A stretch of DNA of 64,000 nucleotides, from positions 1 through 64,000 of the forward strand of contig JAKPHF010000050.1 of the NCBI GenBank assembly GCA_029550525.1. The letters are read 5' to 3'. The notes under the pieces are model-generated. The model was not told where the DNA came from. It saw nothing but the letters and a program-made list of their open reading frames with translations, and made no database searches. This document shows positions 1-64,000 of the stretch, one piece after another; the first letter of the stretch is position 1; every line of letters starts with the position of its first letter. Source of the stretch: Planctomycetota bacterium (GTDB lineage Bacteria > Planctomycetota > Phycisphaerae > UBA1845 > PWPN01). The position numbers were made by a program, and so were the translations under genes.

Positions 1-471
1 TTACCAGCGGTAGTGCGCGAAGGCGCGGTTGGACTCGGCCATCTTGTGGGTGTCCTCGCGACGCTTGACCGCGGCGCCGAGGCCGTTGGAGGCGTCGAGC
101 AGTTCGTTCATGAGGCGCTCGGTCATCGTCTTCTCGCGACGCTGGCGCGAGTAGCCCACGAGCCAGCGCAGCGCGAGGGTCGTCGAGCGGCCCGGCTTGA
201 CCTCGACCGGCACCTGGTAGGTGGCGCCACCGACGCGGCGGGACTTGACCTCGACGGCGGGCTTGATGTTGTCCAGGGCGCGCTTGAGGGTGACCACCGG
301 GTCGGTGCCCGTCTTGGCGCGGCAGCCTTCGAGGGCGCCGTAGACGATCGTCTCGGCGATGGACTTCTTGCCATCGAGGAGAATCTTGTTGACCAGCTGG
401 GTCACCAGGGGGCTGCCGTAGACCGGGTCGACGACGAGCGGACGCTTTGGCGCGGGACCTTTACGAGGCAT
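1..471 (-). CDS. rpsG: 30S ribosomal protein S7
   Basis: Primary 16S rRNA-binding protein that organises the head of the 30S subunit. The 156-residue product starts [10 protein letters not shown] and has the usual S7 length and the conserved basic segments ([25 protein letters not shown]). The start is fixed by the preceding gene: the rpsL stop and the rpsG ATG share one base (TAATG), so translation is probably coupled. The stop codon is the first three bases of the window, so the str operon may continue outside. A longer open frame exists upstream in the same frame, but it runs through rpsL and is not used. Confidence 0.98.
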
Positions 472-842
472 TACTTCACCTTCTTCGCGCCGTAGCGAGA
501 GCGAGCCTGCTTGCGGTTCTTGACGCCCTGGGTGTCCAGGGTGCCGCGGATGATCTTGTAGCGCACACCCGGCAGGTCCTTCACACGGCCACCACGCACG
601 AGCACGATCGAGTGCTCCTGCAGGTTGTGGTCGATCCCCGGAATGTACGCCGTGACCTCTTTGCCGTTGGTCAGACGAACACGGGTGATCTTCCGCAAGG
701 CCGAGTTCGGCTTCTTGGGCGTCTGGGTCCGCACGATCAGGCACACGCCGCGCTTCTGAGGCGAACCGGCCAAGTCGCGGACCTTGGATTTGGACTTCTG
801 CTGGACGCGACCGCGTCGCACAAGTTGGTTAATCGTAGGCAT
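471..842 (-). CDS. rpsL: 30S ribosomal protein S12
   Basis: Decoding-centre protein of the small subunit. It has 123 residues, the normal length, with the family segments [11 protein letters not shown] and [12 protein letters not shown]. Lysines at about 43-44 and 88, the positions where streptomycin-resistance changes usually fall, are the sensitive-type residues. It is the first gene of an rpsL-rpsG unit overlapping rpsG by one base. The 196 bp separating it from rpoC contain a candidate promoter and a hairpin, so it may be transcribed both from its own promoter and by read-through from rpoC. Confidence 0.98.
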
Positions 843-904
843 TGGCTTCCTCTATCTCGGCCGAGCCGACTCCGGGCGCGGCTTGTGACGTTCGTAGCCT
901 GACC

Positions 905-933
905 AATATACCAAAGCGGCTTTGTCAATTAAA
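905..933 (-). promoter_or_regulatory. candidate rpsL promoter
   Basis: On the minus strand a TTTAAT hexamer and a TATATT hexamer are separated by 17 nt, about 60 nt before the rpsL start. The -35 match is poor, though an overlapping TTGACA lies nearby at non-optimal spacing. It sits in the only AT-rich patch between rpoC and rpsL. Confidence 0.4.
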
Positions 934-987
934 GGGCCGCCCTCCTTGCTCTGCTCGAGGACCGGGATCCCGGCCGCCCGAAGTGGA

Positions 988-1006
988 GGCGGGCCAGATG
1001 CCCGCC
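988..1006 (-). terminator. hairpin after rpoC
   Basis: A 7-bp perfect stem (GGCGGGC/GCCCGCC) with a 5-nt loop lies 33 bp past the rpoC stop. There is no T-run, so it may act as a weak or processed 3' end. Nearly the same 19-bp element occurs at 59540-59558. Confidence 0.4.
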
Positions 1007-1038
1007 CCCCTCTACGGCCGTCTATCCCGGCAGCCCCA

Positions 1039-4000
1039 TCAGGGCTGGGTCTGCTCGTCCTTGGGCGTCTCGACCGCCGGCAGCGTCGAACTCGGCGGGC
1101 TCGACAAGGCCACACCGCCGCCCAGACTGCCGGGCGTGGTCGCGGACAGGTCGGCGGCCGCCGAGACCGCCTGCTGCATCATCTCGTGAGCCTCGACCGG
1201 AGCGACCTCGCGCTCGGGCACCGGCTCGGCCAGATGACGCACCCGCAGGCCCAGGTAGGGCTTGAAGGCGGTACCGGCCGGGATGAGGTGGCCGAGGATC
1301 ACGTTCTCCTTGAGGCCGACGAGCGAATCCTGAGCGCCGCTGATGGCCGCCTCGGTGAGGACCTTGGTGGTCTCCTGGAAGCTGGCCGCGGAGATGAACG
1401 ACTCGCTCTGCAGCGAGGCCTTGGTGATGCCCAACAGCAGCGTGCGGCCCACTGCCGGACGCGGCTTGCGGTCCTTGGTCGGCGGAGTCCCGCCTTCTTC
1501 CTCGATCTTGGCGACCAGGGCATCGAACTCCGACCGCGGGATGATGTCGCCCACATTCAGGTTGCTGTCGCCCGGATCCTTGATCTTGACGCTCTGGGCC
1601 AGCCGCTCGTTCTCCTGGCGGAAGCGGAACTTGTCCACCACTTCGCTCGGCAGGAACGTGCTGTCGCCCGGGTTGTCGATCCGCACCTTGCGGAGCATCT
1701 GCCGCAGGATGATCTCCAGGTGCTTGTCGTTGATGGTCACGTTCTGGCTGCGGTAGACCGCCTGGATCTCGGCGAGCAGATACTGCTGGAGCGCCTCCTC
1801 GCCCTTGATCCGCAGAATGTCGTGCGGAACCAGCGGACCTTCGACGAGCGGATCGCCGGCTTCGACGTAGTCGCCGGCATGCACGAGCACCTGCTTGTCC
1901 TGCGGGACGTGGTGCTCTTTCTCCATGCCGCCTTCCGACGTCACGATGATGGTCATCTTGCCGCGGCGCTTATCGGCGCGGATCTCGACCTTGCCGGAGA
2001 TCTCGGCCATGACCGAGGGCTCCTTGGGCTTGCGGGCCTCGAAGATCTCGGTCACGCGAGGCAGACCACCGGTGATGTCCTGAGTTCCCGCCATGGCTCG
2101 CGGCTGACGAGCCAGCAGCACGCCCGGCACGATCTCGTCGCCCTCGGCGACCTCGATTCGGGCCTTGGCCGGCAGGTAGTGGTAATCGAGCACGTTGCCG
2201 TCCTTGTCCTCGATGACGATCTGCGGATGCTTCTCGCCCTTGTGCTCGATGACGATGTACTTGGCACCGGCCCGCTCCTGCTCGAGCCGCACGGTCTCGC
2301 CTTCCGCGATGTCGTGGAAGCGGACGAAACCGGCGACTTCGGCGAGCAGCGGCGTGAGGTGCGGATCCCAACTGGCCAGCCGCGTGCGGGCGGGAATCTC
2401 CTGGCCTTCCTGGACATGCACTTCGGCACCGTAGGGCACCTTGTACCGCTCGAGCTCGCGGCCCTTGGCGTCCAGAATGGCGATCTCGCCGTTCCGCTTG
2501 AGGGCCACCACGTGGGCGGGCTTGTCGCCCATCGCGGGCACCTGCACCGCATTGAGATCGAAGAACTTGACCCTACCCGCCTGGGCGTTGGTGATCTCGT
2601 TATCGACCACGGCACGGGTGGCCACACCACCGGTGTGGAACGTCCGCATGGTCAACTGCGTACCCGGCTCGCCGATGGACTGGGCGGCGATGATACCCAC
2701 GGCCAGGCCTTCCTCGACCAGTTCGCCGGTGGACAGGTCCATACCGTAGCACCGAGCGCACACGCCGCGCGGACTCTCGCAAGTCAACGGGCTGCGAACG
2801 CGGATGGTGTCCAGCCCCAGCTCCTCGATCTTGGCCGCGATGTCGTGGGTGATGACCTGGTTCTCAGCCACGATCAACTGGTCGGTGATCGGGTTACGGA
2901 TCGGGTCGCGGGCGCAACGGCCGACGATGCTATCCCGCAGAGGCACCGCGACTTCCTCGCCCTTGTAGATCGCGCCCTTGGTCACGCCGTTGATCGTCCC
3001 GCAATCGTGCTGGTTGATAATGACGTTCTGGGCCACGTCGGCCAGCTTGCGGGTCAGATAACCCGAGTCGGCCGTCTTCAGGGCGGTATCGGCCAGACCC
3101 TTGCGGGCGCCGTGCGTCGAGCTGAAGTACTCGAGCACGCTCAGGCCCTCACGGAAGTTGCTCTTGATAGGCGTCTCGATGATCTCGCCCGATGGCTTGG
3201 CCATCAGAGCCCGCATGCCCGCCAACTGGCGAATCTGGTCCACCGAACCACGCGCGCCCGAGTCGGTCATCAGGAAGATCGGGTTGAGATAGTAGGTACC
3301 CCGCTTCTCGCCGACCGGCACGTACTCGCCATTCTCATCGCGGCGGTCGTTCTTGAGCTCGCGCATCATCTCTTCGGTGACCTGCTCGCGAGCGTGGACC
3401 CACACGTCGATCAACTGGTTGTGACGCTCCATGGGCGTGATGGCGCCCTGGGCGTAGCCGCGCTCGATCTTGTCCACGACCTTCTGGGCGGCCTCGATGA
3501 TCCTGCGCTTGGCCGCCGGCACGCGCAGGTCGTGCAGACCGATGGACAGGCCGGCCAGCGTGCTGTGGCGGAAGCCCAGCTCCTTGATGCTGTCCAGCAG
3601 ATCGATGGTCGCCGCACGACCGAGCAGACGGTGGCAATCCGCGATGACGCGACCCGCGCCCTTCTGGCTCAACGGGTAGTTGTACAGCGGCATCTCGGGG
3701 GGCAGGATGTCGTTGAAGATCAGCCGCCCCACGGTGGTGGTCACCACGCGGTTCTGCGGCACCGGCTCGGGCCCTGTCTTCTGCGAGGTGATGACCCGGT
3801 CCCGCCGAATGCGGCAGCGAATCTTCTGGTGAATGGTAATCTTGCCCTGGGCGTAGGCCAGCATGGCCTCGTGCTCGTCGGCGAACGCAGGCAGTTTCGC
3901 GTTGGGGTCCGGATCCTTCGGGTTGTACTCGCAGGTCAGATAGAAGATCCCCAGCACGATATCCTGCGACGGCGACATGATCGGGCTGCCGTTGGCCGGG

Positions 4001-5463
4001 CTGAAGATGTTATTGGTGGACATCATCAGCACGTGAGCCTCGGTCTGGGCCTCGATGGACAACGGCAGGTGGACAGCCATCTGGTCGCCGTCGAAGTCCG
4101 CGTTGAACCCGCGGCAGACCAGCGGGTGAATGCGGATCGCGTTACCTTCCACGAGCACCGGCTCGAACGCCTGGATACCCATACGGTGCAGCGTCGGAGC
4201 ACGGTTGAGCAGGACCGGGTGATTGACGATCACCTCTTCGAGAATGTCCCAGATCTCCTGGTCGCGCCGCTCGAGCATCTTCTTGGCGCTCTTGATGGTG
4301 TCGGCCAGACCGCGCTCCTTGAGCTTGCGGATGATGAACGGCTGATAGAGCTCCAGGGCGATCTTCTTGGGCAGACCGCACTGGTGCAGCTTGAGTTCGG
4401 GACCGACCACGATGACCGAACGGGCTGAGTAGTCGACGCGCTTGCCGAGCAGATTCTCGCGGAAGCGGCCCTGCTTGCCCTTGATCATGTCGGTCAGCGA
4501 CTTGAGCGGGCGGTTGCTGCTGCCCAGCACGGGCCGGCGGCACCGGCCGTTGTCGAACAGGGCGTCCACCGCCTGCTGAAGCATCCGCTTCTCGTTGCGG
4601 ATGATGACCTCAGGGGCGTTCAGATCCACCAGCTTCTTGAGGCGGTTGTTACGGTTGATGATGCGGCGGTACAGATCGTTCAGGTCGCTGGTCGCGAAGT
4701 TGCCGCTTTCCAGCAGTACCAGCGGGCGCAGATCGGGCGGGATGACGGGAATGACTTCCATCACCATCCACTCCGGCGCGTTGCCGCTCTTGCGCAGGCT
4801 CTCGACAATCTTGAGCCGCTTGCTCAGATCCTTGATGCGCTGCTTGCTGTTGGTCCGGCTGAGCTCGTCGCGGATCTCCTGGCCCAGCGCGACCAGGTCG
4901 AGCTTCTGCAGGAGCGTGCGGACCGCTTCGGCGCCGGTCTGCGCCTCGAAACCACCCTCTCCATACTTCTCGCGGGCCGCCCGATACTCTTCCTCATTGA
5001 GCAACTGCTTGAACTTCAGCGGCGAGCCCAGGGGATCGACCACCACGTAATCCTGGAAGTAGATGATCTTTTCCAGGTCGCTGGTCTTCATGTCCAGCAG
5101 GGCGCCCAGACGGCTGGGCATGGCCTTGAAGAACCAAATGTGCACGACCGGCGCGGCCAGGTTGATGTGGCCCATGCGCTTGCGGCGAACCCGCGAGTGC
5201 GTGACCTTCACGCCGCAACGATCGCAGATAATGCCCTTATGTTTGGTGCCCTTGTACTTGCCGCACGCGCACTCCCAGTCACGCTCCGGCCCGAAAATGC
5301 GCTCGCAGAACAGGCCGTCCTTCTCCGGGCGGTACGTGCGGTAGTTGATCGTCTCCGGCTTCTTGACCTCACCGAAGGACCAGCTCCGAATGTCGTTCGG
5401 GCTGGCCAGCGAGATTTTGACGCTGCCGTAATCGTTGATACGATCGTAAATGTTCTCGGCCAT
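1039..5463 (-). CDS. rpoC: DNA-directed RNA polymerase subunit beta'
   Basis: Largest catalytic subunit of RNA polymerase, 1474 residues. The N-terminal zinc site is C65, C67, C80 and C83. The catalytic Mg motif NADFDGDQM lies near residue 465, and the second zinc-binding region includes [13 protein letters not shown]. Toward the C-terminus come the usual jaw and lineage-specific segments and a low-complexity Pro/Ala/Ser tail of about 60 residues. The start was placed at MAENIYDR because AGAAGGGA lies 11 nt upstream; an ATG 14 codons earlier has less support. It follows a GNAT gene rather than directly following rpoB, which is unusual. Confidence 0.98.
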
Positions 5464-5556
5464 TGGTTTGGGCGTCCCTTCTATCTCGAGCACGATCACG
5501 ACCAACTCGTGATCGGCAGTCTTTCCTGTGAATTCCGTCCGTTCTCCCGTTCGCCG

Positions 5557-6054
5557 CTACCGAACCGCGTGGGCGGGCACCGGCTCGGCCAGGCTCGCCA
5601 TCCGGGGATCCATCCGCATGGCCACCGCCCCGCGAACGGGTCGGAAGCCCAGGTCCCGGCAGAAATCCTCTTCGGTCCCGTGGGCGGTCACGTCAATTCG
5701 CTCGGCCCCGGCTTCCCGCAGGCAGGCGAGCACGCGGGTCGCCAGCTCGCGGGCGATGCCGTACTCGTCATGCTCGATGCGACCCTCGGTCCGGGTCACC
5801 GCGCCCGGCCCCTGACAGGCCGGGTCGAGCTTGCACTCGGTTAGGTAGCCTCGCAAACCGTCAGTCAGGCCGCGAGCAATCCCGACCAGCCGACCGTCCT
5901 GTCGAGCCACCACCACGCAGTGCGAACGTTCCAGCATGCTCCGCAGCTTCTCGGGCGACGTGTTCAGGCAGTGTTGCTGTCGATGATAGAACTCCAGCAA
6001 CTCGTGCACGTCCACGTCCGCCGCATCCACCAGCTCGTATTCGACTTGCCCCAT
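5557..6054 (-). CDS. GNAT-family N-acetyltransferase
   Basis: Predicted acetyl-CoA-dependent N-acetyltransferase of 165 residues; substrate unknown. The pattern is that of a short GNAT fold: a helix-rich start, the strand pair [23 protein letters not shown], the acetyl-CoA-loop region [24 protein letters not shown], and a final strand [12 protein letters not shown] with the typical late GF. An AGGAGG lies 9 nt before the ATG. It sits between rpoB (114 bp upstream) and rpoC (93 bp downstream), all on one strand, so it is probably co-transcribed with RNA polymerase. Whether it acts on polymerase, ribosomal proteins or a small molecule cannot be told from sequence. Confidence 0.85.
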
Positions 6055-6123
6055 GTGGATGATCCTCCTGTCAGGGCCAAACGAATCATCCGGTCCGCTG
6101 CCGGTTAAACCCGATGCGGCCTC

Positions 6124-6150
6124 GGCGGCGGCGTGCGTGCGGCCGCCGCC
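6124..6150 (-). other. GC-rich hairpin between rpoB and the GNAT gene
   Basis: A perfect 9-bp inverted repeat (GGCGGCGGC/GCCGCCGCC) with a 9-nt loop begins about 20 bp after the rpoB stop. No T-run follows. It could attenuate or process the message before the inserted acetyltransferase gene. Confidence 0.35.
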
Positions 6151-6168
6151 GGGCCGGCGGTATGCCGC

Positions 6169-9945
<3,777 letters not shown>

Positions 9946-10494
9946 GGACGTTTTCCTTTCCAAGTCCGTTCCAATGGGCCACCACTCGCCTGACGGATGA
10001 GTCCGCGCCGTTCCGGTGGGGACCGCTGAGGGTCCTCGGGCGGATCGGGCGACGACTCAGCCGTTCGCGAGCCATATGCACGCCGAGCCTCCGAAGCAGA
10101 ATCGCTTCGAAGAGTACAAAAACCGGTAATACAATCAGGGACGGAACCCGCCGCGAAACCCTCTGTTTGGCTGACGGCCCTGTGGCCGATGATTCGGCCC
10201 GCCAGCCGATCCCGGTTCGCGTAGGAGGGAAAACTATTTCCGCCCGGCGGCCGATCGCTCCTGGCCACCGCGGCGAACGCTGCTCAAACCTGGTTCAATT
10301 CGACAGACGACTCTCAAAGAACCAGCCGAACGCCTGCGACCATGCTTACGCCGGACGCTCGTACGGACGCATCCAAGCACGGTCGCAGGAGTTCGGCACA
10401 CCTGCGGACGGTCCGGAGACCGTCGAATAGTATAGTCCTGGCGTTCGGCCCACCGCCACGCCAAGGGGGGGCTAAATTTCCGCCAGGCAGAAAC
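9946..10494 (-). other. rplL-rpoB intergenic region with candidate attenuator
   Basis: 549 bp without a credible gene. Read on the minus strand it contains a TATACT box near 10427-10433 and then a perfect 7-bp hairpin with a 4-nt loop at 10407-10424. In other bacteria the rplL-rpoB gap holds an attenuator and processing sites that set ribosomal protein to polymerase ratios; that role is inferred here from position only. Confidence 0.35.
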
Positions 10495-10911
10495 TTACTT
10501 GATCTTGACCGTGGCGCCGGCCTCTTCCAGCTCCTTCTTGAGCTTCTCGGCCTCTTCCTTGGGCAGACCTTCCTTGACGGGCTTGGGAGCGCCGTCCACC
10601 AGATCCTTGGCTTCCTTGAGGCCCAGGCCGGTGGCCGCCCGCACGACCTTGATGACGGCGATCTTGTTCCCGCCGGCGCCCTCGAGGATGACGTCGAACG
10701 AGGTCTTCTCTTCGGCCGCCGCCGCTTCGCCACCGCCAGCGCCCGCACCCGGAGCCGCCATCACCACCGCGCCGCCGCCGGCCGGCTCGATCCCGTACTC
10801 TTCCTTGAGGCAGTCCACGAGTTCCTGGGCCTGCTTGAGGGTCAGGCTCACGATCTTGGCCGCCAGTTCCTTGGTCTCGGCGCTGAATTCCTTCGCCGGT
10901 GCATCTGCCAT
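10495..10911 (-). CDS. rplL: 50S ribosomal protein L7/L12
   Basis: Stalk protein of the large subunit that recruits translation GTPases. It has 138 residues, slightly longer than the usual 120-130. The N-terminal dimerisation helices are at 1-45, then an Ala/Gly-rich hinge (about 46-68), then the C-terminal domain [20 protein letters not shown] with [21 protein letters not shown]. The start MADAPAKEF was chosen because it matches the family N-terminus; upstream codons in frame are not conserved-looking. It follows rplJ by 192 bp on the same strand. Confidence 0.97.
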
Positions 10912-11103
10912 GACAATCACTCCCGAATCTGCAAAGCAACCTCCGGACTGCCGGATAGGTGGCATCCCGAGATGCCATTTACCCCACGTGGAAGCGGGCC
11001 TGTCGAGGCCAGCCATTGGCTGCGAGTTAAACTTCGAACAAGTACAAATATCCGGCGAGAGACGGTCTCAGGCTCCGCCGCTCTCGCGGGTCTGGGTTTG
11101 GAT

Positions 11104-11652
11104 TCAAGCGGCCGCCGGCGCTTCCGCCCCTTCGGCGGGCTTGTCGGCCTTGTCCACCATCGCCTTGAGGCAGCCGGCGATCTTGCCGCCGGGGCTCGCC
11201 AGGCAACCGGCCAGACGCCGACCCGGGCTGGCGATCATCATCGCCACCTCGCCCAACATCTCGGTCCGGCTCTTCATCTTGGACATCTGTTCGACGTCGA
11301 AGACTTCCGGCTCGCCTTCGAGGATGCCCACCTTCAGCTCGAGCTTGGGGTAGCTCTTCTTCAGAGCCACGAGCGTCTTGGCGACGTCGATAATCGACTC
11401 ACCGCCGGTGACGAGGGCACAGGGCCCTTCCATGGCTGAGGTCAGCGGGGCCAGCGGATGGTTGGCCAGGGCCCGGCGGACCAGGCTGTTGCGCACCACC
11501 TGCAGGCGGATGTTCTTGGCCCGCAGCTCGTTGCGCAGACGGTTGGTCGAGATCGCATCCAACCCGATGACGTTGACCACGCACGCGCTGTTCAACCCGG
11601 CGTAGCGGTTTTCGTACTCGCGGCTGATGATGTCTTTGACTGGCTTGCTCAT
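11104..11652 (-). CDS. rplJ: 50S ribosomal protein L10
   Basis: Base of the L7/L12 stalk, 182 residues. An N-terminal rRNA-binding domain (LRNELRAKNIRLQVVRNSL) is followed by the C-terminal helix region that docks L7/L12 dimers, ending in an Ala/Pro/Glu-rich tail. In many bacteria the L10-L12 complex represses its own leader; here a 109-bp leader separates it from rplA, but I did not identify a specific binding structure. The ribosome site is weak (AAGG about 7 nt before ATG). Confidence 0.96.
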   Translation of the reverse strand: MSKPVKDIISREYENRYAGLNSACVVNVIGLDAISTNRLRNELRAKNIRLQVVRNSLVRRALANHPLAPLTSAMEGPCALVTGGESIIDVAKTLVALKKSYPKLELKVGILEGEPEVFDVEQMSKMKSRTEMLGEVAMMIASPGRRLAGCLASPGGKIAGCLKAMVDKADKPAEGAEAPAAA

Positions 11653-11761
11653 GTTCGTGCCTTGTATTTTTGGATCGGGCGGGCTTGTCAGCCGCCGACC
11701 GGATCATCGATTGTCCCCGTGGTCCGGGTGCCCGGACCACCCCTTGGTCTTGCCTCCGCGA

Positions 11762-12487
11762 TCAGCCCAGATCGATCAGGACCGACGGTGTCATGGTCGC
11801 CGAGATGGCGACTTTCCTGATGTACTGGCCCTTGGCCGCGGTGGGCTTGACCTTTCGGATGTGGTCGATGAACGCTTCGATGTTGGTCTTGAGATCCTCA
11901 GCCGCAAAGCTCAGCTTGCCCACGACGGCGTGGATGTTTCCACCGGCGTCGTTGCGATACTCGAGCTTGCCCGCGGCGTACTCGCGGACGGCAGTCGCGA
12001 TGTCCGGCGTGACGGTGCCCGACTTGGGCGAAGGCATCTTGCCCTGCGGACCGAGCACACGGCCGAGCTTGCCGACCTTCCCCATGACCTGCGGATGGGC
12101 GACGGCCACATCGAAGTCCAGCCAGCCATCGCTCACCTTCTTGATCAGATCGTCCCCGCCGGCTTCGACGGCACCGGCCGCCTTGGCCTCCTCCGCCATC
12201 TCGTCCGGACAGAACGCGATGACCCGCTTGCTGGCGCCGATGCCCTTCGGGAGCGACACCGAACCACGGATCATCTGGTCGGCCTGCTTGGGGTCTATGC
12301 CCAGATGCATCACCAGCTCGACGGTCTGGTCGAAGCCCTTGCGCTTGCGGGCTCCCTTGTAGCTCTTGGCGGGCTTGACCTCGGCCATGGTCTTGAGCAG
12401 ATTGACGGCCTCGGCCACCGGGTACTTCTTGTTTCGCTCGCCGGCCTTCTCGGCGCGAGCCCGGTATGTGGCACTGCGTAACGGCAT
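11762..12487 (-). CDS. rplA: 50S ribosomal protein L1
   Basis: Forms the L1 stalk near the E site and is a translational autoregulator in many bacteria. At 241 residues it is of normal length, with family segments SYKGARKRKGFDQTVEL, the signature MGKVGKLGRVLGPQGKMPSPKSGTV, and the late KTNIEAFIDHIRKVKP. The ATG has GGGAGG 5 nt upstream. It lies 99 bp after rplK in the conserved rplK-rplA order. Confidence 0.97.
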   Translation of the reverse strand: MPLRSATYRARAEKAGERNKKYPVAEAVNLLKTMAEVKPAKSYKGARKRKGFDQTVELVMHLGIDPKQADQMIRGSVSLPKGIGASKRVIAFCPDEMAEEAKAAGAVEAGGDDLIKKVSDGWLDFDVAVAHPQVMGKVGKLGRVLGPQGKMPSPKSGTVTPDIATAVREYAAGKLEYRNDAGGNIHAVVGKLSFAAEDLKTNIEAFIDHIRKVKPTAAKGQYIRKVAISATMTPSVLIDLG

Positions 12488-12586
12488 ATCAGCCTCCCAC
12501 TGTAGTGATAAAAGCGGGCCCGTGGTCAGGCCCGTGAAAACGCTCGCGGTGAGGATGTTCCGGGCGGGTACGCCCGGCCCCCCGGA

Positions 12587-13015
12587 TTATCCGTCGACGA
12601 TTTCGATGCCCATGGAGCGGGCGGTGCCGGCCACAATGCGGTCGGCATGCTCCAGGTCGAAAGCGTTGAGGTCCGCCTTCTTTCGCTCGCTGATGGCCCG
12701 GATCTGGGACCAAGTCACCTTGCCGACCTTTTCCTTGTTGGGCACGCCGCTGCCCTTGGCCACGCCGGCCGCCTCCTTGAGCAGCACGGCCGCCGGAGGG
12801 CTCTTGACGATGAAGGTGAAGCTCTTGTCCTTGTAGACCGTGATCTCCACCGGCACGGTCATGCCGTTGAGTTCCCGGGTCTGGGCGTTGAACTGCTGGA
12901 CGAACTGCCCGATGTTCACGCCGTGCTGGCCGAGGGCCGGACCGATCGGCGGAGCCGGAGTGGCCGAACCGCCGGGTGCCTGCAGCTTGATCTTGACAAG
13001 AACTTCCTTCGCCAC
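12587..13015 (-). CDS. rplK: 50S ribosomal protein L11
   Basis: GTPase-centre protein, 142 residues. The N-terminal [19 protein letters not shown] loop and the C-terminal rRNA-binding domain ([20 protein letters not shown] and [11 protein letters not shown]) are intact. Initiation is at GTG, supported by AGAGG 6 nt upstream. It follows nusG by 101 bp. Confidence 0.97.
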
Positions 13016-13116
13016 GGTAAACCTCTTTTGTCAGCTATCGGTGTCGGCGGTCAGCAGCCAATCTCCGTCGGCCTGAAGGCCTGGGCATCACCCCGGACCA
13101 CTGCCCGCTAGACCGT

Positions 13117-13776
13117 TCACAGTTTTTCCAACTGCCAGTATTCGACGTCCACCGGCGTTGCCCGGCCGAAAATAGTGAGCAACACGGTGACCACGCCCTT
13201 TTGCTCGTCGATGGAATCGACGTTGCCCTCGAAGTTCTGGAACGAGCCTTCCTTGATCTTGACCCGGTCGCCGCGATGGAACTCCAACCCCTGCAGGGCG
13301 GCTTCCTCGTCTTCCTTGGTGGCGGCCAGGAGCATCATTTCCACGTCGTGATCCTTCATGCTCGTGGGCTTGCCGTCCGAGCCGATAAAATCGCCGACGC
13401 CCATGGTCTCCTTGACCATGAACCAGACGTTTTCCGGGATAGAGCCGTCAGGCTCGGTGGCCATCTCCACGAACACGTAGCCCGGGTAGAGCTTCTTCTC
13501 GATGATCTTGACCTGGCCGGCCTTCATCCGCTTTTCCTTGGCGGTGGGGACCAGAACCCGGCCGACCCGATGCTCCAGATTTTCGATGCGAACCTTGCGC
13601 TCGAGGGCTTCGCGGACCTGCTCCTCCTTGTTGCTGGCCACCCGCAGGACGTACCACTTCATGCCGGGCCGAGTGGGTTCCTGCGCGCCGGACTTGGGAG
13701 CAGGCGCGGTCGTCGCCGTGGCGGCCGGGGCATCGTTGCCCGCGATCTGTTCTGTCGGTTTTTCTTCGGCGCTCAC
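13117..13776 (-). CDS. nusG: transcription termination/antitermination protein NusG
   Basis: Elongation factor that binds the beta' clamp helices and links polymerase to Rho or the ribosome. The 219 residues comprise an acidic Ala/Pro-rich extension of about 36 residues, the NGN domain beginning KWYVLRVASNKEEQV, and a C-terminal KOW domain (FHRGDRVKIKEGSFQNFEG). The GTG start at 13776 was preferred because GAGGGT lies about 6 nt upstream and it clears the secE stop. A GTG nine codons earlier would overlap secE. The N-terminal extension is not present in the E. coli protein. Confidence 0.95.
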   Translation of the reverse strand: MSAEEKPTEQIAGNDAPAATATTAPAPKSGAQEPTRPGMKWYVLRVASNKEEQVREALERKVRIENLEHRVGRVLVPTAKEKRMKAGQVKIIEKKLYPGYVFVEMATEPDGSIPENVWFMVKETMGVGDFIGSDGKPTSMKDHDVEMMLLAATKEDEEAALQGLEFHRGDRVKIKEGSFQNFEGNVDSIDEQKGVVTVLLTIFGRATPVDVEYWQLEKL

Positions 13777-13795
13777 GGTTACACCCTCATCGCGA

Positions 13796-14377
13796 TCATG
13801 CACCCGATCCGAAGAGCCGCTGGAGCAGCGATGGCGTCTTCAGAACGCGGAGCAGACTGAAGAACTCCATAAACAGCACGTCGGCCAGGAACAGGAACGC
13901 GGCCATCAGCACGACCGTGACGATGACCACCTTGGTCGAACGAACGACCTCCTGCCGGCTGGACCAACTGACCTTCTTCATCTCGCCCTCGGTGGCGATG
14001 AAGAAATCGTTGGTCCGGCGATTCAGGCCCACGATCCAGTAGAGCAGCACGCCCATGGCCAGGATGAAGCCGACGGCCACGCCGTACTGCACGGGCAGGT
14101 AGTAGGCCGCATTCTGGTCCATGGCGGCCCCGAGCTCATCCAGGAGGAAGAACGCTCCCCACACGGCCAGCACGCCGCCTCCGATCGCCGTACCCAAACG
14201 GGTGTAATAACCCTGCCCGGGCTTGTAAATGCGAAGCCCGCTCCCGGATGGTCGCGGAGCCGGGGCCCGCGGGGGGCTCGGCCGAACCGGACGATCCTGA
14301 CGCTCCTCGCCGCCGTTGGCTGCACTGGCCAATTCGCCCACGGATGATCCCTTCACTTGCTGCCTCTCATCTGCCAT
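13796..14377 (-). CDS. secE: preprotein translocase subunit SecE
   Basis: Essential clamp subunit of the SecYEG channel. It has 193 residues with three predicted membrane spans at about 62-80, 93-116 and 150-172. The SecE signature EGEMKKVSWSSRQEVVRST lies just before the last span. A disordered Pro/Arg-rich N-terminus of about 50 residues precedes the first span. The secE-nusG pairing and the neighbouring tRNA-Trp are the conserved bacterial arrangement. Confidence 0.93.
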   Translation of the reverse strand: MADERQQVKGSSVGELASAANGGEERQDRPVRPSPPRAPAPRPSGSGLRIYKPGQGYYTRLGTAIGGGVLAVWGAFFLLDELGAAMDQNAAYYLPVQYGVAVGFILAMGVLLYWIVGLNRRTNDFFIATEGEMKKVSWSSRQEVVRSTKVVIVTVVLMAAFLFLADVLFMEFFSLLRVLKTPSLLQRLFGSGA

Positions 14378-14549
14378 GTATCAGACTACCGGCATTACGG
14401 GTTGATGATTTCTCCTGACGCCCTGGCCTCTTCCCGACGCCCTGGTTTCGGTTCAATCCGTTGCCGGTCCGCCTTCCCCGGAAGGCCGGAGGAGGCGCTC
14501 TCGGCGATCGTCGCTTGCACGACTCGCCGCGAGAGCCCGACTTTATTGA

Positions 14550-14623
14550 CAGGAGCAGAGGGACTCGAACCCCCAACCGCCGGTTTTGGAAACCGGTGCT
14601 CTAGCCAATTGAGCTATGCTCCT
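14550..14623 (-). tRNA. tRNA-Trp (CCA)
   Basis: The 74-nt cloverleaf reads from the acceptor strand AGGAGCA through a D arm, the anticodon stem CCGGT/ACCGG with 7-nt loop TTCCAAA (anticodon CCA), and a T arm GGGGGTTCGAGTCCC, to a matching 3' acceptor strand TGCTCCT and discriminator G. CCA is not encoded. It lies between rpmG and secE, a common bacterial location. Confidence 0.95.
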
Positions 14624-14639
14624 GGCCAAGCTGCCAGCT

Positions 14640-14716
14640 CGAGTTGTCACTGTTCAACGCTCGGCTGTCAGCCATGAGCCATCCGCCGTGAGCGATCAGG
14701 CCCATCGCTCACAGCG
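14640..14716. repeat. degenerate TCAGC/GAGC inverted repeat
   Basis: Imperfect, partly palindromic short words (GTCAGCCATGAGCC, TGAGCGATCAGGCC, CGCTCACAGC) fill the space between rpmG and tRNA-Trp. Similar words occur after several other genes in this window. Confidence 0.4.
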
Positions 14717-14722
14717 TTTTAC

Positions 14723-14890
14723 TCACTTACGCTTCACCTTGTGAAGCGTTCGCTTGCGAAGGCGCGGGCAATACTTCATGAGTGTCAGCTTGGGGGTGCC
14801 GCCCTGAACGTTGACGCTGACGCGGTAGTTCAAGTCACCCGTCTCGCTGCACTGCAACCACACGAATTCGCGCTTGACTGCCTTGGCCAT
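14723..14890 (-). CDS. rpmG: 50S ribosomal protein L33
   Basis: Small large-subunit protein of 55 residues. The family ends are clear: LQCSETGDLNYRVSVN near the start and MKYCPRLRKRTLHKVKRK at the end. Only one Cys is present at each site, so it cannot form the four-Cys zinc ribbon of the zinc-binding paralogue and resembles the zinc-free form. The start MAKAVKRE was chosen by family length. It lies between tuf and tRNA-Trp. Confidence 0.95.
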   Translation of the reverse strand: MAKAVKREFVWLQCSETGDLNYRVSVNVQGGTPKLTLMKYCPRLRKRTLHKVKRK

Positions 14891-14915
14891 GGCCTTGCTT
14901 TCCCGAACGCGACGA

Positions 14916-14941
14916 GGAAGGCCGGCTACCACCGGCCTTCC
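14916..14941 (-). terminator. hairpin between tuf and rpmG
   Basis: A perfect 10-bp inverted repeat (GGAAGGCCGG/CCGGCCTTCC) with a 6-nt loop lies in the 113-bp tuf-rpmG gap. No T-run follows on the minus strand, so it may be an attenuator or processing site rather than a full stop. Confidence 0.4.
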
Positions 14942-15003
14942 GTCGCGATGTCATGTTACTGGCCTCGCCTCCGCCCAGCGTCGGGGCCTCGGCCGAAGCC
15001 CAT

Positions 15004-16209
15004 TTACTCCAGAACCTTGGTCACGACGCCCGAACCGACGGTGCGGCCGCCTTCACGAACGGCGAAGCGGACGCCTTCTTCCAGCGCGATCGGCTTGCCC
15101 AGCTCGACTTCCAGCTCGATGTTGTCGCCGGGCATGCACATCTCGGCCCCGCCGAGCAGACGCAGGCCGCCGGTCACGTCGGTGGTCCGGAAGTAGAACT
15201 GCGGACGATAACCCGAGAAGAACGGGCTGTGGCGACCGCCTTCCTCCTTGGTCAGCACGTAGACCTGAGCCTGGAACTTGGTGTGCGGCGTGATCGAGCC
15301 GGGCTTGGCCAACACGTGACCACGCTGCAACTGATCCTTTTCGACACCACGCAGGAGCAGACCGACGTTATCGCCCGCCTGACCCTGTTCGAGGGTCTTG
15401 TTGAACATTTCGACGCCGGTGACCGTGGTCTTGCGGGTTTCGCCCAGACCGACGATCTCGACTTCGTCGCCGACCTTGACGACGCCGCGCTCGATACGGC
15501 CGGTGCCCACCGTGCCGCGGCCCTTGATGCTGAACACGTCTTCGATCGGCATCTGGAAGGGCTTGTCGATCAGACGAGCCGGCTCAGGGATGAATGAGTC
15601 GATGGCATCCATGAGCTCCTGGATGCACTTGGTCTTCTCGGGATCCTTGGGATTGAGCAGGGCTTCGCTGGCCGACCCCTTGATGATGGGCGTCTCATCG
15701 CCGGGGAAGTCGTACTTGTTCAACAGCTCGCGAATCTCAAGCTCCACCAGCTCGAGCAGCTCGGGATCGTCGACCAGGTCGACCTTGTTGAGGAACACCA
15801 CGATGGCCGGCACGTTCACCTGACGGGCGAGCAGAATGTGCTCGCGAGTCTGGGGCATGGGGCCGTCGGCGGCGGACACCACCAGAATGGCGCCGTCCAT
15901 CTGGGCGGCACCGGTGATCATGTTCTTGACGTAGTCCGCGTGGCCCGGGCAGTCGACGTGGGCGTAGTGCCGCTTCTCGGACTCGTACTCCACGTGCGAG
16001 GTGGCGATGGTCAGAATCTTCGTGGGGTCGCGGCGGCCTTCCTTCTCGGACGCCTTGGCGACTTCGTCGTAGCTCTTGAACTTGGCCAAGCCCTTGGTTG
16101 ACTGAACCGACGTGATCGCGGCCGTCAACGTCGTCTTGCCGTGGTCGACGTGGCCGATCGTGCCGACGTTCACGTGCGGTTTCGTTCTTGTGAAGACTTC
16201 CTTGGCCAT
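15004..16209 (-). CDS. tuf: translation elongation factor EF-Tu
   Basis: GTPase that delivers aminoacyl-tRNA to the ribosome, 401 residues. The P-loop is GHVDHGKT (19-26), G3 is DCPGH (86-90) and G4 is NKVD (141-144); domains 2 and 3 look normal. Switch I is unlike the usual form: between SYDE (46-49) and HVEYE (72-76) the standard RGITIN core reads KILTIAT, with about five extra residues before it (KEGRRDPT). The switch threonine is retained at T67. From memory other planctomycetes have a similar form, but I could not check. GGAGG precedes the ATG by about 10 nt. Confidence 0.97.
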
Positions 16210-16398
16210 GTGGTCATTTCCTCCACTCTTGCGTGTCGAAAACCGGTTTTGCCTTTTGTAAATGAACCTCGAGCAGGTGGACAGTGGCGACCCCGCAGGA
16301 ACGTTTCCCGCGACTTTTCGACCTCTCTTCTGCCTGCTGACTTAATGCTACAGGAATCGGCAGGACGCCCAAACGGCGTCATGCCGATTCCATCCGAG

Positions 16399-16471
<73 letters not shown>

Positions 16472-16580
16472 GGGCTGACCCGGTCATTCGGACCCCTGAA
16501 AGGCCCGAGGACCCGCAGCGATCCATCGCTGGGGCTGCGGACATACCGGTACTACGCTTGCCCGCCACCGGAGCTAGGTC

Positions 16581-16608
16581 AGTATACGAGTTTGCGCTCT
16601 CATGTCAA
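16581..16608 (-). promoter_or_regulatory. sigma-70 promoter P2 for tRNA-Thr-tuf
   Basis: TTGACA and TATACT are separated by 16 nt on the minus strand, about 110 bp before tRNA-Thr. This is close to consensus and suits a highly expressed stable-RNA and tuf unit. Confidence 0.75.
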
Positions 16609-16744
16609 ACTCCTGCCGCCGACGAATCCGCCAGCGGGCAGGCCGGAACGCAACTCTTCCACCCGGATCGCCCCTGAGGCGAGGGACCGACCCATCAGGC
16701 GAGGCCAGGATCCCGGCGGCCGGCGCCGTCTGCAAAACTGCAAG

Positions 16745-16771
16745 ATTATACTCGCCATGAGCTTGTGTCAA
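16745..16771 (-). promoter_or_regulatory. sigma-70 promoter P1 upstream of tRNA-Thr-tuf
   Basis: Exact TTGACA and TATAAT hexamers with a 15-nt spacer on the minus strand, 164 bp upstream of P2. The remainder of the 590-bp gap from 16472 to 17061 shows no gene. Confidence 0.65.
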
Positions 16772-17061
16772 CCACTCCACGACCCACCGTTCGGACCTGA
16801 TGTGGGATCAACTTCATAGATCGGACGAACCATCGACGAAATCCGCCGAGGCCTGAGACAATGGCCCCACCCGCTCACACATTTCGCGGCAGGCCGGCCG
16901 ACGACAGCGTCCGCGAAAACTCACAGCCCCCGGTCCGCGGAGCGACTGCTCGCACTCCTGGCTTCGGCCTCCCGTCCGGTATCCACTCTTTCCCCCTTCC
17001 GCTTTGGCCGATACCATGTCGCGCCGTATCGCCAATCGCGTCGTTGAGGAGACAGCGAACG

Positions 17062-17529
17062 ATGAAGCGACGACTGTCGCCTGGATTGGGAAGGCTTCTG
17101 TTCATCAAAGGCGTCTGCCGCGCCGGCCCGCCGGTCTACGTGTTGTGGAGCATCGTGGAGTGGTGTCGCGTGGATTGGCGCTACGCCATCGTCTTCGGCG
17201 CACTCACGCTTAACTACGTTCTGGTGTACGCCCTGACCTGGACGTACCCGGCGCTCATGCAGGGCCCTTGGCGCGTCCGCCCCTGGCAGACGCTGTTGCT
17301 GCTCGCAAACGCCGTGGTGCTGCCGATCATGTTCTGGCGGACACGCGGTCATCTGCCCTGGATCTTTTTCGTCGCGGCCGTTTTCTGCGCCGCCTGCCTA
17401 TACATCGGTACGGCGATCTACATTCACCTGAACGAGAAGCTCCCGATGGGAGCCGTCTTCGCAAAAACGCGCGACCCTGCCCTGCCGAAGCTGGTGGACG
17501 CCCCCGAGCCGCCCGCGTCGTCCGGATGA
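17062..17529 (+). CDS. predicted four-span membrane protein
   Basis: Not recognised. The product has 155 residues with about four hydrophobic segments (roughly 22-38, 42-62, 80-98 and 103-125), a basic N-terminus (MKRRLSPGLGR) and a polar Pro/Ala-rich C-terminus. GAGGAG lies about 10 nt before the ATG. It is followed after 129 bp by a sulfite-reductase-like gene and then a YeiH-type transporter on the same strand. Co-transcription would place it in the same sulfur- or redox-related unit, but nothing in the sequence fixes a role. Confidence 0.7.
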   Translation: MKRRLSPGLGRLLFIKGVCRAGPPVYVLWSIVEWCRVDWRYAIVFGALTLNYVLVYALTWTYPALMQGPWRVRPWQTLLLLANAVVLPIMFWRTRGHLPWIFFVAAVFCAACLYIGTAIYIHLNEKLPMGAVFAKTRDPALPKLVDAPEPPASSG

Positions 17530-17658
17530 CGGAGCCGGATGATCCGCTCGCGCTTGTTGAACGAGCGGGTGCTCGGTACATTGGCTGCTTCTACGCCGAG
17601 CGACGGCCCGGCTCGGTGCCCGGGGAACACGACACGCCAAGCAAGGAGTATTCGACCC

Positions 17659-18360
17659 GTGGCAGAAATGCCTCCGATGGATGACCGCGCGCTCAAGGCG
17701 CGGGGGATGATGAAACAGCGGAACGGCGATCTGTTCAGCGTGCGCCTCGGCGTGACCGGGGGACACGTGACCGCCGCGCATCTGAAGACGATCGGCGAAC
17801 TGGCCGAGCGATACGGTTGCGGCGCCGTCCATCTGACTACGCGTCAGGGCATTGAGATCCCCAACGTGCCGTACGCGAATCTCGAGCCGCTCGCGCGAGA
17901 CCTTGCATCGGCCGGGCTCACGCTCGGTCTCACCGGACCGCGCGTCCGCGGGATCACCGCCTGCCCGGGCCACATCTGTCAGCACGGCCTGGGCAACACG
18001 CAGGAACTCGCCCAACGACTGGCCAGCGCCGTGGGTGACCGCACCGGCTTGCCTCACAAGTTCAAGATCGGCATCACCGGCTGCCCCAACGGCTGCGCCA
18101 AGCCGATCGAGAACGATTTCGGCGTCATGTGCGTCGCCAAGGGCTATCGTGTTTTCGTCGGCGGCCAAATGGGCAAAAAGGCGCGGCTGGGTGATCGGCT
18201 GTCGTTCACCGTCCCGAACGTTGAAGCGCTCATCCGAATCATCCACGCGTCGCTCGATTGGTTCTGCGAGCACGCTGCCGGCCGCGAACGGTTCGGCAGT
18301 ACCATCGATCGCGTCGGGCTCGGTTCGCTCGTCGCCCGGCTCGAACCGCTCGCCGGCTGA
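17659..18360 (+). CDS. small siroheme sulfite/nitrite reductase-like protein
   Basis: Predicted siroheme/4Fe-4S reductase of 233 residues, about the size of AsrC-like or Dsr-like small proteins rather than a full two-repeat assimilatory enzyme. A ferredoxin-like half-domain with LTTRQGIEIPN precedes the cluster/siroheme domain, where TACPGHICQHG and GITGCPNGCAKP supply four cysteines. The first pair is spaced C-X4-C; the family norm I know is C-X5-C, so this may be a divergent or differently liganded site. The GTG start has AAGGAG about 10 nt upstream; translation could also start at in-frame ATGs 3 or 6 codons later. The next gene encodes a putative sulfate exporter. Confidence 0.8.
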   Translation: MAEMPPMDDRALKARGMMKQRNGDLFSVRLGVTGGHVTAAHLKTIGELAERYGCGAVHLTTRQGIEIPNVPYANLEPLARDLASAGLTLGLTGPRVRGITACPGHICQHGLGNTQELAQRLASAVGDRTGLPHKFKIGITGCPNGCAKPIENDFGVMCVAKGYRVFVGGQMGKKARLGDRLSFTVPNVEALIRIIHASLDWFCEHAAGRERFGSTIDRVGLGSLVARLEPLAG

Positions 18361-18416
18361 CCGCAAGGCCGACCGTTGCCGCTCATTGGCTCTTCTAATT
18401 GGGAGATTCCGTTCCG

Positions 18417-19754
18417 ATGTCCGTAACGTCACCGCCGGCCGCGCCGCCCCAGGCACCTGCTCAACCTTCGTCCCCCAGCACACTGCTCAAATCGGAGGAT
18501 TGGTGGTCCGTTTGGATCGGCCTGACACTGGTCGTCCTGGCCGCCACTCGTCTGCTTCCATCCATTCCCAAGGCGCACCTGTGGACGAGTAACCCATTGG
18601 AAGCGTTTCCCGCCCGCAGTATCCCAGGCCTCTTGACGATCCTGTTCGGCTATGCCGGCCTGACTGCAGTGGGCATCCGCGTGATGGGCGGCTCGATCCG
18701 CAAATACCTGCCGGGTTTCGCGGTCGTCTTCGCTTTGGGACTGGTCTCGATGCTGCTCGGTGCGCAGAGCCGGCTGGACCACCACGGCCTGGAATACGCG
18801 CTGTGGGGGCTGCTCATCGGGCTGGCCGTCGCAAACACCGTTGGTGCTCCGGGCTGGCTGCTGGCCGGGGCCAAATCGGAATGGTTCATCAAGATCGGCC
18901 TGGTGCTCATGGGCGCTGAGGTGCTGGTGTCAAAGATCCTGGCCTACGGGCCGCGAGGGCTCATCGTGGCCTGGATCGTGACGCCGATCGTCATCCTCTT
19001 CATGTATTTTTTTGGAACTCGCATTCTTCGGATCTCGAGCCGCACGCTGGTGATGGTGATCGCGTGCGCGACCAGCGTCTGCGGTGTGAGCGCCGCCATC
19101 GCGTCAGCGGCGGCCTGCCGAGCCAAACGGGAGGAACTCTCGCTGGTCGTCGGCATGAGCATGCTGTTCACCGTCGCGATGATGGTGGGTATGCCGGCCC
19201 TCAGCAAGGTCATGGGATTGGATGATTACGTGGCCGGGGCGTGGATCGGGGGAACCGTGGACTCGACCGGCGCCGTGGTGGCGGCGGGAGAAATCTTCAG
19301 CGACCGGGCTGGCGAAGTGGCCGCCCTCGTGAAGATGATCCAGAACGCGTTGATCGGCATCGTCGCCTTCGTCATCGCTCTCGTCTGGGTTTGGCGTTTC
19401 GATGCGAGCCCGTCCGAACGGCCGGGGATGGGTGAAATTTGGCGACGATTCCCCAAGTTCGTGGTGGGATTCGTCGGCGTGTCGCTGTTCTTCTCGTTCG
19501 TGCTGATCCCGCTGATGGGCGATGAGGCAGTCAAGGACGTGATCAAAACGACCAAGGGTCTGCGCAACTGGTGGTTCGCCTTGGCGTTTGCGGCCATCGG
19601 GCTGGAGAGCAACTTCCGGCAGATGACGGCCCAGCTCTCGGGCGGCAAGCCCATCTGGCTCTATACCGTGGGGCAGTCGTTCAATATTGTGCTGACCCTG
19701 CTGGCGGCGTGGCTGGCGTTCGGCGACGTGCTTTTCGGTCCGATATCGGAATGA
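18417..19754 (+). CDS. putative sulfate exporter family transporter (YeiH/UPF0324)
   Basis: Polytopic membrane protein of 445 residues. After a Pro-rich N-terminus of about 22 residues it has roughly ten or more hydrophobic spans. The family regions LLIGLAVANTVGAPGWL, SEWFIKIGLVLMGAEVL and ATSVCGVSAAIASAAACRAKREELSL are clear. Members are annotated as putative sulfate exporters, though the transported ion is poorly established. GGGAG lies about 10 nt before the chosen ATG. It starts 56 bp after the sulfite-reductase-like gene, so the pair may handle a sulfur oxyanion. A degenerate repeat follows the stop. Confidence 0.85.
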   Translation: MSVTSPPAAPPQAPAQPSSPSTLLKSEDWWSVWIGLTLVVLAATRLLPSIPKAHLWTSNPLEAFPARSIPGLLTILFGYAGLTAVGIRVMGGSIRKYLPGFAVVFALGLVSMLLGAQSRLDHHGLEYALWGLLIGLAVANTVGAPGWLLAGAKSEWFIKIGLVLMGAEVLVSKILAYGPRGLIVAWIVTPIVILFMYFFGTRILRISSRTLVMVIACATSVCGVSAAIASAAACRAKREELSLVVGMSMLFTVAMMVGMPALSKVMGLDDYVAGAWIGGTVDSTGAVVAAGEIFSDRAGEVAALVKMIQNALIGIVAFVIALVWVWRFDASPSERPGMGEIWRRFPKFVVGFVGVSLFFSFVLIPLMGDEAVKDVIKTTKGLRNWWFALAFAAIGLESNFRQMTAQLSGGKPIWLYTVGQSFNIVLTLLAAWLAFGDVLFGPISE

Positions 19755-19836
19755 ACTGTCAATTGTCAGCTATCAGCCGCTAGCTATCAGCTGTCAGCTG
19801 GAGGTCCGGCTCAGCGCTCACAGCTCATAGTTGAAG
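19755..19836. repeat. degenerate CAGCTATCAGC-type repeat between convergent genes
   Basis: Overlapping direct and inverted copies of TCAGCTATCAGC, CAGCTGTCAGCTG and GCTCACAGCTCATAG fill the gap between the YeiH-family gene (+) and fliS (-). It could fold on both strands and serve as a shared terminator. Confidence 0.5.
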
Positions 19837-19838
19837 AA

Positions 19839-20330
19839 TCAGCCTTCCACGCAGAGCGTGCTGTACTCGGTGTCGACTTCGCCGGTGGAGTCGGCGGACG
19901 CAGGAGATTGGGCAGGCGGCGTGCGGACACCGGGCGTGTCGGATTGGCCGGCTCGCTCCTGGCGCAGCTTCTCCATGAGCATCACCCAGGTTTCTCGCTG
20001 GTAGTTGAGGAACTTGAGCGCCTCCTCGGCGGCGGGTACGCTCCGCTCGGAGCAGGCCTGGACGAGGTGCCGGTAGATGTAGTTGTACAAGCCGGCCATG
20101 CGAGTGCACAACTCGCGATCAACGTCGTAGTTGAGCGAGTTGAGCATCTCCAGGAGGATCTTCTGGGCCCGGCTGAAACCGGTGAACGCTTTTTCCCAGT
20201 TCTTGGTCTCGATCCCCTCGATGCCCTGGCGGGTGAACCGGATAGCCCCGTCGTAGAGCATGAGATGCAACTGCTCGGGAGAGGCGGTCAGGATCGCGTT
20301 ACGCAGATACTCGTTCGAAGCGTTACCCAT
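19839..20330 (-). CDS. fliS: flagellar export chaperone FliS
   Basis: Cytosolic chaperone that binds the C-terminal helix of flagellin before export. It has 163 residues. The FliS core begins NEYLRNAILTASPEQLHLMLYDGAIRF and continues through the helical ETKNWEKAFTGFSRAQKILLEMLNSL and YIYRHLVQACSERS. A Pro/Ser/Thr-rich tail of about 40 residues extends beyond the usual end. It lies downstream of fliD on the same strand (217-bp gap), as in many flagellar loci, while the flagellin genes are 35 kb away. Confidence 0.93.
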   Translation of the reverse strand: MGNASNEYLRNAILTASPEQLHLMLYDGAIRFTRQGIEGIETKNWEKAFTGFSRAQKILLEMLNSLNYDVDRELCTRMAGLYNYIYRHLVQACSERSVPAAEEALKFLNYQRETWVMLMEKLRQERAGQSDTPGVRTPPAQSPASADSTGEVDTEYSTLCVEG

Positions 20331-20547
20331 GATCGCCTGTATTATCGGTTGCGTACGAACCCGAGTTCAGAACGGCGCTCGCCGTTTTTGTCGTGTTTGG
20401 CCGGCCCGGGGCGATCTTCCGTCTTCGCCCCCAAAAGGGCGGCAGCCCCAGGCTCGTGCCCGGGACTGACCTCATCGGGCGGCCGCAACGACCAGCCCTC
20501 ACTGAACATATCCCCCGTCAAGAACCGGCGTTACGCGCCGCCCCCTG

Positions 20548-23500
20548 CTACAGGCCTGCTCGGGAGGTTGAGCCGAACGAGCTGGCGAGGCTGGACAGGG
20601 CGCTCAGCGAAGACTGCTGGGCCTGCAGGTCGGACAGAGCCTTCTCCATGGCCTGGAACTGCTTGTAGTAGCGTTCCTCCTTGTTGTTGAGCAGGATCTT
20701 GAGGTCCTCTATGCGGCGGTTGTAGAGCTCGATCTTGTCGTCGAGCCGGTCGGTCTGCGAACTGATCAGGCCGCCGGCGCTGCTGGTCAGGAGGCGCAGT
20801 TCCTCCTTGAGAGCAGCGGCGATTCCGATGTACTGCACCTTCTCCTTGCCGTCCGCATCCGTGGTCGAGCTCGTCTTCGTGAACAGATTCTGGACCGCTT
20901 GCGGGTCTTTCTCGAGGGCGTCTCGGAAGGCCTGCTCGTCGAGTTCCAGCCGCCCGCCCGAGCCGAACTTCAAACCCACGCTGCTCAACCGCCGCAGCGA
21001 GTATTCCGCGGAGAGCGAGCGCGACAACTGGCGATACAGCCGATCCTGGATCTGACGGACAGTGTGATCGCCCAGGAGAACACCGCGCTCGTTGGTCTTG
21101 GGATCGAACTTTGTCAGCTCGCCGAGACGGTCGAGAACGGCGTTGTAGGCGGTGACGAAGCTCTTGAGGTCGTTGACGGTGGAGTCCGTATTGGTGGCCA
21201 CGTTGACCTGCACGGCCGTGGCGGTGGAGGCCAGGAGGTCCAGCGTCAGCCCCTGCACCACGCCGGTGATCTTGTTGGTGCTGCTCGAGACGACGATGGA
21301 GTTGGGCGAATCGATGTTGCCCACCACCACGCGGGCGTCGGTGGCTTCGGTGAGCGTTTCGAAGGCCAGGCCGCTCGTGCCGGTGTTGAAGGCTATCTGG
21401 CCCGCGGTGCCGCTGGCGGTGGAGGTCACGACCAGTCGGTAGGGCCGGCTGCCGCTGCCGTCGTTGAGGATGCTCGCCCGGACGTTGAGCCCGGCGCTGT
21501 TGATCTTGTTGACCACGTCGTCGAGGGTGTCGGCCGGACCAATCTCGATGATACCGGCGAGCGATCCCGTGAGCACGCCCGGATTGGCCGGCGAGGCCTG
21601 CCCCTTGATCCCCAGGGCGGCGGCCGCGCTGCCGCCGCTCAGTTCGGCCACCGTCAGCCGCCCGGTTCCCCCCTCGGTCTGATCGACGAGCATGATGCCG
21701 TCGCCGTTGGCGTTCACCTGCGCGGTAACGCCGATGTCGGCCGCGGCCTGATTGATGGTGTTGATTACATCTCCGATGGTCTGGTGAAGGCTGCCGCTCA
21801 GCGTGATGGTGACGCTCTGACCAGCGGTGTTGGTAATCTGGAACTTGACGGTCGAGTTGCCTTGACCGGCGGTCAGGCCGATGCCTTTGCCACCGTTGAG
21901 CGACGACAACAACGTCGTCTCGGAGATGTACTTGCGGTTGAGATCGCCCCCGACCAGCCGTCCCGTCGCCGAGCTCCCGGCCACGTGCAGGTCTTCCAGT
22001 GTCTCACCACTGGCGGTGAACAGAGCCGTACCCTCGGTCAAATCCTGGATGGTCAGTCCCGTGCCCCCCGCGGACACCTCGGCCCGCAACGAGCCCTGCT
22101 GGTTGATGAGGTTGATGATGTCCTGCAGCGTCTGAGCATTGGACAGATCGACGGTTTGCGTCGTTCCATCGCGAAGCTGGAACTGAACCACGCCCAGTCG
22201 AACGCCCGCGCCGCCGTTGAGATTTCGCAGCAGTACCGTGTTCAGGCCCGATGCGAGCCGCCCGCCGGTGAGCGTGCCGTTTTGGAACGTGCCGGTGAGC
22301 CCCAGGTCCTGCAGGGCCATGGAACCGTTGAGCGCCTCGATGGTCGCGGTCCCGCCGGTTGTGTGATCGATGAGAGTCAGTCCCTTGCCGTCGGCGCTCA
22401 CGGCGATTTCGAACGCCCCGTCGTTCAGGTTTCCGTCGGCGTCGCGCGCGTACTGGATTCTGCGAATCAGCGAGTTGATCGTGGTGAACTGGTAATTGGC
22501 CTTGCCCGTCACCGCACTGTCGCTCGTCTTGCCGGCGATCTTCAACTGAGAGGCAATCGAACCGGTGACATCCTCGATCTCGAGCATGCCGGTTCCTTCG
22601 CTGTTGTCGCTCAGGATGATCGTGCCCGAACTGCTGGCTGACGTAAATGTGACATTCAGGTCCTTGTATTCGTCCGAAGCCAGCAAGGCTTTCACGTCGT
22701 TGAGCGACTCGGTTCCGGTGAGGTGCAGTTCTTTGGTCACGCCCGCCTTGTTGGTGATGCGAATCGTGCCCGGCCCCACGCCCTGGCCGCCGTTCAACTC
22801 GGCCAGGCTGGTGTTGAAACTGAACGCGTTGCTCAAATCGATTTCGAATGAACGGCCGTTGGCCAGCGTGATCCTGAAATCCGATTGCGTCGTGTTGAAC
22901 CGGACGCCCAGCCCGTCGTTCAGCGAAGCGAGCGTCGTGGCGCCGGTGAGCCGCACGAGATCGACCGACGATGCGATACGTCCGCTTCCGTCCTCACTGC
23001 CCAGGATGCCCAGGTCGGTCGCGGTCAGCCCCGTGCCGACGTTGGTCACCGTCAATTGGCCCGTACCGGCGGGCAACCCGGTGACGTCCTCGAGGACAAT
23101 GCGGTCGCCCTGGATATACGCCCTGACCGCCACCTGAGACTGCGAATTGATGGCTTCCAGCACGTCGCGAACGGTGTACGCGGATCGCAGATCGATGGTG
23201 GCCGAAGCGTTGGCCCGGTCGGTGATACGAATCTGTCCCCGGCGGACGCCCGCCCCACCGTTCAGGACCGACAGCTCCGTGTCGGGATCCACACGGGCCT
23301 GGGCCGTCTCGAATGTCAGCGTGCCCGCCCCCACCGGCGTGACGTTGCGATCGGCAAACCCGAGGGAGGCGACCTGGTGAGTGGAGACGATCGACCGCAC
23401 GAGGAAGGAATAGCTGCCCACGGAAGCGGTCGGTTCGGCGGTCACCGTCAGGGCCTCCGGCTGCGAGCTGGTAGCGGTGCGGGCGGTGAACGTCCGGCTC

Positions 23501-23700
23501 TCGGCCAGCCGGCTGATCGCCGAGAGAGCCCCCATCAACTGGGCGTTGATGGTCTGGTATGCGAGCTTCTGGGCGTTAACGCTTTCGACGCGCGTCTGCA
23601 ACTGCAACAGCGGACGCGACTCGATCTCCATCAACTGCTTGACCAGCCCGGCGATATCGAAGCCGGAAATCAGGCCGGTGCTGGAGGATATGCCACCCAT
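20548..23700 (-). CDS. fliD: flagellar filament cap protein FliD, expanded
   Basis: Cap/hook-associated protein 2 that assists flagellin assembly at the filament tip. The N-terminal MGGISSSTGLISGFDIAGLV and the C-terminal coiled region (about 970-1030) are typical. At 1050 residues it is about twice the common length. The extra mass is a series of Flagellin_IN-like repeats opening LNGG-G (near residues 146, 260, 302, 494 and 601), each followed by a strand-rich block and a V-x-D-V/I-x-x-x-I-N helix. The start was set at MGGISS by family resemblance. It would be surface-exposed at the tip; the repeats may be adhesive, but that is inference. Confidence 0.95.
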   Translation of the reverse strand: MGGISSSTGLISGFDIAGLVKQLMEIESRPLLQLQTRVESVNAQKLAYQTINAQLMGALSAISRLAESRTFTARTATSSQPEALTVTAEPTASVGSYSFLVRSIVSTHQVASLGFADRNVTPVGAGTLTFETAQARVDPDTELSVLNGGAGVRRGQIRITDRANASATIDLRSAYTVRDVLEAINSQSQVAVRAYIQGDRIVLEDVTGLPAGTGQLTVTNVGTGLTATDLGILGSEDGSGRIASSVDLVRLTGATTLASLNDGLGVRFNTTQSDFRITLANGRSFEIDLSNAFSFNTSLAELNGGQGVGPGTIRITNKAGVTKELHLTGTESLNDVKALLASDEYKDLNVTFTSASSSGTIILSDNSEGTGMLEIEDVTGSIASQLKIAGKTSDSAVTGKANYQFTTINSLIRRIQYARDADGNLNDGAFEIAVSADGKGLTLIDHTTGGTATIEALNGSMALQDLGLTGTFQNGTLTGGRLASGLNTVLLRNLNGGAGVRLGVVQFQLRDGTTQTVDLSNAQTLQDIINLINQQGSLRAEVSAGGTGLTIQDLTEGTALFTASGETLEDLHVAGSSATGRLVGGDLNRKYISETTLLSSLNGGKGIGLTAGQGNSTVKFQITNTAGQSVTITLSGSLHQTIGDVINTINQAAADIGVTAQVNANGDGIMLVDQTEGGTGRLTVAELSGGSAAAALGIKGQASPANPGVLTGSLAGIIEIGPADTLDDVVNKINSAGLNVRASILNDGSGSRPYRLVVTSTASGTAGQIAFNTGTSGLAFETLTEATDARVVVGNIDSPNSIVVSSSTNKITGVVQGLTLDLLASTATAVQVNVATNTDSTVNDLKSFVTAYNAVLDRLGELTKFDPKTNERGVLLGDHTVRQIQDRLYRQLSRSLSAEYSLRRLSSVGLKFGSGGRLELDEQAFRDALEKDPQAVQNLFTKTSSTTDADGKEKVQYIGIAAALKEELRLLTSSAGGLISSQTDRLDDKIELYNRRIEDLKILLNNKEERYYKQFQAMEKALSDLQAQQSSLSALSSLASSFGSTSRAGL

Positions 23701-23966
23701 CGCCGTCTCCCGGGAACGCAATGAAACGTCGCCGCCTCGGCGCGGAGAACCGCTCTCGGCAGTGCGCGCGCACTTCCTGTCTGATTCATCGGCTTGAGGA
23801 CCGATATACCTGCACTTGGAAGTGACGAGGAAGCCCCGCAGAGACGCCGCGGACAGGAAAAGCTTGGGGACAGACAGTTACCGGACGCGGATCTGAGCCG
23901 GGCACACAACGGCACCCGGGCCAAGATCCGCTGGCCGGCCGGCATAGCTTGTAGAGCCGTACGGGC

Positions 23967-24122
23967 TCAGGTGCCCAGGAGCACGCTGCTGATCAGGCTC
24001 GTGACCACGGTCGTGGCCAGAGACGAAACAAGGGGAGCGAGAATGGCGTCGCACCCGGTCGCGGTCTGGAAGACGGTGCCGCCGCACAGGGCCGCAAATG
24101 CGATCCATCGCACTTTGGTCAT
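23967..24122 (-). CDS. small exported Cys peptide 1 (51 aa)
   Basis: Not a family I can name. The 51-residue product has a short basic start (MTKVRW), a hydrophobic stretch to about residue 20, and VFQTATGC with Cys at 24. A second hydrophobic, Ser/Thr/Val-rich segment follows to the end. AAGGAG lies 6 nt before ATG, which supports translation. The Gln before the Cys recurs in six neighbours. The motif is not a canonical lipobox, so it may be an uncleaved or Sec-cleaved membrane peptide. It is the last of three such genes on this strand before fliD. Confidence 0.7.
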   Translation of the reverse strand: MTKVRWIAFAALCGGTVFQTATGCDAILAPLVSSLATTVVTSLISSVLLGT

Positions 24123-24245
24123 GAGCAACTCCTTCGGGAAGTTCGGACGAACGGGCAGATGGACGTCCACCCGCCCGCGCATCGCCTGATTCTGATTCTG
24201 CCGAGCCCAACGAGGATCGGCGAGCGGCCCACCATCGAGGGCGAG

Positions 24246-24512
24246 CTAATTCGTGGTGGCGTCTCCGCCACCGCCGCCCGGCCAAACCGTCCCGCACTGA
24301 CCGGGGATGGTACAGGTCGGATCGAGGTTCCAGTTCGGGAAGTCGGTCGTGAGCAAATCGTACTCGGCCGGGTCGCAGTTGAAGATCGTGCCGCAAGGAT
24401 TGATCGTGTGCGTGACCTTCTCAGCCACACCCGTGCAGGTGAAATTGAACTGCATTCCGGCAACAAGCACGAAAAGGACCTGCACAATGCGTTGAAGATG
24501 CTTTCGGGTCAA
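24246..24512 (-). CDS. small exported Cys-rich peptide 2 (88 aa)
   Basis: Unrecognised family. Translation is assigned to TTG at 24512 because GAGGTG lies 5 nt upstream and it yields a complete export signal: basic MTRKHLQR, hydrophobic IVQVLFVLVAG, then MQFNFTC with Cys at 26. Four further cysteines (40, 46, 67, 73) could make two disulfides outside the cytoplasm. The C-terminus is a run of five glycines and DATTN. Its layout parallels the 95-residue neighbour upstream (FNC/FDC and a Gly-rich tail), suggesting duplication. Both probably share the promoter at 24964-24992. Confidence 0.68.
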   Translation of the reverse strand: MTRKHLQRIVQVLFVLVAGMQFNFTCTGVAEKVTHTINPCGTIFNCDPAEYDLLTTDFPNWNLDPTCTIPGQCGTVWPGGGGGDATTN

Positions 24513-24587
24513 GGTGACACCTCATTGGGTCATCGTTCGGCCCCACGCTGCGGTCGGGCCGTCCGCAAGGTCAGAATCGGCACCCGA

Positions 24588-24875
24588 TTACTGCTGCTGG
24601 TCGGTGCCGCCCCCGCCGGTGGCACTGCAATCGACGAACAAGTCGTCGGCGGTGCTGTTCGGATCGCCACACGGCTGGACGATGCCGCCGAAGAATCCGC
24701 TCTGGCAATCGAAAATGTAACAGAAGTCGATCGAGGTCAGCACGCCGTTTTCCACCAACCGGGGAAAGGTACCGTACGCATTGTTCTGCGTGGTGCAGGT
24801 GACCTGTTGAAACAGCGTACCGGCCATCAGCGCCGCCGTCAGCCACCGCAAACCCCGCGCGAGTTGCTGTGCCAT
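24588..24875 (-). CDS. small exported Cys-rich peptide 3 (95 aa)
   Basis: Unrecognised family. The 95 residues begin with MAQQLARGLRW, a hydrophobic segment, and GTLFQQVTC with Cys at 27. Four more cysteines (52, 57, 69, 83) and a terminal GGGGTDQQQ follow. GAGGAG lies 9 nt before the ATG, and a convincing promoter lies about 90 bp upstream. The Cys layout and Gly tail resemble the next gene downstream, so the two look like diverged copies. The exported part is acidic and polar and could fold with disulfides. No catalytic motif is visible. Confidence 0.75.
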   Translation of the reverse strand: MAQQLARGLRWLTAALMAGTLFQQVTCTTQNNAYGTFPRLVENGVLTSIDFCYIFDCQSGFFGGIVQPCGDPNSTADDLFVDCSATGGGGTDQQQ

Positions 24876-24963
24876 GAAACGGAACTCCTCGTGAGCAAGT
24901 CGAGTGCTTCTGTGGAAGGCAACCACGTCGGGCGGAAACGGGCAATCGTTCCAGCCGGACGGC

Positions 24964-24992
24964 AGTATACGTCTGCCCAAGTGTATTCGCAA
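24964..24992 (-). promoter_or_regulatory. promoter for the three-gene small-peptide unit
   Basis: TTGCGA and TATACT separated by 17 nt on the minus strand, with expected transcription start about 80 nt before the 95-residue peptide gene. No comparable promoter was found before the next two small genes. Confidence 0.6.
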
Positions 24993-25071
24993 CTGGTCGC
25001 GGAGGGTTTCGGGCAGCCAGCCGGATAACCGGCGGGTCGGCCCGGTGGGCAGCCCGTCCGGCGATCCCCGG

Positions 25072-26229
25072 TCAGTCGCCCGGGCTGCCCTGGATGATCC
25101 ACGCCTCGTTGCAGGCGATATGGTCGATCCGCTTGCGCCCCACCGAGAAGAGAATGTGGACGAGGCCGTCGGATGTCTGGATCACGCTGGGATAGCTGCA
25201 GTTCTCCGTCCCGTCCACGAGCAAGCGACGACAAGGCCAGGTTGCTCCGCCGTCCGCGGACAAGGCCGCGGTGAGTCGCACACGTTCAGCCGGACTGTCA
25301 TTATAGACCAGCAGCAGGTTGCCGCCGGCCAACTGAACGATCGCGGCGGGACTGGCCGGGTTGGGGAACCCGCTGTCCTGCGGCTCGGACCAGGTCCTGC
25401 CGCCGTCGCTTGAGCCCATGACCCACAGCCAGCCCTTTTCCGTATTCCGCATGACAGCGACGAACCGGCCCTCGGGAAGAACGGCCACCGAGGGCTGGAT
25501 GGCCGGCGGCGTCGTGGCGATAGCTCCCAGGAGCGTCCATTGGCGGCCATCCGCCGACGCGTACATGAGCGATCGCTGCAGGAGGTCATCGTAAGCGGGC
25601 AGCAGGAGATCACCTGTTGCCGTGCGCACCGGAGGAAATCGAACGTTCGCCCCCACTGGCCCCGGCAATGCGACCGGCTCGGACCAACTCTTGCCCCGGT
25701 CGGCAGAATCCTGCATGGCGATGTGGGCTGTGGACCACAGTCCGGGCACGACGGCCTGGAACAGCAACACCCGCTCACCTTCGCTGTAGAGCACGGGGTT
25801 GCCGTCGCCGACCGGCCGATCGATGTGGAGCCAGGGCGTCTGCCAATCTTCCTGTCCAGGCGATCGCCGGGACATATATATGGCCGAGCCGTCCAGTTCG
25901 TGCGGTCCCGAATAGGCGTACCAGGCGGCCAGCAGCTCGCCGTCGGGAAAGACTGTGATGGTCGCGGCATGGACGCCGGCGTGCTCGGGCGCGGCGTGCA
26001 CGACGGGCCGGCGGTTGAAAACGGGTTGGCCGCCGGAAACCGGAAGCACCGGCTCAAGGGTGGAATCATTGAACACGATTGGGGGCCCGTCCCCAATAAG
26101 CGACGTCCCGAGCCACTGGATACATCCGGGGCAAGCGGCCGCACCGAACATCAACACTGCGAGCCCCCGCCCAACGGCCTTCGGGCACCAGCTTCGGCCG
26201 CCGTGAAATCTACGATCGGAGTAGCTCAT
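25072..26229 (-). CDS. BNR/Asp-box repeat sialidase-like exported protein
   Basis: Predicted six-bladed beta-propeller hydrolase or binding protein, 385 residues. Asp-boxes are visible as SADRGKSWSEP, SSDGGRTWSEP and SADGGATWP, with further blades before and after. The N-terminus has a basic stretch, a hydrophobic segment (GLAVLMFGAAA) and CPGC, consistent with a secreted or lipid-anchored protein. The architecture is like exo-alpha-sialidase-domain proteins common in planctomycetes; the catalytic Tyr and Arg triad was not assigned, so specificity is unknown. AAGGA lies about 8 nt before the ATG. It sits between two groups of small exported-peptide genes, downstream of a strong terminator. 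Confidence 0.85.
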   Translation of the reverse strand: MSYSDRRFHGGRSWCPKAVGRGLAVLMFGAAACPGCIQWLGTSLIGDGPPIVFNDSTLEPVLPVSGGQPVFNRRPVVHAAPEHAGVHAATITVFPDGELLAAWYAYSGPHELDGSAIYMSRRSPGQEDWQTPWLHIDRPVGDGNPVLYSEGERVLLFQAVVPGLWSTAHIAMQDSADRGKSWSEPVALPGPVGANVRFPPVRTATGDLLLPAYDDLLQRSLMYASADGRQWTLLGAIATTPPAIQPSVAVLPEGRFVAVMRNTEKGWLWVMGSSDGGRTWSEPQDSGFPNPASPAAIVQLAGGNLLLVYNDSPAERVRLTAALSADGGATWPCRRLLVDGTENCSYPSVIQTSDGLVHILFSVGRKRIDHIACNEAWIIQGSPGD

Positions 26230-26280
26230 GTCGCATCCTTGTCGAGCGAACGTCGGGATCAGCCCCGATGCGGTCATTAT

Positions 26281-26327
26281 CGCGGGTAAAAACAAAAATG
26301 GACAACTCCCGTTGCCGGGAATTGTCC
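26281..26327 (-). terminator. intrinsic terminator ending the four-gene peptide cluster
   Basis: Minus-strand stem of 12 bp with one mismatch (26300-26327, loop TTGC on the plus strand), followed at once by ATTTTTGTTTTT. This is the clearest rho-independent terminator in the window. It separates the upstream small-peptide genes from the sialidase-like gene. Confidence 0.85.
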
Positions 26328-26437
26328 TCTCTATACCGCTTCCGCGAATCGTCGCGTCGCCTGATGGCGGCACCATCGATTCGGCTGCCCCATCGGGCAC
26401 AGCGACGATCCGCGGAGTTCAGGTCAGAGTCGTTCGA

Positions 26438-26614
26438 TCAGAAGAAGCCGCCGATGATCGGCAGATTCTGGAGGAACTCGACCGGGCTGGGGACGGTCGG
26501 GATAATGGTCAGGCCATTGCCACCGAAGCCACCCTGGGTCGAGGTGCAGGGAGCCTGCATGAGGTAGACGGACGACATGCTGGCGACCGTCAGGACTTTC
26601 ATAAAGCGCTTCAT
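26438..26614 (-). CDS. small exported Cys peptide 4 (58 aa)
   Basis: Unrecognised family. The 58-residue product starts MKRFMKVLTV, has a hydrophobic stretch ending VYLMQAPC (Cys 23), and then a Gly/Asn/Pro-rich tail GGFGGNGLTIIPTVP with a hydrophobic end IIGGFF. GGAG lies 8 nt before the ATG. The Gln three residues before the Cys matches the pattern of its neighbours. It is the last gene before a strong terminator, so it ends the upstream four-gene unit. Confidence 0.68.
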   Translation of the reverse strand: MKRFMKVLTVASMSSVYLMQAPCTSTQGGFGGNGLTIIPTVPSPVEFLQNLPIIGGFF

Positions 26615-26751
26615 CTTCAGATCTCCATTTCTTGTTAGTAGTTGGCGGCCCTCAGCGCGAGCCCCGCACTGCCGATTCCGGCGGCCTGGGCTCTACACGT
26701 AGATCGGCCGCAGCCAACGAAGCAAGGCCAAGAACGACCTCGCATCGCGTC

Positions 26752-26913
26752 TCAGCTGAAGATATCCTCGCGGAGGATAGCCGTGATGATGCGCGACCAG
26801 CTGCCGGCGTCAGTGTTGTAGAAGAAGTTGCCGCCGAAGCAGCCACCGAGCTGGAACAGGGTGGCGCCCGTCGCCGCTGCCAAATAGGACCACATTCGTA
26901 AACGCTTGAGCAT
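26752..26913 (-). CDS. small lipoprotein-like peptide 5 (53 aa)
   Basis: Unrecognised family. The 53 residues start MLKRLRMWSY; a hydrophobic segment leads to ATLFQLGGC, a good lipobox with Cys at 25. The predicted mature part is only 29 residues (CFGGNFFYN onward) and aromatic and polar. AAGGAGG lies 6 nt before ATG, a very strong ribosome site for so small a gene. It closely matches the 46-residue peptide two genes upstream around QLGGC. Confidence 0.75.
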   Translation of the reverse strand: MLKRLRMWSYLAAATGATLFQLGGCFGGNFFYNTDAGSWSRIITAILREDIFS

Positions 26914-27030
26914 TGCAAGCCTCCTTGTTTGTCGAATCATCCGGCATCGACGAGACCCAAGGCCTCAGACATTGACGCCGGTGTTACTGGCGGCTCTCCC
27001 GGGATCCCCCGGGCCGCCACACGTTACTCG

Positions 27031-27156
27031 TCAGTTGACGACCGAGAGAATCGCGTTCTGCAGGATGAAGTCGGCCAGGCAGGCGCCGAGGTTCAGGGCC
27101 GCCAGCGTCGAGCCTGCAAGAACCAAGCCCCACTTAACCCAAGTCTTCTTCGACAT
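27031..27156 (-). CDS. small lipoprotein-like peptide 6 (41 aa)
   Basis: Unrecognised family and the shortest gene here. MSKKTWVKWG is followed by a hydrophobic stretch and AALNLGAC, a lipobox with Cys at 26. The mature part would be 16 residues, LADFILQNAILSVVN after the Cys, with the look of an amphipathic helix. AGGAG lies 6 nt before ATG. Length, start and the residue before the lipobox (Asn for Gln) align it with the peptide gene just upstream. Confidence 0.72.
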   Translation of the reverse strand: MSKKTWVKWGLVLAGSTLAALNLGACLADFILQNAILSVVN

Positions 27157-27266
27157 TTCTTTCTCCTAGTTCTGAATGTAGGCCAAGGATTTAGGCCTCT
27201 GGGTCTTCACGATACCAAACCAGAACGACTGGCCGGTCCGCGTGACCGCTCAGCTCGTGGCCTGTC

Positions 27267-27407
27267 TCAATCAAACAGGTTGCCGATCACGACGTACTGG
27301 ACCACCCGCTGGTACCAGTCATTACCCAGGCAACCACCCAACTGCAGTGCCGACAGCGTGGCAACGGCTGTCAACAATGCACCCTTGAGCCTGCTCCACT
27401 TGGACAT
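27267..27407 (-). CDS. small lipoprotein-like peptide 7 (46 aa)
   Basis: Unrecognised family. MSKWSRLKGA begins a signal-peptide-like region ending SALQLGGC, a canonical lipobox with Cys at 26. The 21-residue mature tail (LGNDWYQRVVQYVVIGNLFD after the Cys) could form an amphipathic helix. AAAGGAGG lies 6 nt before ATG. It is the first gene of a four-gene series (gaps 110, 117 and 137 bp) ending at the terminator near 26300. A small hairpin (GGCCTCC/GGAGGCC) lies 30 bp upstream in the leader. Confidence 0.75.
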   Translation of the reverse strand: MSKWSRLKGALLTAVATLSALQLGGCLGNDWYQRVVQYVVIGNLFD

Positions 27408-27636
27408 TGCGTGCCTCCTTTAGAAGGGAACAAGTCGGCCTCCCAACTGGAGGCCATCGAGGTGCCATTCTTCCGGCTTCCGTCGCCGGATGCACCCCCA
27501 CAACCAAACTTAACTCCGATTGCATTCGCCGAGCCGCGCCGACTCGGACTCACGTTCTTGTTTCAGGCTGGCGGTGATGGGTTCCGCCATGCCCCTTCGA
27601 GCTCAGCCGCGCCGCTGGCTCTATTGGGGCGGAATC

Positions 27637-28719
27637 TTAACCTTTTTCCTTTGCTTTGCAAGTGCCATCTTGGAAAAATTGTTCGATGACCTCTTGCGTA
27701 ACCGGTCGAATAATTCCTTTTTCGGTGATAATCCCTTCGATCAGATTCGCCGGTGTCACATCAAACGCCGGATTATAGCATGCCACACCTTCAGGCACCG
27801 TAACCCTTCCAAAACCCTTACTGATCTCGTCGGCCGGCCGTTCTTCGATGGGAATCGCCGTGCCATCGGCTGTCGCAAGGTCGAAGGTGGACAGCGGTGC
27901 CGCGACGTAGAACGGCACGTTATGGGCCCGGGCCAGCACGGCAACGCTGTAAGTGCCGATTTTATTGGCCGTATCGCCATTTCGGGCGATCCGATCGGCC
28001 CCGGTCACAACCAGGCTCACCTTCCCCTGCCGCATGAGCAGTCCGGCCATGTTATCGCAGATGACCGTCACGTCGATGCCGGCCTGTGCCAATTCCCAGG
28101 CAGTCAACCGGGCTCCCTGGAGCAACGGCCGAGTCTCATCCGCGTAGACGAGAAACCGTCTGCCGGCTTCTCGGGCGGCGTACATGATGGCCAGGGCCGT
28201 GCCATACTCGGCCGTCGCCAGCCCGCCTGCGTTGCAGTGGGTCAATACACCGGCACCCTCTTGGATCAGATGCTGGCCCGCCTGGCCGATGGCCCAGCAG
28301 GTGGCGGCATCCTCGTCACGGATGGCCTGGGCCTCGGCCAGCAAGCGTGCTTTGATCGCATCCACGGGCATCGTCCGAACGGACTCAGCCACCCGCTTCA
28401 TGCGGTCCAGGGCCCAAAACAGGTTGACTGCCGTGGGCCGGCATCGGCTCAGGTAGTCGCATGCTTCTCCCAGCTTTTCAAAGAGCGTGGCGGTGGTCGG
28501 AGCCTTTCGGATTCCCAAAACCACGCCGTATGCGGTCGCGACGCCGATCGCCGGCGCCCCACGGACCCGCAGGTTGCGAATGGCCTCCCACAGGGGTTCG
28601 ATTTCCTCGCAGGTGACCACCCGGCATTCGCCCGGCAGGAGGGTCTGATCAATCAGACGAAGCTGTCCGTCGAGGCCGCCGACCCACTCTATCGTCTTGT
28701 AGCGAATCGGCTTAACCAC
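27637..28719 (-). CDS. mtnA: S-methyl-5-thioribose-1-phosphate isomerase
   Basis: Methionine-salvage enzyme converting 5-methylthioribose-1-phosphate to methylthioribulose-1-phosphate. The 360-residue protein shows [30 protein letters not shown] (active-site Cys) and [16 protein letters not shown], all MtnA features. The GTG start at 28719 overlaps the end of purE by 8 nt and has AGGAG about 10 nt upstream, implying coupling. Related eIF2B-like proteins lack the HCNAG context, so the assignment is firm. No other salvage gene lies beside it. Confidence 0.93.
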
Positions 28720-29215
28720 CGCGCAGCCGCTCCTGCAAAGCTTGGCAGTTTTTATCGACCGATTCGGCCTGTTTACTTTTGAAATTCTTGAGCCGGTCGC
28801 GCAATTTCGGCACACTCGGGGCCAGGATCTGCGCCGCCAGGATGGCCGCATTCCGGGCGCCGGCCGAGCCGATCGCCACCGTGGCGACGGGCACGCCGGG
28901 GGGCATCTGGACCATGCTCAGCAGGCTGTCGATGCCCTGGAGCGGGGCTGAGGCGACCGGAATGCCGATGACCGGCCGAATGGTATACGCCGCCACCGCA
29001 CCGGGGAGAGCCGCGGCCATGCCGGCCGCCGCGATGAACACGCCGACGCGGTCCTCGGCAGACAGCACGTATTCCCGCAACTTGTCCGGCGTCCGGTGAG
29101 CGGAGAGCACCTGCACCTCGACGTCGATCTCGAACTCCTGCAACTGGTGGTAGCAGGGCTCGATCGTAGGCCAGTCGGAGTGACTGCCGAGGATAATGGC
29201 AGCGGTCGTACCCAT
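28712..29215 (-). CDS. purE: N5-carboxyaminoimidazole ribonucleotide mutase (PurE class I)
   Basis: Purine-biosynthesis enzyme that rearranges N5-CAIR to CAIR. It has 167 residues. The signature [21 protein letters not shown] at the start, LSAHRTP with the catalytic His, and [18 protein letters not shown] are intact. The start MGTTAAI is preceded by a modest GGGAAG. No purK accompanies it here; the downstream partner is mtnA with 8-nt overlap. purC lies about 14 kb away. Confidence 0.95.
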
Positions 29216-29264
29216 CAGTTCGCTTCCCTTGTGCGGCCCCCGATCATGAGTTGCCGTATCCCGC

Positions 29265-29292
29265 ATTCTAGTGACGTTTGCACTCCTGGCAA
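29265..29292 (-). promoter_or_regulatory. promoter for purE-mtnA
   Basis: TTGCCA and TAGAAT with a 16-nt spacer on the minus strand, about 50 bp before purE. It lies in the 330-bp divergent gap (29216-29545) between purE and the GH9 gene. I saw no convincing promoter for the plus-strand gene there. Confidence 0.55.
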
Positions 29293-29545
29293 TTCCGCCG
29301 GTCGGCTCACGCCCGGAATTTGGGCCATTCCTGCAGTGCCGATTTAGAACATTTGCTGATATTTCACAGAAATCCAAGCCTGCGGGCCTCTTAGGATGGT
29401 TTACCGCCCCCGCCGTGCCCTTTGCCCGTAACCGTGGACCAGGCAGGTCTGGGTGGCGAATCCCGAGCGGACGGTGCTGTGAGGCCTTAGCGCGGCCAGG
29501 TTTTTCGCGTACGCTCCACGCAACTCATCTGACAGGAGATCACCC

Positions 29546-31228
29546 GTGCACTGCGATCATGGCTCCCGCTATCAGCTAGTGTCTCGCCGTTCGTGTAGAG
29601 CGATGGCCGTCGGGCTCCTCCTGACGTGCGGATCGCTCGCCGCCCAAAACGCACCGCCGTCACCCACCCGCGAGTCGGCTTGGCTGCGGGTCAACCAAGT
29701 CGGCTATCTGCCCGAAGATCCCAAGATCGCGGTCCTGTCGAGCGACCGGCCGCTGACCGGCTCGTTCTCGATCGGCGAGTTCACGGCCGACATCGGCCCC
29801 GACCAGGGCGCGTGGGGACCATTCGCCCACAACTACCGGCTCGACTTCACCGCCTTCACTCAGCCGGGTCGCCACACCTTGCGCTTCGGACCCGACCTTG
29901 CATGCACCGTCAAGATCGGCCCAGACGTTTACGACGGCCTGCCCGACAAGCTCCTGGGCTTCATGCGCCTGCAGCGCTGCGGGCTCAATCCGATCACCGG
30001 TCAGAAGTGCCACCAGGAAGATGCGATCGATACCACCACGGGCGAGCGGCTGAACATGGTGGGCGGCTGGCACGATGCGGCCGACCGGATCAAGCACATG
30101 ATCACCACGACGTACTGCGTGGCGGCTCTCTATCTGGCCGACGCCTATGACGAGGCGCAGCACGGCCGGCTCATGATCGAGAAGATCCACCCCAACGATG
30201 ACGTTATATATGTGCAAGTTGCCGACGACCGGGACCACTCGCCTCCCGAGGCGCTGTGGCATGAGGACCGGACGGACTACGGCTGGGGGCCGGGCGGTCC
30301 GCGATCGGCGTGGCGCGCGACCACACAGCCGGCCGGCCCCAAGTACCAGAACCGCTCGTCGGGACTAGCCAGCCTCGCCGGACGCGCCTCGGCCGCCATG
30401 GCGCTGGCCGGCGACGTCGGCCGCGCCCGGCGCTTGTACGCGATGGCCAAGGCGCATCCCGGCAATGCCATGTCCGTCCCCGTCAAAGCGCCGTATTACT
30501 ACGGTGAAAGCACCTATCACGACGATCTTGAATGGGCGGCCGTCGAGCTGTTCCTGGCCACCGGCGAGCGCCCCTTCCTCGAGGAAGCCATTCAGCACGC
30601 CGACCGCGCGGGTGACAACGTGTGGATGGGCCGTGATCGCCACGGCCATTACGAGTTCTTTCCTTACGTGAATCTCGCCCACTGGCGGTTGTATCCACAC
30701 GTGCCGCCGGAGGTCCAGGTCCGGCTGGCCGGCTATTACCGCAGCGGCCTCGAACGAATAAGAGACATAGCGATCAAGAATCCATACCGTCTGGGCACGC
30801 CGCTGGTCTGGTGCTCGACCAACAACGTCATCGCCCTGGCCACGCAGGCCGTGCTCTACGAGCGGATGACCGGCGACCGGCAGTTCCGCACGCTGGCCGC
30901 CGAAGCCCGCGACTGGATCTTCGGACGCAACCCCTGGGGCGTGTCGTTCGTGATCGGCGTGCCCGAGGACGGAGTCGCCTCGCGTCGGCCGCACCATCTG
31001 TTCTGGAAGCTGGCCGGCATCCTGCCTGTCGGCGGCCTGGTGGACGGACCCGTCTACAAGGACATCAACGACAGCCTGAAGTTCATGCCCTTCGACGACG
31101 ATGCGTACGCTCGCTTCCAGTCGGACATCGGCGTCTACCACGATTGCTACGCCGACTTCTCCACCAACGAGCCCATCATCGACGGCACGGTCTCGCTCCT
31201 GCTGCTGGTGAAGGTGTGGAGCGACTGA
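29546..31228 (+). CDS. glycoside hydrolase family 9 (endoglucanase-like), exported
   Basis: Predicted inverting beta-glucanase, 560 residues. After a signal-like start there is an Ig-like CelD_N domain (about 45-125: WLRVNQVGYLPEDPKIAVL). The (alpha/alpha)6 catalytic domain follows, with GGWHDAAD (173-180, catalytic Asp pair) and, near the end, FGRNPWGVSFVIG and FSTNEPIIDGTV carrying the acid Glu at about 542. The GTG start is supported by AGGAG 7 nt upstream. An SGNH esterase gene follows on the same strand, suggesting polysaccharide breakdown. The exact substrate cannot be inferred. Confidence 0.92.
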   Translation: MHCDHGSRYQLVSRRSCRAMAVGLLLTCGSLAAQNAPPSPTRESAWLRVNQVGYLPEDPKIAVLSSDRPLTGSFSIGEFTADIGPDQGAWGPFAHNYRLDFTAFTQPGRHTLRFGPDLACTVKIGPDVYDGLPDKLLGFMRLQRCGLNPITGQKCHQEDAIDTTTGERLNMVGGWHDAADRIKHMITTTYCVAALYLADAYDEAQHGRLMIEKIHPNDDVIYVQVADDRDHSPPEALWHEDRTDYGWGPGGPRSAWRATTQPAGPKYQNRSSGLASLAGRASAAMALAGDVGRARRLYAMAKAHPGNAMSVPVKAPYYYGESTYHDDLEWAAVELFLATGERPFLEEAIQHADRAGDNVWMGRDRHGHYEFFPYVNLAHWRLYPHVPPEVQVRLAGYYRSGLERIRDIAIKNPYRLGTPLVWCSTNNVIALATQAVLYERMTGDRQFRTLAAEARDWIFGRNPWGVSFVIGVPEDGVASRRPHHLFWKLAGILPVGGLVDGPVYKDINDSLKFMPFDDDAYARFQSDIGVYHDCYADFSTNEPIIDGTVSLLLLVKVWSD

Positions 31229-31391
31229 AGCAGCGATTCACCGTCCGGTCTGCAGCAGGTCATCGGTTACGAGGCATTGCTCAATGCGCTCAACAGAGTC
31301 TGGATCGGATTGTTCCACGCGATCACTCCGAGACGTGCACGACTTGAAGTTTCTTCGTGTGGTGTGGCAGTCTTTCAATCTGGAGCATGAG

Positions 31392-32078
31392 ATGCGCATC
31401 GTATTGACCACGTTGCTGATTCCTTTGGCGTGCGTTTCGTGTACCGCTGTCTCCCCCGGCCAGAAGGCTGCGGACCAGGCGGCGGTTCGGCCGGACCGGT
31501 GGGAGGCGGAGATCGCCAAACTCGAGAAGGCCGACCGCGAGAACCCTCCGCCGCCCGGTGCGGTGGTGTTCGTCGGCAGTTCGTCGGTCCGCCGCTGGAA
31601 GACGCTGAAGGAAGACTTCCCGGGCATACCCGTCATCAACCACGGCTTCGGCGGCTCGCGCATCGCCGACTGCACGCGCTACATTGACCGAATCGTGGTA
31701 CCGTGCCGTCCGCGCATGGTGGTGCTCTACGCGGGCGACAACGACCTGGCGGGCCGGCGAACGCCGACGCAAGTCTTCGAGGACTACCGCGAATTCGTCG
31801 AGCAGGTCCGTCGCAAACTACCGGGCGTGCCGATCGCGTATATCTCCATCAAGCCCAGCCCCGCTCGCCGCAAATACCAGGAGGCCATGCGCGAAGCCAA
31901 TGAGATGATCCGAGCCTATGTCGTGGGTGAGGACGACCTGATTTACATCGACGTGTTCACGCCCATGCTGGGGCCGGACGGCACGCCTCGTCCCGAGTTG
32001 TTCGTCGCCGACCGGCTCCATCTGAGCAAGCAGGGTTACGACCTATGGCGCGAGATTGTCGCTCCCCATCTGAAGTGA
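31392..32078 (+). CDS. SGNH/GDSL-family hydrolase, probable lipoprotein
   Basis: Predicted esterase or acylhydrolase of 228 residues. The SGNH blocks are visible: I as VGSSSVRRW (Ser near 64, with GSS in place of GDS), II as NHGFGGSRI, III as YAGDNDL with Asn 117, and V as DRLH (Asp 207, His 210). The N-terminus has two cysteines (14 and 17) after a hydrophobic run, a likely lipid-anchor signal. GGAG lies 6 nt before ATG. Position downstream of GH9 suggests deacylation of a polysaccharide. Confidence 0.9.
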   Translation: MRIVLTTLLIPLACVSCTAVSPGQKAADQAAVRPDRWEAEIAKLEKADRENPPPPGAVVFVGSSSVRRWKTLKEDFPGIPVINHGFGGSRIADCTRYIDRIVVPCRPRMVVLYAGDNDLAGRRTPTQVFEDYREFVEQVRRKLPGVPIAYISIKPSPARRKYQEAMREANEMIRAYVVGEDDLIYIDVFTPMLGPDGTPRPELFVADRLHLSKQGYDLWREIVAPHLK

Positions 32079-32084
32079 TCGCGG

Positions 32085-32140
32085 AGCCATGGGCTATGAG
32101 CCAGACATTCGGCTGAGAGCTGATAGCTCACACTGCGTGC
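32085..32140. repeat. degenerate GCTATGAGCC/AGCTGATAGCTCAC repeat
   Basis: Short partly palindromic words similar to those after the YeiH-family, transketolase and HlyD genes. They sit just past the esterase gene. Confidence 0.35.
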
Positions 32141-32247
32141 AATCCCATTTTGTGGTGCAGTCGTCCGACGACTGGGCGGCGCGATGCTTGTCACTGCCGT
32201 CGCGGCCCATTACCTTGAGTACGAGTGGTTTTTTCCAGGAGGGCAAC

Positions 32248-33486
32248 ATGCCGCGCAACATCGTTTCTCGACGTCGCTTTCTTGCCAACGCATCGGGCTC
32301 GGCGGTGGGTCTGGGCCTGACCGCCGCCGTGGTGCGAGGAGCCAGCGGGGCCAACGAACGGATCCGCATCGGGCTGATCGGATGCGGCGATCGCTGCATG
32401 GGCCACCTGGCCAGCATCGCCGCTCTGCAGAGCAAGCACAACGTGCAGATCACGGCCGTGTGCGACGTCTGGCAACTCAACCTGAAGCGCGCCGTCGCCA
32501 AGGTAACCGAGGCGTTCAAGGAGGAACCCAAGGCGTTCACTCGCTTCGGCGATCTGCTGGCGCTGAAGGACATTGACGCGGTCTCGATCGTCACACCCGA
32601 CTTCAGTCACGGGCCCATTCTCGTGGCGGCCCTCGAGGCCAAAAAGGACGTGTACATCGAAAAGCCCATGACCATTCAGCTCTCGTACGCCAACGAGGCG
32701 CTGGACCTGGCCCGCAAGTACGAACGCGTCGTGCAGTGCGGCACGCAGTATCGCAGCCACCCGCCGATTCTGGGCGTGGCCCGTGAGGTGGCTGGGGGCG
32801 GTCTGGGCACGATTAGCCGTATCAGCTCGGCAGCATGCTTCAACCATCCGCGCTGGAAGCGCAAGCACGACGACTGCAAGGCTGCCGACGTGGACTGGGA
32901 TGCCTACCTGTTGTACCTGCCGAAGCGCCCGTTTGACGCGAGCCTGCTTCGAGAGTGGCACCTGCACCGCGAAACGTCCAACGGTCTGCCCGGCCTGTGG
33001 ATGACACACTACGTCGATGCGACGGCCTTGATCATGAACGCGTCGTATCCCAGCACCGCTACCGCCCTGGGCGGCAACTACGTGTGGAAAGACGGCCGGG
33101 AGCATGCCGACACGTTCACCGCGTTGCTGGAATACCCCGAAGGGTTCCTCTTCGAGTGGTCCATGAGTCTGGGCACCGATGCCGACTGGCGGTATTGCAT
33201 CTACGGGACGAAGGGCACGATTGAGACCACCGGCGGCCGGACGCTAAGCCACCCGTGGCACGTCAGAATGGCCGGCGTCGAGCCGACCGAGCGCAAGGTT
33301 GAGCCGGTTCCGGCGAACGATCACTTTGAGAACTGGATCGAGTGCCTGCGCACCCGGGAGCGACCGCGAGCGGATATCCAGTTCGGCCATCAGCACGCGG
33401 TTGCCTCCATCATGGCCGCGGCGGCGCTGGAGAGCGGAAGACAGCAGAAGTACGACCCGCAGACCCGGACGATTCAGCCGGCCTGA
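32248..33486 (+). CDS. Gfo/Idh/MocA-family oxidoreductase, Tat-exported
   Basis: NAD(P)-dependent sugar or polyol oxidoreductase-like protein, 412 residues. A twin-arginine signal SRRRFLANASGS (7-18) is followed by a Rossmann fold starting IRIGLIGCGDRCMGH, the family YIEKPM with the catalytic Lys, and a C-terminal alpha/beta domain. The Tat signal implies export with cofactor already bound. AGGAGG lies 5 nt before ATG. The next gene downstream also carries a Tat-like signal, so both may act on the same extracytoplasmic sugar acid. Confidence 0.92.
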   Translation: MPRNIVSRRRFLANASGSAVGLGLTAAVVRGASGANERIRIGLIGCGDRCMGHLASIAALQSKHNVQITAVCDVWQLNLKRAVAKVTEAFKEEPKAFTRFGDLLALKDIDAVSIVTPDFSHGPILVAALEAKKDVYIEKPMTIQLSYANEALDLARKYERVVQCGTQYRSHPPILGVAREVAGGGLGTISRISSAACFNHPRWKRKHDDCKAADVDWDAYLLYLPKRPFDASLLREWHLHRETSNGLPGLWMTHYVDATALIMNASYPSTATALGGNYVWKDGREHADTFTALLEYPEGFLFEWSMSLGTDADWRYCIYGTKGTIETTGGRTLSHPWHVRMAGVEPTERKVEPVPANDHFENWIECLRTRERPRADIQFGHQHAVASIMAAAALESGRQQKYDPQTRTIQPA

Positions 33487-33536
33487 TACGCACGGGACAA
33501 CGTTTCACTCGGGTTCTATCATTGGCATGTTTTCGC

Positions 33537-33585
33537 GGGGAACGGACCTCCTGTTCGCACGCGGTGCGCGGGATGTCCGTTCCCC
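33537..33585. terminator. 11-bp inverted repeat between two exported-enzyme genes
   Basis: A perfect 11-bp inverted repeat (GGGGAACGGAC and its complement) with a 27-nt GC-rich loop lies in the 135-bp gap between the oxidoreductase and MLE-like genes. It may limit read-through. No T-run is present. Confidence 0.45.
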
Positions 33586-33621
33586 TTGGACGCCGTCGTT
33601 CGCTACCGGAGTTGTTTGCTC

Positions 33622-34845
33622 ATGCGTTCGTCTCGTCGAGAATTTTTGTGCGCATCGGCGGGAGTCGCCGGCGCGCTGTGGTGGACCGCTCGGACACAAG
33701 CCATGCAACCCTCCAAAGTCACCATCGATCGCGTCGAAGCGTTTCCCCTGGTCTATCCGACCAAGGGAAGGTTCAAGTTCTTCGAGGACGCCCGCGGAAA
33801 CAGCACCGGCCGGCAGACGGTGGTGGTCAAGATCACCGCGAGCGACGGCACCGTCGGTTGGGGCCAAAGTGTTCCCAGCCCTCGCTGGAGCTACGAGACG
33901 CTCGAAAGCGTGTACTACACCATCACGCGTTACCTCGGCCCGGCGATCGAAGGCAAGGATCCGTTCGACTTGCCGGCCATCCAGCGGGTCATGGATATGC
34001 ACATCGCGCCGTCGTTTTCGACGGGCCAGCCCATCTGCAAGGCGGGGATCGATTTGGCGCTGTTCGATCTCACGGGCAAGCTGCTGGGCCGCTCGGCGTG
34101 CGAGCGGTGGAACCGTCGCGGACAAGAGCGCATTCTCCTGAGCTGGACGCTCAACCCGCGAACGCTGGATGACATTCCGACGCTCATTGAACAGGGACGA
34201 GCCGCCGGCTATCGCCACTTCAACGTGAAGGTCGCCCCCGATCCGAAGTTCGACGTCGAGATGTGCCGCATGGTCAAGCAGCTCGTGCCGGACGGTTTCC
34301 TGTGGGCCGACGCCAACGGCGGCTACGACCCGGCTACGGCGCTGGAGGTGTTGCCCAAACTGAAGGACGCGGGCGTGGCGGTCCTCGAACAGCCGCTGCG
34401 GATCAACCAGTTCACCGGCTACCGCAAGCTCAAGCAGCTCGGGGCGCTGCCCATTCTGATGGACGAAGGCATCGTTTCGTGCACCGAGCTGGAGGAGTTC
34501 ATCAAGCTCGACCTGCTGGACGGCGTCGCCATGAAACCGGCGCGATGCGGCGGGCTCACCGAGGCGGTTCGCCAGATCGAAACCGTGCAGAAGCACGGCT
34601 TGATGTTCCTGGGCAGCGGGCTAACCGACCCGGACATCTCATTGGTCGCCTCGCTCGTGCTGTACGGGGCGTACGAGCTGAAGCAGCCGGCAGCGTTGAA
34701 CGGCCCGCAATTTCTCTCGACGCTCAGTATCCTGAAGAAACCGCTCGTGCCGGTGGACGGCTACCTGACCGTACCCACCGGACCGGGCTTGGGCATTGAG
34801 GTGGACGAGGAAGCACTCGAGGCGCATCGACTCAAGTCGCTGTAG
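33622..34845 (+). CDS. mandelate racemase/muconate-lactonizing-type enzyme, Tat-exported
   Basis: Enolase-superfamily enzyme of 407 residues; these abstract an alpha proton from carboxylate substrates using Mg. A Tat-like signal RSSRREFLCASAG starts the protein. The metal ligands appear as D230 (WADANGG), E256 (VLEQP) and D281 (LMDEG), and Lys 305 (AMKPARCGG) fits an MLE-type second base. The usual K-x-K on the first strand reads N201-V-K203, so one of the two lysines is replaced. GGAG lies about 10 nt before ATG. Substrate unknown; a sugar acid or dipeptide is possible. Confidence 0.88.
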   Translation: MRSSRREFLCASAGVAGALWWTARTQAMQPSKVTIDRVEAFPLVYPTKGRFKFFEDARGNSTGRQTVVVKITASDGTVGWGQSVPSPRWSYETLESVYYTITRYLGPAIEGKDPFDLPAIQRVMDMHIAPSFSTGQPICKAGIDLALFDLTGKLLGRSACERWNRRGQERILLSWTLNPRTLDDIPTLIEQGRAAGYRHFNVKVAPDPKFDVEMCRMVKQLVPDGFLWADANGGYDPATALEVLPKLKDAGVAVLEQPLRINQFTGYRKLKQLGALPILMDEGIVSCTELEEFIKLDLLDGVAMKPARCGGLTEAVRQIETVQKHGLMFLGSGLTDPDISLVASLVLYGAYELKQPAALNGPQFLSTLSILKKPLVPVDGYLTVPTGPGLGIEVDEEALEAHRLKSL

Positions 34846-34966
34846 CGCGGCTTGCCCGGAAACGGCCGGTGGTGGTTGGCCAAACATCGCTGCCTCGGCA
34901 ACAATTCGTAAAAGGGCCGCCCGGATTCGCCGGGCAGGTCCGACTTACTCATTCGAGTCAATCCGC

Positions 34967-36295
34967 ATGCGCCTTCGATGGATTGTCCTGCTTGTGATCG
35001 TGGTTGGGCTGGCGGCGCTCATCACCTGGCAGACGCTGCAACCCGACGCGACCGTACTGATCGTACGGCCCGTTCGCGAAACCATTCGTGAATTCGTGGA
35101 AGAGCAGGCGGTAACCGAACTGCCGCGCGACTACCTCATTGCCGCCCCGATCGCCGGCTGGCTGGAGCCCATCGAGCTGCGCGAGGGTGATCCCGTCCAG
35201 AAAGGGCAGGTGGTGGCTCGGCTGGATCCGGCGGATTTGGAAGACCGCATCGAACAGATCGAGCATCAGATCGCCGAATTCGATGCACGGATCGCAAAGG
35301 CCAAGGACAACACGCTCGAACAGAACGCGCTCATCCAGGCCACGGCCGTGGTCAAGGCGGTGGACGAAACGGTCCAAGCCGCGGACGCCAAGCTCGAGGC
35401 CAGCCGGGCAGTGCTCGAGTTCGCCGAGTCGGAGGTGACACGTATTCAGCAACTACAGGAGGCCGGTGCCGCGCCGCCGCGCGAGTTGCGGCAGGCTGAG
35501 ACGCAGGTCCGCCAGGCTCGCGCGGATTATCGCAGCGATGGCCTGCAGGTGGCGGCGCTCAAGACGCTCGCCGCGGTGAGCTATCTCGGCCCCAAGTTCA
35601 TCACCGACTTTATCAGCCAGAAGCGATACGATGTGCAGACCTACGAGCAGCAGCGCAACCAGGCGCGGGCCGAGCTCGAGATCGCCCGCCGCAATCTCGA
35701 ACGGGCGTCGATCACCAGTCCGATCGACGGCGTCGTGCTGGCTCGTCATCAGACACGCCGCCAATATCTCGCCGCGGGTACACCTCTGCTCGTGCTGGGC
35801 CGGCTGGAAGATCTGGAAGTCATCGCCGAAGTGCTCACCGAGCGAGCGATGCAGATCGCGCCGGGCAACCCCGTGGAGGTCTTCGGCGAGGCGTTCGGGC
35901 AACGCGTCATTTCCGGCAAAGTGCTGCGGGTTTATCCGGCCGGCTTCAAGAAAATCAGTTCGCTCGGCGTCGAGCAACAGCGCGTGAACGTGGCCATCGG
36001 CATCGACGAGCGGCCGGAGCGGCTCGGCGTGGGGTATCGCGTGTACGTGCGGATCAAGTACGCCGAAGCAAACGACGCGCTGGTCCTGCCGCGCACGGCC
36101 TTGTTCCGCGGCGGAAGCGGCGGCTGGCAGGTCATGATTGTGCGCAACGGCGTGACCGAGCTGCGTGATGTCGAACTCGGCCTGCGCAACGACGACAAGG
36201 CCCAGATTCTCACCGGCCTGGACCTGCAGGACGCGGTCATCGCGCAACCCTCGCGCGAGATCGTCGCCGGCATGCGCGTGGCCGTCGAAGAGTGA
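34967..36295 (+). CDS. HlyD-family membrane fusion (efflux adaptor) protein
   Basis: Periplasmic adaptor of 442 residues anchored by one N-terminal span (about 4-22). A lipoyl half-motif (LIAAPIAGWLEPIELREGDPV) precedes a long coiled-coil hairpin (about 95-250), the second lipoyl half (ASITSPIDGVVLARH), and beta-barrel and membrane-proximal domains. It is followed by a convergent gene, so no ABC or RND partner is adjacent. The start was chosen at the ATG that opens the membrane span; its ribosome site is weak. Confidence 0.88.
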   Translation: MRLRWIVLLVIVVGLAALITWQTLQPDATVLIVRPVRETIREFVEEQAVTELPRDYLIAAPIAGWLEPIELREGDPVQKGQVVARLDPADLEDRIEQIEHQIAEFDARIAKAKDNTLEQNALIQATAVVKAVDETVQAADAKLEASRAVLEFAESEVTRIQQLQEAGAAPPRELRQAETQVRQARADYRSDGLQVAALKTLAAVSYLGPKFITDFISQKRYDVQTYEQQRNQARAELEIARRNLERASITSPIDGVVLARHQTRRQYLAAGTPLLVLGRLEDLEVIAEVLTERAMQIAPGNPVEVFGEAFGQRVISGKVLRVYPAGFKKISSLGVEQQRVNVAIGIDERPERLGVGYRVYVRIKYAEANDALVLPRTALFRGGSGGWQVMIVRNGVTELRDVELGLRNDDKAQILTGLDLQDAVIAQPSREIVAGMRVAVEE

Positions 36296-36350
36296 ACAGC
36301 TATCCGCTGTCAGCTCTTAGCGATCAACTATCAGCCAGCAGCCGGCCGGT
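36296..36350. repeat. degenerate CAGCTATCCGCTGTCAGC repeat at a convergent end
   Basis: Repeated words of the AGCTATC/GCTGTCAGC type fill the 57-bp gap between the HlyD gene (+) and the dockerin-tailed gene (-). They may form a two-way terminator. Confidence 0.45.
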
Positions 36351-36352
36351 GA

Positions 36353-38509
36353 TCATCCGGCGCAATTCGGGTCGGCCGGTGTGTCCGGGCCGCTGTAGCA
36401 ACGCTGGAAGACGGCGAAATCTTCCGAATCGGCGTCACCATCGCCCGTGAGGTCCTTGTCCTCGCAATCGAATGCGACAGGCACGGCCGGTCCGGCTGCA
36501 CAGGCTGTGAACAGCTCCAGGTCATCTTCGTCAACGTCCCCGTCACGGTCGAAGTCGGCGCGAACCGTACAACTGCGACCCGGTTCGCCAATGCCGAACA
36601 ACCCCTGGTGATCGACGACCGCCCAGATGTGATTATTGACGGTGTCCACGCCGTGTGCGCCCAGAACGCTGGACAAAGGCGCACCACCGAGCGAATTGGC
36701 GAAGGCCTGGAACGAGCCGGCATGGAACGCGGCTCCTGCGCCACCATCGCTGTTGCCGTGGACAGCCGGCTTCCACGTGCCCGTATCGGCGTCGAAGAAC
36801 AAAAGACGCAGGTTGGCTTCCACGATCGCCGGACACAGATCCTCGTCACCATACGTCCACTGCACGACGTGAACGGGAACGGTGCTGGTGAAGCTGGTTT
36901 CCACGCCGTGACCTAGAACGCCGGTGATTTCGTCGCCCGCAACGGGTGAGAGCGCCATGTGGACGTTGCCGTTGGCACTGGCGACTCCGCCCACAATGGT
37001 TGCTGCGGACTTCGCACTGTTCACGCCGATGCGTCCCGGTCCCAGCGGATCGCCGGGCGCATACGCGAGGCTGTCGGCGAGTGTGTCGGTAAGCGTGGCC
37101 TGCAGCATCCAGCTCACATCGGGAATTGGTTCCGCTTCGGCCAGGAGGATTTCGACGCTGTAGATGCCCATGAAGGCGGTCATCTGGAGCGACGCGGTGA
37201 ACGTACCGTCATGGTTGCCGGAGAGTTGACCGAAGCGATTCAAAGTCACCGCCGCTTGGACCGTTTCACCCGGTTTGACCGCGGCGCCGTTCATCAAGCC
37301 AGCCACCGCAAACGGCCCGATGATGCTCCTGTCCGTTACCTTCACCGCCGCCCGGTATCCGTTCGCGGGAGCGGTCGCGTTGCCGAGCTGAATCTTCTCT
37401 TCGGCGGTCACATCCACCGGACTCGGAGCGGTGAGCGAAGGAGGATCGAACAGATAGATGGCGAGTGTGACCGTATCGTCCGGATCGAACGGGTTCAGAT
37501 CGTTCACCACCGTGATCTGGCTTTCGTACGTGCCGGATGGCTTTGCCCGATCAATCGAAACGACGGACGGCGTGTACAGCGTCTGATCCGCCGCGATGAA
37601 GCTGTGGCTGATCTGGCCGGCGTCGTCGAGATCACCGCCCGGCTCGAGAATGGTCGAGAAGGTCGTGTCGTTCTCCGTCCCGTTGGTCACCTGAATGCCG
37701 ACGAAAGCGGTGCCGCTGCCTCGCAAGAAACTGTGGCCGAGCGTCCCACCACTGACATTGGCCAGTCCGCTGCCCGTGTACACCGAGGGGTACAGTTCGC
37801 CTGAGCCAGCCTCGTGGCCATCCACCACGAAGTTGTCGATGCCATACTCGCTGGACGGCCCGTCGGTGATCACCGGCCAGAGGTCCACGGACATCCATTG
37901 AATATCCACGAACGGTTCACCCGTGTAGTCGTCCGTGAGATCGGCCGCTGAGAACGCCAGGTGTCCGGCAGAACCGCCGTCGAAACCGGTGAACGTATCC
38001 GGCAGGAAATACAACAGGGTGGTGGAATGTCCTTCCGAGTCCTGAAAATGGACATACACCGAGTCGGGTGTCCCCCACGGCGAGCCGGCGACGGACCATG
38101 CGAAATCGAAGGCAATCCTTTGGACCGGACCGTAGCCATAGAAGGAAATGTCGATCGCTCCGTAGCCGAGGTCCAACGGATTGCCCCACAGCGCGTCGCC
38201 TGAGAAGCCCGGGGCGTTTCCGATCACCTGGTACTGGCTGTCGAAGAATACGTTGTTTCCGGTGTAGTTGATGAACTCGATGCCCTCCGGTGTATAGAAC
38301 GCATCCGCGGAAAGCAGACCCGTGGGAGAGGCTGGCCAGTCAAAGCCGTCGCCGTTGAATCCGGAAGAAAAGGTGTAGCTGACCTGAGCCAGCAGCGGCG
38401 AGGCCAAGACCAGGACAGACAGGAGCGACACCGTCCACGCGCAGCGGCTACCGCTCGCTTGTTCGCGATGATCAGTGCGGGAAATCAATAGAGTTCGCGT
38501 GCGCGACAT
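36353..38509 (-). CDS. large secreted protein with C-terminal dockerin-like repeat
   Basis: 718 residues. A long signal peptide (basic start, hydrophobic about 27-41, cleavage near LLAQ) is followed by an acidic, Gly/Asp/Thr-rich beta-type region with no family I recognise. The C-terminal 67 residues contain two EF-hand-like calcium loops, FDRDGDVDEDDLELF and LTGDGDADSEDFAVF, the arrangement of type I dockerin-like repeats frequent in planctomycete secreted proteins. No cohesin was seen in the window. AAGGAGG lies 5 nt before ATG. Function unknown; possibly a calcium-stabilised surface or extracellular protein. Confidence 0.85.
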   Translation of the reverse strand: MSRTRTLLISRTDHREQASGSRCAWTVSLLSVLVLASPLLAQVSYTFSSGFNGDGFDWPASPTGLLSADAFYTPEGIEFINYTGNNVFFDSQYQVIGNAPGFSGDALWGNPLDLGYGAIDISFYGYGPVQRIAFDFAWSVAGSPWGTPDSVYVHFQDSEGHSTTLLYFLPDTFTGFDGGSAGHLAFSAADLTDDYTGEPFVDIQWMSVDLWPVITDGPSSEYGIDNFVVDGHEAGSGELYPSVYTGSGLANVSGGTLGHSFLRGSGTAFVGIQVTNGTENDTTFSTILEPGGDLDDAGQISHSFIAADQTLYTPSVVSIDRAKPSGTYESQITVVNDLNPFDPDDTVTLAIYLFDPPSLTAPSPVDVTAEEKIQLGNATAPANGYRAAVKVTDRSIIGPFAVAGLMNGAAVKPGETVQAAVTLNRFGQLSGNHDGTFTASLQMTAFMGIYSVEILLAEAEPIPDVSWMLQATLTDTLADSLAYAPGDPLGPGRIGVNSAKSAATIVGGVASANGNVHMALSPVAGDEITGVLGHGVETSFTSTVPVHVVQWTYGDEDLCPAIVEANLRLLFFDADTGTWKPAVHGNSDGGAGAAFHAGSFQAFANSLGGAPLSSVLGAHGVDTVNNHIWAVVDHQGLFGIGEPGRSCTVRADFDRDGDVDEDDLELFTACAAGPAVPVAFDCEDKDLTGDGDADSEDFAVFQRCYSGPDTPADPNCAG

Positions 38510-38919
38510 GGTTGCCTCCTTCTCCGTTTCGGTTGCGGGCGGAGGCGCAGACCCCCGCCGCCTCTGCCACGTGTGATGTTTGACTCGAGAATCGGGATGT
38601 TGCCTCCGGGCGTGATTGTATGCTCCGGTTCGCGCGAGCGGCCAAGCAGATCCCCGGCTTTGTCCAGGAATCGGAGTTTTTTCCGATCGCGTCACAGCTG
38701 TGCGAACTCGAAGCGCTGTCGACACGTCGCACGCACATAGCGCGGGCATCCTTGTCCGGCGAATTCTGTCGTCACTGCAACAGAGAAACCATGCCACTCA
38801 ATGCAATTCGCTTCGCCGTCCGGCAGCACTCCGGGGCGAGCGGCGCGCTTGAATGGGCGGCACAGAGCCGCTAAGCTGTGGCGGCCTTGTGTGGCGTCCT
38901 GGGGTTGCGATCCTAATTA
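38510..38919. other. divergent gap upstream of transketolase
   Basis: About 410 bp without a supported gene between the dockerin-tailed gene (-) and tkt (+). It contains a TACAAT box on the minus strand near 38615 without a good -35, and a small ATCGGA/TCCGAT hairpin around a T6 run near 38675. Confidence 0.3.
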
Positions 38920-38925
38920 TATAAT
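38920..38925 (+). promoter_or_regulatory. candidate -10 element of tkt
   Basis: An exact TATAAT lies in a short AT-rich island 15 bp before the tkt ATG, so the leader would be only about 8 nt. No convincing -35 hexamer sits at 16-18 nt. Confidence 0.35.
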
Positions 38926-38940
38926 TGGCAGGTACTTGCG

Positions 38941-40869
38941 ATGAGCACCGTAGAGGCACGTTTAGTCGAGATCTCCAAGAACATCGTCCGCATGACCACG
39001 GCAGCCGGCTCGGGCCACCCGAGCAGCGCATTGTCGCTTGTGCATCTCGTCAGCACGCTGATGTTCAAGCAGATGCGGTGGGACCCGGCCGATCCGTGGA
39101 ACCCGGGCAACGACCGGCTGGTGCTCAGCGAAGGGCACTCGGTGCCGGTGGTCTACGCGGCCTATGCCGAAGCGGGCGGCGTGGTCGGCAAGAGCAAGGC
39201 CGACGCCCGGCCGCTGAAGGTCGAGGATCTCAAGACGCTGCGCGAGCTGGACAGCGTTCTCGACGGACACCCCAATCCGGCCGAAGGCTTCCCGTTCTTT
39301 GATGCGGCCACCGGCTCGCTGGGCCAGGGGCTGAGCGTGGGCGCGGGGCTGGGCCTGGCCGCCCGCCAGAGTGGGATCGACAAGCGCATCTTCGTCATCA
39401 TCGGTGACGGCGAGTCGCGTGAAGGGCAGATTTGGGAAGCCCTCGACTTCATCATGGATCACAACCTCACGAATGTGGGGGCGATCTTCAATTGCAACGG
39501 CCAGGGTCAGGCCGACTACGTCAGCAAGCAGCAGTCGGCGGAAGTCCTCGCCAAGAAGCTGGCTGCCTACGGCTTCGACGTCCAGGTGATCGACGGCCAC
39601 AACTTCGCCGAAATCGACGCGGCGTTGAGCAAGGTGGGCAAGGGCTCCGTGCCGGTGGCCATCGTGGCCAAGACCCAGAAGGGCTGGGGCGTCGAGTCGC
39701 TCAAGGACAAGAGCAATCACGGCAAGCCGCTGGCTCCGGAGCAGGTGGCAGACGCGGAGAAAAGCATCGATGAGACCGCCCGGTCGCTGAACATCAAGGT
39801 GGCCGACCGCGCTCCCGTGCCGCCGGCGCCGCCCGCCGCCAAGTGGCCGGCCGTCCAGCCGAAGATCGAGGTCATGCCCTTCAAGGAAGCGTGCGAAAAG
39901 GGCGGCGTGGCCGATGCGGTGGCCAAGAACAAGATTTCCACGCGGCGGATGTACGGCGTGGCGCTGCTGGCGCTCGGGCATGCCGACGAGCGGATCGTGG
40001 CCCTCGACGGCGACGTGAGCAACTCGACGTTCGCCAACGTGTTCGCCAAGGCGTTCCCCAAGCGGTTCTTCGAGTGCAAGATCGCCGAGCAGAACATGAT
40101 CTCGGTGGCGGCGGGTCTGGCTGCCGGCGGATACATTCCGTTCGCCAGCTCGTTCGCCAAGTTCCTGGCTCGCGGCTACGACCAGATCGAGATGGCGGCC
40201 ATCACGCGGGCCAACATCAAGCTGGTGGGCTCGCACTCGGGCGTTTCGCTCGGCGCCGACGGCCCCAGCCAGATGAGCTTGCCCGATATGGCCTACTTCG
40301 GATCGTACGCGGCCTCCAGTGACGGGCGCGGCAATCCGGCGTGCACGGTCTTCCATCCGGCGGATGCCGTCGCGGCGTATTACCTGACCGCGATGGCGGC
40401 CAACGTTGGTGGCATGTGCTACGTGCGGACGCACCGGCCCGACGTCGCCCTGCTGTACTCGCCCGACACGAAGTTCGAGGTCGGCGGGTCGGCCGTCCTG
40501 GCCGAAGGCAACGCGCTGACCGTGGTGGCCAGCGGCTACATGACCACGGTGGCCCTCAAGGCCGTTCGCGAGCTGGAGAAGGAAGGCATCAAGTGCACGC
40601 TGATCGACGCCTACAGTCTGCCGCTCCGTGCCGAGCCGATCCTGGCGGCTGCTCGCAAGGCCGGTGGCAAGATTCTGGTGGTCGAGGACAACTTCTCCGG
40701 TGGCATCAACGCGGCACTCGCACTGGCGGCGGCTCAGACGGGCGAGGTGAGGGTGTTCTCGATGAACGTGCCGCGCATCCCCAAGAGCGGCAAGTCGGGC
40801 GACATCATTCTCGAGTCGCTGGGTCTGGGCGTGAAGGACGTGGCCGCCCGAGTGAAGGGGCTTCTGTGA
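38941..40869 (+). CDS. tkt: transketolase
   Basis: Thiamin-diphosphate enzyme of the non-oxidative pentose phosphate pathway, complete at 642 residues. It shows AGSGHPSSA near the start, the ThDP motif GDGES (155-159) to NCN (184-186), and the pyrimidine-domain region with ECKIAEQNMISVAAGLA and the ThDP-activating Glu. The sequence is closer to the shorter transketolase type than to the approximately 660-residue E. coli form. It is flanked by opposite-strand genes and is probably monocistronic. Confidence 0.95.
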   Translation: MSTVEARLVEISKNIVRMTTAAGSGHPSSALSLVHLVSTLMFKQMRWDPADPWNPGNDRLVLSEGHSVPVVYAAYAEAGGVVGKSKADARPLKVEDLKTLRELDSVLDGHPNPAEGFPFFDAATGSLGQGLSVGAGLGLAARQSGIDKRIFVIIGDGESREGQIWEALDFIMDHNLTNVGAIFNCNGQGQADYVSKQQSAEVLAKKLAAYGFDVQVIDGHNFAEIDAALSKVGKGSVPVAIVAKTQKGWGVESLKDKSNHGKPLAPEQVADAEKSIDETARSLNIKVADRAPVPPAPPAAKWPAVQPKIEVMPFKEACEKGGVADAVAKNKISTRRMYGVALLALGHADERIVALDGDVSNSTFANVFAKAFPKRFFECKIAEQNMISVAAGLAAGGYIPFASSFAKFLARGYDQIEMAAITRANIKLVGSHSGVSLGADGPSQMSLPDMAYFGSYAASSDGRGNPACTVFHPADAVAAYYLTAMAANVGGMCYVRTHRPDVALLYSPDTKFEVGGSAVLAEGNALTVVASGYMTTVALKAVRELEKEGIKCTLIDAYSLPLRAEPILAAARKAGGKILVVEDNFSGGINAALALAAAQTGEVRVFSMNVPRIPKSGKSGDIILESLGLGVKDVAARVKGLL

Positions 40870-40905
40870 GCTCTCAGCCATGAGTTGTGAGCTCTGAGCC
40901 AGAGA
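40870..40905. repeat. inverted CTCAGCCATGAG/GAGCTCTGAGCC repeat after tkt
   Basis: Arms GCTCTCAGCCATGAGTT and TGTGAGCTCTGAGCC form an imperfect palindrome directly after the tkt stop. It is a likely terminator in the 206-bp gap before the convergent SIS-domain gene. Confidence 0.5.
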
Positions 40906-41075
40906 AATCCGACGCTGCCCGGGTCTCTTCGAGATCCGGGCAGCTTCTTTATGTGCAGGCAGAAAGCCAACAAGAACGTCGCACCAATGCGCGAAAGAGC
41001 AAAGTAGTGGTCATGTCGTTCTCACAACGGACCACTGGCCACGGGCCACTGACGCCGCGGAGCAATGCTCCGCGG

Positions 41076-41669
41076 CTAAACATTATCCGTGCGGGCTTTG
41101 CGGCCGAGATAGCCGCCGTGGTGACGCAGGCCGTAGTCGTAGCGGGTGATGCCCTTGAGCTCCATGAGCGTCAGGGCCAAAGCATCGGTGATGGCGAGCA
41201 TGACGGCGATGCTGGCCGATGGCGTGAGTCCCAGCGGACAGGGCTCCGCGATGATGCCCATGTCGAGAATGATCTCGCTGAGCTCACGAAGGCGCGAGTC
41301 GGGATGCGACGTGATGCCGATGATGGTCTGCAGGCCGAGATGACGGCCCAGTTCGAGCATCTCGATGATCTCGTTGGTCTTGCCGCTGGTGGATAGAGCG
41401 ACGATGACATCGTTCTTGGCCACCAGACCGAGATCGCCGTGGGCCGCCTCGCCGGGGTGGATGAACGCGGCCGGCGTGCCCGTGCTGCAGAGCGTGGCGG
41501 CGAACTTGCGGGCGATGTGGCCCGCCTTGCCCATGCCGGTGGTCAGCACCTTGCCCTGGCAATCACGCAAGGCGAGCACTGCCTGCTCGAACGCCGGCGT
41601 GACCTTGACCGCCTTGATGGCCTCGGCCTCGCACGCAAGCACTTCCCGAATCCGCTGGAGAATGTCCAT
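41076..41669 (-). CDS. SIS-domain sugar-phosphate isomerase (KpsF/KdsD-like)
   Basis: Resembles D-arabinose-5-phosphate isomerase, which interconverts ribulose-5-phosphate and arabinose-5-phosphate for Kdo synthesis. The 197-residue protein carries the SIS core: VLTTGMGKAGHIARKFAATL, HPGEAAHGDLGLV, VALSTSGKTNEI, PLGLTPSASIAVMLA and a final DYGLRHHGGYLGRK. The tandem CBS domains normally following (making about 320 residues) are absent, and a stop follows naturally. The start MDILQRI was chosen from domain length; its purine-rich site is 13 nt away. Confidence 0.85.
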   Translation of the reverse strand: MDILQRIREVLACEAEAIKAVKVTPAFEQAVLALRDCQGKVLTTGMGKAGHIARKFAATLCSTGTPAAFIHPGEAAHGDLGLVAKNDVIVALSTSGKTNEIIEMLELGRHLGLQTIIGITSHPDSRLRELSEIILDMGIIAEPCPLGLTPSASIAVMLAITDALALTLMELKGITRYDYGLRHHGGYLGRKARTDNV

Positions 41670-41751
41670 GCTTTTTCTTTCCCTAATGCCCCCGGATTGG
41701 GTCCTGGGCTGAGGAACAATGTACATTCGATCGGGCGGGCGTGCAAAAACT

Positions 41752-41873
41752 GTGAGAATGTGAGAAAGTGGGAATGTGGGGGGGCGAACAGGGACAAGTG
41801 TCCCTCATGGCCTGCGTTCGCACGTTCTCACTTTCCCACCTTCTCACCTTCCCATTTTCCCACGTTTCTCTCA
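41752..41873. repeat. degenerate GTGAGAA/GTGGGAA inverted array, copy A
   Basis: Left arm (41752-41788) is a chain of TGTGAGAA, GTGAGAAAGTGGGAA and TGTGGGGG words. The right arm (41815-41873) is the same theme inverted (TTCTCACTTTCCCACCTTCTCACC). It separates the SIS-domain gene from the CbiO gene and matches copy B on the other side of cbiO. Confidence 0.7.
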
Positions 41874-42599
41874 CGGCCGTGCGCCGTGCCAGGCTTCCAA
41901 TCCGTGGCGTTCCATGAGCGGACCGTCGTGCAGAATCGTCTCGGTGGGGCCATCAGCGACCACGCGGCCCTGGTCGATGAGCACGGCGCGCGAACATAGC
42001 CCCGCTACCATGGCCAGGTCGTGTGACGCGATCAACAGCGTCATGGGCAGCGACGAGAGCGTCTCGATCAGCCGTCGACGCGAGCGCGGATCGAGGTTGC
42101 TGGCCGGCTCGTCCATGAGCAGCAACTCGGGCTGCATGACCAGCACGCCGGCCACAGCTGCGTTACGTCGCTGGCCCATGGACAGGTGATGCGGCGGCCG
42201 CTCCAGCATGTGCGACAAGCCCATGCGGTCGGCCACCCGCTGTACGCGCTGCCGAACCAGATCGGCGGGCAGGCCGAGATTCGTTGGCCCGAACGCCAGG
42301 TCTTCGGCAAGACTCGGCATGAACAACTGATCGTCAGCGCTTTGAAACACCAGGCCGATCCGCCCCCGTACTTCGCGCACGCGCTGCGGCGTGAGCGGTT
42401 CACCCGCAAACGTGATCCGTCCCCGTCCGAACACCAGCCCGGCCAGGCACAGGAGCAACGTGCTCTTGCCCGATCCGTTGGGGCCGACCAATCCCACTTT
42501 CTCGCCGGCGCTCAGGCTCAAGTTGATGCCCTGCAGCGCATGCGTACCGTCGGGATAGGTGTAGCTGAGGTCTTCAACTTGGAGGAGCGAGTCAGCCAA
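41871..42599 (-). CDS. ECF/cobalt-type ABC transporter ATP-binding protein (CbiO-like)
   Basis: Cytosolic ATPase of an energy-coupling-factor importer, typically for Co/Ni or vitamins, 242 residues. Walker A GPNGSGKST (39-47), Q-loop LVFQSADDQLF, signature LSMGQRRN, Walker B LLLMDEPASNLD and the switch His in IASHDLA are all intact. The FQ-x-x-DDQLF Q-loop is typical of ECF A-subunits. Start is TTG with GAGGAT 5 nt upstream. No transmembrane T subunit or substrate-binding S subunit lies nearby, so it is an orphan. Both sides are lined with the same inverted-repeat array. Confidence 0.9.
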   Translation of the reverse strand: MADSLLQVEDLSYTYPDGTHALQGINLSLSAGEKVGLVGPNGSGKSTLLLCLAGLVFGRGRITFAGEPLTPQRVREVRGRIGLVFQSADDQLFMPSLAEDLAFGPTNLGLPADLVRQRVQRVADRMGLSHMLERPPHHLSMGQRRNAAVAGVLVMQPELLLMDEPASNLDPRSRRRLIETLSSLPMTLLIASHDLAMVAGLCSRAVLIDQGRVVADGPTETILHDGPLMERHGLEAWHGARP

Positions 42600-42612
42600 A
42601 GGCGATCCTCAG

Positions 42613-42745
42613 TGCGAACGTGGGAAGTGAGAACGTGAAAAATGTTGAGAAAGTGAGAATGTGCGAATGTACGAACGTGGAATCGGCAAAGTCGCGTTTT
42701 TCACATTTCCACTTTCCCACATTCTCACCTTCCCACACTCCCCAT
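42613..42745. repeat. degenerate GTGAGAA/GTGGGAA inverted array, copy B
   Basis: Left arm (42613-42680: GTGGGAAGTGAGAACGTGAA and related words) and right arm (42697-42745: CACATTTCCACTTTCCCACA and related) are inverted versions of one theme. The unit is the same as copy A beyond the 3' end of cbiO. Confidence 0.7.
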
Positions 42746-43636
42746 TCACGCGGCGAACTTCTTCCCCGTGATCTTCTCATACGCCTCGATGTACTTCGCG
42801 CTCGTGTTGGCCACGACCTCTTCGGGCAACTGCGGGCCGGGCGGCGTCTTGTCCCAGTCGAGCGTTTCGAGATAGTTGCGGACGTACTGCTTGTCGAAGC
42901 TCGGCTGATCGTGACCGGGCTTGTACACGTCGGCCGGCCAGAACCGCGACGAATCGGGCGTGAGCACCTCGTCCACGAGCACCAGCTTGTCGCCATCCAG
43001 TGCCCACTCGAACTTGGTGTCGGCGATGATCACGCCCCGCTGCCGAGCGTAGGCCGCCGCGTCCTGGTAAACGGCAATGCTCTGCTCCCGGAGGCGGGCG
43101 GCAAGCGTGTCACCCACGATGCCGCACATCCGCTCGAACGAGATGTTCTCGTCGTGCCCGCTCTCCTCCTTGGTCGCAGGCGTGAAGATGGGTTCGGGCA
43201 ACTGGTCGCATTGCCGCAAGCCGGCAGGCAGGCGGAGGCCACAGACCGTGCCGTCCTTCTGGTACTCTTTCCAGCCGCTGCCCGTGATGTAGCCGCGAAC
43301 CACGCATTCGATGGGCACAACCTGCAACTTGCGGACGACCATGGCCCGGCCGCGCAGTTCGTCGAGGTAGGCCTCAAAACCCGCGGGCGCTCGGTCGGTC
43401 ACCACCTCGATCAGGTGATGATCGACACCCTTCAAGCGCGAAAACCAGAACTCGCTGATGCGCGTGAGCACCTCGCCTTTATGGGGAATCCCGTTGGGCA
43501 TGACCACGTCAAACGCGCTGATGCGATCGCTGGCCACGAAGAGCAACCGATCGCCCAGATCGTACACGTCGCGAACCTTGCCGCGGCGGACGGGATAGCC
43601 CGGGTAGTTGGTCTGAAGCACCACCTTGCTCGCCAT
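42746..43636 (-). CDS. purC: phosphoribosylaminoimidazole-succinocarboxamide synthase
   Basis: SAICAR synthetase of purine synthesis, ligating aspartate to CAIR with ATP. At 296 residues it is of the longer type. Family segments are GKVRDVYDLGDRLLFVASDRISAFD at the ATP site, VRGYITGSGWKEYQKDG, FTPATKEESGHDENI and ADTKFEWALDGDKLVLVDEVLTPDSSRFWP. GGAG lies 7 nt before ATG. It follows a secreted coiled-coil protein gene by 63 bp on the same strand. Confidence 0.96.
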   Translation of the reverse strand: MASKVVLQTNYPGYPVRRGKVRDVYDLGDRLLFVASDRISAFDVVMPNGIPHKGEVLTRISEFWFSRLKGVDHHLIEVVTDRAPAGFEAYLDELRGRAMVVRKLQVVPIECVVRGYITGSGWKEYQKDGTVCGLRLPAGLRQCDQLPEPIFTPATKEESGHDENISFERMCGIVGDTLAARLREQSIAVYQDAAAYARQRGVIIADTKFEWALDGDKLVLVDEVLTPDSSRFWPADVYKPGHDQPSFDKQYVRNYLETLDWDKTPPGPQLPEEVVANTSAKYIEAYEKITGKKFAA

Positions 43637-43699
43637 TATGTGTCTCCATCTCCTGAGTCCCGAGGGATCGGCGTCCCCGGGGTTGGTTTCAATTCAATT

Positions 43700-45001
43700 C
43701 TAAGGCTGACTGGAACCGGCCGCGTCCTTCGGAGCCGGCTTGAGCCAGTCGAACCAGGATTTCTGCTTGGCCTTCTCCTGTTCTTCCTGCCACTTCTTCG
43801 CGTTCTCCTGGGCTTCGGCGATCCGCTCGGCCATTTCCTTCTGCTGTTGTTCCATCCAGGCGCGATATTGCTCGCGACGGGCTTGCTCGGCGGCTTCGAC
43901 CTGCTCGGGCGTCGGCGTTCTAACCGCGGGCTTCTGCATGCGGGCGGCAAGTGTCTTCGACAGCCGGTTCAGCCGATGCCGTTCGGCCATGAGCCGCTGC
44001 TTGAGATCGGCGTTGCGGCGCAGGGCCGGATCGAGCCGGATGCGTTCGTTGAGCAGACTGCTCGCCAGATGCACGTGCGGAGCCAGAGCCCGGGCCTGCC
44101 GAGGCGAGCCATCGAACTCTTCCGGCCGATCCAGCCAATCGACGACGGCATAGACCTTGTCGTCCCGATCGCCCTCGGCGGCCGGACGAGTTTGTGCATA
44201 AGCCTCGTACCAGGGCCGGGCGGACGCCATGGCCGGGCGAACGGCGGGAGCGAACTGCTCGCGTGCCAACTGCGGTTCGCTTCGCTCGCTTCGCGCGCCT
44301 GCGGCAGTCTCAAACTTCACTTCGACCTTGTCGCTGCGGTCGACCAGAGCCGCCTCATAAGCAGCTTCGAGCATGGGCAACAGCGACGGCTTCTCATACT
44401 CGGTCACGTAGGGCAGGCGAATCGCCGACCCGCGACGTGTGGCGATGGCCGCCCGCATGTGGGCGTCGGCGGCCAGCTCCGCCAGCGTCTTGGCGGTGGT
44501 CGCCAACGTCATCGCCGACATGGCTTCCCGCTGCCCGGCATCGGCGGAATTGATCAGCCGCGAGAGCTCGTTGCCGGCGTTCACGTAGTCCTCGGCTCGC
44601 CACTTGGCGATGGCGACGATGAGCGCTCGCTGGATGTCGGGAGGCAGTTCCGCCGGAGCCGCAACTGCAGCTGAGTCAGCGGCGGGCCGGCTTGCGGATG
44701 CTCCCTCCTCGTCGGGCATGCCGGCATGAGTGCCGCTTTTCGGAAGCCGGTTGGTCGGCCGGCTGGCCGCCTGAGGCGGATCGCGCTGAATGGAGGCGAT
44801 GTTGACGCGATCGACGATATCCACGTAGCTTCCGCCCACCTCATTCGAACGGCGGATGTGCACGTAGTTGGCGGTCCCCCCGATGATGCGGCCCTCGATG
44901 CGGTCGCCGTTGTGCAGCAGGATCGTGTCAGCGCGCAACACCGCCGCCCAGCCCGCCAGGCTGGACAGCGCGATGCTCATGCACATTCCGACTCGCCACA
45001 C
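43700..45001 (-). CDS. secreted coiled-coil protein of unknown function
   Basis: 433 residues, not recognised. A signal peptide (about 1-24, ending VLRA) is followed by a small beta-type domain (TILLHNGDRIEGRIIGG, about 26-72) like the short barrels found at the start of many planctomycete exported proteins. A helical middle region and a highly charged coiled-coil C-terminus (about 370-425, rich in E/K/Q/A/R) follow. GTG at 45001 was chosen because GGAGG lies 8 nt upstream; ATGs five and seven codons later are alternatives. It lies upstream of purC, an unlikely functional partner. Confidence 0.72.
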   Translation of the reverse strand: MWRVGMCMSIALSSLAGWAAVLRADTILLHNGDRIEGRIIGGTANYVHIRRSNEVGGSYVDIVDRVNIASIQRDPPQAASRPTNRLPKSGTHAGMPDEEGASASRPAADSAAVAAPAELPPDIQRALIVAIAKWRAEDYVNAGNELSRLINSADAGQREAMSAMTLATTAKTLAELAADAHMRAAIATRRGSAIRLPYVTEYEKPSLLPMLEAAYEAALVDRSDKVEVKFETAAGARSERSEPQLAREQFAPAVRPAMASARPWYEAYAQTRPAAEGDRDDKVYAVVDWLDRPEEFDGSPRQARALAPHVHLASSLLNERIRLDPALRRNADLKQRLMAERHRLNRLSKTLAARMQKPAVRTPTPEQVEAAEQARREQYRAWMEQQQKEMAERIAEAQENAKKWQEEQEKAKQKSWFDWLKPAPKDAAGSSQP

Positions 45002-45199
45002 GATCGCATCCTCCGGTGCGGATCACCGCCGGGAGCGGCATTATACGGCCAGAGCGTCGCCCGACGAACAGGACCAACCGTCGCCCCGCTTCCCGGCGTT
45101 GCCGTTTGGGCCTTATACTGCCGCTCGACTGGCGATCACGGCTTGCTGCCGTGCCGGGCGCGTCACGGCGACCGGTGCGTTTCGAAGTGGAGGCGAAAC

Positions 45200-46174
45200 T
45201 TGGGATTCCGTGTTTTTGTCACCCGCCGTATTCCCGAGGCGGGACTCGAACTGCTACGGCGGGAATGCTCCGATTTGCACATCAGTCCGCATGATCGGGC
45301 GGCAACCCGGGAGGAGCTCCTACGAGGTGTGGCCGGCCGTGACGGCGTACTGTGCCATCTGACCGATCGCGTGGACGACGAGGTGCTGGCTGCCGCGGGC
45401 CCCGCGTGCCGGGCGTTCGCCAACTATGCCGTCGGCTACAACAACATCGACGTGGCGGCCGCCGCCCGCCGCGGCATCTGGGTCACCAACACGCCGGGCG
45501 TGCTGACCGAGACCACCGCCGATCTGGCTTGGGCGCTGCTCATGAGCGTCGCCCGCCGCATCGTGGAGTCTGACCGGTTCTTCCGCTCGGGCCGCTGGGA
45601 CGGCTGGGGGCCCATGCAGTTTCTCGGCCACGACATTCACGGAGCGACGCTTGGCGTTATCGGCGCGGGCCGGATCGGCCAGGCGGTCGCCCGGCGAGCG
45701 ACGGGCTTCGGCATGCGGATTCTCTACTGCGGTCGGCGCGACGTGCCCGAGATGCAGCAGCTCGGCGCAGTCCGGGTCGAACTGGACGCGCTGCTGGCCG
45801 CGAGCGACTTCGTCAGTCTGCACGTGCCTTTGACGGATGCCACGCGGCATCTCATCGGACGTCGCGAACTGGGCCTGATGAAGCCGACCGCGTATCTGAT
45901 CAACACCGCCCGCGGTCCGGTGGTGGATGAAGTCGCCCTCGTCGAAGCCTTGCGCGACAAGCGAATCGCCGGTGCCGGGCTTGACGTGTACGAGGAGGAG
46001 CCCATGCCCACGGCGGGGCTGATCGAGTTGCCCAACGTGGTCTGTGTGTGCCACATCGGCTCGGCCACCGAAGCCACGCGGTCGAAGATGGCCGAAATGG
46101 CGGCGATGAATCTCTTGGCCGCCATGCGCGGCGAGGTTCCTCCGCATGCTGTCAACGCGCCGCACTCGAGTTGA
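45200..46174 (+). CDS. D-isomer-specific 2-hydroxyacid dehydrogenase
   Basis: NAD(P)-dependent glyoxylate/hydroxypyruvate reductase-like enzyme, 324 residues. The nucleotide fold has GVIGAGRIGQAVA; catalytic residues fall in INTARGPVVDE (Arg), the acidic segment before MP, and CHIGSAT (His). This most resembles glyoxylate reductases rather than phosphoglycerate dehydrogenase, since no ACT domain is present. The TTG start is assigned from GGAGG 6 nt upstream; the open frame extends further but has no other ribosome site. The next gene begins 14 nt after its stop. Confidence 0.88.
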   Translation: MGFRVFVTRRIPEAGLELLRRECSDLHISPHDRAATREELLRGVAGRDGVLCHLTDRVDDEVLAAAGPACRAFANYAVGYNNIDVAAAARRGIWVTNTPGVLTETTADLAWALLMSVARRIVESDRFFRSGRWDGWGPMQFLGHDIHGATLGVIGAGRIGQAVARRATGFGMRILYCGRRDVPEMQQLGAVRVELDALLAASDFVSLHVPLTDATRHLIGRRELGLMKPTAYLINTARGPVVDEVALVEALRDKRIAGAGLDVYEEEPMPTAGLIELPNVVCVCHIGSATEATRSKMAEMAAMNLLAAMRGEVPPHAVNAPHSS

Positions 46175-46188
46175 ACAGGAACACCGCC

Positions 46189-46629
46189 GTGAGCCATCGA
46201 GCGTACACCTGGGAATACCGCGTTGAAGTCAAGCCCTACGACAAGATCGTGGACGTGCTGGAGGCGTTCTTCGCGTCTTATCCGGCCGGCGATTACACCT
46301 GCGAACGCCGTGAGACGTATCGGCTGCAGTTTCGCCGCGGCGAATGGCGGAAAAGCCTGTTCGGCCTGGGTAATCTCGTGCCGGCCGCCCTGCCTAAAGG
46401 CGCGTTCAACCGTTGGCCGGTGATTGTCTATGTGCTCGTGCGACCCTCGCCGGAAACGTTCCTGGTCACGATTCGATATGAAGTCCACCTGCCCCGGTCG
46501 ATCCCGATGCTCATCCCCGAGGTGCAGGACTCGGTGAATCAGCATTGCCTCAAGGAACTCGACGACCTGGCGGTCTACCTGGCCGAATGCACCGGCATGC
46601 CCCAAAAGCCCCCCGTTAGAACGCAGTGA
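46189..46629 (+). CDS. conserved-looking hypothetical protein
   Basis: 146 residues, not recognised. It is soluble, mixed alpha/beta by composition, with YEYRVEVKPYD-like strands, a central RRGEWRKSLFGLGNLVP and aromatic-rich segments; no signal or membrane span. The GTG start lies 14 nt after the dehydrogenase stop with CAGGA about 8 nt upstream, implying one transcript and possible coupling. Confidence 0.65.
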   Translation: MSHRAYTWEYRVEVKPYDKIVDVLEAFFASYPAGDYTCERRETYRLQFRRGEWRKSLFGLGNLVPAALPKGAFNRWPVIVYVLVRPSPETFLVTIRYEVHLPRSIPMLIPEVQDSVNQHCLKELDDLAVYLAECTGMPQKPPVRTQ

Positions 46630-46731
46630 CTACACCTTCGCACGCACACATCTCTCTGTAAGCGCGTGCGTTACTACATGGGCACCGTTGAACAAGACAG
46701 CCTCCCTTGCACGGTCACGCGTAAAACAACG

Positions 46732-46800
46732 AACCACGGAGGGCACAGAGGAAAGCAAGGAATGCTTGTTGGCTTCTTATCCTCTGTGCCCCCTGTGGTT
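46732..46800. repeat. inverted ACCACGGAGGGCACAGAGGA repeat at a convergent end
   Basis: Arms at 46732-46752 and 46780-46800 match in 19 of 21 positions, separated by 27 bp that contains smaller AAGCA/TGCTT complementarity. It lies in the 250-bp gap between the convergent hypothetical and sulfatase genes, where it could stop transcription from both sides. Unlike the other repeats it looks like a defined element rather than degenerate words. Confidence 0.75.
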
Positions 46801-46879
46801 AGATTCATGCGTGGCCAGATTACAAGAACACGGCAACACCCCAAGTCTCTGTCTTTCGCCGCGTCGCCGCGTCGCCGCG

Positions 46880-48307
46880 TCATTTATTTGTCGCTTTGCT
46901 GCGGCTGATTTGCTTGCCCCACGCGATTACGAGCTCGGTGAGGCGGCGGACACGATCGGGGTGTTTGTCGGCCAGGTTTTCGCGCTCGGCTGGATCGGCC
47001 GGGATGTTGAACAATTCCGGACGCGAGCCGTCTCGGTTCACCAGCAGCTTCCAGTCGCCGTCGCGAATGGCCAGATCGGGCCAGCGGTTCCCAGGTCCGG
47101 GCCGATCGGGCGGGCGCGACCACATCACCGGCCGGCTGCGCTCGGGACTCGAACGGCCCAGAAGCGCGTCGCTCATGTCCAGACCATCGAAAACAACCCC
47201 CTGCTCAGGGGGCGCCTTGCACAACGTCAGGAGCGACGGCGCGATGTCCATGCCGGCCACAACGGTCTTGTCGTTCTTCGAGCCGACCGCCGCCGCGTTC
47301 ATCCACCCCGGAGCCCAGACGATGAGCGGACTGCGGATGCCGCCCTCGTACAGATTGCCCTTGCTGCCGCGAAGCCCGCCCGTGGAACCCAGGCCCGACT
47401 CAGGGCCGTTGTCGCTGGCGAGCAGGATGATGGTGTTGTCACGAAGGGCCGGATCCGTGCGGATGTGCTCGAAAACACGGCCCAGTTGTCGATCCAGTTC
47501 CTCCAGCACACCGAGGTATTGGCTCCGCGGCGAACCGTCACCTCGCAGGCCGGGCGGAGCCTGGCATGGCGAATGCACGTCATCCGGCCAAAGGTTCAGG
47601 TAGAACGGTCGGCCGGCCTTCTTCGCGGTCTCGATCTCCGCGATGGCGCGGTCTACGAATGCACGGCTGACGTCGTGGCGCGGCAACCAGTGAATCGGCC
47701 CACCACCCAGTTCGCCGCTCATCCGTGTGGGATGATGATCGAACGGCGTGCCGTCGGGACGCGGCTCGAACAACGGCAGGATCCGCTCGCCCAGCCCTTC
47801 GAAATTGGTGATCGATCTGGCAAAGCCATACTGGCTGATGAGTGGCGCATCGCCCACGTCGCGCTGGCCGCCCATATGCCACTTGCCCACGTGTGCCGTG
47901 TGATAGCCCTGTTGAGCCAACATGCGGGCCAGGCTCGGCGCTACCGGATCGAGCCAATCGGCGATGCCCCGCCGGCGGTTGGCCTCCCGACGATCCAGAT
48001 ACGACGTGATTCGCCAACGCCCGGGATATTGGCCGGTCGTGAAGGCCACCCGCGACGGGCTGCAGATGGGAGCGTTGGCGTAGAACTGCGTGAATCGGAT
48101 GCCCTCGCGGCCCAGCCGGTCGATATGCTCGGTTTTGGCCGGACTGTCGGCAAAACAGCTCAAGTCGCCCCAACCCATGTCGTCGATCAACACGAACACG
48201 ATGTTGGGCCGCTTGGGCTTGGGCGTGGCCTCGGCCGACTCGACTGGCCCGGCCGGTGCCATCGAACAAAACAACGTGATCAGAAAGGTGGGCAGAAGCT
48301 TGTGCAT
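46880..48307 (-). CDS. secreted type I sulfatase (arylsulfatase family)
   Basis: Sulfate-ester hydrolase of 475 residues with an N-terminal signal (MHKLLPTFLITLFCSMAPAG). The metal/active-site start PNIVFVLIDDMGWGDL and the formylglycine motif ICSPSRVAFTTG (Cys 82, C-x-P-x-R) are intact, as are KWHMGG and DNGPE. The Cys must be matured by formylglycine-generating enzyme, which is not in this window. GAGG lies about 9 nt before ATG. It is divergent from a second sulfatase with only 86 bp between starts, suggesting joint control. Confidence 0.94.
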   Translation of the reverse strand: MHKLLPTFLITLFCSMAPAGPVESAEATPKPKRPNIVFVLIDDMGWGDLSCFADSPAKTEHIDRLGREGIRFTQFYANAPICSPSRVAFTTGQYPGRWRITSYLDRREANRRRGIADWLDPVAPSLARMLAQQGYHTAHVGKWHMGGQRDVGDAPLISQYGFARSITNFEGLGERILPLFEPRPDGTPFDHHPTRMSGELGGGPIHWLPRHDVSRAFVDRAIAEIETAKKAGRPFYLNLWPDDVHSPCQAPPGLRGDGSPRSQYLGVLEELDRQLGRVFEHIRTDPALRDNTIILLASDNGPESGLGSTGGLRGSKGNLYEGGIRSPLIVWAPGWMNAAAVGSKNDKTVVAGMDIAPSLLTLCKAPPEQGVVFDGLDMSDALLGRSSPERSRPVMWSRPPDRPGPGNRWPDLAIRDGDWKLLVNRDGSRPELFNIPADPAERENLADKHPDRVRRLTELVIAWGKQISRSKATNK

Positions 48308-48393
48308 GTGCCATTACCTCGCGACTGGATTTGCTGCAGACCGCCGCCGGTCCGGTTTGATGGCCGGAGGCGGCCCGCATAGCATAACCCGTC

Positions 48394-49800
48394 ATGAGCA
48401 CCAAATCACTGCCGAAACTCACCGTTCTGTTCTGCTCGTCGATGATCCTGGCCGAATCGCCCGCAACCGGCGATCGACCGCACATCGTTTTGTTCATCGC
48501 CGACGATTACAGTTGGCACGACTGTGGCGCGTATGGCAGCACGGACGTGCGAACGCCCCACCTCGATCGGCTCGCGCGTGAGTCCATGCGGTTCGAGTAC
48601 GCGTTCGCCGCCTCGCCTACCTGCGCCCCGTCGAGGTCGGCCATCTACACCGGGTTGTATCCCTTCCGCAACGGCGCCCACGCCAATCACAGTTTGATAC
48701 ACGACGGTGTGCGCACGTGGCCGCAACACCTGCAGGCGCTCGGCTATCGTGTGGTCATCGCCGGCAAGACGCACATCGGTCCGCGGGACTCGTTTCCGTT
48801 CGAGTACCTGGCGGGCTCGAACGTCATGCCGCCGGGCAAGCGTCACGTGCTTTGGACCGACCTGCACACCGAGGCCGTCGACCGCCTGCTGGCCGAGCAC
48901 GATCGGTCCCGGCCGTTGTGCCTCCTGGTGTGCTCGCACTCGCCCCATGTGTATTGGCCGGAGAACGACGGCTACGATCCGGCCCGCGTGATCCTCCCGC
49001 CCTACCTGGTTGACACAACCGAGACTCGGGCCAGCCGTTGCCGTTATTACACGGACGTGAGCTGGATGGACGCACAAGTCGGCGAGGTGCGAGCGTCGCT
49101 AATACGACACGGATACGCCGAGCGCACATTGTTCGTGTACACCGCCGATCAGGGGGCTCAGTGGCCGTTCGCCAAGTGGAATCTGTACGACGCGGGCATT
49201 CGCGTGCCGCTTGTCGTGCACTGGCCCGGCCGGGTCCGCCCCGGCAGCACGAGCCGCGCTCTGATCAGTCTGATCGACCTGCTCCCGACGATGATCGAGG
49301 CCGCCGGCAGTCGCCCGCCCGAGGATATCGACGGCCGCAGCTTCCTGGACGTGCTCACCGGAAAAAGCGAACGCCACCGCGATGCCGTCTTCGCCGCCCA
49401 CACGGGCGACAAAGACATGAATCGTTCTCCCATGCGCTGCGTCCGCGACGAGCGATACAAGTACATCCTCAACCTGGCTCCCGAGATCGAATACGCGACG
49501 CACATCAGCCAGAGCGAAGATCGCGACAACTACTGGACGTCATGGTTGCGGCTTGCCGAGACCGATCCCGCTGCGGCACGGCTCGTGGAACGTTACGAGC
49601 GTCGGCCGGCCGAGGAACTGTACGACGTCATGGCCGATCCGTTCGAATTGAAGAATCTGGCCGACGATCCGCGGCACGCGGATGTGCTCAAGCGGATGCG
49701 CGAGCAATTGAAGGCATGGCGCATTCAGCAAGGCGAGGATCTGGACAAGGTGCCCCTGCCAGAAGATGCGCGGACGGGGCAGTTGAGGTATGCCGGGTGA
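48394..49800 (+). CDS. type I sulfatase (heparan/N-sulfatase-like)
   Basis: 468 residues. After a short hydrophobic N-terminus come HIVLFIADDYSWHDCGAYG, the formylglycine motif TCAPSRSAIYTG (Cys 77), AGKTHIGP and TADQGAQWPF. The short, compact form and the DDYSWHDCGAYG start resemble sulfoglucosamine sulfohydrolase-type enzymes. Signal cleavage is uncertain because the N-terminal segment is short. It diverges from the neighbouring sulfatase. The pair suggests use of sulfated polysaccharides, common in planctomycetes. Confidence 0.93.
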   Translation: MSTKSLPKLTVLFCSSMILAESPATGDRPHIVLFIADDYSWHDCGAYGSTDVRTPHLDRLARESMRFEYAFAASPTCAPSRSAIYTGLYPFRNGAHANHSLIHDGVRTWPQHLQALGYRVVIAGKTHIGPRDSFPFEYLAGSNVMPPGKRHVLWTDLHTEAVDRLLAEHDRSRPLCLLVCSHSPHVYWPENDGYDPARVILPPYLVDTTETRASRCRYYTDVSWMDAQVGEVRASLIRHGYAERTLFVYTADQGAQWPFAKWNLYDAGIRVPLVVHWPGRVRPGSTSRALISLIDLLPTMIEAAGSRPPEDIDGRSFLDVLTGKSERHRDAVFAAHTGDKDMNRSPMRCVRDERYKYILNLAPEIEYATHISQSEDRDNYWTSWLRLAETDPAAARLVERYERRPAEELYDVMADPFELKNLADDPRHADVLKRMREQLKAWRIQQGEDLDKVPLPEDARTGQLRYAG

Positions 49801-49992
49801 GGAGTCAGTGGTCAGTAGCCAGTTGTCGGGTCATTGGTCCTTTGGTCCGTCGGCCCTAAAGGAGTGTCGGTCCGTAGCCGTGAGCGTCAGCCCACGAACA
49901 CGAACAAGGGCCACATAATCGGCACGGAACCACTGACAAAAGGACTACGGACCCGACAACTGACCACTGACAACGGACAACTGACTACTGGT
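49801..49992. repeat. degenerate GTCAGTGGTCAGT inverted array
   Basis: The left part (49801-49885: GTCAGTGGTCAGTAGCCAGT, then TTGTCGGGTC and CCTTTGGTCC) and the right part (49930-49992: CCACTGACAAAAGGACTACGG, GACAACTGACCACTGACAAC) are inverted over roughly 45 bp with mismatches. The array fills the space between the convergent sulfatase and RND genes. Confidence 0.7.
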
Positions 49993-49996
49993 CCGC

Positions 49997-52900
49997 TCAC
50001 ACCGGCTCGACGGTTGCGTTGGGCGCGGTCTCGGCGGGCACGGGCACCGGCTGGGGGCTGAATCGGCACTTGAGCCATTCGACGCCTCGCACAGACAGGA
50101 CATACAGACACGGCACGACCACCAGCGTAAGTACGGTGGCGAACGCCAGGCCGTAGATCACCGCGATGGCCATGCTGGCCCACCACTCGCTCGATTCGCT
50201 CCGCGTGCTCCAGGTGAACGTGTGAAAGTCGTAGCTCACGCCGGTGGCCATGGGAACCAGGCCCAGGATGGTGGTTGCCGCGGTCAGCAGCACGGGCCGC
50301 AAGCGCGTGGCGCCGGCCTCGACCGCCGCCGGAATCAGATCCAAGCCCCGATCCCGCAACTGGCGGGTGTAGTCGAGCAGCACGATGGCATTATTGACCA
50401 CAATGCCCGCCAGGCTGATCACGCCGAGGCCCGTCATGATGACACCGAACGGCATCTTATGCACGAGCAACCCGGCGAACACGCCGACCAGCGAAAGAAT
50501 GACTGTGGTCATGATGATGCCCGGCACGATCAGCGTGTTGAACTGGGCCACCAGAATCAGCACGATGAGCAGCAGGGCCATGAGAAACGCTTTGCCCAGG
50601 AACGCCTGGGCCTTGTCCTGCTCCTCCTTCTCGCCGGCATATCGCAGCTCGTAGCCCAGGGGTAGCTCGGGCACGAGTGAGGCCAGGCGGGCCTGCACGT
50701 CGGCCAGTACCTCGCTCCCCAGGCGGCCCTCGGCGTCGGCGGTCAGCGTGATCACCCGCTTCTGATCGATTCGGCTGATCGTGCCGAGTCCGCCGGTGTA
50801 GGTGAACTCGCCCAGCGAACTGAGCGGAACCGACCTGCCCTGGTTGTTGGGAACCTGCAGATGGAACAGTTGATCGACGTTATCGCGCTGGTGCACCGGC
50901 AGCCGAATGGTGATGTCATACTCGTCGTTGAGCTGGCGATACTTGCCCACCTCCGTGCCGAACACCGCGGTCTTGAGGTAGTTGCCGACGAGAGCCGTGT
51001 TCACGCCGAGCAGCATGGCCCGGCGCCGGTCCACCCGAAACGCCAGCTCGGGCCGGGCCGCCTCGTGATCGCTCCGCAGATTCACCAGGCCCGGAATGTC
51101 GGCGATCAGATGTTTAGCCTTGTCGCTCAGTGCTTCCAGTACCTTGAAGTCCTCACCGACGAACCGCACGGTGACCGCCGCGCCGGTGGGCGGGCCTTGC
51201 TCGGCCTTGGATACTTTGATCTCCACGCCGGGGATGTCGGAAAGGGCGGCGCGAATTTCGGCGATGGCTTCAGCCGACGGCCGGTGCCGCTTCTCGTAAT
51301 CCTGGAACTCCAGCGTGATACTGGCCATGTGCTCGCCCACACCCGCGTCGCCGCCCATGGGATTGCCGCCTCCGCCCGAGCCGACGTTGGTAATCACACG
51401 CTGGAGGTCGGCCGCGAAAGGCTGCAACCGCTGCTCGACCATGGCTGCCAACTGGTCGGTCTGCTGGATATTCATGCCTTGCGGACCACGCAAGAGCACG
51501 ACGGCCCGCCGCGGATCGATGTCGGGGAACAGCTCCACACCGTGGCCCTTCTTATGGTAGAGCACACTCAGACAAGCCAGGAGCACCATCGTGAGCATCA
51601 CTGTGGTGACCCCATGCCGCAGAGCCAGCGCGAGGAGCCAACGGTAGGCACGCATGAATCGCCCGTGCTGGTCGTCCTCCTTGAGCCGGCCGCTCACGAA
51701 CACCGCACTGAATGTCGGGTTGATCACCAGCGCCACGAACAGCGACGACAGCAGCGTGATGATCAGCGTGATGGGCAGGTAGCTCATGAACGCGCCCATG
51801 ATGCCGGGCCAGAAAATCAGCGGAGCGAATGCGGCCACCGTGGTCAGCGTCGAGGTGATGACCGGCCAGGCCACCTCCGCAGTAGCGTCCATGGCCGCCT
51901 GGATGCGGTTGCCGGTCAGCGTGTAGTGGCGGTAGATGTTCTCGACGATCACGATCGCATTGTCCACCACCATGCCCACCGCCATCACCAGGCTGAACAG
52001 CACGATCATGTTGAGCGTGTAGCCCAGCATCTGCAGCACCACGAAGCTCAGCAACATGCTGAGCGGGATCTCAACGGCGACGATCAGGCTGGGCCGCCAG
52101 CCCATAAACAGCACCATGACCAGCACGACCAGGATCATGCCCGAAGCGAGGTTGTTCTCGAGGTCGGCCACCATCGCCTTGATGTCCTTGGACTGATCGA
52201 GCGTGATGTCGAAGCGCACGCCTGCCGGTACGCGCTGTTGAAACTGGGCGATGACGTGCTTGACCGCCTCGGCGATATACAGAATGTTCTCGCCCACCCG
52301 CTTCTGCACGGTGAGGGTGATGGTTTCCGCACCGACGAGTTTGGTCTCTCCGCCCGGCTCGACGACGGGGTTCCACAGCCGCGAGTAACTCGCGCGGTCT
52401 TTAAACGTGTCGCGGATGGTGGCGACGTCGGCGAGGTAAATGGGCTTGCCGTCGCGGACGGCCACCACGAGTTGATCGACCTCGTCGGGCTCGACGAACT
52501 CGGCCGGCACACGCACGTTGAACTTCATGCCCGGCGTTTCCAGGCCGCCCGCCGAGATGTTCACGTTCTCCGAGGGCACGAGGCTGAGAATCTCGGCCAC
52601 GGTCAGACCGTACGCCGTTAACCGATCGTGGTCCATCTCCACGCGGATTTCGCGTTCGAGCCCGCCCAGCACTTCGCAGTTGAGCACACCGGGCACGGAC
52701 TCGAGGGCTTCCTCCAGATCGTCGGCGATCATCTTGAGGGCCACCGGCGAGATATCGCCCGTGATGTTGATCATGAGGATGGGGAAATCGGCGAAGTTGA
52801 TCTCGGTGAGCGAGGGCTCTTCGGCGTCGCGCGGCAACTCGGGCTTGGCCCGGTCGAGCTTGTCGCGCACGTACTGCATGGCGTCGTCGATCTTGACGTC

Positions 52901-53191
52901 GGGCAGAAACTCGATGGTGATGGTGGACACGCCTTCCGCACTGGATGAGCGGATCTCTTTGACGCCCTTGAGGCCGGCCAGCTCCTTTTCGATCTTGAGC
53001 GTGACCGTGGACTCCACGTCCTCAGGCGACACGCCTTCGTACACCGTGGTCACGAGGATCAGGGGCACGGGAACGTCCGGGGACGCTTCGCGGGGCAGGC
53101 TGATGTAGCTGTACGCCCCGAAGATGGCGATGAGCACAGTCAGGACGGCGACCGTCGTTCGGTTGCGGATAGCGGCGTCGGATATGATCAC
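49997..53191 (-). CDS. RND-family efflux transporter permease (AcrB-like)
   Basis: Inner-membrane proton-driven pump of 1064 residues with the duplicated RND layout: a first span (about 12-30), a large periplasmic loop with DVESTVTLKIEKELAGLKGV, TM2-6 including VMAVGMVVDNAIVIVENIYR, a second periplasmic loop, and terminal spans with GIVVNNAIVLLDYTRQLR. It fits the hydrophobe/amphiphile exporter class better than the metal class. The GTG start overlaps the MFP stop by 4 nt (GTGA) and has GGAG 8 nt upstream. No outer-membrane TolC-type gene is adjacent. Confidence 0.94.
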   Translation of the reverse strand: MIISDAAIRNRTTVAVLTVLIAIFGAYSYISLPREASPDVPVPLILVTTVYEGVSPEDVESTVTLKIEKELAGLKGVKEIRSSSAEGVSTITIEFLPDVKIDDAMQYVRDKLDRAKPELPRDAEEPSLTEINFADFPILMINITGDISPVALKMIADDLEEALESVPGVLNCEVLGGLEREIRVEMDHDRLTAYGLTVAEILSLVPSENVNISAGGLETPGMKFNVRVPAEFVEPDEVDQLVVAVRDGKPIYLADVATIRDTFKDRASYSRLWNPVVEPGGETKLVGAETITLTVQKRVGENILYIAEAVKHVIAQFQQRVPAGVRFDITLDQSKDIKAMVADLENNLASGMILVVLVMVLFMGWRPSLIVAVEIPLSMLLSFVVLQMLGYTLNMIVLFSLVMAVGMVVDNAIVIVENIYRHYTLTGNRIQAAMDATAEVAWPVITSTLTTVAAFAPLIFWPGIMGAFMSYLPITLIITLLSSLFVALVINPTFSAVFVSGRLKEDDQHGRFMRAYRWLLALALRHGVTTVMLTMVLLACLSVLYHKKGHGVELFPDIDPRRAVVLLRGPQGMNIQQTDQLAAMVEQRLQPFAADLQRVITNVGSGGGGNPMGGDAGVGEHMASITLEFQDYEKRHRPSAEAIAEIRAALSDIPGVEIKVSKAEQGPPTGAAVTVRFVGEDFKVLEALSDKAKHLIADIPGLVNLRSDHEAARPELAFRVDRRRAMLLGVNTALVGNYLKTAVFGTEVGKYRQLNDEYDITIRLPVHQRDNVDQLFHLQVPNNQGRSVPLSSLGEFTYTGGLGTISRIDQKRVITLTADAEGRLGSEVLADVQARLASLVPELPLGYELRYAGEKEEQDKAQAFLGKAFLMALLLIVLILVAQFNTLIVPGIIMTTVILSLVGVFAGLLVHKMPFGVIMTGLGVISLAGIVVNNAIVLLDYTRQLRDRGLDLIPAAVEAGATRLRPVLLTAATTILGLVPMATGVSYDFHTFTWSTRSESSEWWASMAIAVIYGLAFATVLTLVVVPCLYVLSVRGVEWLKCRFSPQPVPVPAETAPNATVEPV

Positions 53192-54399
53192 GGCAAGGAC
53201 TCCGCAGCAGGAGCGGGCACCACGTTGACGGGCTGGCCGGGGCTGACCAGCCGATGGCCGGACACGATCAGCTGGTCGCCGGGTTGCAGTCCGCTGAGGA
53301 TCTGGACGTCGCGACCGCGGATGAAGCCGAGTTCAACCGGCCGCCGCTCGGCACGACCGTCCTTGACCACGTACACTTCCTTGCCCTTCTCGAGCGGAAT
53401 GACGCTGGCCAGCGGGATCATGATGACCTCATTGAACACGCGCCGCGTGAGTCGAACCTTTACGATCTGACCGCTTCGCAACAAATGTTGGTGCAAGCCC
53501 GGCGCGACGTTTTCGCTGCGGCGGTCCTCGGGGACCACATTGTCCACGGTGACCTCGATGCGTGTCGTTCGCGTAGCCTGGTCGGCCAGGGCATTGATGA
53601 ACGTGATGGTGCCCTCCACCGGCGACCCGTCGTTGGCCAGCGGAATGATCTCGGCGGCCTGGCCGACCCGCAGGTATCCCACTTCCCGCTCGGGCACATC
53701 GACGAGGACCTTGACCTGATCGATGTCCACGATCTCGGCCACCGGCGAGCCGGGCGAAGCGTACTCGCCCAGCTCCATTCGCCACTCGTTAAGGATGCCG
53801 CTGATGGGCGCGGTGATGGTAGCACGTTCCAACGATCGCGCGGCTTCGTCCAGTTCGGCCTTGGACACGTCACGGCTGCGCTGGGCGATGCGGAGTTCGT
53901 TCGACGAGGCCGTGCCCCGCCGATGCAGATCGGCGACGCGTTCGTATTCGTGGGCGTCATGCGCGTACTGGGCGGCCGCCCGATCATGGCGAGCGGCCAG
54001 CAGGTCACGATTGAGCAGGACCAGCGGGTCCCCTGCCGTCACGGGTTGGCCCTCGGTGATCGGGCTGCCCACGGGCAACACGCCGCTCGGCCGGCGCACC
54101 TCTTTCACTCGTGTCCCGTACGCCTCGATGCGCCCGGCCACCTCGGCCGAGACCTGCACCACGACCCGCGGTTCCACCACACCGGTCAGCGTGAACGTGT
54201 CCGGCAGTTGCGGCAGCGGCTCGACGGTCTGCGTGGTCACGTTGACGCGCACCGGCTCCACGGGAGGAACGGAAGCGACCGGCGCAGGCATCCTGGCAAT
54301 GGCCACCACTATCAGCACGCCGACTGTGACCATCGCTGCGCCTACGATCTTGCCCAACCGGCCTCCGCCGGGCGGGCGGGCATCCATCGCCGATCTCAT
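53188..54399 (-). CDS. RND efflux periplasmic adaptor (membrane fusion protein)
   Basis: 403 residues linking the RND pump to an outer-membrane channel. One N-terminal span (about 18-36) precedes the lipoyl/coiled-coil region with SAEVAGRIEAYG and a hairpin (about 125-195), ITAPISGILNEW, a beta-barrel domain and the membrane-proximal domain ending GDQLIVSGHRLV. Start and stop overlap their neighbours by 4 nt on both sides (ATGA with tetR, GTGA with RND), so three genes form a tightly coupled operon. Confidence 0.93.
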   Translation of the reverse strand: MRSAMDARPPGGGRLGKIVGAAMVTVGVLIVVAIARMPAPVASVPPVEPVRVNVTTQTVEPLPQLPDTFTLTGVVEPRVVVQVSAEVAGRIEAYGTRVKEVRRPSGVLPVGSPITEGQPVTAGDPLVLLNRDLLAARHDRAAAQYAHDAHEYERVADLHRRGTASSNELRIAQRSRDVSKAELDEAARSLERATITAPISGILNEWRMELGEYASPGSPVAEIVDIDQVKVLVDVPEREVGYLRVGQAAEIIPLANDGSPVEGTITFINALADQATRTTRIEVTVDNVVPEDRRSENVAPGLHQHLLRSGQIVKVRLTRRVFNEVIMIPLASVIPLEKGKEVYVVKDGRAERRPVELGFIRGRDVQILSGLQPGDQLIVSGHRLVSPGQPVNVVPAPAAESLP

Positions 54400-55133
54400 G
54401 GAGCGTTCCTTGGGACGGAGGGTTGGGGAGTCCTGGAGGACGTCGCTGGTGGCGTGACGCTCGAGGTCGGACGGAGCCTCGCAGGTGGGTCCCGCAGAAT
54501 CCCGCGCAGAATCGCCTGGCACATGGCTTCGCCCAGCACTTGGACACCCTTCCAACGGAACCATGGGTCGTTCTCCGCTCGAGCAATGTGCAGGGAGGCG
54601 ACGCCGTGCACTCCCGCCCACAGCATCTGGACCACCAGGTCAGCGTCGTTCTGGAGATCCTCGCGCACGCGGTTTTGGGCGATGGCCTGCCGGACGCACT
54701 CCATCAGGAAGGCATACGCGTCGCGGTTGGGATCGCCGCGGCCCTGCTCGCTCATCTCCCCTTCATCCGTGGTCACGGCTTCCGGGGCCGGTTTTGTCAT
54801 GAACATGAACCGAAATTGGTTGGGATGCTCCATGGCGAACCGGAGGTACTCCTGCCCCGCCAGCAGAATCCGCTCCACGGGATCCGGCACATCGGCGAAC
54901 CGGCTCAGGTTGGCTGCGAACGCTTCGAAGTCCCTCGCGCACAAGGCCTTCATCAGTTCGGCCTTGGTCTTGAAGTACCCGTAGATGGCTGTCGGCGAAT
55001 ACTCGATGGCCTGGGCGATCCGCCGCAGCGTTACCGCGTCGTAACCTTGTTCGACGAACAGGTCCCGGGCGGCGTCCAAGATTTTTTGACGGGTCAGATC
55101 CTTCTCGCGTTCGCGCCGTTCTCGAACTCCCAT
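54396..55133 (-). CDS. TetR-family transcriptional regulator of the efflux operon
   Basis: 245 residues. The N-terminal helix-turn-helix (KILDAARDLFVEQGYDAV, then LRRIAQAIEYSPTAIYGYFK) is typical, with a long ligand-binding C-terminal domain and a Pro/Ser/Thr-rich tail. GGAG lies close before the ATG. As the first gene of the TetR-MFP-RND operon it most likely represses its own promoter in the 310 bp upstream and is released by a pump substrate. That operator was not identified. Confidence 0.92.
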   Translation of the reverse strand: MGVRERREREKDLTRQKILDAARDLFVEQGYDAVTLRRIAQAIEYSPTAIYGYFKTKAELMKALCARDFEAFAANLSRFADVPDPVERILLAGQEYLRFAMEHPNQFRFMFMTKPAPEAVTTDEGEMSEQGRGDPNRDAYAFLMECVRQAIAQNRVREDLQNDADLVVQMLWAGVHGVASLHIARAENDPWFRWKGVQVLGEAMCQAILRGILRDPPARLRPTSSVTPPATSSRTPQPSVPRNAP

Positions 55134-55304
55134 GCGCTCTCCGGCAGGCCAGGAGGTCCGGCGGGATCACCGACCGATCACCCCTGTTAACACGCGCAAT
55201 GTTAGTGAACAGCGCTCAGTTTTTCAACGATGTGAAGAGGCTGGAGCGTAAAGAATGGTGTGAACAGCAGTTCCGTGCGAGTGGCGGTTGGCGGGGTAAA
55301 GAAC

Positions 55305-55337
55305 CGGATCCCGCTCGTGCGACACGAGCGGGATCCG
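55305..55337 (-). terminator. terminator downstream of flagellin 3
   Basis: A perfect 15-bp inverted repeat (CGGATCCCGCTCGTG with its complement) and a 3-nt loop, followed on the minus strand by TTCTTTA. It lies 107 bp past the flagellin stop, in the 310-bp gap before tetR, which otherwise shows nothing I can name. Confidence 0.75.
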
Positions 55338-55443
55338 AAAGCACTCATTGGGACGGTGAAGGCTTCGGGCGGAGAGCGGCTGGATGACGTCCGGCCAACC
55401 CTGCCGGGATCACCGAACCGCCCCAACCGAAAGGCGGATACGC

Positions 55444-56886
55444 TTAGCCGCCGAGCAGTGCCAGCGCGTTCTGCGGCATCTGGTTGGCCAGCCCGAGGAT
55501 GGAGGTCGTGCTCTGAACCAGGATCTGGGCCCGGGTCATAGCCGCCACCTCGGTGGCGATGTCAGCGTCGCGGATGGCCGACTCGGCCGCCTGGACGTTC
55601 TCCAGCGCGATGCGCTGGCTGTTGATGTTGGTTTCGATCTGGTTGCGCTGCAACCCGCCAAGGCGTCCGCGGATGACCGCCACCTGGTTGATGGCTTCCA
55701 CCACGATGCGTTCGGCGTTGACGTAGTTGCCGCCGACGATCGAATTGCTTCCCACACTCCGGATGGTGTTGAGGAATCCCAGCGTGGAGTTGCCCAGGTT
55801 GGTGCTAGCCACGGAGGGAATGCCGATGGAGACCTGGCCGTTGGCGTTGACCTCCGGCCCGATCTGGAAGGTCGCACCGCCGCCCGTGATGTCGAAGCTC
55901 GTGGTCCCCAGCGCCGTGCCCATGGCCGCGGTCATATCGACCTTCAAATCCAGTCCGTTGGAGCGTACGGTCGCCAGCAGACCGTCGACCGCCGCAGTCT
56001 GGCCGTTGATCAACACGCCCGCGTCGCGGCCTTCATCCTTGAGCAGATTGCCCGCCGTCAGGGTGGTACCGCCGTGCAGATCAAGGCTGCCTTCAATGGG
56101 CTTGATGGTCAGGAACTGGCTTTCGCCGTAGCCGCGGCTGTTGAGAATAATCCGCGTGTTAGCACCGGTGCCGCTGACGGTCGCGGAAACGCCCGTGGTA
56201 TTGGCCACGCGGTTGATCGCGGTGGCGATGTTGGCCGCGGTGGATCCGGAGGTCAGAGCGAGGACTTCGGTGCCCCAGTTGCCGCCAATCTCCACGGTCA
56301 CGTTGTCGGAGAGGTTTTCGATAGCCAGGATCGCAGTGGCCGTCTGGGCGGACTGCGTCACCTCGACGACGACGTTCGTGGAACCGTTGTCGGGAACCCG
56401 CGCACCGAAGACGGTGACATCTTTGATGTGGGCGGCATTGACGCCCGACAGCGTGTAGCCGAAGTTGCCGTTGATCAGCTTCTCGCCGCCGAACTGCGTG
56501 GTGTTGGCGATGCGATCCACCGCTTCGATGAGCGAGTCGATCTGGAGCTGATCGGCCTTGATCTCCTCGTCGCTGATCGCCCCTTCGTTGGCCGCGTGGT
56601 TGATGAGGGCCCGGATGTCCAGCAGGAGAGCGGAAATCTCGTTGAGGGCACCCTCGGCAGTGGAGATGACGTTCATCGCCCGGGTCGAGTTATCGATGGC
56701 CTGGCTGATGCCGCGAATCTCACTGCGGAGAGTTTCAGAGGCGATGAGGCCGGCAGGGTCGTCGCGCCCGCGGTTAATCCGCAATCCGGTGCTGAGCCGT
56801 TCCAGCCGAATCCCGAGATCGAAGTTGTTCGCCGCGAGCCGGTGCCTGGCCTGAATGGCAAGAACATTGTTGTTGATACGAGTCAT
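55444..56886 (-). CDS. flagellin, paralogue 3
   Basis: Filament protein of 480 residues. The N-terminal D0/D1 (MTRINNNVLAIQARHRLAANN, LRINRGRDDPAGLIASE) and C-terminal D1/D0 (ESAIRDADIATEVAAMTRAQ, ending ALALLGG) are strongly conserved. The middle, about residues 170-390, carries a Flagellin_IN-like segment (VTQSAQTATAILAIE, ANIATAINRVA) and varies from the other copies. GGAGG lies 5 nt before ATG. It has its own candidate promoter, a roughly 290-nt leader with three perfect hairpins, and its own terminator, so it can be expressed apart from the other two. Confidence 0.95.
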   Translation of the reverse strand: MTRINNNVLAIQARHRLAANNFDLGIRLERLSTGLRINRGRDDPAGLIASETLRSEIRGISQAIDNSTRAMNVISTAEGALNEISALLLDIRALINHAANEGAISDEEIKADQLQIDSLIEAVDRIANTTQFGGEKLINGNFGYTLSGVNAAHIKDVTVFGARVPDNGSTNVVVEVTQSAQTATAILAIENLSDNVTVEIGGNWGTEVLALTSGSTAANIATAINRVANTTGVSATVSGTGANTRIILNSRGYGESQFLTIKPIEGSLDLHGGTTLTAGNLLKDEGRDAGVLINGQTAAVDGLLATVRSNGLDLKVDMTAAMGTALGTTSFDITGGGATFQIGPEVNANGQVSIGIPSVASTNLGNSTLGFLNTIRSVGSNSIVGGNYVNAERIVVEAINQVAVIRGRLGGLQRNQIETNINSQRIALENVQAAESAIRDADIATEVAAMTRAQILVQSTTSILGLANQMPQNALALLGG

Positions 56887-57183
56887 GGTATCCTCCGTGA
56901 CAGTCGGGGCAAGCGTCCGGCTTGCACCGCCCGAGACACAGCCTTGTGTCCCGGCACCCGGGCTCGAAGCCGCGGGTGTGACCCGACCCGCCAGTCGCGG
57001 ATTCCACCGCCCTGTTCGCGGGCTGGCTGTCGGCCGGTTCGACCGGCAGCCCATCGATCAACCGATCATCCCAATCGGTCCCCACCGTCCCTGGTGAGTT
57101 GCCGCGAGCGTCATGCTCGCGGCCTGTCGTTCAGTTTCAAGCGCGGCACGATGCATGCCGGGCCTGAGTTAACGGCATCTCGC
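56887..57183 (-). other. structured leader of flagellin 3
   Basis: Expected untranslated leader of about 290 nt. Perfect hairpins occur at 56909-56925 (6 bp), 56935-56950 (6 bp) and 57102-57122 (8 bp). No gene is seen. The length and structure suggest post-transcriptional control. Confidence 0.35.
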
Positions 57184-57215
57184 ATTTCGACCAATTCACC
57201 CGGGGGGCTTTAGCT
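57184..57215 (-). promoter_or_regulatory. candidate flagellar (sigma-28-like) promoter of flagellin 3
   Basis: On the minus strand AGCTAAAGCCC is followed after 12 nt by GGTCGAAAT. The first element is identical to that before flagellin 2. The -35 half resembles sigma-28 TAAAG; the -10 half is a poor match to GCCGATAA and the spacing is 1-2 nt long. Confidence 0.4.
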
Positions 57216-57342
57216 ATAAATTTATGTGACGCCCCCGATACGATATCGGACGTTGGCCGGCGTGCCCAAAAAGTGCGGGCCGGCTGCCGAAGGATCGGTA
57301 AGCCGGCCCCCACGAGCGTCGTGTCCAATTTCGGACCTGAAG

Positions 57343-57379
57343 CTCGCGGGCCGCTGGGTTTTCATCGGCGGCCCGCGAG
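57343..57379 (-). terminator. hairpin downstream of flagellin 2
   Basis: A 12-bp perfect stem (CTCGCGGGCCGC and its complement) with a 13-nt loop starts 18 bp past the flagellin 2 stop. A second 9-bp stem lies at 57277-57309. No T-run follows either. Confidence 0.55.
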
Positions 57380-57396
57380 ACGAACTGAACCACTTT

Positions 57397-58848
57397 CTAG
57401 CCGAGCAACTGCAGGACGTTCTGCGGTGCCGCGTTGGCCATGGCCAAGCTCCGCGAGGTGGATTGCACCAGGATCTGCGCCCGCGTCAGGGCACTGGTCT
57501 CGGCGGCGAAGTCGGCGTCGCGAATGGCGCTTTCGGCCGCAGACGTGTTCTCATACGCGATCTGCAGAGCGTTGATGGCGCTAGCCAGCGTGTTCTTCTG
57601 GAAGGCACCCATTCGCCCGCGGAGTGCGGAGACCTGCTCGGACGCCGCCCGGATGATGCGTTGAGCCGTCTCGAAGTTGCCGGACGCCAGCTGGTTGGCC
57701 TGGCCAGTCTTGAGCGAAGACAGGAACCCGATGCCGGCCTTCCCGAGACTGCCGGTCGAGACGCTTTGGATGCCGAGGCTGGCCGTCGCATTGACGCCCA
57801 GTGTGGGGGCGATGCTGAAGTCGGCCCCACCGCCCGTGACATAGAACGTCTTGGTGGACGAGGTGTTGGTCGCGAACGACGCCTTGAGGGTCATGTCGGC
57901 GGAGAAGCCGTTGGTCCGGATGGTCAGATCCAAACCTTTGCCGACGGCGGCCACACCATTGATGTTGGCCCCCACGTCCTGACCCACGTCCTTGGTCGCC
58001 GCGGGGCCACCGTTCGTTTGCGACACGGTGAACGTGCCACTGATCGCCTCGACCGAGACGAAGGCATCCGAACCGTAATCGGTGCTGTGGAACAGAATAC
58101 GCGTGTTGGCGCCGGTACCGCTAACCGTAGCCGAGACGCCGGTGAGCGCCTTGCAGGCCACCACGGCGGCGGCAACGTTGGCGGCAGTCGTGTTCGACGC
58201 GAACGTCAACTGCTCCGTGCCGTACTTCCCGGAGATCTGGATGGTCTTGCTGCCCGCGCCCGTGGTGGCTCCCGCGTAGATGAGCTTGGCCGTCTGGGCC
58301 GACTGCGTGACGTTCACGACCACCGAGCGGCTGCCGCCGTTGGGAATCCGGGCGCTGTTGATCTGCAGGTACGAGATTTCGTTAGCCGCCGGGCCCGTGA
58401 CCAGGCCGCTGGTGATGTAATCGAACTCGCCGTTGAGCAGTTTCTTGCCCTGGAACTCGGTGGAGGTGGAGATTCGATCCAGGGTCTCGAGGATCGAGTC
58501 GATCTGAAGCTGATTGGCCTTGACTTCTTCGTCGCTCAATGCCGCCTCGTTGGCGGTGCGATCGACGAGGCCTTCCAGCTCGACCAGGAGTGAGCTGACC
58601 TCCTGGAGGGCGCCTTCGGCGACAGCGATGACGTTGTCAGCCCGTCGGGCGTTCTCGATGGCTGCATTGATGGCCTTGAGTTCGCCGCGAAGCGTCTCGG
58701 AGGCGATCAGGCCGGCCGGGTCATCTTTGCCCTTGTTGATGCGCAGGCCGGTGCTGAGCCGCTCCAGAGCCGTGTTCATTGCCGTGTTGTTGCTGCCCAG
58801 AATGTGTGATGCAATCAGCGAGGGCACATTCGTGTAAATTCGACTCAT
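57397..58848 (-). CDS. flagellin, paralogue 2
   Basis: 483 residues. N-terminal MSRIYTNVPSLIASHILGSNN and LRINKGKDDPAGLIASETLRGE, and C-terminal ESAIRDADFAAETSALTRAQ ending NVLQLLG, are flagellin D0/D1. The variable region holds VTQSAQTAKLIYAGATTGAG and a block (ITGVSATVSGTGANTRIL-like) shared with paralogue 3, so these two copies look more related to each other than to paralogue 1. GGAGG lies 10 nt before ATG. A candidate promoter 250-280 bp upstream and a downstream hairpin suggest independent transcription. Confidence 0.95.
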   Translation of the reverse strand: MSRIYTNVPSLIASHILGSNNTAMNTALERLSTGLRINKGKDDPAGLIASETLRGELKAINAAIENARRADNVIAVAEGALQEVSSLLVELEGLVDRTANEAALSDEEVKANQLQIDSILETLDRISTSTEFQGKKLLNGEFDYITSGLVTGPAANEISYLQINSARIPNGGSRSVVVNVTQSAQTAKLIYAGATTGAGSKTIQISGKYGTEQLTFASNTTAANVAAAVVACKALTGVSATVSGTGANTRILFHSTDYGSDAFVSVEAISGTFTVSQTNGGPAATKDVGQDVGANINGVAAVGKGLDLTIRTNGFSADMTLKASFATNTSSTKTFYVTGGGADFSIAPTLGVNATASLGIQSVSTGSLGKAGIGFLSSLKTGQANQLASGNFETAQRIIRAASEQVSALRGRMGAFQKNTLASAINALQIAYENTSAAESAIRDADFAAETSALTRAQILVQSTSRSLAMANAAPQNVLQLLG

Positions 58849-59097
58849 GGTTACCGTGCCTCCAAACTGCCGCATGGTCGCCGTGCGTGTCGCGCGGGCC
58901 TGGTTGCGTCAGTGGGTCGGTAGGCGGTCGCACCGCTACCCCCCGGGCTCGTTAAGATGTTCGTTCGGTCGCGTCCGGATCACAGGATCCGGCGAATACC
59001 TCGCGACCATCAGGACCCGTGGCCTTTCGGCCCAGCCTCGTTCAGCTGCTACGTGGCTGGCCCTCGGCCTCGCTTCGATCCCGTATGACAACCCTCG

Positions 59098-59127
59098 AAT
59101 CGTCCGCAGAGGGTATGGGCTTTAGCT
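59098..59127 (-). promoter_or_regulatory. candidate flagellar (sigma-28-like) promoter of flagellin 2
   Basis: AGCTAAAGCCC followed after 11 nt by GGACGATT on the minus strand. The expected leader is about 240 nt, with a small GGATC/GATCC hairpin in it. The first element is shared exactly with the flagellin 3 upstream region. Confidence 0.42.
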
Positions 59128-59590
59128 TTCTCGGCACGTCCCAAGTACCACAAAGACAGCAGGTTGCGAGTTTTCGGACATGCGTGCGGTCTCATAAACA
59201 GCCAAGCTTGATTGGCGTGCGGCGGCGATGGCTTTTACCGGACAAACCGGCTCGAGGACCGAGCCTGCGCAGCGCGAAAAAAATGTCCGGCCTCCCTCCG
59301 GTTTCCGCCCGCGAACAAGAGGCAGTGGAGGTAAGAAAGGAACCTCGACTCGGTTTTCTCCGTTTCCTCCTGTCAAAAGACTCGTTTTGGCGAGTGGCTT
59401 CGCGCAGGCGTCGATGCGGCCGGTTTTTGCTTCGGACCTGGATCGTAGGCGGGAGGAAAAAGACGCGCAGGCGCAGGCGACAGATCGCCTGCGCCCGGGA
59501 ATGTGTGTGCGCGTCGCGGACAAAAAAGCCGTCATGTATGGCGGGCAAGATGCCCGCCTTCGCAGATGCGATCACCGCCATCGGCCGCGA
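59128..59590. other. gap between flagellins 1 and 2 with hairpins
   Basis: No credible gene. It contains an 11-bp perfect stem at 59470-59495 (GGCGCAGGCGA) and a 7-bp stem at 59540-59558 (GGCGGGC/GCCCGCC), the latter followed on the minus strand by a T6 run after 12 nt. The second element is nearly identical to the hairpin after rpoC. Confidence 0.45.
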
Positions 59591-59625
59591 GAGACTCGCG
59601 CGGCGGGTGGGCCGCGCGAGGTCTC
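59591..59625 (-). terminator. hairpin downstream of flagellin 1
   Basis: Stem GAGACTCGCGCGGC with GCCGCGCGAGGTCTC (one bulged base) and a 6-nt loop, 14 bp past the flagellin 1 stop. It probably ends the flgL-fliW-csrA-flagellin transcript. Confidence 0.65.
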
Positions 59626-59638
59626 TTGCGGTTCAGGA

Positions 59639-61090
59639 TTAACCGCCGAGGAGGCCGAGCACGCTCTGGGCGGTTTGGTTGGCCAAGGCCAGAACGCTGG
59701 TTCCGGCGTTGACCAGGATCTGGTTGCGGGTCAGCCGGGAGGTTTCCGCGGCAAAATCGGTGTCGCGGATGGCCGACTCGCTGGCGGTGAGGTTCTCCAT
59801 GGTGATCGTCAACGAGTTGATGTTGGTCTGGAGCGTGTTGCGCTCGAACGCTCCGAGCCGGCCGCGGAGAACCGCGACCTGGCGGATCGCCTCATTGACG
59901 ATTTCGGACGCCCGGTTCTGCTGGGCGGGCGTGCCCATGGCCTCGAATGCGCCGCCTTCCATAATCTGGCTGAGGAACCCGACGTTGGTGTTGCCCAGCT
60001 TGGTGGCGGCTACGGACTGCACGCCGAGGTTGACCTGCTGATTGGTCGAAACATCCGGCCCGAGCTGGAAGAGCGCTCCACCACCGATGATGGCGAACTC
60101 GGTCACGCCGACGGTGTTGAAGGCCTCGTTCAGCACGACGCTCAAGTCGAGCGTTCGGGTGTTGAGCATGAGCTCAAGCCCGCGTCCACGAGCGGTGGCA
60201 CCGTTGATAAGCGCGACCGCGTCGCGGCCCTCGTCACGCAGCTTGGGATTGCCCGCGGCATCCTCGGGCACGAACGGCGTGCCCCCGGCGAGGTCGCGGA
60301 CGGACACGAACTGGTCGCTGCCGTAACCGACGCTGCGGAGCACGATGCCACTGCTGGCGTTGCCCGGCGTGGCCGAAGCGGCGGTCACGCCAGTGGCACC
60401 GCTTTCGGCGTTGATGGCCCGGATGATCTGGTCCATGGTCACGCCGGCGTCCCACTCGAACGTGGTGACGCCCTTGGCGCCCTGGATTTCGATGGCGATG
60501 CGCTGGCCCGCCGGCACGGCCGAGTGCCGCCAGAAGAGCTCGGCTTTCTGAGCGCTGGTGGTCACGTTCACGGTGACCGGAATGAACGAGGCGTTCCCGA
60601 ACTGGGCGCCGGTCACCGTCACGCCGGCCAGATGCGCGGGGTTCACGCCGCTGGTCACGTAGTCGAGCGAGCCGTTCAGGAGCTTGCGCCCGGCGAACGT
60701 GGTGGTGTTCGCGATACGGGTGATGGACTCGATGGCCGAGTCGATCTGAAGCTGGTTGGCCCGCTTCTCGTCGTCTGACAGTGCCGCATTATTGGCGGTC
60801 TCGACGATCAGCCCCTGGATATCCACGAGCAAGGCCGCCACTTCGTTCAACGCCCCTTCGGTGGTGGCGATGATGTTGATGGCCCGCTGTGAGTTGCTGA
60901 TGGCCTTGTTGACGCCGGCGATTTCGGCACGTAACGCTTCCGAATTGATAAGCCCGGCAGGGTCGTCGGCCCCGCGGTTGATCCGCAATCCACTGGAGAG
61001 CCGTTCCAGCGAGATCTGGAGATCCCGATGGGTCTGGCGCAGTGTTCGCTGAGCGACAATTGCCGGGACGTTGGTGTTGATCCTAGCCAT
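59639..61090 (-). CDS. flagellin, paralogue 1
   Basis: 483 residues. D0/D1 ends are MARINTNVPAIVAQRTLRQTH, LRINRGADDPAGLINSEALR, and ESAIRDTDFAAETSRLTRNQ ending SVLGLLGG. The middle includes VNVTTSAQKAELFWRHSAVP. It begins 58 bp after csrA and has no promoter of its own that I can see. AAGGAGG lies 8 nt before ATG but inside a hairpin loop, so translation is probably blocked when CsrA is free. This is the copy most directly wired to the FliW-CsrA switch. Confidence 0.95.
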   Translation of the reverse strand: MARINTNVPAIVAQRTLRQTHRDLQISLERLSSGLRINRGADDPAGLINSEALRAEIAGVNKAISNSQRAINIIATTEGALNEVAALLVDIQGLIVETANNAALSDDEKRANQLQIDSAIESITRIANTTTFAGRKLLNGSLDYVTSGVNPAHLAGVTVTGAQFGNASFIPVTVNVTTSAQKAELFWRHSAVPAGQRIAIEIQGAKGVTTFEWDAGVTMDQIIRAINAESGATGVTAASATPGNASSGIVLRSVGYGSDQFVSVRDLAGGTPFVPEDAAGNPKLRDEGRDAVALINGATARGRGLELMLNTRTLDLSVVLNEAFNTVGVTEFAIIGGGALFQLGPDVSTNQQVNLGVQSVAATKLGNTNVGFLSQIMEGGAFEAMGTPAQQNRASEIVNEAIRQVAVLRGRLGAFERNTLQTNINSLTITMENLTASESAIRDTDFAAETSRLTRNQILVNAGTSVLALANQTAQSVLGLLGG

Positions 61091-61094
61091 TTTG

Positions 61095-61110
61095 CAATCC
61101 TCCTTGATTG
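61095..61110 (-). promoter_or_regulatory. probable CsrA-binding hairpin over the flagellin 1 ribosome site
   Basis: On the transcript CAATC pairs with GATTG around the loop AAGGAG, placing the GGA and the Shine-Dalgarno in the loop just 4 nt before ATG. This is the classic CsrA target layout. A second perfect 8-bp hairpin (61122-61140) lies upstream in the same 58-nt leader. Confidence 0.65.
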
Positions 61111-61148
61111 TCTTGGCTACGATCCGTCATCTTGACGGATGGGGGCGT

Positions 61149-61400
61149 TCAGCCCTTGTCGGGGACTCGGGTTTCCGACTGAGGGCTGCCTGCCACGTTG
61201 GCAATGTCCTCCGGCTTCACACTGGCCGCTTCACGGTTTTCACGTTTAATGGCGTCGTAGACTTCTTTGCGATGGACGGGGATCTCCGGTGGAGCGTTGA
61301 TCCCGAGTCTGACTTTGTCGCCACGGATATCGACGACCGTAATTTCGATGTCGTCGCCAATCATGATTGTCTGGTCGCGTTGCCTGGATAGCACCAACAT
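61149..61400 (-). CDS. csrA: carbon storage regulator / translational repressor CsrA
   Basis: RNA-binding dimer that blocks translation at GGA-containing hairpins, 83 residues. The core [48 protein letters not shown] is complete, with R44-type residues retained in the VHRKEV segment. A 25-residue polar tail follows, as in many non-gamma species. AAGGAG lies 6 nt before ATG. It sits between fliW, its antagonist, and a flagellin gene whose leader has a fitting site. Confidence 0.95.
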
Positions 61401-61617
61401 CCTCGGCTCCTTCCTTGGCCATGCCGATGCTGCTTGGTCACCCTGTTCAGCGCTGAGGGAAGCGTCTGGCTCGACGGCGGATGGATCGGCGTACCGGACC
61501 GCCACAGCCTCGACGTACTGAACACCGATAGCGACGCAGTCGATTCGGCCGGAGCGTATGCCCCCCATCCGAGGAGGGCCTACTCAATTATAGGACGTTC
61601 CGGCCGTCCCGACGCGC

Positions 61618-62070
61618 CTAGGCGGTCTTGGTCACGGCCTCCTGCCGCTGGGCAAGACTCATCAGGGGATGCCGGGTCGAGTACCGGCGGTCCGACAGGA
61701 CCAACTGCCGCCCCTGACGGGTTTCCACGTTGACCACCAGGGGACCCTGGAGGTTGCCGGTCAGCATGCTGTCCACCTTATTGACGATGGTAAACACTTG
61801 GGCAGCAGACGGATCGGTCAACCCGATCTGCGACAGCTCTTCCAGTTTGACCGGGACCACGTAGTCGGGGACAAACAGGCGCGGGTCGCACACGACGAAG
61901 GCCAGGTCGGCCCGATCCACCGCCTGGAGCCAGTAAAAGACACTGTTCTCCGCGGTCTGGATCAGGGCGTAGTCGTGCTGATCCGGGAATCCCAAGACGC
62001 CCTTGGGGAAGTGGATCAGCCGGCGTTCATCGACCTCCAGCGATCCGAAACGCGACGTTGCGATGATCAT
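61618..62070 (-). CDS. fliW: flagellar assembly factor FliW
   Basis: 150-residue partner-switch protein that binds flagellin or CsrA. When flagellin has been exported, FliW is free to bind CsrA and lift repression. Typical segments are FGSLEVDERRLIHFPKGVLGFPD near the start, FYWLQAVDRADLAFVVCDP, and LQGPLVVNVETRQGRQLVLSDRRYSTRHPL. AGGAG lies 6 nt before ATG. It precedes csrA by 217 bp on the same strand. The 334-bp gap upstream to flgL shows no gene. Confidence 0.94.
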   Translation of the reverse strand: MIIATSRFGSLEVDERRLIHFPKGVLGFPDQHDYALIQTAENSVFYWLQAVDRADLAFVVCDPRLFVPDYVVPVKLEELSQIGLTDPSAAQVFTIVNKVDSMLTGNLQGPLVVNVETRQGRQLVLSDRRYSTRHPLMSLAQRQEAVTKTA

Positions 62071-62404
62071 CGCACTCTCCTGGTCTTGACCCATCCATTT
62101 GCGATTGGCGAGCGACCGTGCCATCGGTGTCACCGGGGGGCGCCATCCGTAGCGCCCGGCCTCTCCGGGAGGGACCGACCACCTCCATTTGCACGGAAGT
62201 CGCCTGCGACTTCCTGATCGCGACCCGGCTGAACCAACCGCCGGGCAATCCGTGCCGCCACTGCTGGGTCGATCAGGTGCGGCACGCTTCGTTCCCACTC
62301 CTGCGTTCTTTGTGCTCTCTTTCCGAAACCGCCTGTCCCTTCGGGCTGACGGTTCAAGTTGCGTTCTCCGGTCTAAATCTTCCGCTCCATTCGCGTCCGC
62401 GTCC

Positions 62405-64000
62405 TCAATCGAGGAAGTTCAACAACGTCATCTGAAGCAGACGTGGACCGGTCAGCAGGTTTCCCTGCAAGGCGATCTGCGCCTGCTGGAACCGAGTGAT
62501 GGCCTCGGTGTAGTCCAGATCCTTCACTTCACTGAGCAGGGCACGGGTGGCGGTGACCGCGTCTTCGGTCATGTGCAGCCGCGTGGTCATGGATCGCGAC
62601 CGCGCCCCGACGGTGCCTTGCAGTTCGCTGGCCCGGGTCATGAATCGCTTGATGGTCTCGGCGGCCCGGGTGATCTGCTGCTCCTGAACGTGCGACGGAT
62701 TGCTCACGGTCAGGGCGTCGTACAGTTCGAACAGTGCGCTGAACACGCTGTCGACCCGAACGGGATTCACGTCGCCGCCGAGGATTTCGCCCGTGCCTGC
62801 ATCGTCGCGCTGGAGGATGCCCAGGTCTTCGGCGGCGGTCGAAAAGTTCATGGCTTCGACGCGAAAGGTGTCCGACCCGGTCGTGCCATCGACGAGTCGG
62901 AGGCCGTTGCCGACGGGGGCGAGCGAAGCGGTGACGTTTACACCTGCAGCGGTGGCGGCGGCGTTGATTCGTGCGATAACGTCCTGCACGGTGGTGGCGC
63001 CGGCGAGGCTCACTTCGAAGCTCGAGCCATCGCGAGCGACGACACGGAACTCGGGCTGGCCGTCCTTGATGCCCACGCCGCGGCCCTCGTTGAGGCTGGC
63101 CAGGCTGGTGCCGCCGTGCATGGAGCGGATGCCGAGCAACTCGGCGGTGTTGCCGCCCGCTTCGCCGACGCTCATGGACAGGCCCGAGACAAGGTTGATG
63201 ACGTTCAATCCGGTTCCGGCCGCGTTGATCTCGGCCCGCACGCTCAGGCCGCAGCCATTGATCATGTTGAGGACGTCGCCGATGGTCTCGGCGGTGCTGA
63301 GGTCGATGGTTTCGGCGTTCAGACCGATTTGAATCCGAATGGATCCGAGATTGGCACCGGCCCCGCCAAACAACGAGTCGATGCGGGTGGTGGTGGTTAG
63401 TCGCGGCTGAAGATCCTGCCCGACCACGCCAGCCGCCTGGTTCGCGAGCAGCCCCAGATCGCGGGCGGTGACGCCCTGGCCGGTTTCGGCCACGGTGATG
63501 GTGCCGGCGGCCACGCTGAGGCGGATGCCGTTGCCGGCGGGATTCAGCGTGGCGTTGAACTGCCCGCCCGGCCCCGTGGTCAGGCCCGCCGAAGCGGCCG
63601 CCTGATTGATGGCGTCGATCACGTCGCCGACGGTGTCGGCTCGGGTGAGATCCACGTTGAACGTGATGGCGGGGTTGTCGAGCGTGATGCGGATGCGGCC
63701 GCGCTGAACGCCCGCGCCGGCGGCTCCGGCGACGTCGGCCAGCCGCGTGTCGCGCGTCACGGCCGGATTAAGATCGACGTTGCCGGCGACCTCACCCGAC
63801 AGCATGCCGAACAGCTCGGCACCGTTCAGGTTGAACACGGGCGTCTGCTGGTAATCGACGCGGGATCGCATCTCGCCGGTATCGCCCCGATATTCGACGC
63901 CGCCGGTGGTCTGCGTGAAAGGCGGCTGCGTGGTCTGCTGGCCGCCGAACAATTGGATGCCCCGATACGTCCGATTGCCGACGCTGACGAGCTGATTGAT
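62405..64000 (-). CDS. flgL: flagellar hook-filament junction protein FlgL (5' end outside window)
   Basis: Hook-associated protein 3, incomplete: the frame is open to the window edge, where the visible part begins INQLVSVGNRTYRGIQLFGG, matching the FlgL segment before its variable region. At least 531 residues are present, well above the usual 300-450. Three or more Flagellin_IN-like repeats (GAGVQRGRIRI, GAGANLGSIRI, GRGVGIKDGQPEF) fill the middle. The C-terminal D0 helix ends FQQAQIALQGNLLTGPRLLQMTLLNFLD. It belongs with fliW and csrA in the usual order. Confidence 0.92.
   Translation of the reverse strand: MNQLVSVGNRTYRGIQLFGGQQTTQPPFTQTTGGVEYRGDTGEMRSRVDYQQTPVFNLNGAELFGMLSGEVAGNVDLNPAVTRDTRLADVAGAAGAGVQRGRIRITLDNPAITFNVDLTRADTVGDVIDAINQAAASAGLTTGPGGQFNATLNPAGNGIRLSVAAGTITVAETGQGVTARDLGLLANQAAGVVGQDLQPRLTTTTRIDSLFGGAGANLGSIRIQIGLNAETIDLSTAETIGDVLNMINGCGLSVRAEINAAGTGLNVINLVSGLSMSVGEAGGNTAELLGIRSMHGGTSLASLNEGRGVGIKDGQPEFRVVARDGSSFEVSLAGATTVQDVIARINAAATAAGVNVTASLAPVGNGLRLVDGTTGSDTFRVEAMNFSTAAEDLGILQRDDAGTGEILGGDVNPVRVDSVFSALFELYDALTVSNPSHVQEQQITRAAETIKRFMTRASELQGTVGARSRSMTTRLHMTEDAVTATRALLSEVKDLDYTEAITRFQQAQIALQGNLLTGPRLLQMTLLNFLD

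Follow-up and report, generated by a model that had tools for sequence, protein, structure and literature searches.

The locus described here raises the question of whether seven very small ORFs, lying close together on one strand of a planctomycete genome, are genuine genes and, if so, what their products might do. The window (the whole 64-kb stretch of DNA that was analysed) was originally predicted to carry a cluster of ORFs of 41–95 codons on one strand, each with its own Shine-Dalgarno (SD) sequence, encoding secreted peptides or micro-lipoproteins with a constant leader and a variable tail. Inspection of the ORFs and a rule-based scan located all seven as claimed, and they are designated A to G.

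Gene A (27267–27407; minus strand, as for all window features given here) encodes 46 aa, with LQLGGC followed by a tail ending in ..YVVIGNLFD, and has the SD sequence AAGGAGG. Gene B (27031–27156; 41 aa) has LNLGAC and a tail of 15 aa, and its orthologs occupy the same slot. Gene C (26752–26913; 53 aa) has FQLGGC and a tail ending in ..AILREDIFS, and gene D (26438–26614; 58 aa) has LMQAPC. Genes E (24588–24875; 95 aa, with the module QQVTC) and F (24246–24512; 88 aa, TTG start) are both predicted to encode small, Cys-rich exported proteins, and gene G (23967–24122; 51 aa) has FQTATGC and a hydrophobic tail of 27 aa. All seven ORFs are preceded by an SD sequence, and all seven products conform to a leader consisting of a basic N-terminus, a hydrophobic run and a Cys within about 20–30 residues, followed by a tail of 15 to 68 residues. 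The Cys is residue 26, 26, 25, 23, 27, 26 and 24 in A to G, respectively, in agreement with the predicted placing at residues 23–27, and is preceded at a short distance by Gln or, in B and F, by Asn. In E, however, the Cys of QQVTC occupies an alignment column other than that of the conserved Cys of its orthologs. From family to family, the ribosome site upstream of A hardly varies (AAGGAGGCTCxC, found at many loci, e.g. window 27408–27420), suggesting that this gene may be strongly translated.

The scan accepted ORFs of 30–140 aa with an SD sequence, a basic N-terminus, a hydrophobic run and a Cys at residue 18–36. Applied to the whole window, it returned exactly A–G and one spurious ORF with a TTG start, and applied to 610 kb of the window genome it returned 19 hits, most of them non-ATG or spurious-looking. 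At this background rate about 0.1 hits would be expected per 3.4 kb, whereas seven were observed, so the cluster is not a product of chance. Searches of Pfam and NCBIfam gave no convincing match for any of the seven, bearing out the prediction that they belong to no named family. This lack of annotation would also fit chance ORFs or the decayed remnants of larger genes, but that reading is countered by the conservation of the genes across the order, by their synteny, by the purifying selection on them and by the conserved ribosome sites, and its probability is negligible. The original prediction could have fallen on unconserved leaders or on decay from larger genes; both were examined, and neither holds. 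Judged by these comparisons, A–G are real genes rather than noise, and their arrangement has been preserved across a single, little-studied planctomycete order.

The F profile found exactly one copy in each of 92 of the 397 genomes of the class Phycisphaerae. These comprised 89 of 98 genomes of the window's order as against 3 of 299 other genomes of the class, the three all belonging to one other family (f14). A search with the single E sequence matched 29 of 61 genomes (window genome counted), and the window genome was the sole match of the E profile in a phylum sample of 343 genomes. The profiles of A and C matched 25 and 26 of 114 order genomes, respectively, with 23 genomes common to both. 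In families f1, f2 and f8, G has orthologs located downstream of F. Across the genomes compared, the array genes are shown by their sequences to be vertically inherited and mostly single-copy, with conserved order and position-specific tails. The host order probably corresponds to UBA1845 of GTDB, which has so far been met only in larger metagenomic datasets (PMC11266412); if it does, it is probably known only from metagenomes.

The predicted combination of constant leader and variable tail turned out to be reversed. The tails are unrelated between the seven positions, as had been stated, but each is strongly conserved from genome to genome. Orthologs of A typically end in ..QRILVAVNFD, those of B carry ..GDxxGDAxWLRGVD, and those of C end in ..NRWLNxGIDILNEELFG. 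Orthologs of D, which occur in L029, L030 and family f4, have ALGLNCxPNIG (f4) or LMQAPC (f1, f6), while the motifs FCxIFDCQNGxFGGxxDPC..LFxDC and NPCGTIxNCDP..DPTCTIPGxC characterize E and F, respectively. In pairs of related genomes, pN/pS of tail, leader and whole gene was 0.10, 0.64 and 0.40 for A, 0.21, 0.48 and 0.27 for E, 0.25, 0.49 and 0.30 for F, and 0.23, 0.31 and 0.26 for G, ratios that are indicative, the genome pairs being non-independent and the counts uncorrected for saturation. The tails of these four genes are thus more constrained than their leaders. Constraint appeared weak in C (0.58) and D (0.69), with one pair each, and the ratio for B was 0.03 (two pairs). On these alignments, A–G are seven families of orthologs, each with a conserved tail specific to it. 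A diversifying cassette with variable tails was rejected on the ortholog alignments and on pN/pS.

The profile of E recognised the gene in 72 of 79 loci, and at every one of these E lay immediately 5' of F. An mtnA-like gene (27637–28851; IF-2B family, Pfam IF-2B, E 5.8e-90) is the conserved upstream neighbour; it was seen in 52 of the 79 loci, and in all 52 it lay no more than 3 kb upstream, on the same strand. In the window its true start is probably downstream of the ORF start, because the ORF overlaps purE (28712–29377; AIR carboxylase, Pfam AIRC, E 2.2e-56), which is found upstream of mtnA in many relatives. Genes A–D directly follow mtnA and form a second unit beside E-F. The ordered array mtnA-A-B-C-D-E-F occurs in families f1 (window, L026, L030), f4 (L093, L097, L099, L103, L107, L112, L118, L119 and others) and f6 (L029), with parts lost in some f1 members, while mtnA-E-F is what families f7 and f8 mostly have, and in f8 F is often followed by G. 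The recurrence of such clusters in related genomes, which the original prediction had named as support, was therefore found. In two genomes (G015, G034) the E-F pair lies elsewhere, yet A-D still follow mtnA, which argues for two modules that are usually joined. From this synteny, the locus has been conserved in the form of two units, mtnA-A-B-C-D and E-F(-G).

An intrinsic terminator (26300–26327), consisting of a 12-bp stem followed by ATTTTTGTTT, closes the A-D unit. It was the one strong terminator found, and promoter-like hits were few, leaving little for the claim that each gene has an individual promoter and terminator. No match to an RNA element or riboswitch was obtained in the region with Rfam up to E 0.5. 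Between D and E, after the strong terminator, the array is interrupted by a BNR_2 sialidase-like gene (25072–26229; Pfam BNR_2, E 2.8e-50) with a lipoprotein-like leader, on which the original prediction was silent. It was rejected as part of the array, since nothing matching it turned up at the loci of relatives that were compared. An unusually long fliD (20548–23721; about 1050 aa) lies immediately downstream of the array; a link to this flagellar gene was also rejected, as it was absent from the stretches fetched around the relatives' arrays.

Leaders of this type are not confined to the array. A profile built from 20 leaders, including those of the window (so that matches to the leaders used are by construction), matched 29 of 61 genomes of the order (E up to 0.001) as against 0 of 293 other genomes of the phylum. 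Independent matches included dispersed micro-genes in the window genome (contigs C58, C28 and C80) and a second cluster of 3–4 micro-genes with the same leader type in two genomes of one genus (L176:2599–3640, L177:2414–3485). The lineage thus seems, as far as leader sequences tell, to equip a class of micro-proteins with this leader. The check proposed with the original prediction accordingly gave an order-specific profile that reaches beyond the array. Single dispersed micro-genes with the same kind of leader are located in the window genome at L179:2784–2981, L180:2898–3053, L181:2939–3094 and L158:12768–12977, and one dispersed family (..TGLLAxLxGxTFFLARNV) recurs in another genus (L190:2969–3118). 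The L176/L177 cluster has a recurring tail motif (EFFLDNDAVFDLF-like) and adjoins rho-like and peptidase-like genes.

In orthologs of A–D and G the Cys is invariant, lies at residue 21–32 at the end of the hydrophobic run, and is accompanied by a second Cys in only 1 of 78 tails. A lone Cys at the end of a leader is most simply a lipid anchor, and LspA is encoded in the window genome (PF01252, C19:603004–603618, E 5.1e-25). The strict lipobox, defined as [LVI][ASTVI][GAS]C (PMC7296081), was found in 4 of 78 orthologs (1/14 A, 0/17 B, 1/15 C, 0/15 D and 2/17 G); a looser form, L-G-[GA]-C, is present in A, B and C of the window. Clear longer lipoproteins of the same genome have -TGC, -AGC or -PGC, without Gln. 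Several observations would fit a different reading, in which the leader either stays in place as an N-terminal membrane anchor or is removed by signal peptidase I, the Cys is a thiol, metal or disulfide partner, and the products are small membrane or periplasmic proteins and not lipoproteins. These observations are the non-canonical residues ahead of the Cys, the Asn often found at -1 in D orthologs, the charged residue that immediately precedes the Cys in 16 of 60 orthologs of E and 11 of 70 of F, and the long spacer between hydrophobic run and Cys in several E proteins of family f1. The otherwise invariant placing of a nearly always sole Cys in A–D and G, together with LspA, speaks against this alternative, which is considered unlikely but still to be reckoned with. 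Of the predicted micro-lipoproteins, then, the exported look and the common leader type stand, and lipidation has to be put conditionally, the strict lipobox being rare. Lipidation of A, B, C and G is considered somewhat probable, and that of D, E and F would be less so.

The Cys-rich proteins E and F mostly have an odd number of Cys residues (3, 5 or 7, in 68/72 E and 68/79 F), which fits one anchor Cys plus disulfide pairs. The F proteins of L040, L101 and L102 lack the Cys pair of NPCGTIxNC as a unit, while the first Cys and a later Cys pair are kept; as the two residues are lost together, this suggests that they may form a disulfide. The profiles of E and F align through the leader and the first CxnC (hhalign 86.7%), and the two probably are distantly related paralogs, each with a compact body held by Cys pairs. 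AlphaFold models of both were poor (mean pLDDT 51–53), so the folds lend no support to any function, and sequence searches of the PDB gave nothing useful. In several families (F orthologs of L032, L033, L034, L043, L075 and L084) F has a Pro-rich PGPRP end, and several E and F proteins of family f1 end in low-complexity Thr/Asn/Asp repeats; such ends could possibly serve as wall or surface linkers.

The reading preferred here, with a probability of about 0.5, is that A–G are order-specific, very small envelope proteins, in which the Cys would be lipid-anchored (probably in A–D and G) or disulfide-bonded (E and F). The leader would direct Sec export, and the lone Cys that follows would carry the lipid and serve as the anchor in A, B, C and G, probably also in D and less surely in F. 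Lipidated products would be hydrophobic lipopeptides of about 15–35 residues at a membrane face. As the strong ribosome sites suggest, the products would be made in quantity, and they may act jointly in the cell envelope as small components of its structure or its assembly, being neither diversifying toxins nor signals. Such a housekeeping role is favoured over toxins or signals because the genes are single-copy, ordered and constrained. More tentatively, all the micro-lipoproteins and small disulfide proteins might form one multi-part envelope assembly, a near-core invention of this Phycisphaerae lineage that would be a surface or membrane system without counterpart in known bacteria, the order-specific leader marking a whole class of exported micro-proteins.

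Membrane-active lipopeptides used for antagonism or lysis, such as colicin lysis proteins or the entericidins, which are proposed to be pore-forming (PMC7296081), resemble A–G in size (mature peptides of 16–35 aa), in their hydrophobic tails and in their tandem layout. Yet no Pfam match to entericidin or any other family was obtained, and the tails are neutral to acidic and mostly barely more amphipathic than shuffled sequences, C being the most amphipathic relative to its shuffles. The genes are also single-copy and conserved order-wide, and in Agrobacterium an entericidin homologue showed no lytic activity when tested (PMC7296081), which is counted against a lytic role; such a role is regarded as improbable. 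Cationic antimicrobial peptides are likewise disfavoured by the neutral or acidic tails and weak amphipathicity. Secreted signalling peptides of a quorum-sensing-like kind might be seen in the short conserved C-terminal motifs (..VAVNFD, ..GVD, ..EELFG), which are possibly releasable, but the sequences are conserved across genera instead of diversified, and several different peptides occur together as a set. Both lysis and signalling also have to contend with the neighbourhood, since among the loci compared no conserved immunity, export or transport, kinase, receptor, protease or maturation gene was found beside the array; signalling, too, is given little credence.

Gene callers and family databases routinely overlook conserved proteins as small as the envelope proteins proposed here, and a literature search found no paper describing such genes or their arrangement. 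Seven new families, some of them near-core, at one recognisable place downstream of mtnA can be directly annotated and tested. Should the leader be a genuine lipoprotein signal, one whose lipobox is relaxed and contains Gln, the rules by which lipoproteins are predicted in these planctomycetes need to be revised, and if the array encodes one complex, it is one of which we know no description.

Colicin lysis lipoproteins and Lpp-type small lipoproteins are very small lipid-anchored envelope peptides. No sequence relation between these and A–G was found, nor were colicin or phage genes seen near the array, and A–G are single-copy genes common to most of the order. RiPP and toxin cassettes have a conserved leader, a variable tail and adjacent processing, export or immunity genes, whereas in A, E, F and G the tail is more constrained than the leader, and mtnA and purE alone were recognised as conserved neighbours of the array. 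Ordinary lipoproteins of the window genome, which has LspA, share with A–G the basic N-terminus, hydrophobic run and Cys, but the long ones have no Gln at -3 to -5, while the micro-genes have a Gln-rich relaxed motif and encode almost no mature body. Nearest to A–G in size and layout are the entericidins EcnA and EcnB of Proteobacteria (PMC7296081), which are likewise tandem tiny genes with a Sec-type leader, a Cys at about residue 21–27 and a mature peptide of about 20–35 aa. As judged by sequence, an assignment of A–G to the entericidins fails: the array has more genes, matches no Pfam or NCBIfam family, has conserved tails with different motifs and a mostly non-canonical lipobox, and occurs in a single Phycisphaerae order, apart from E-F, which a second family of the class also has. 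It is plausible that A–G work like a small lipoprotein, and they are new families of a known general kind, that of very small exported or lipid-anchored proteins.
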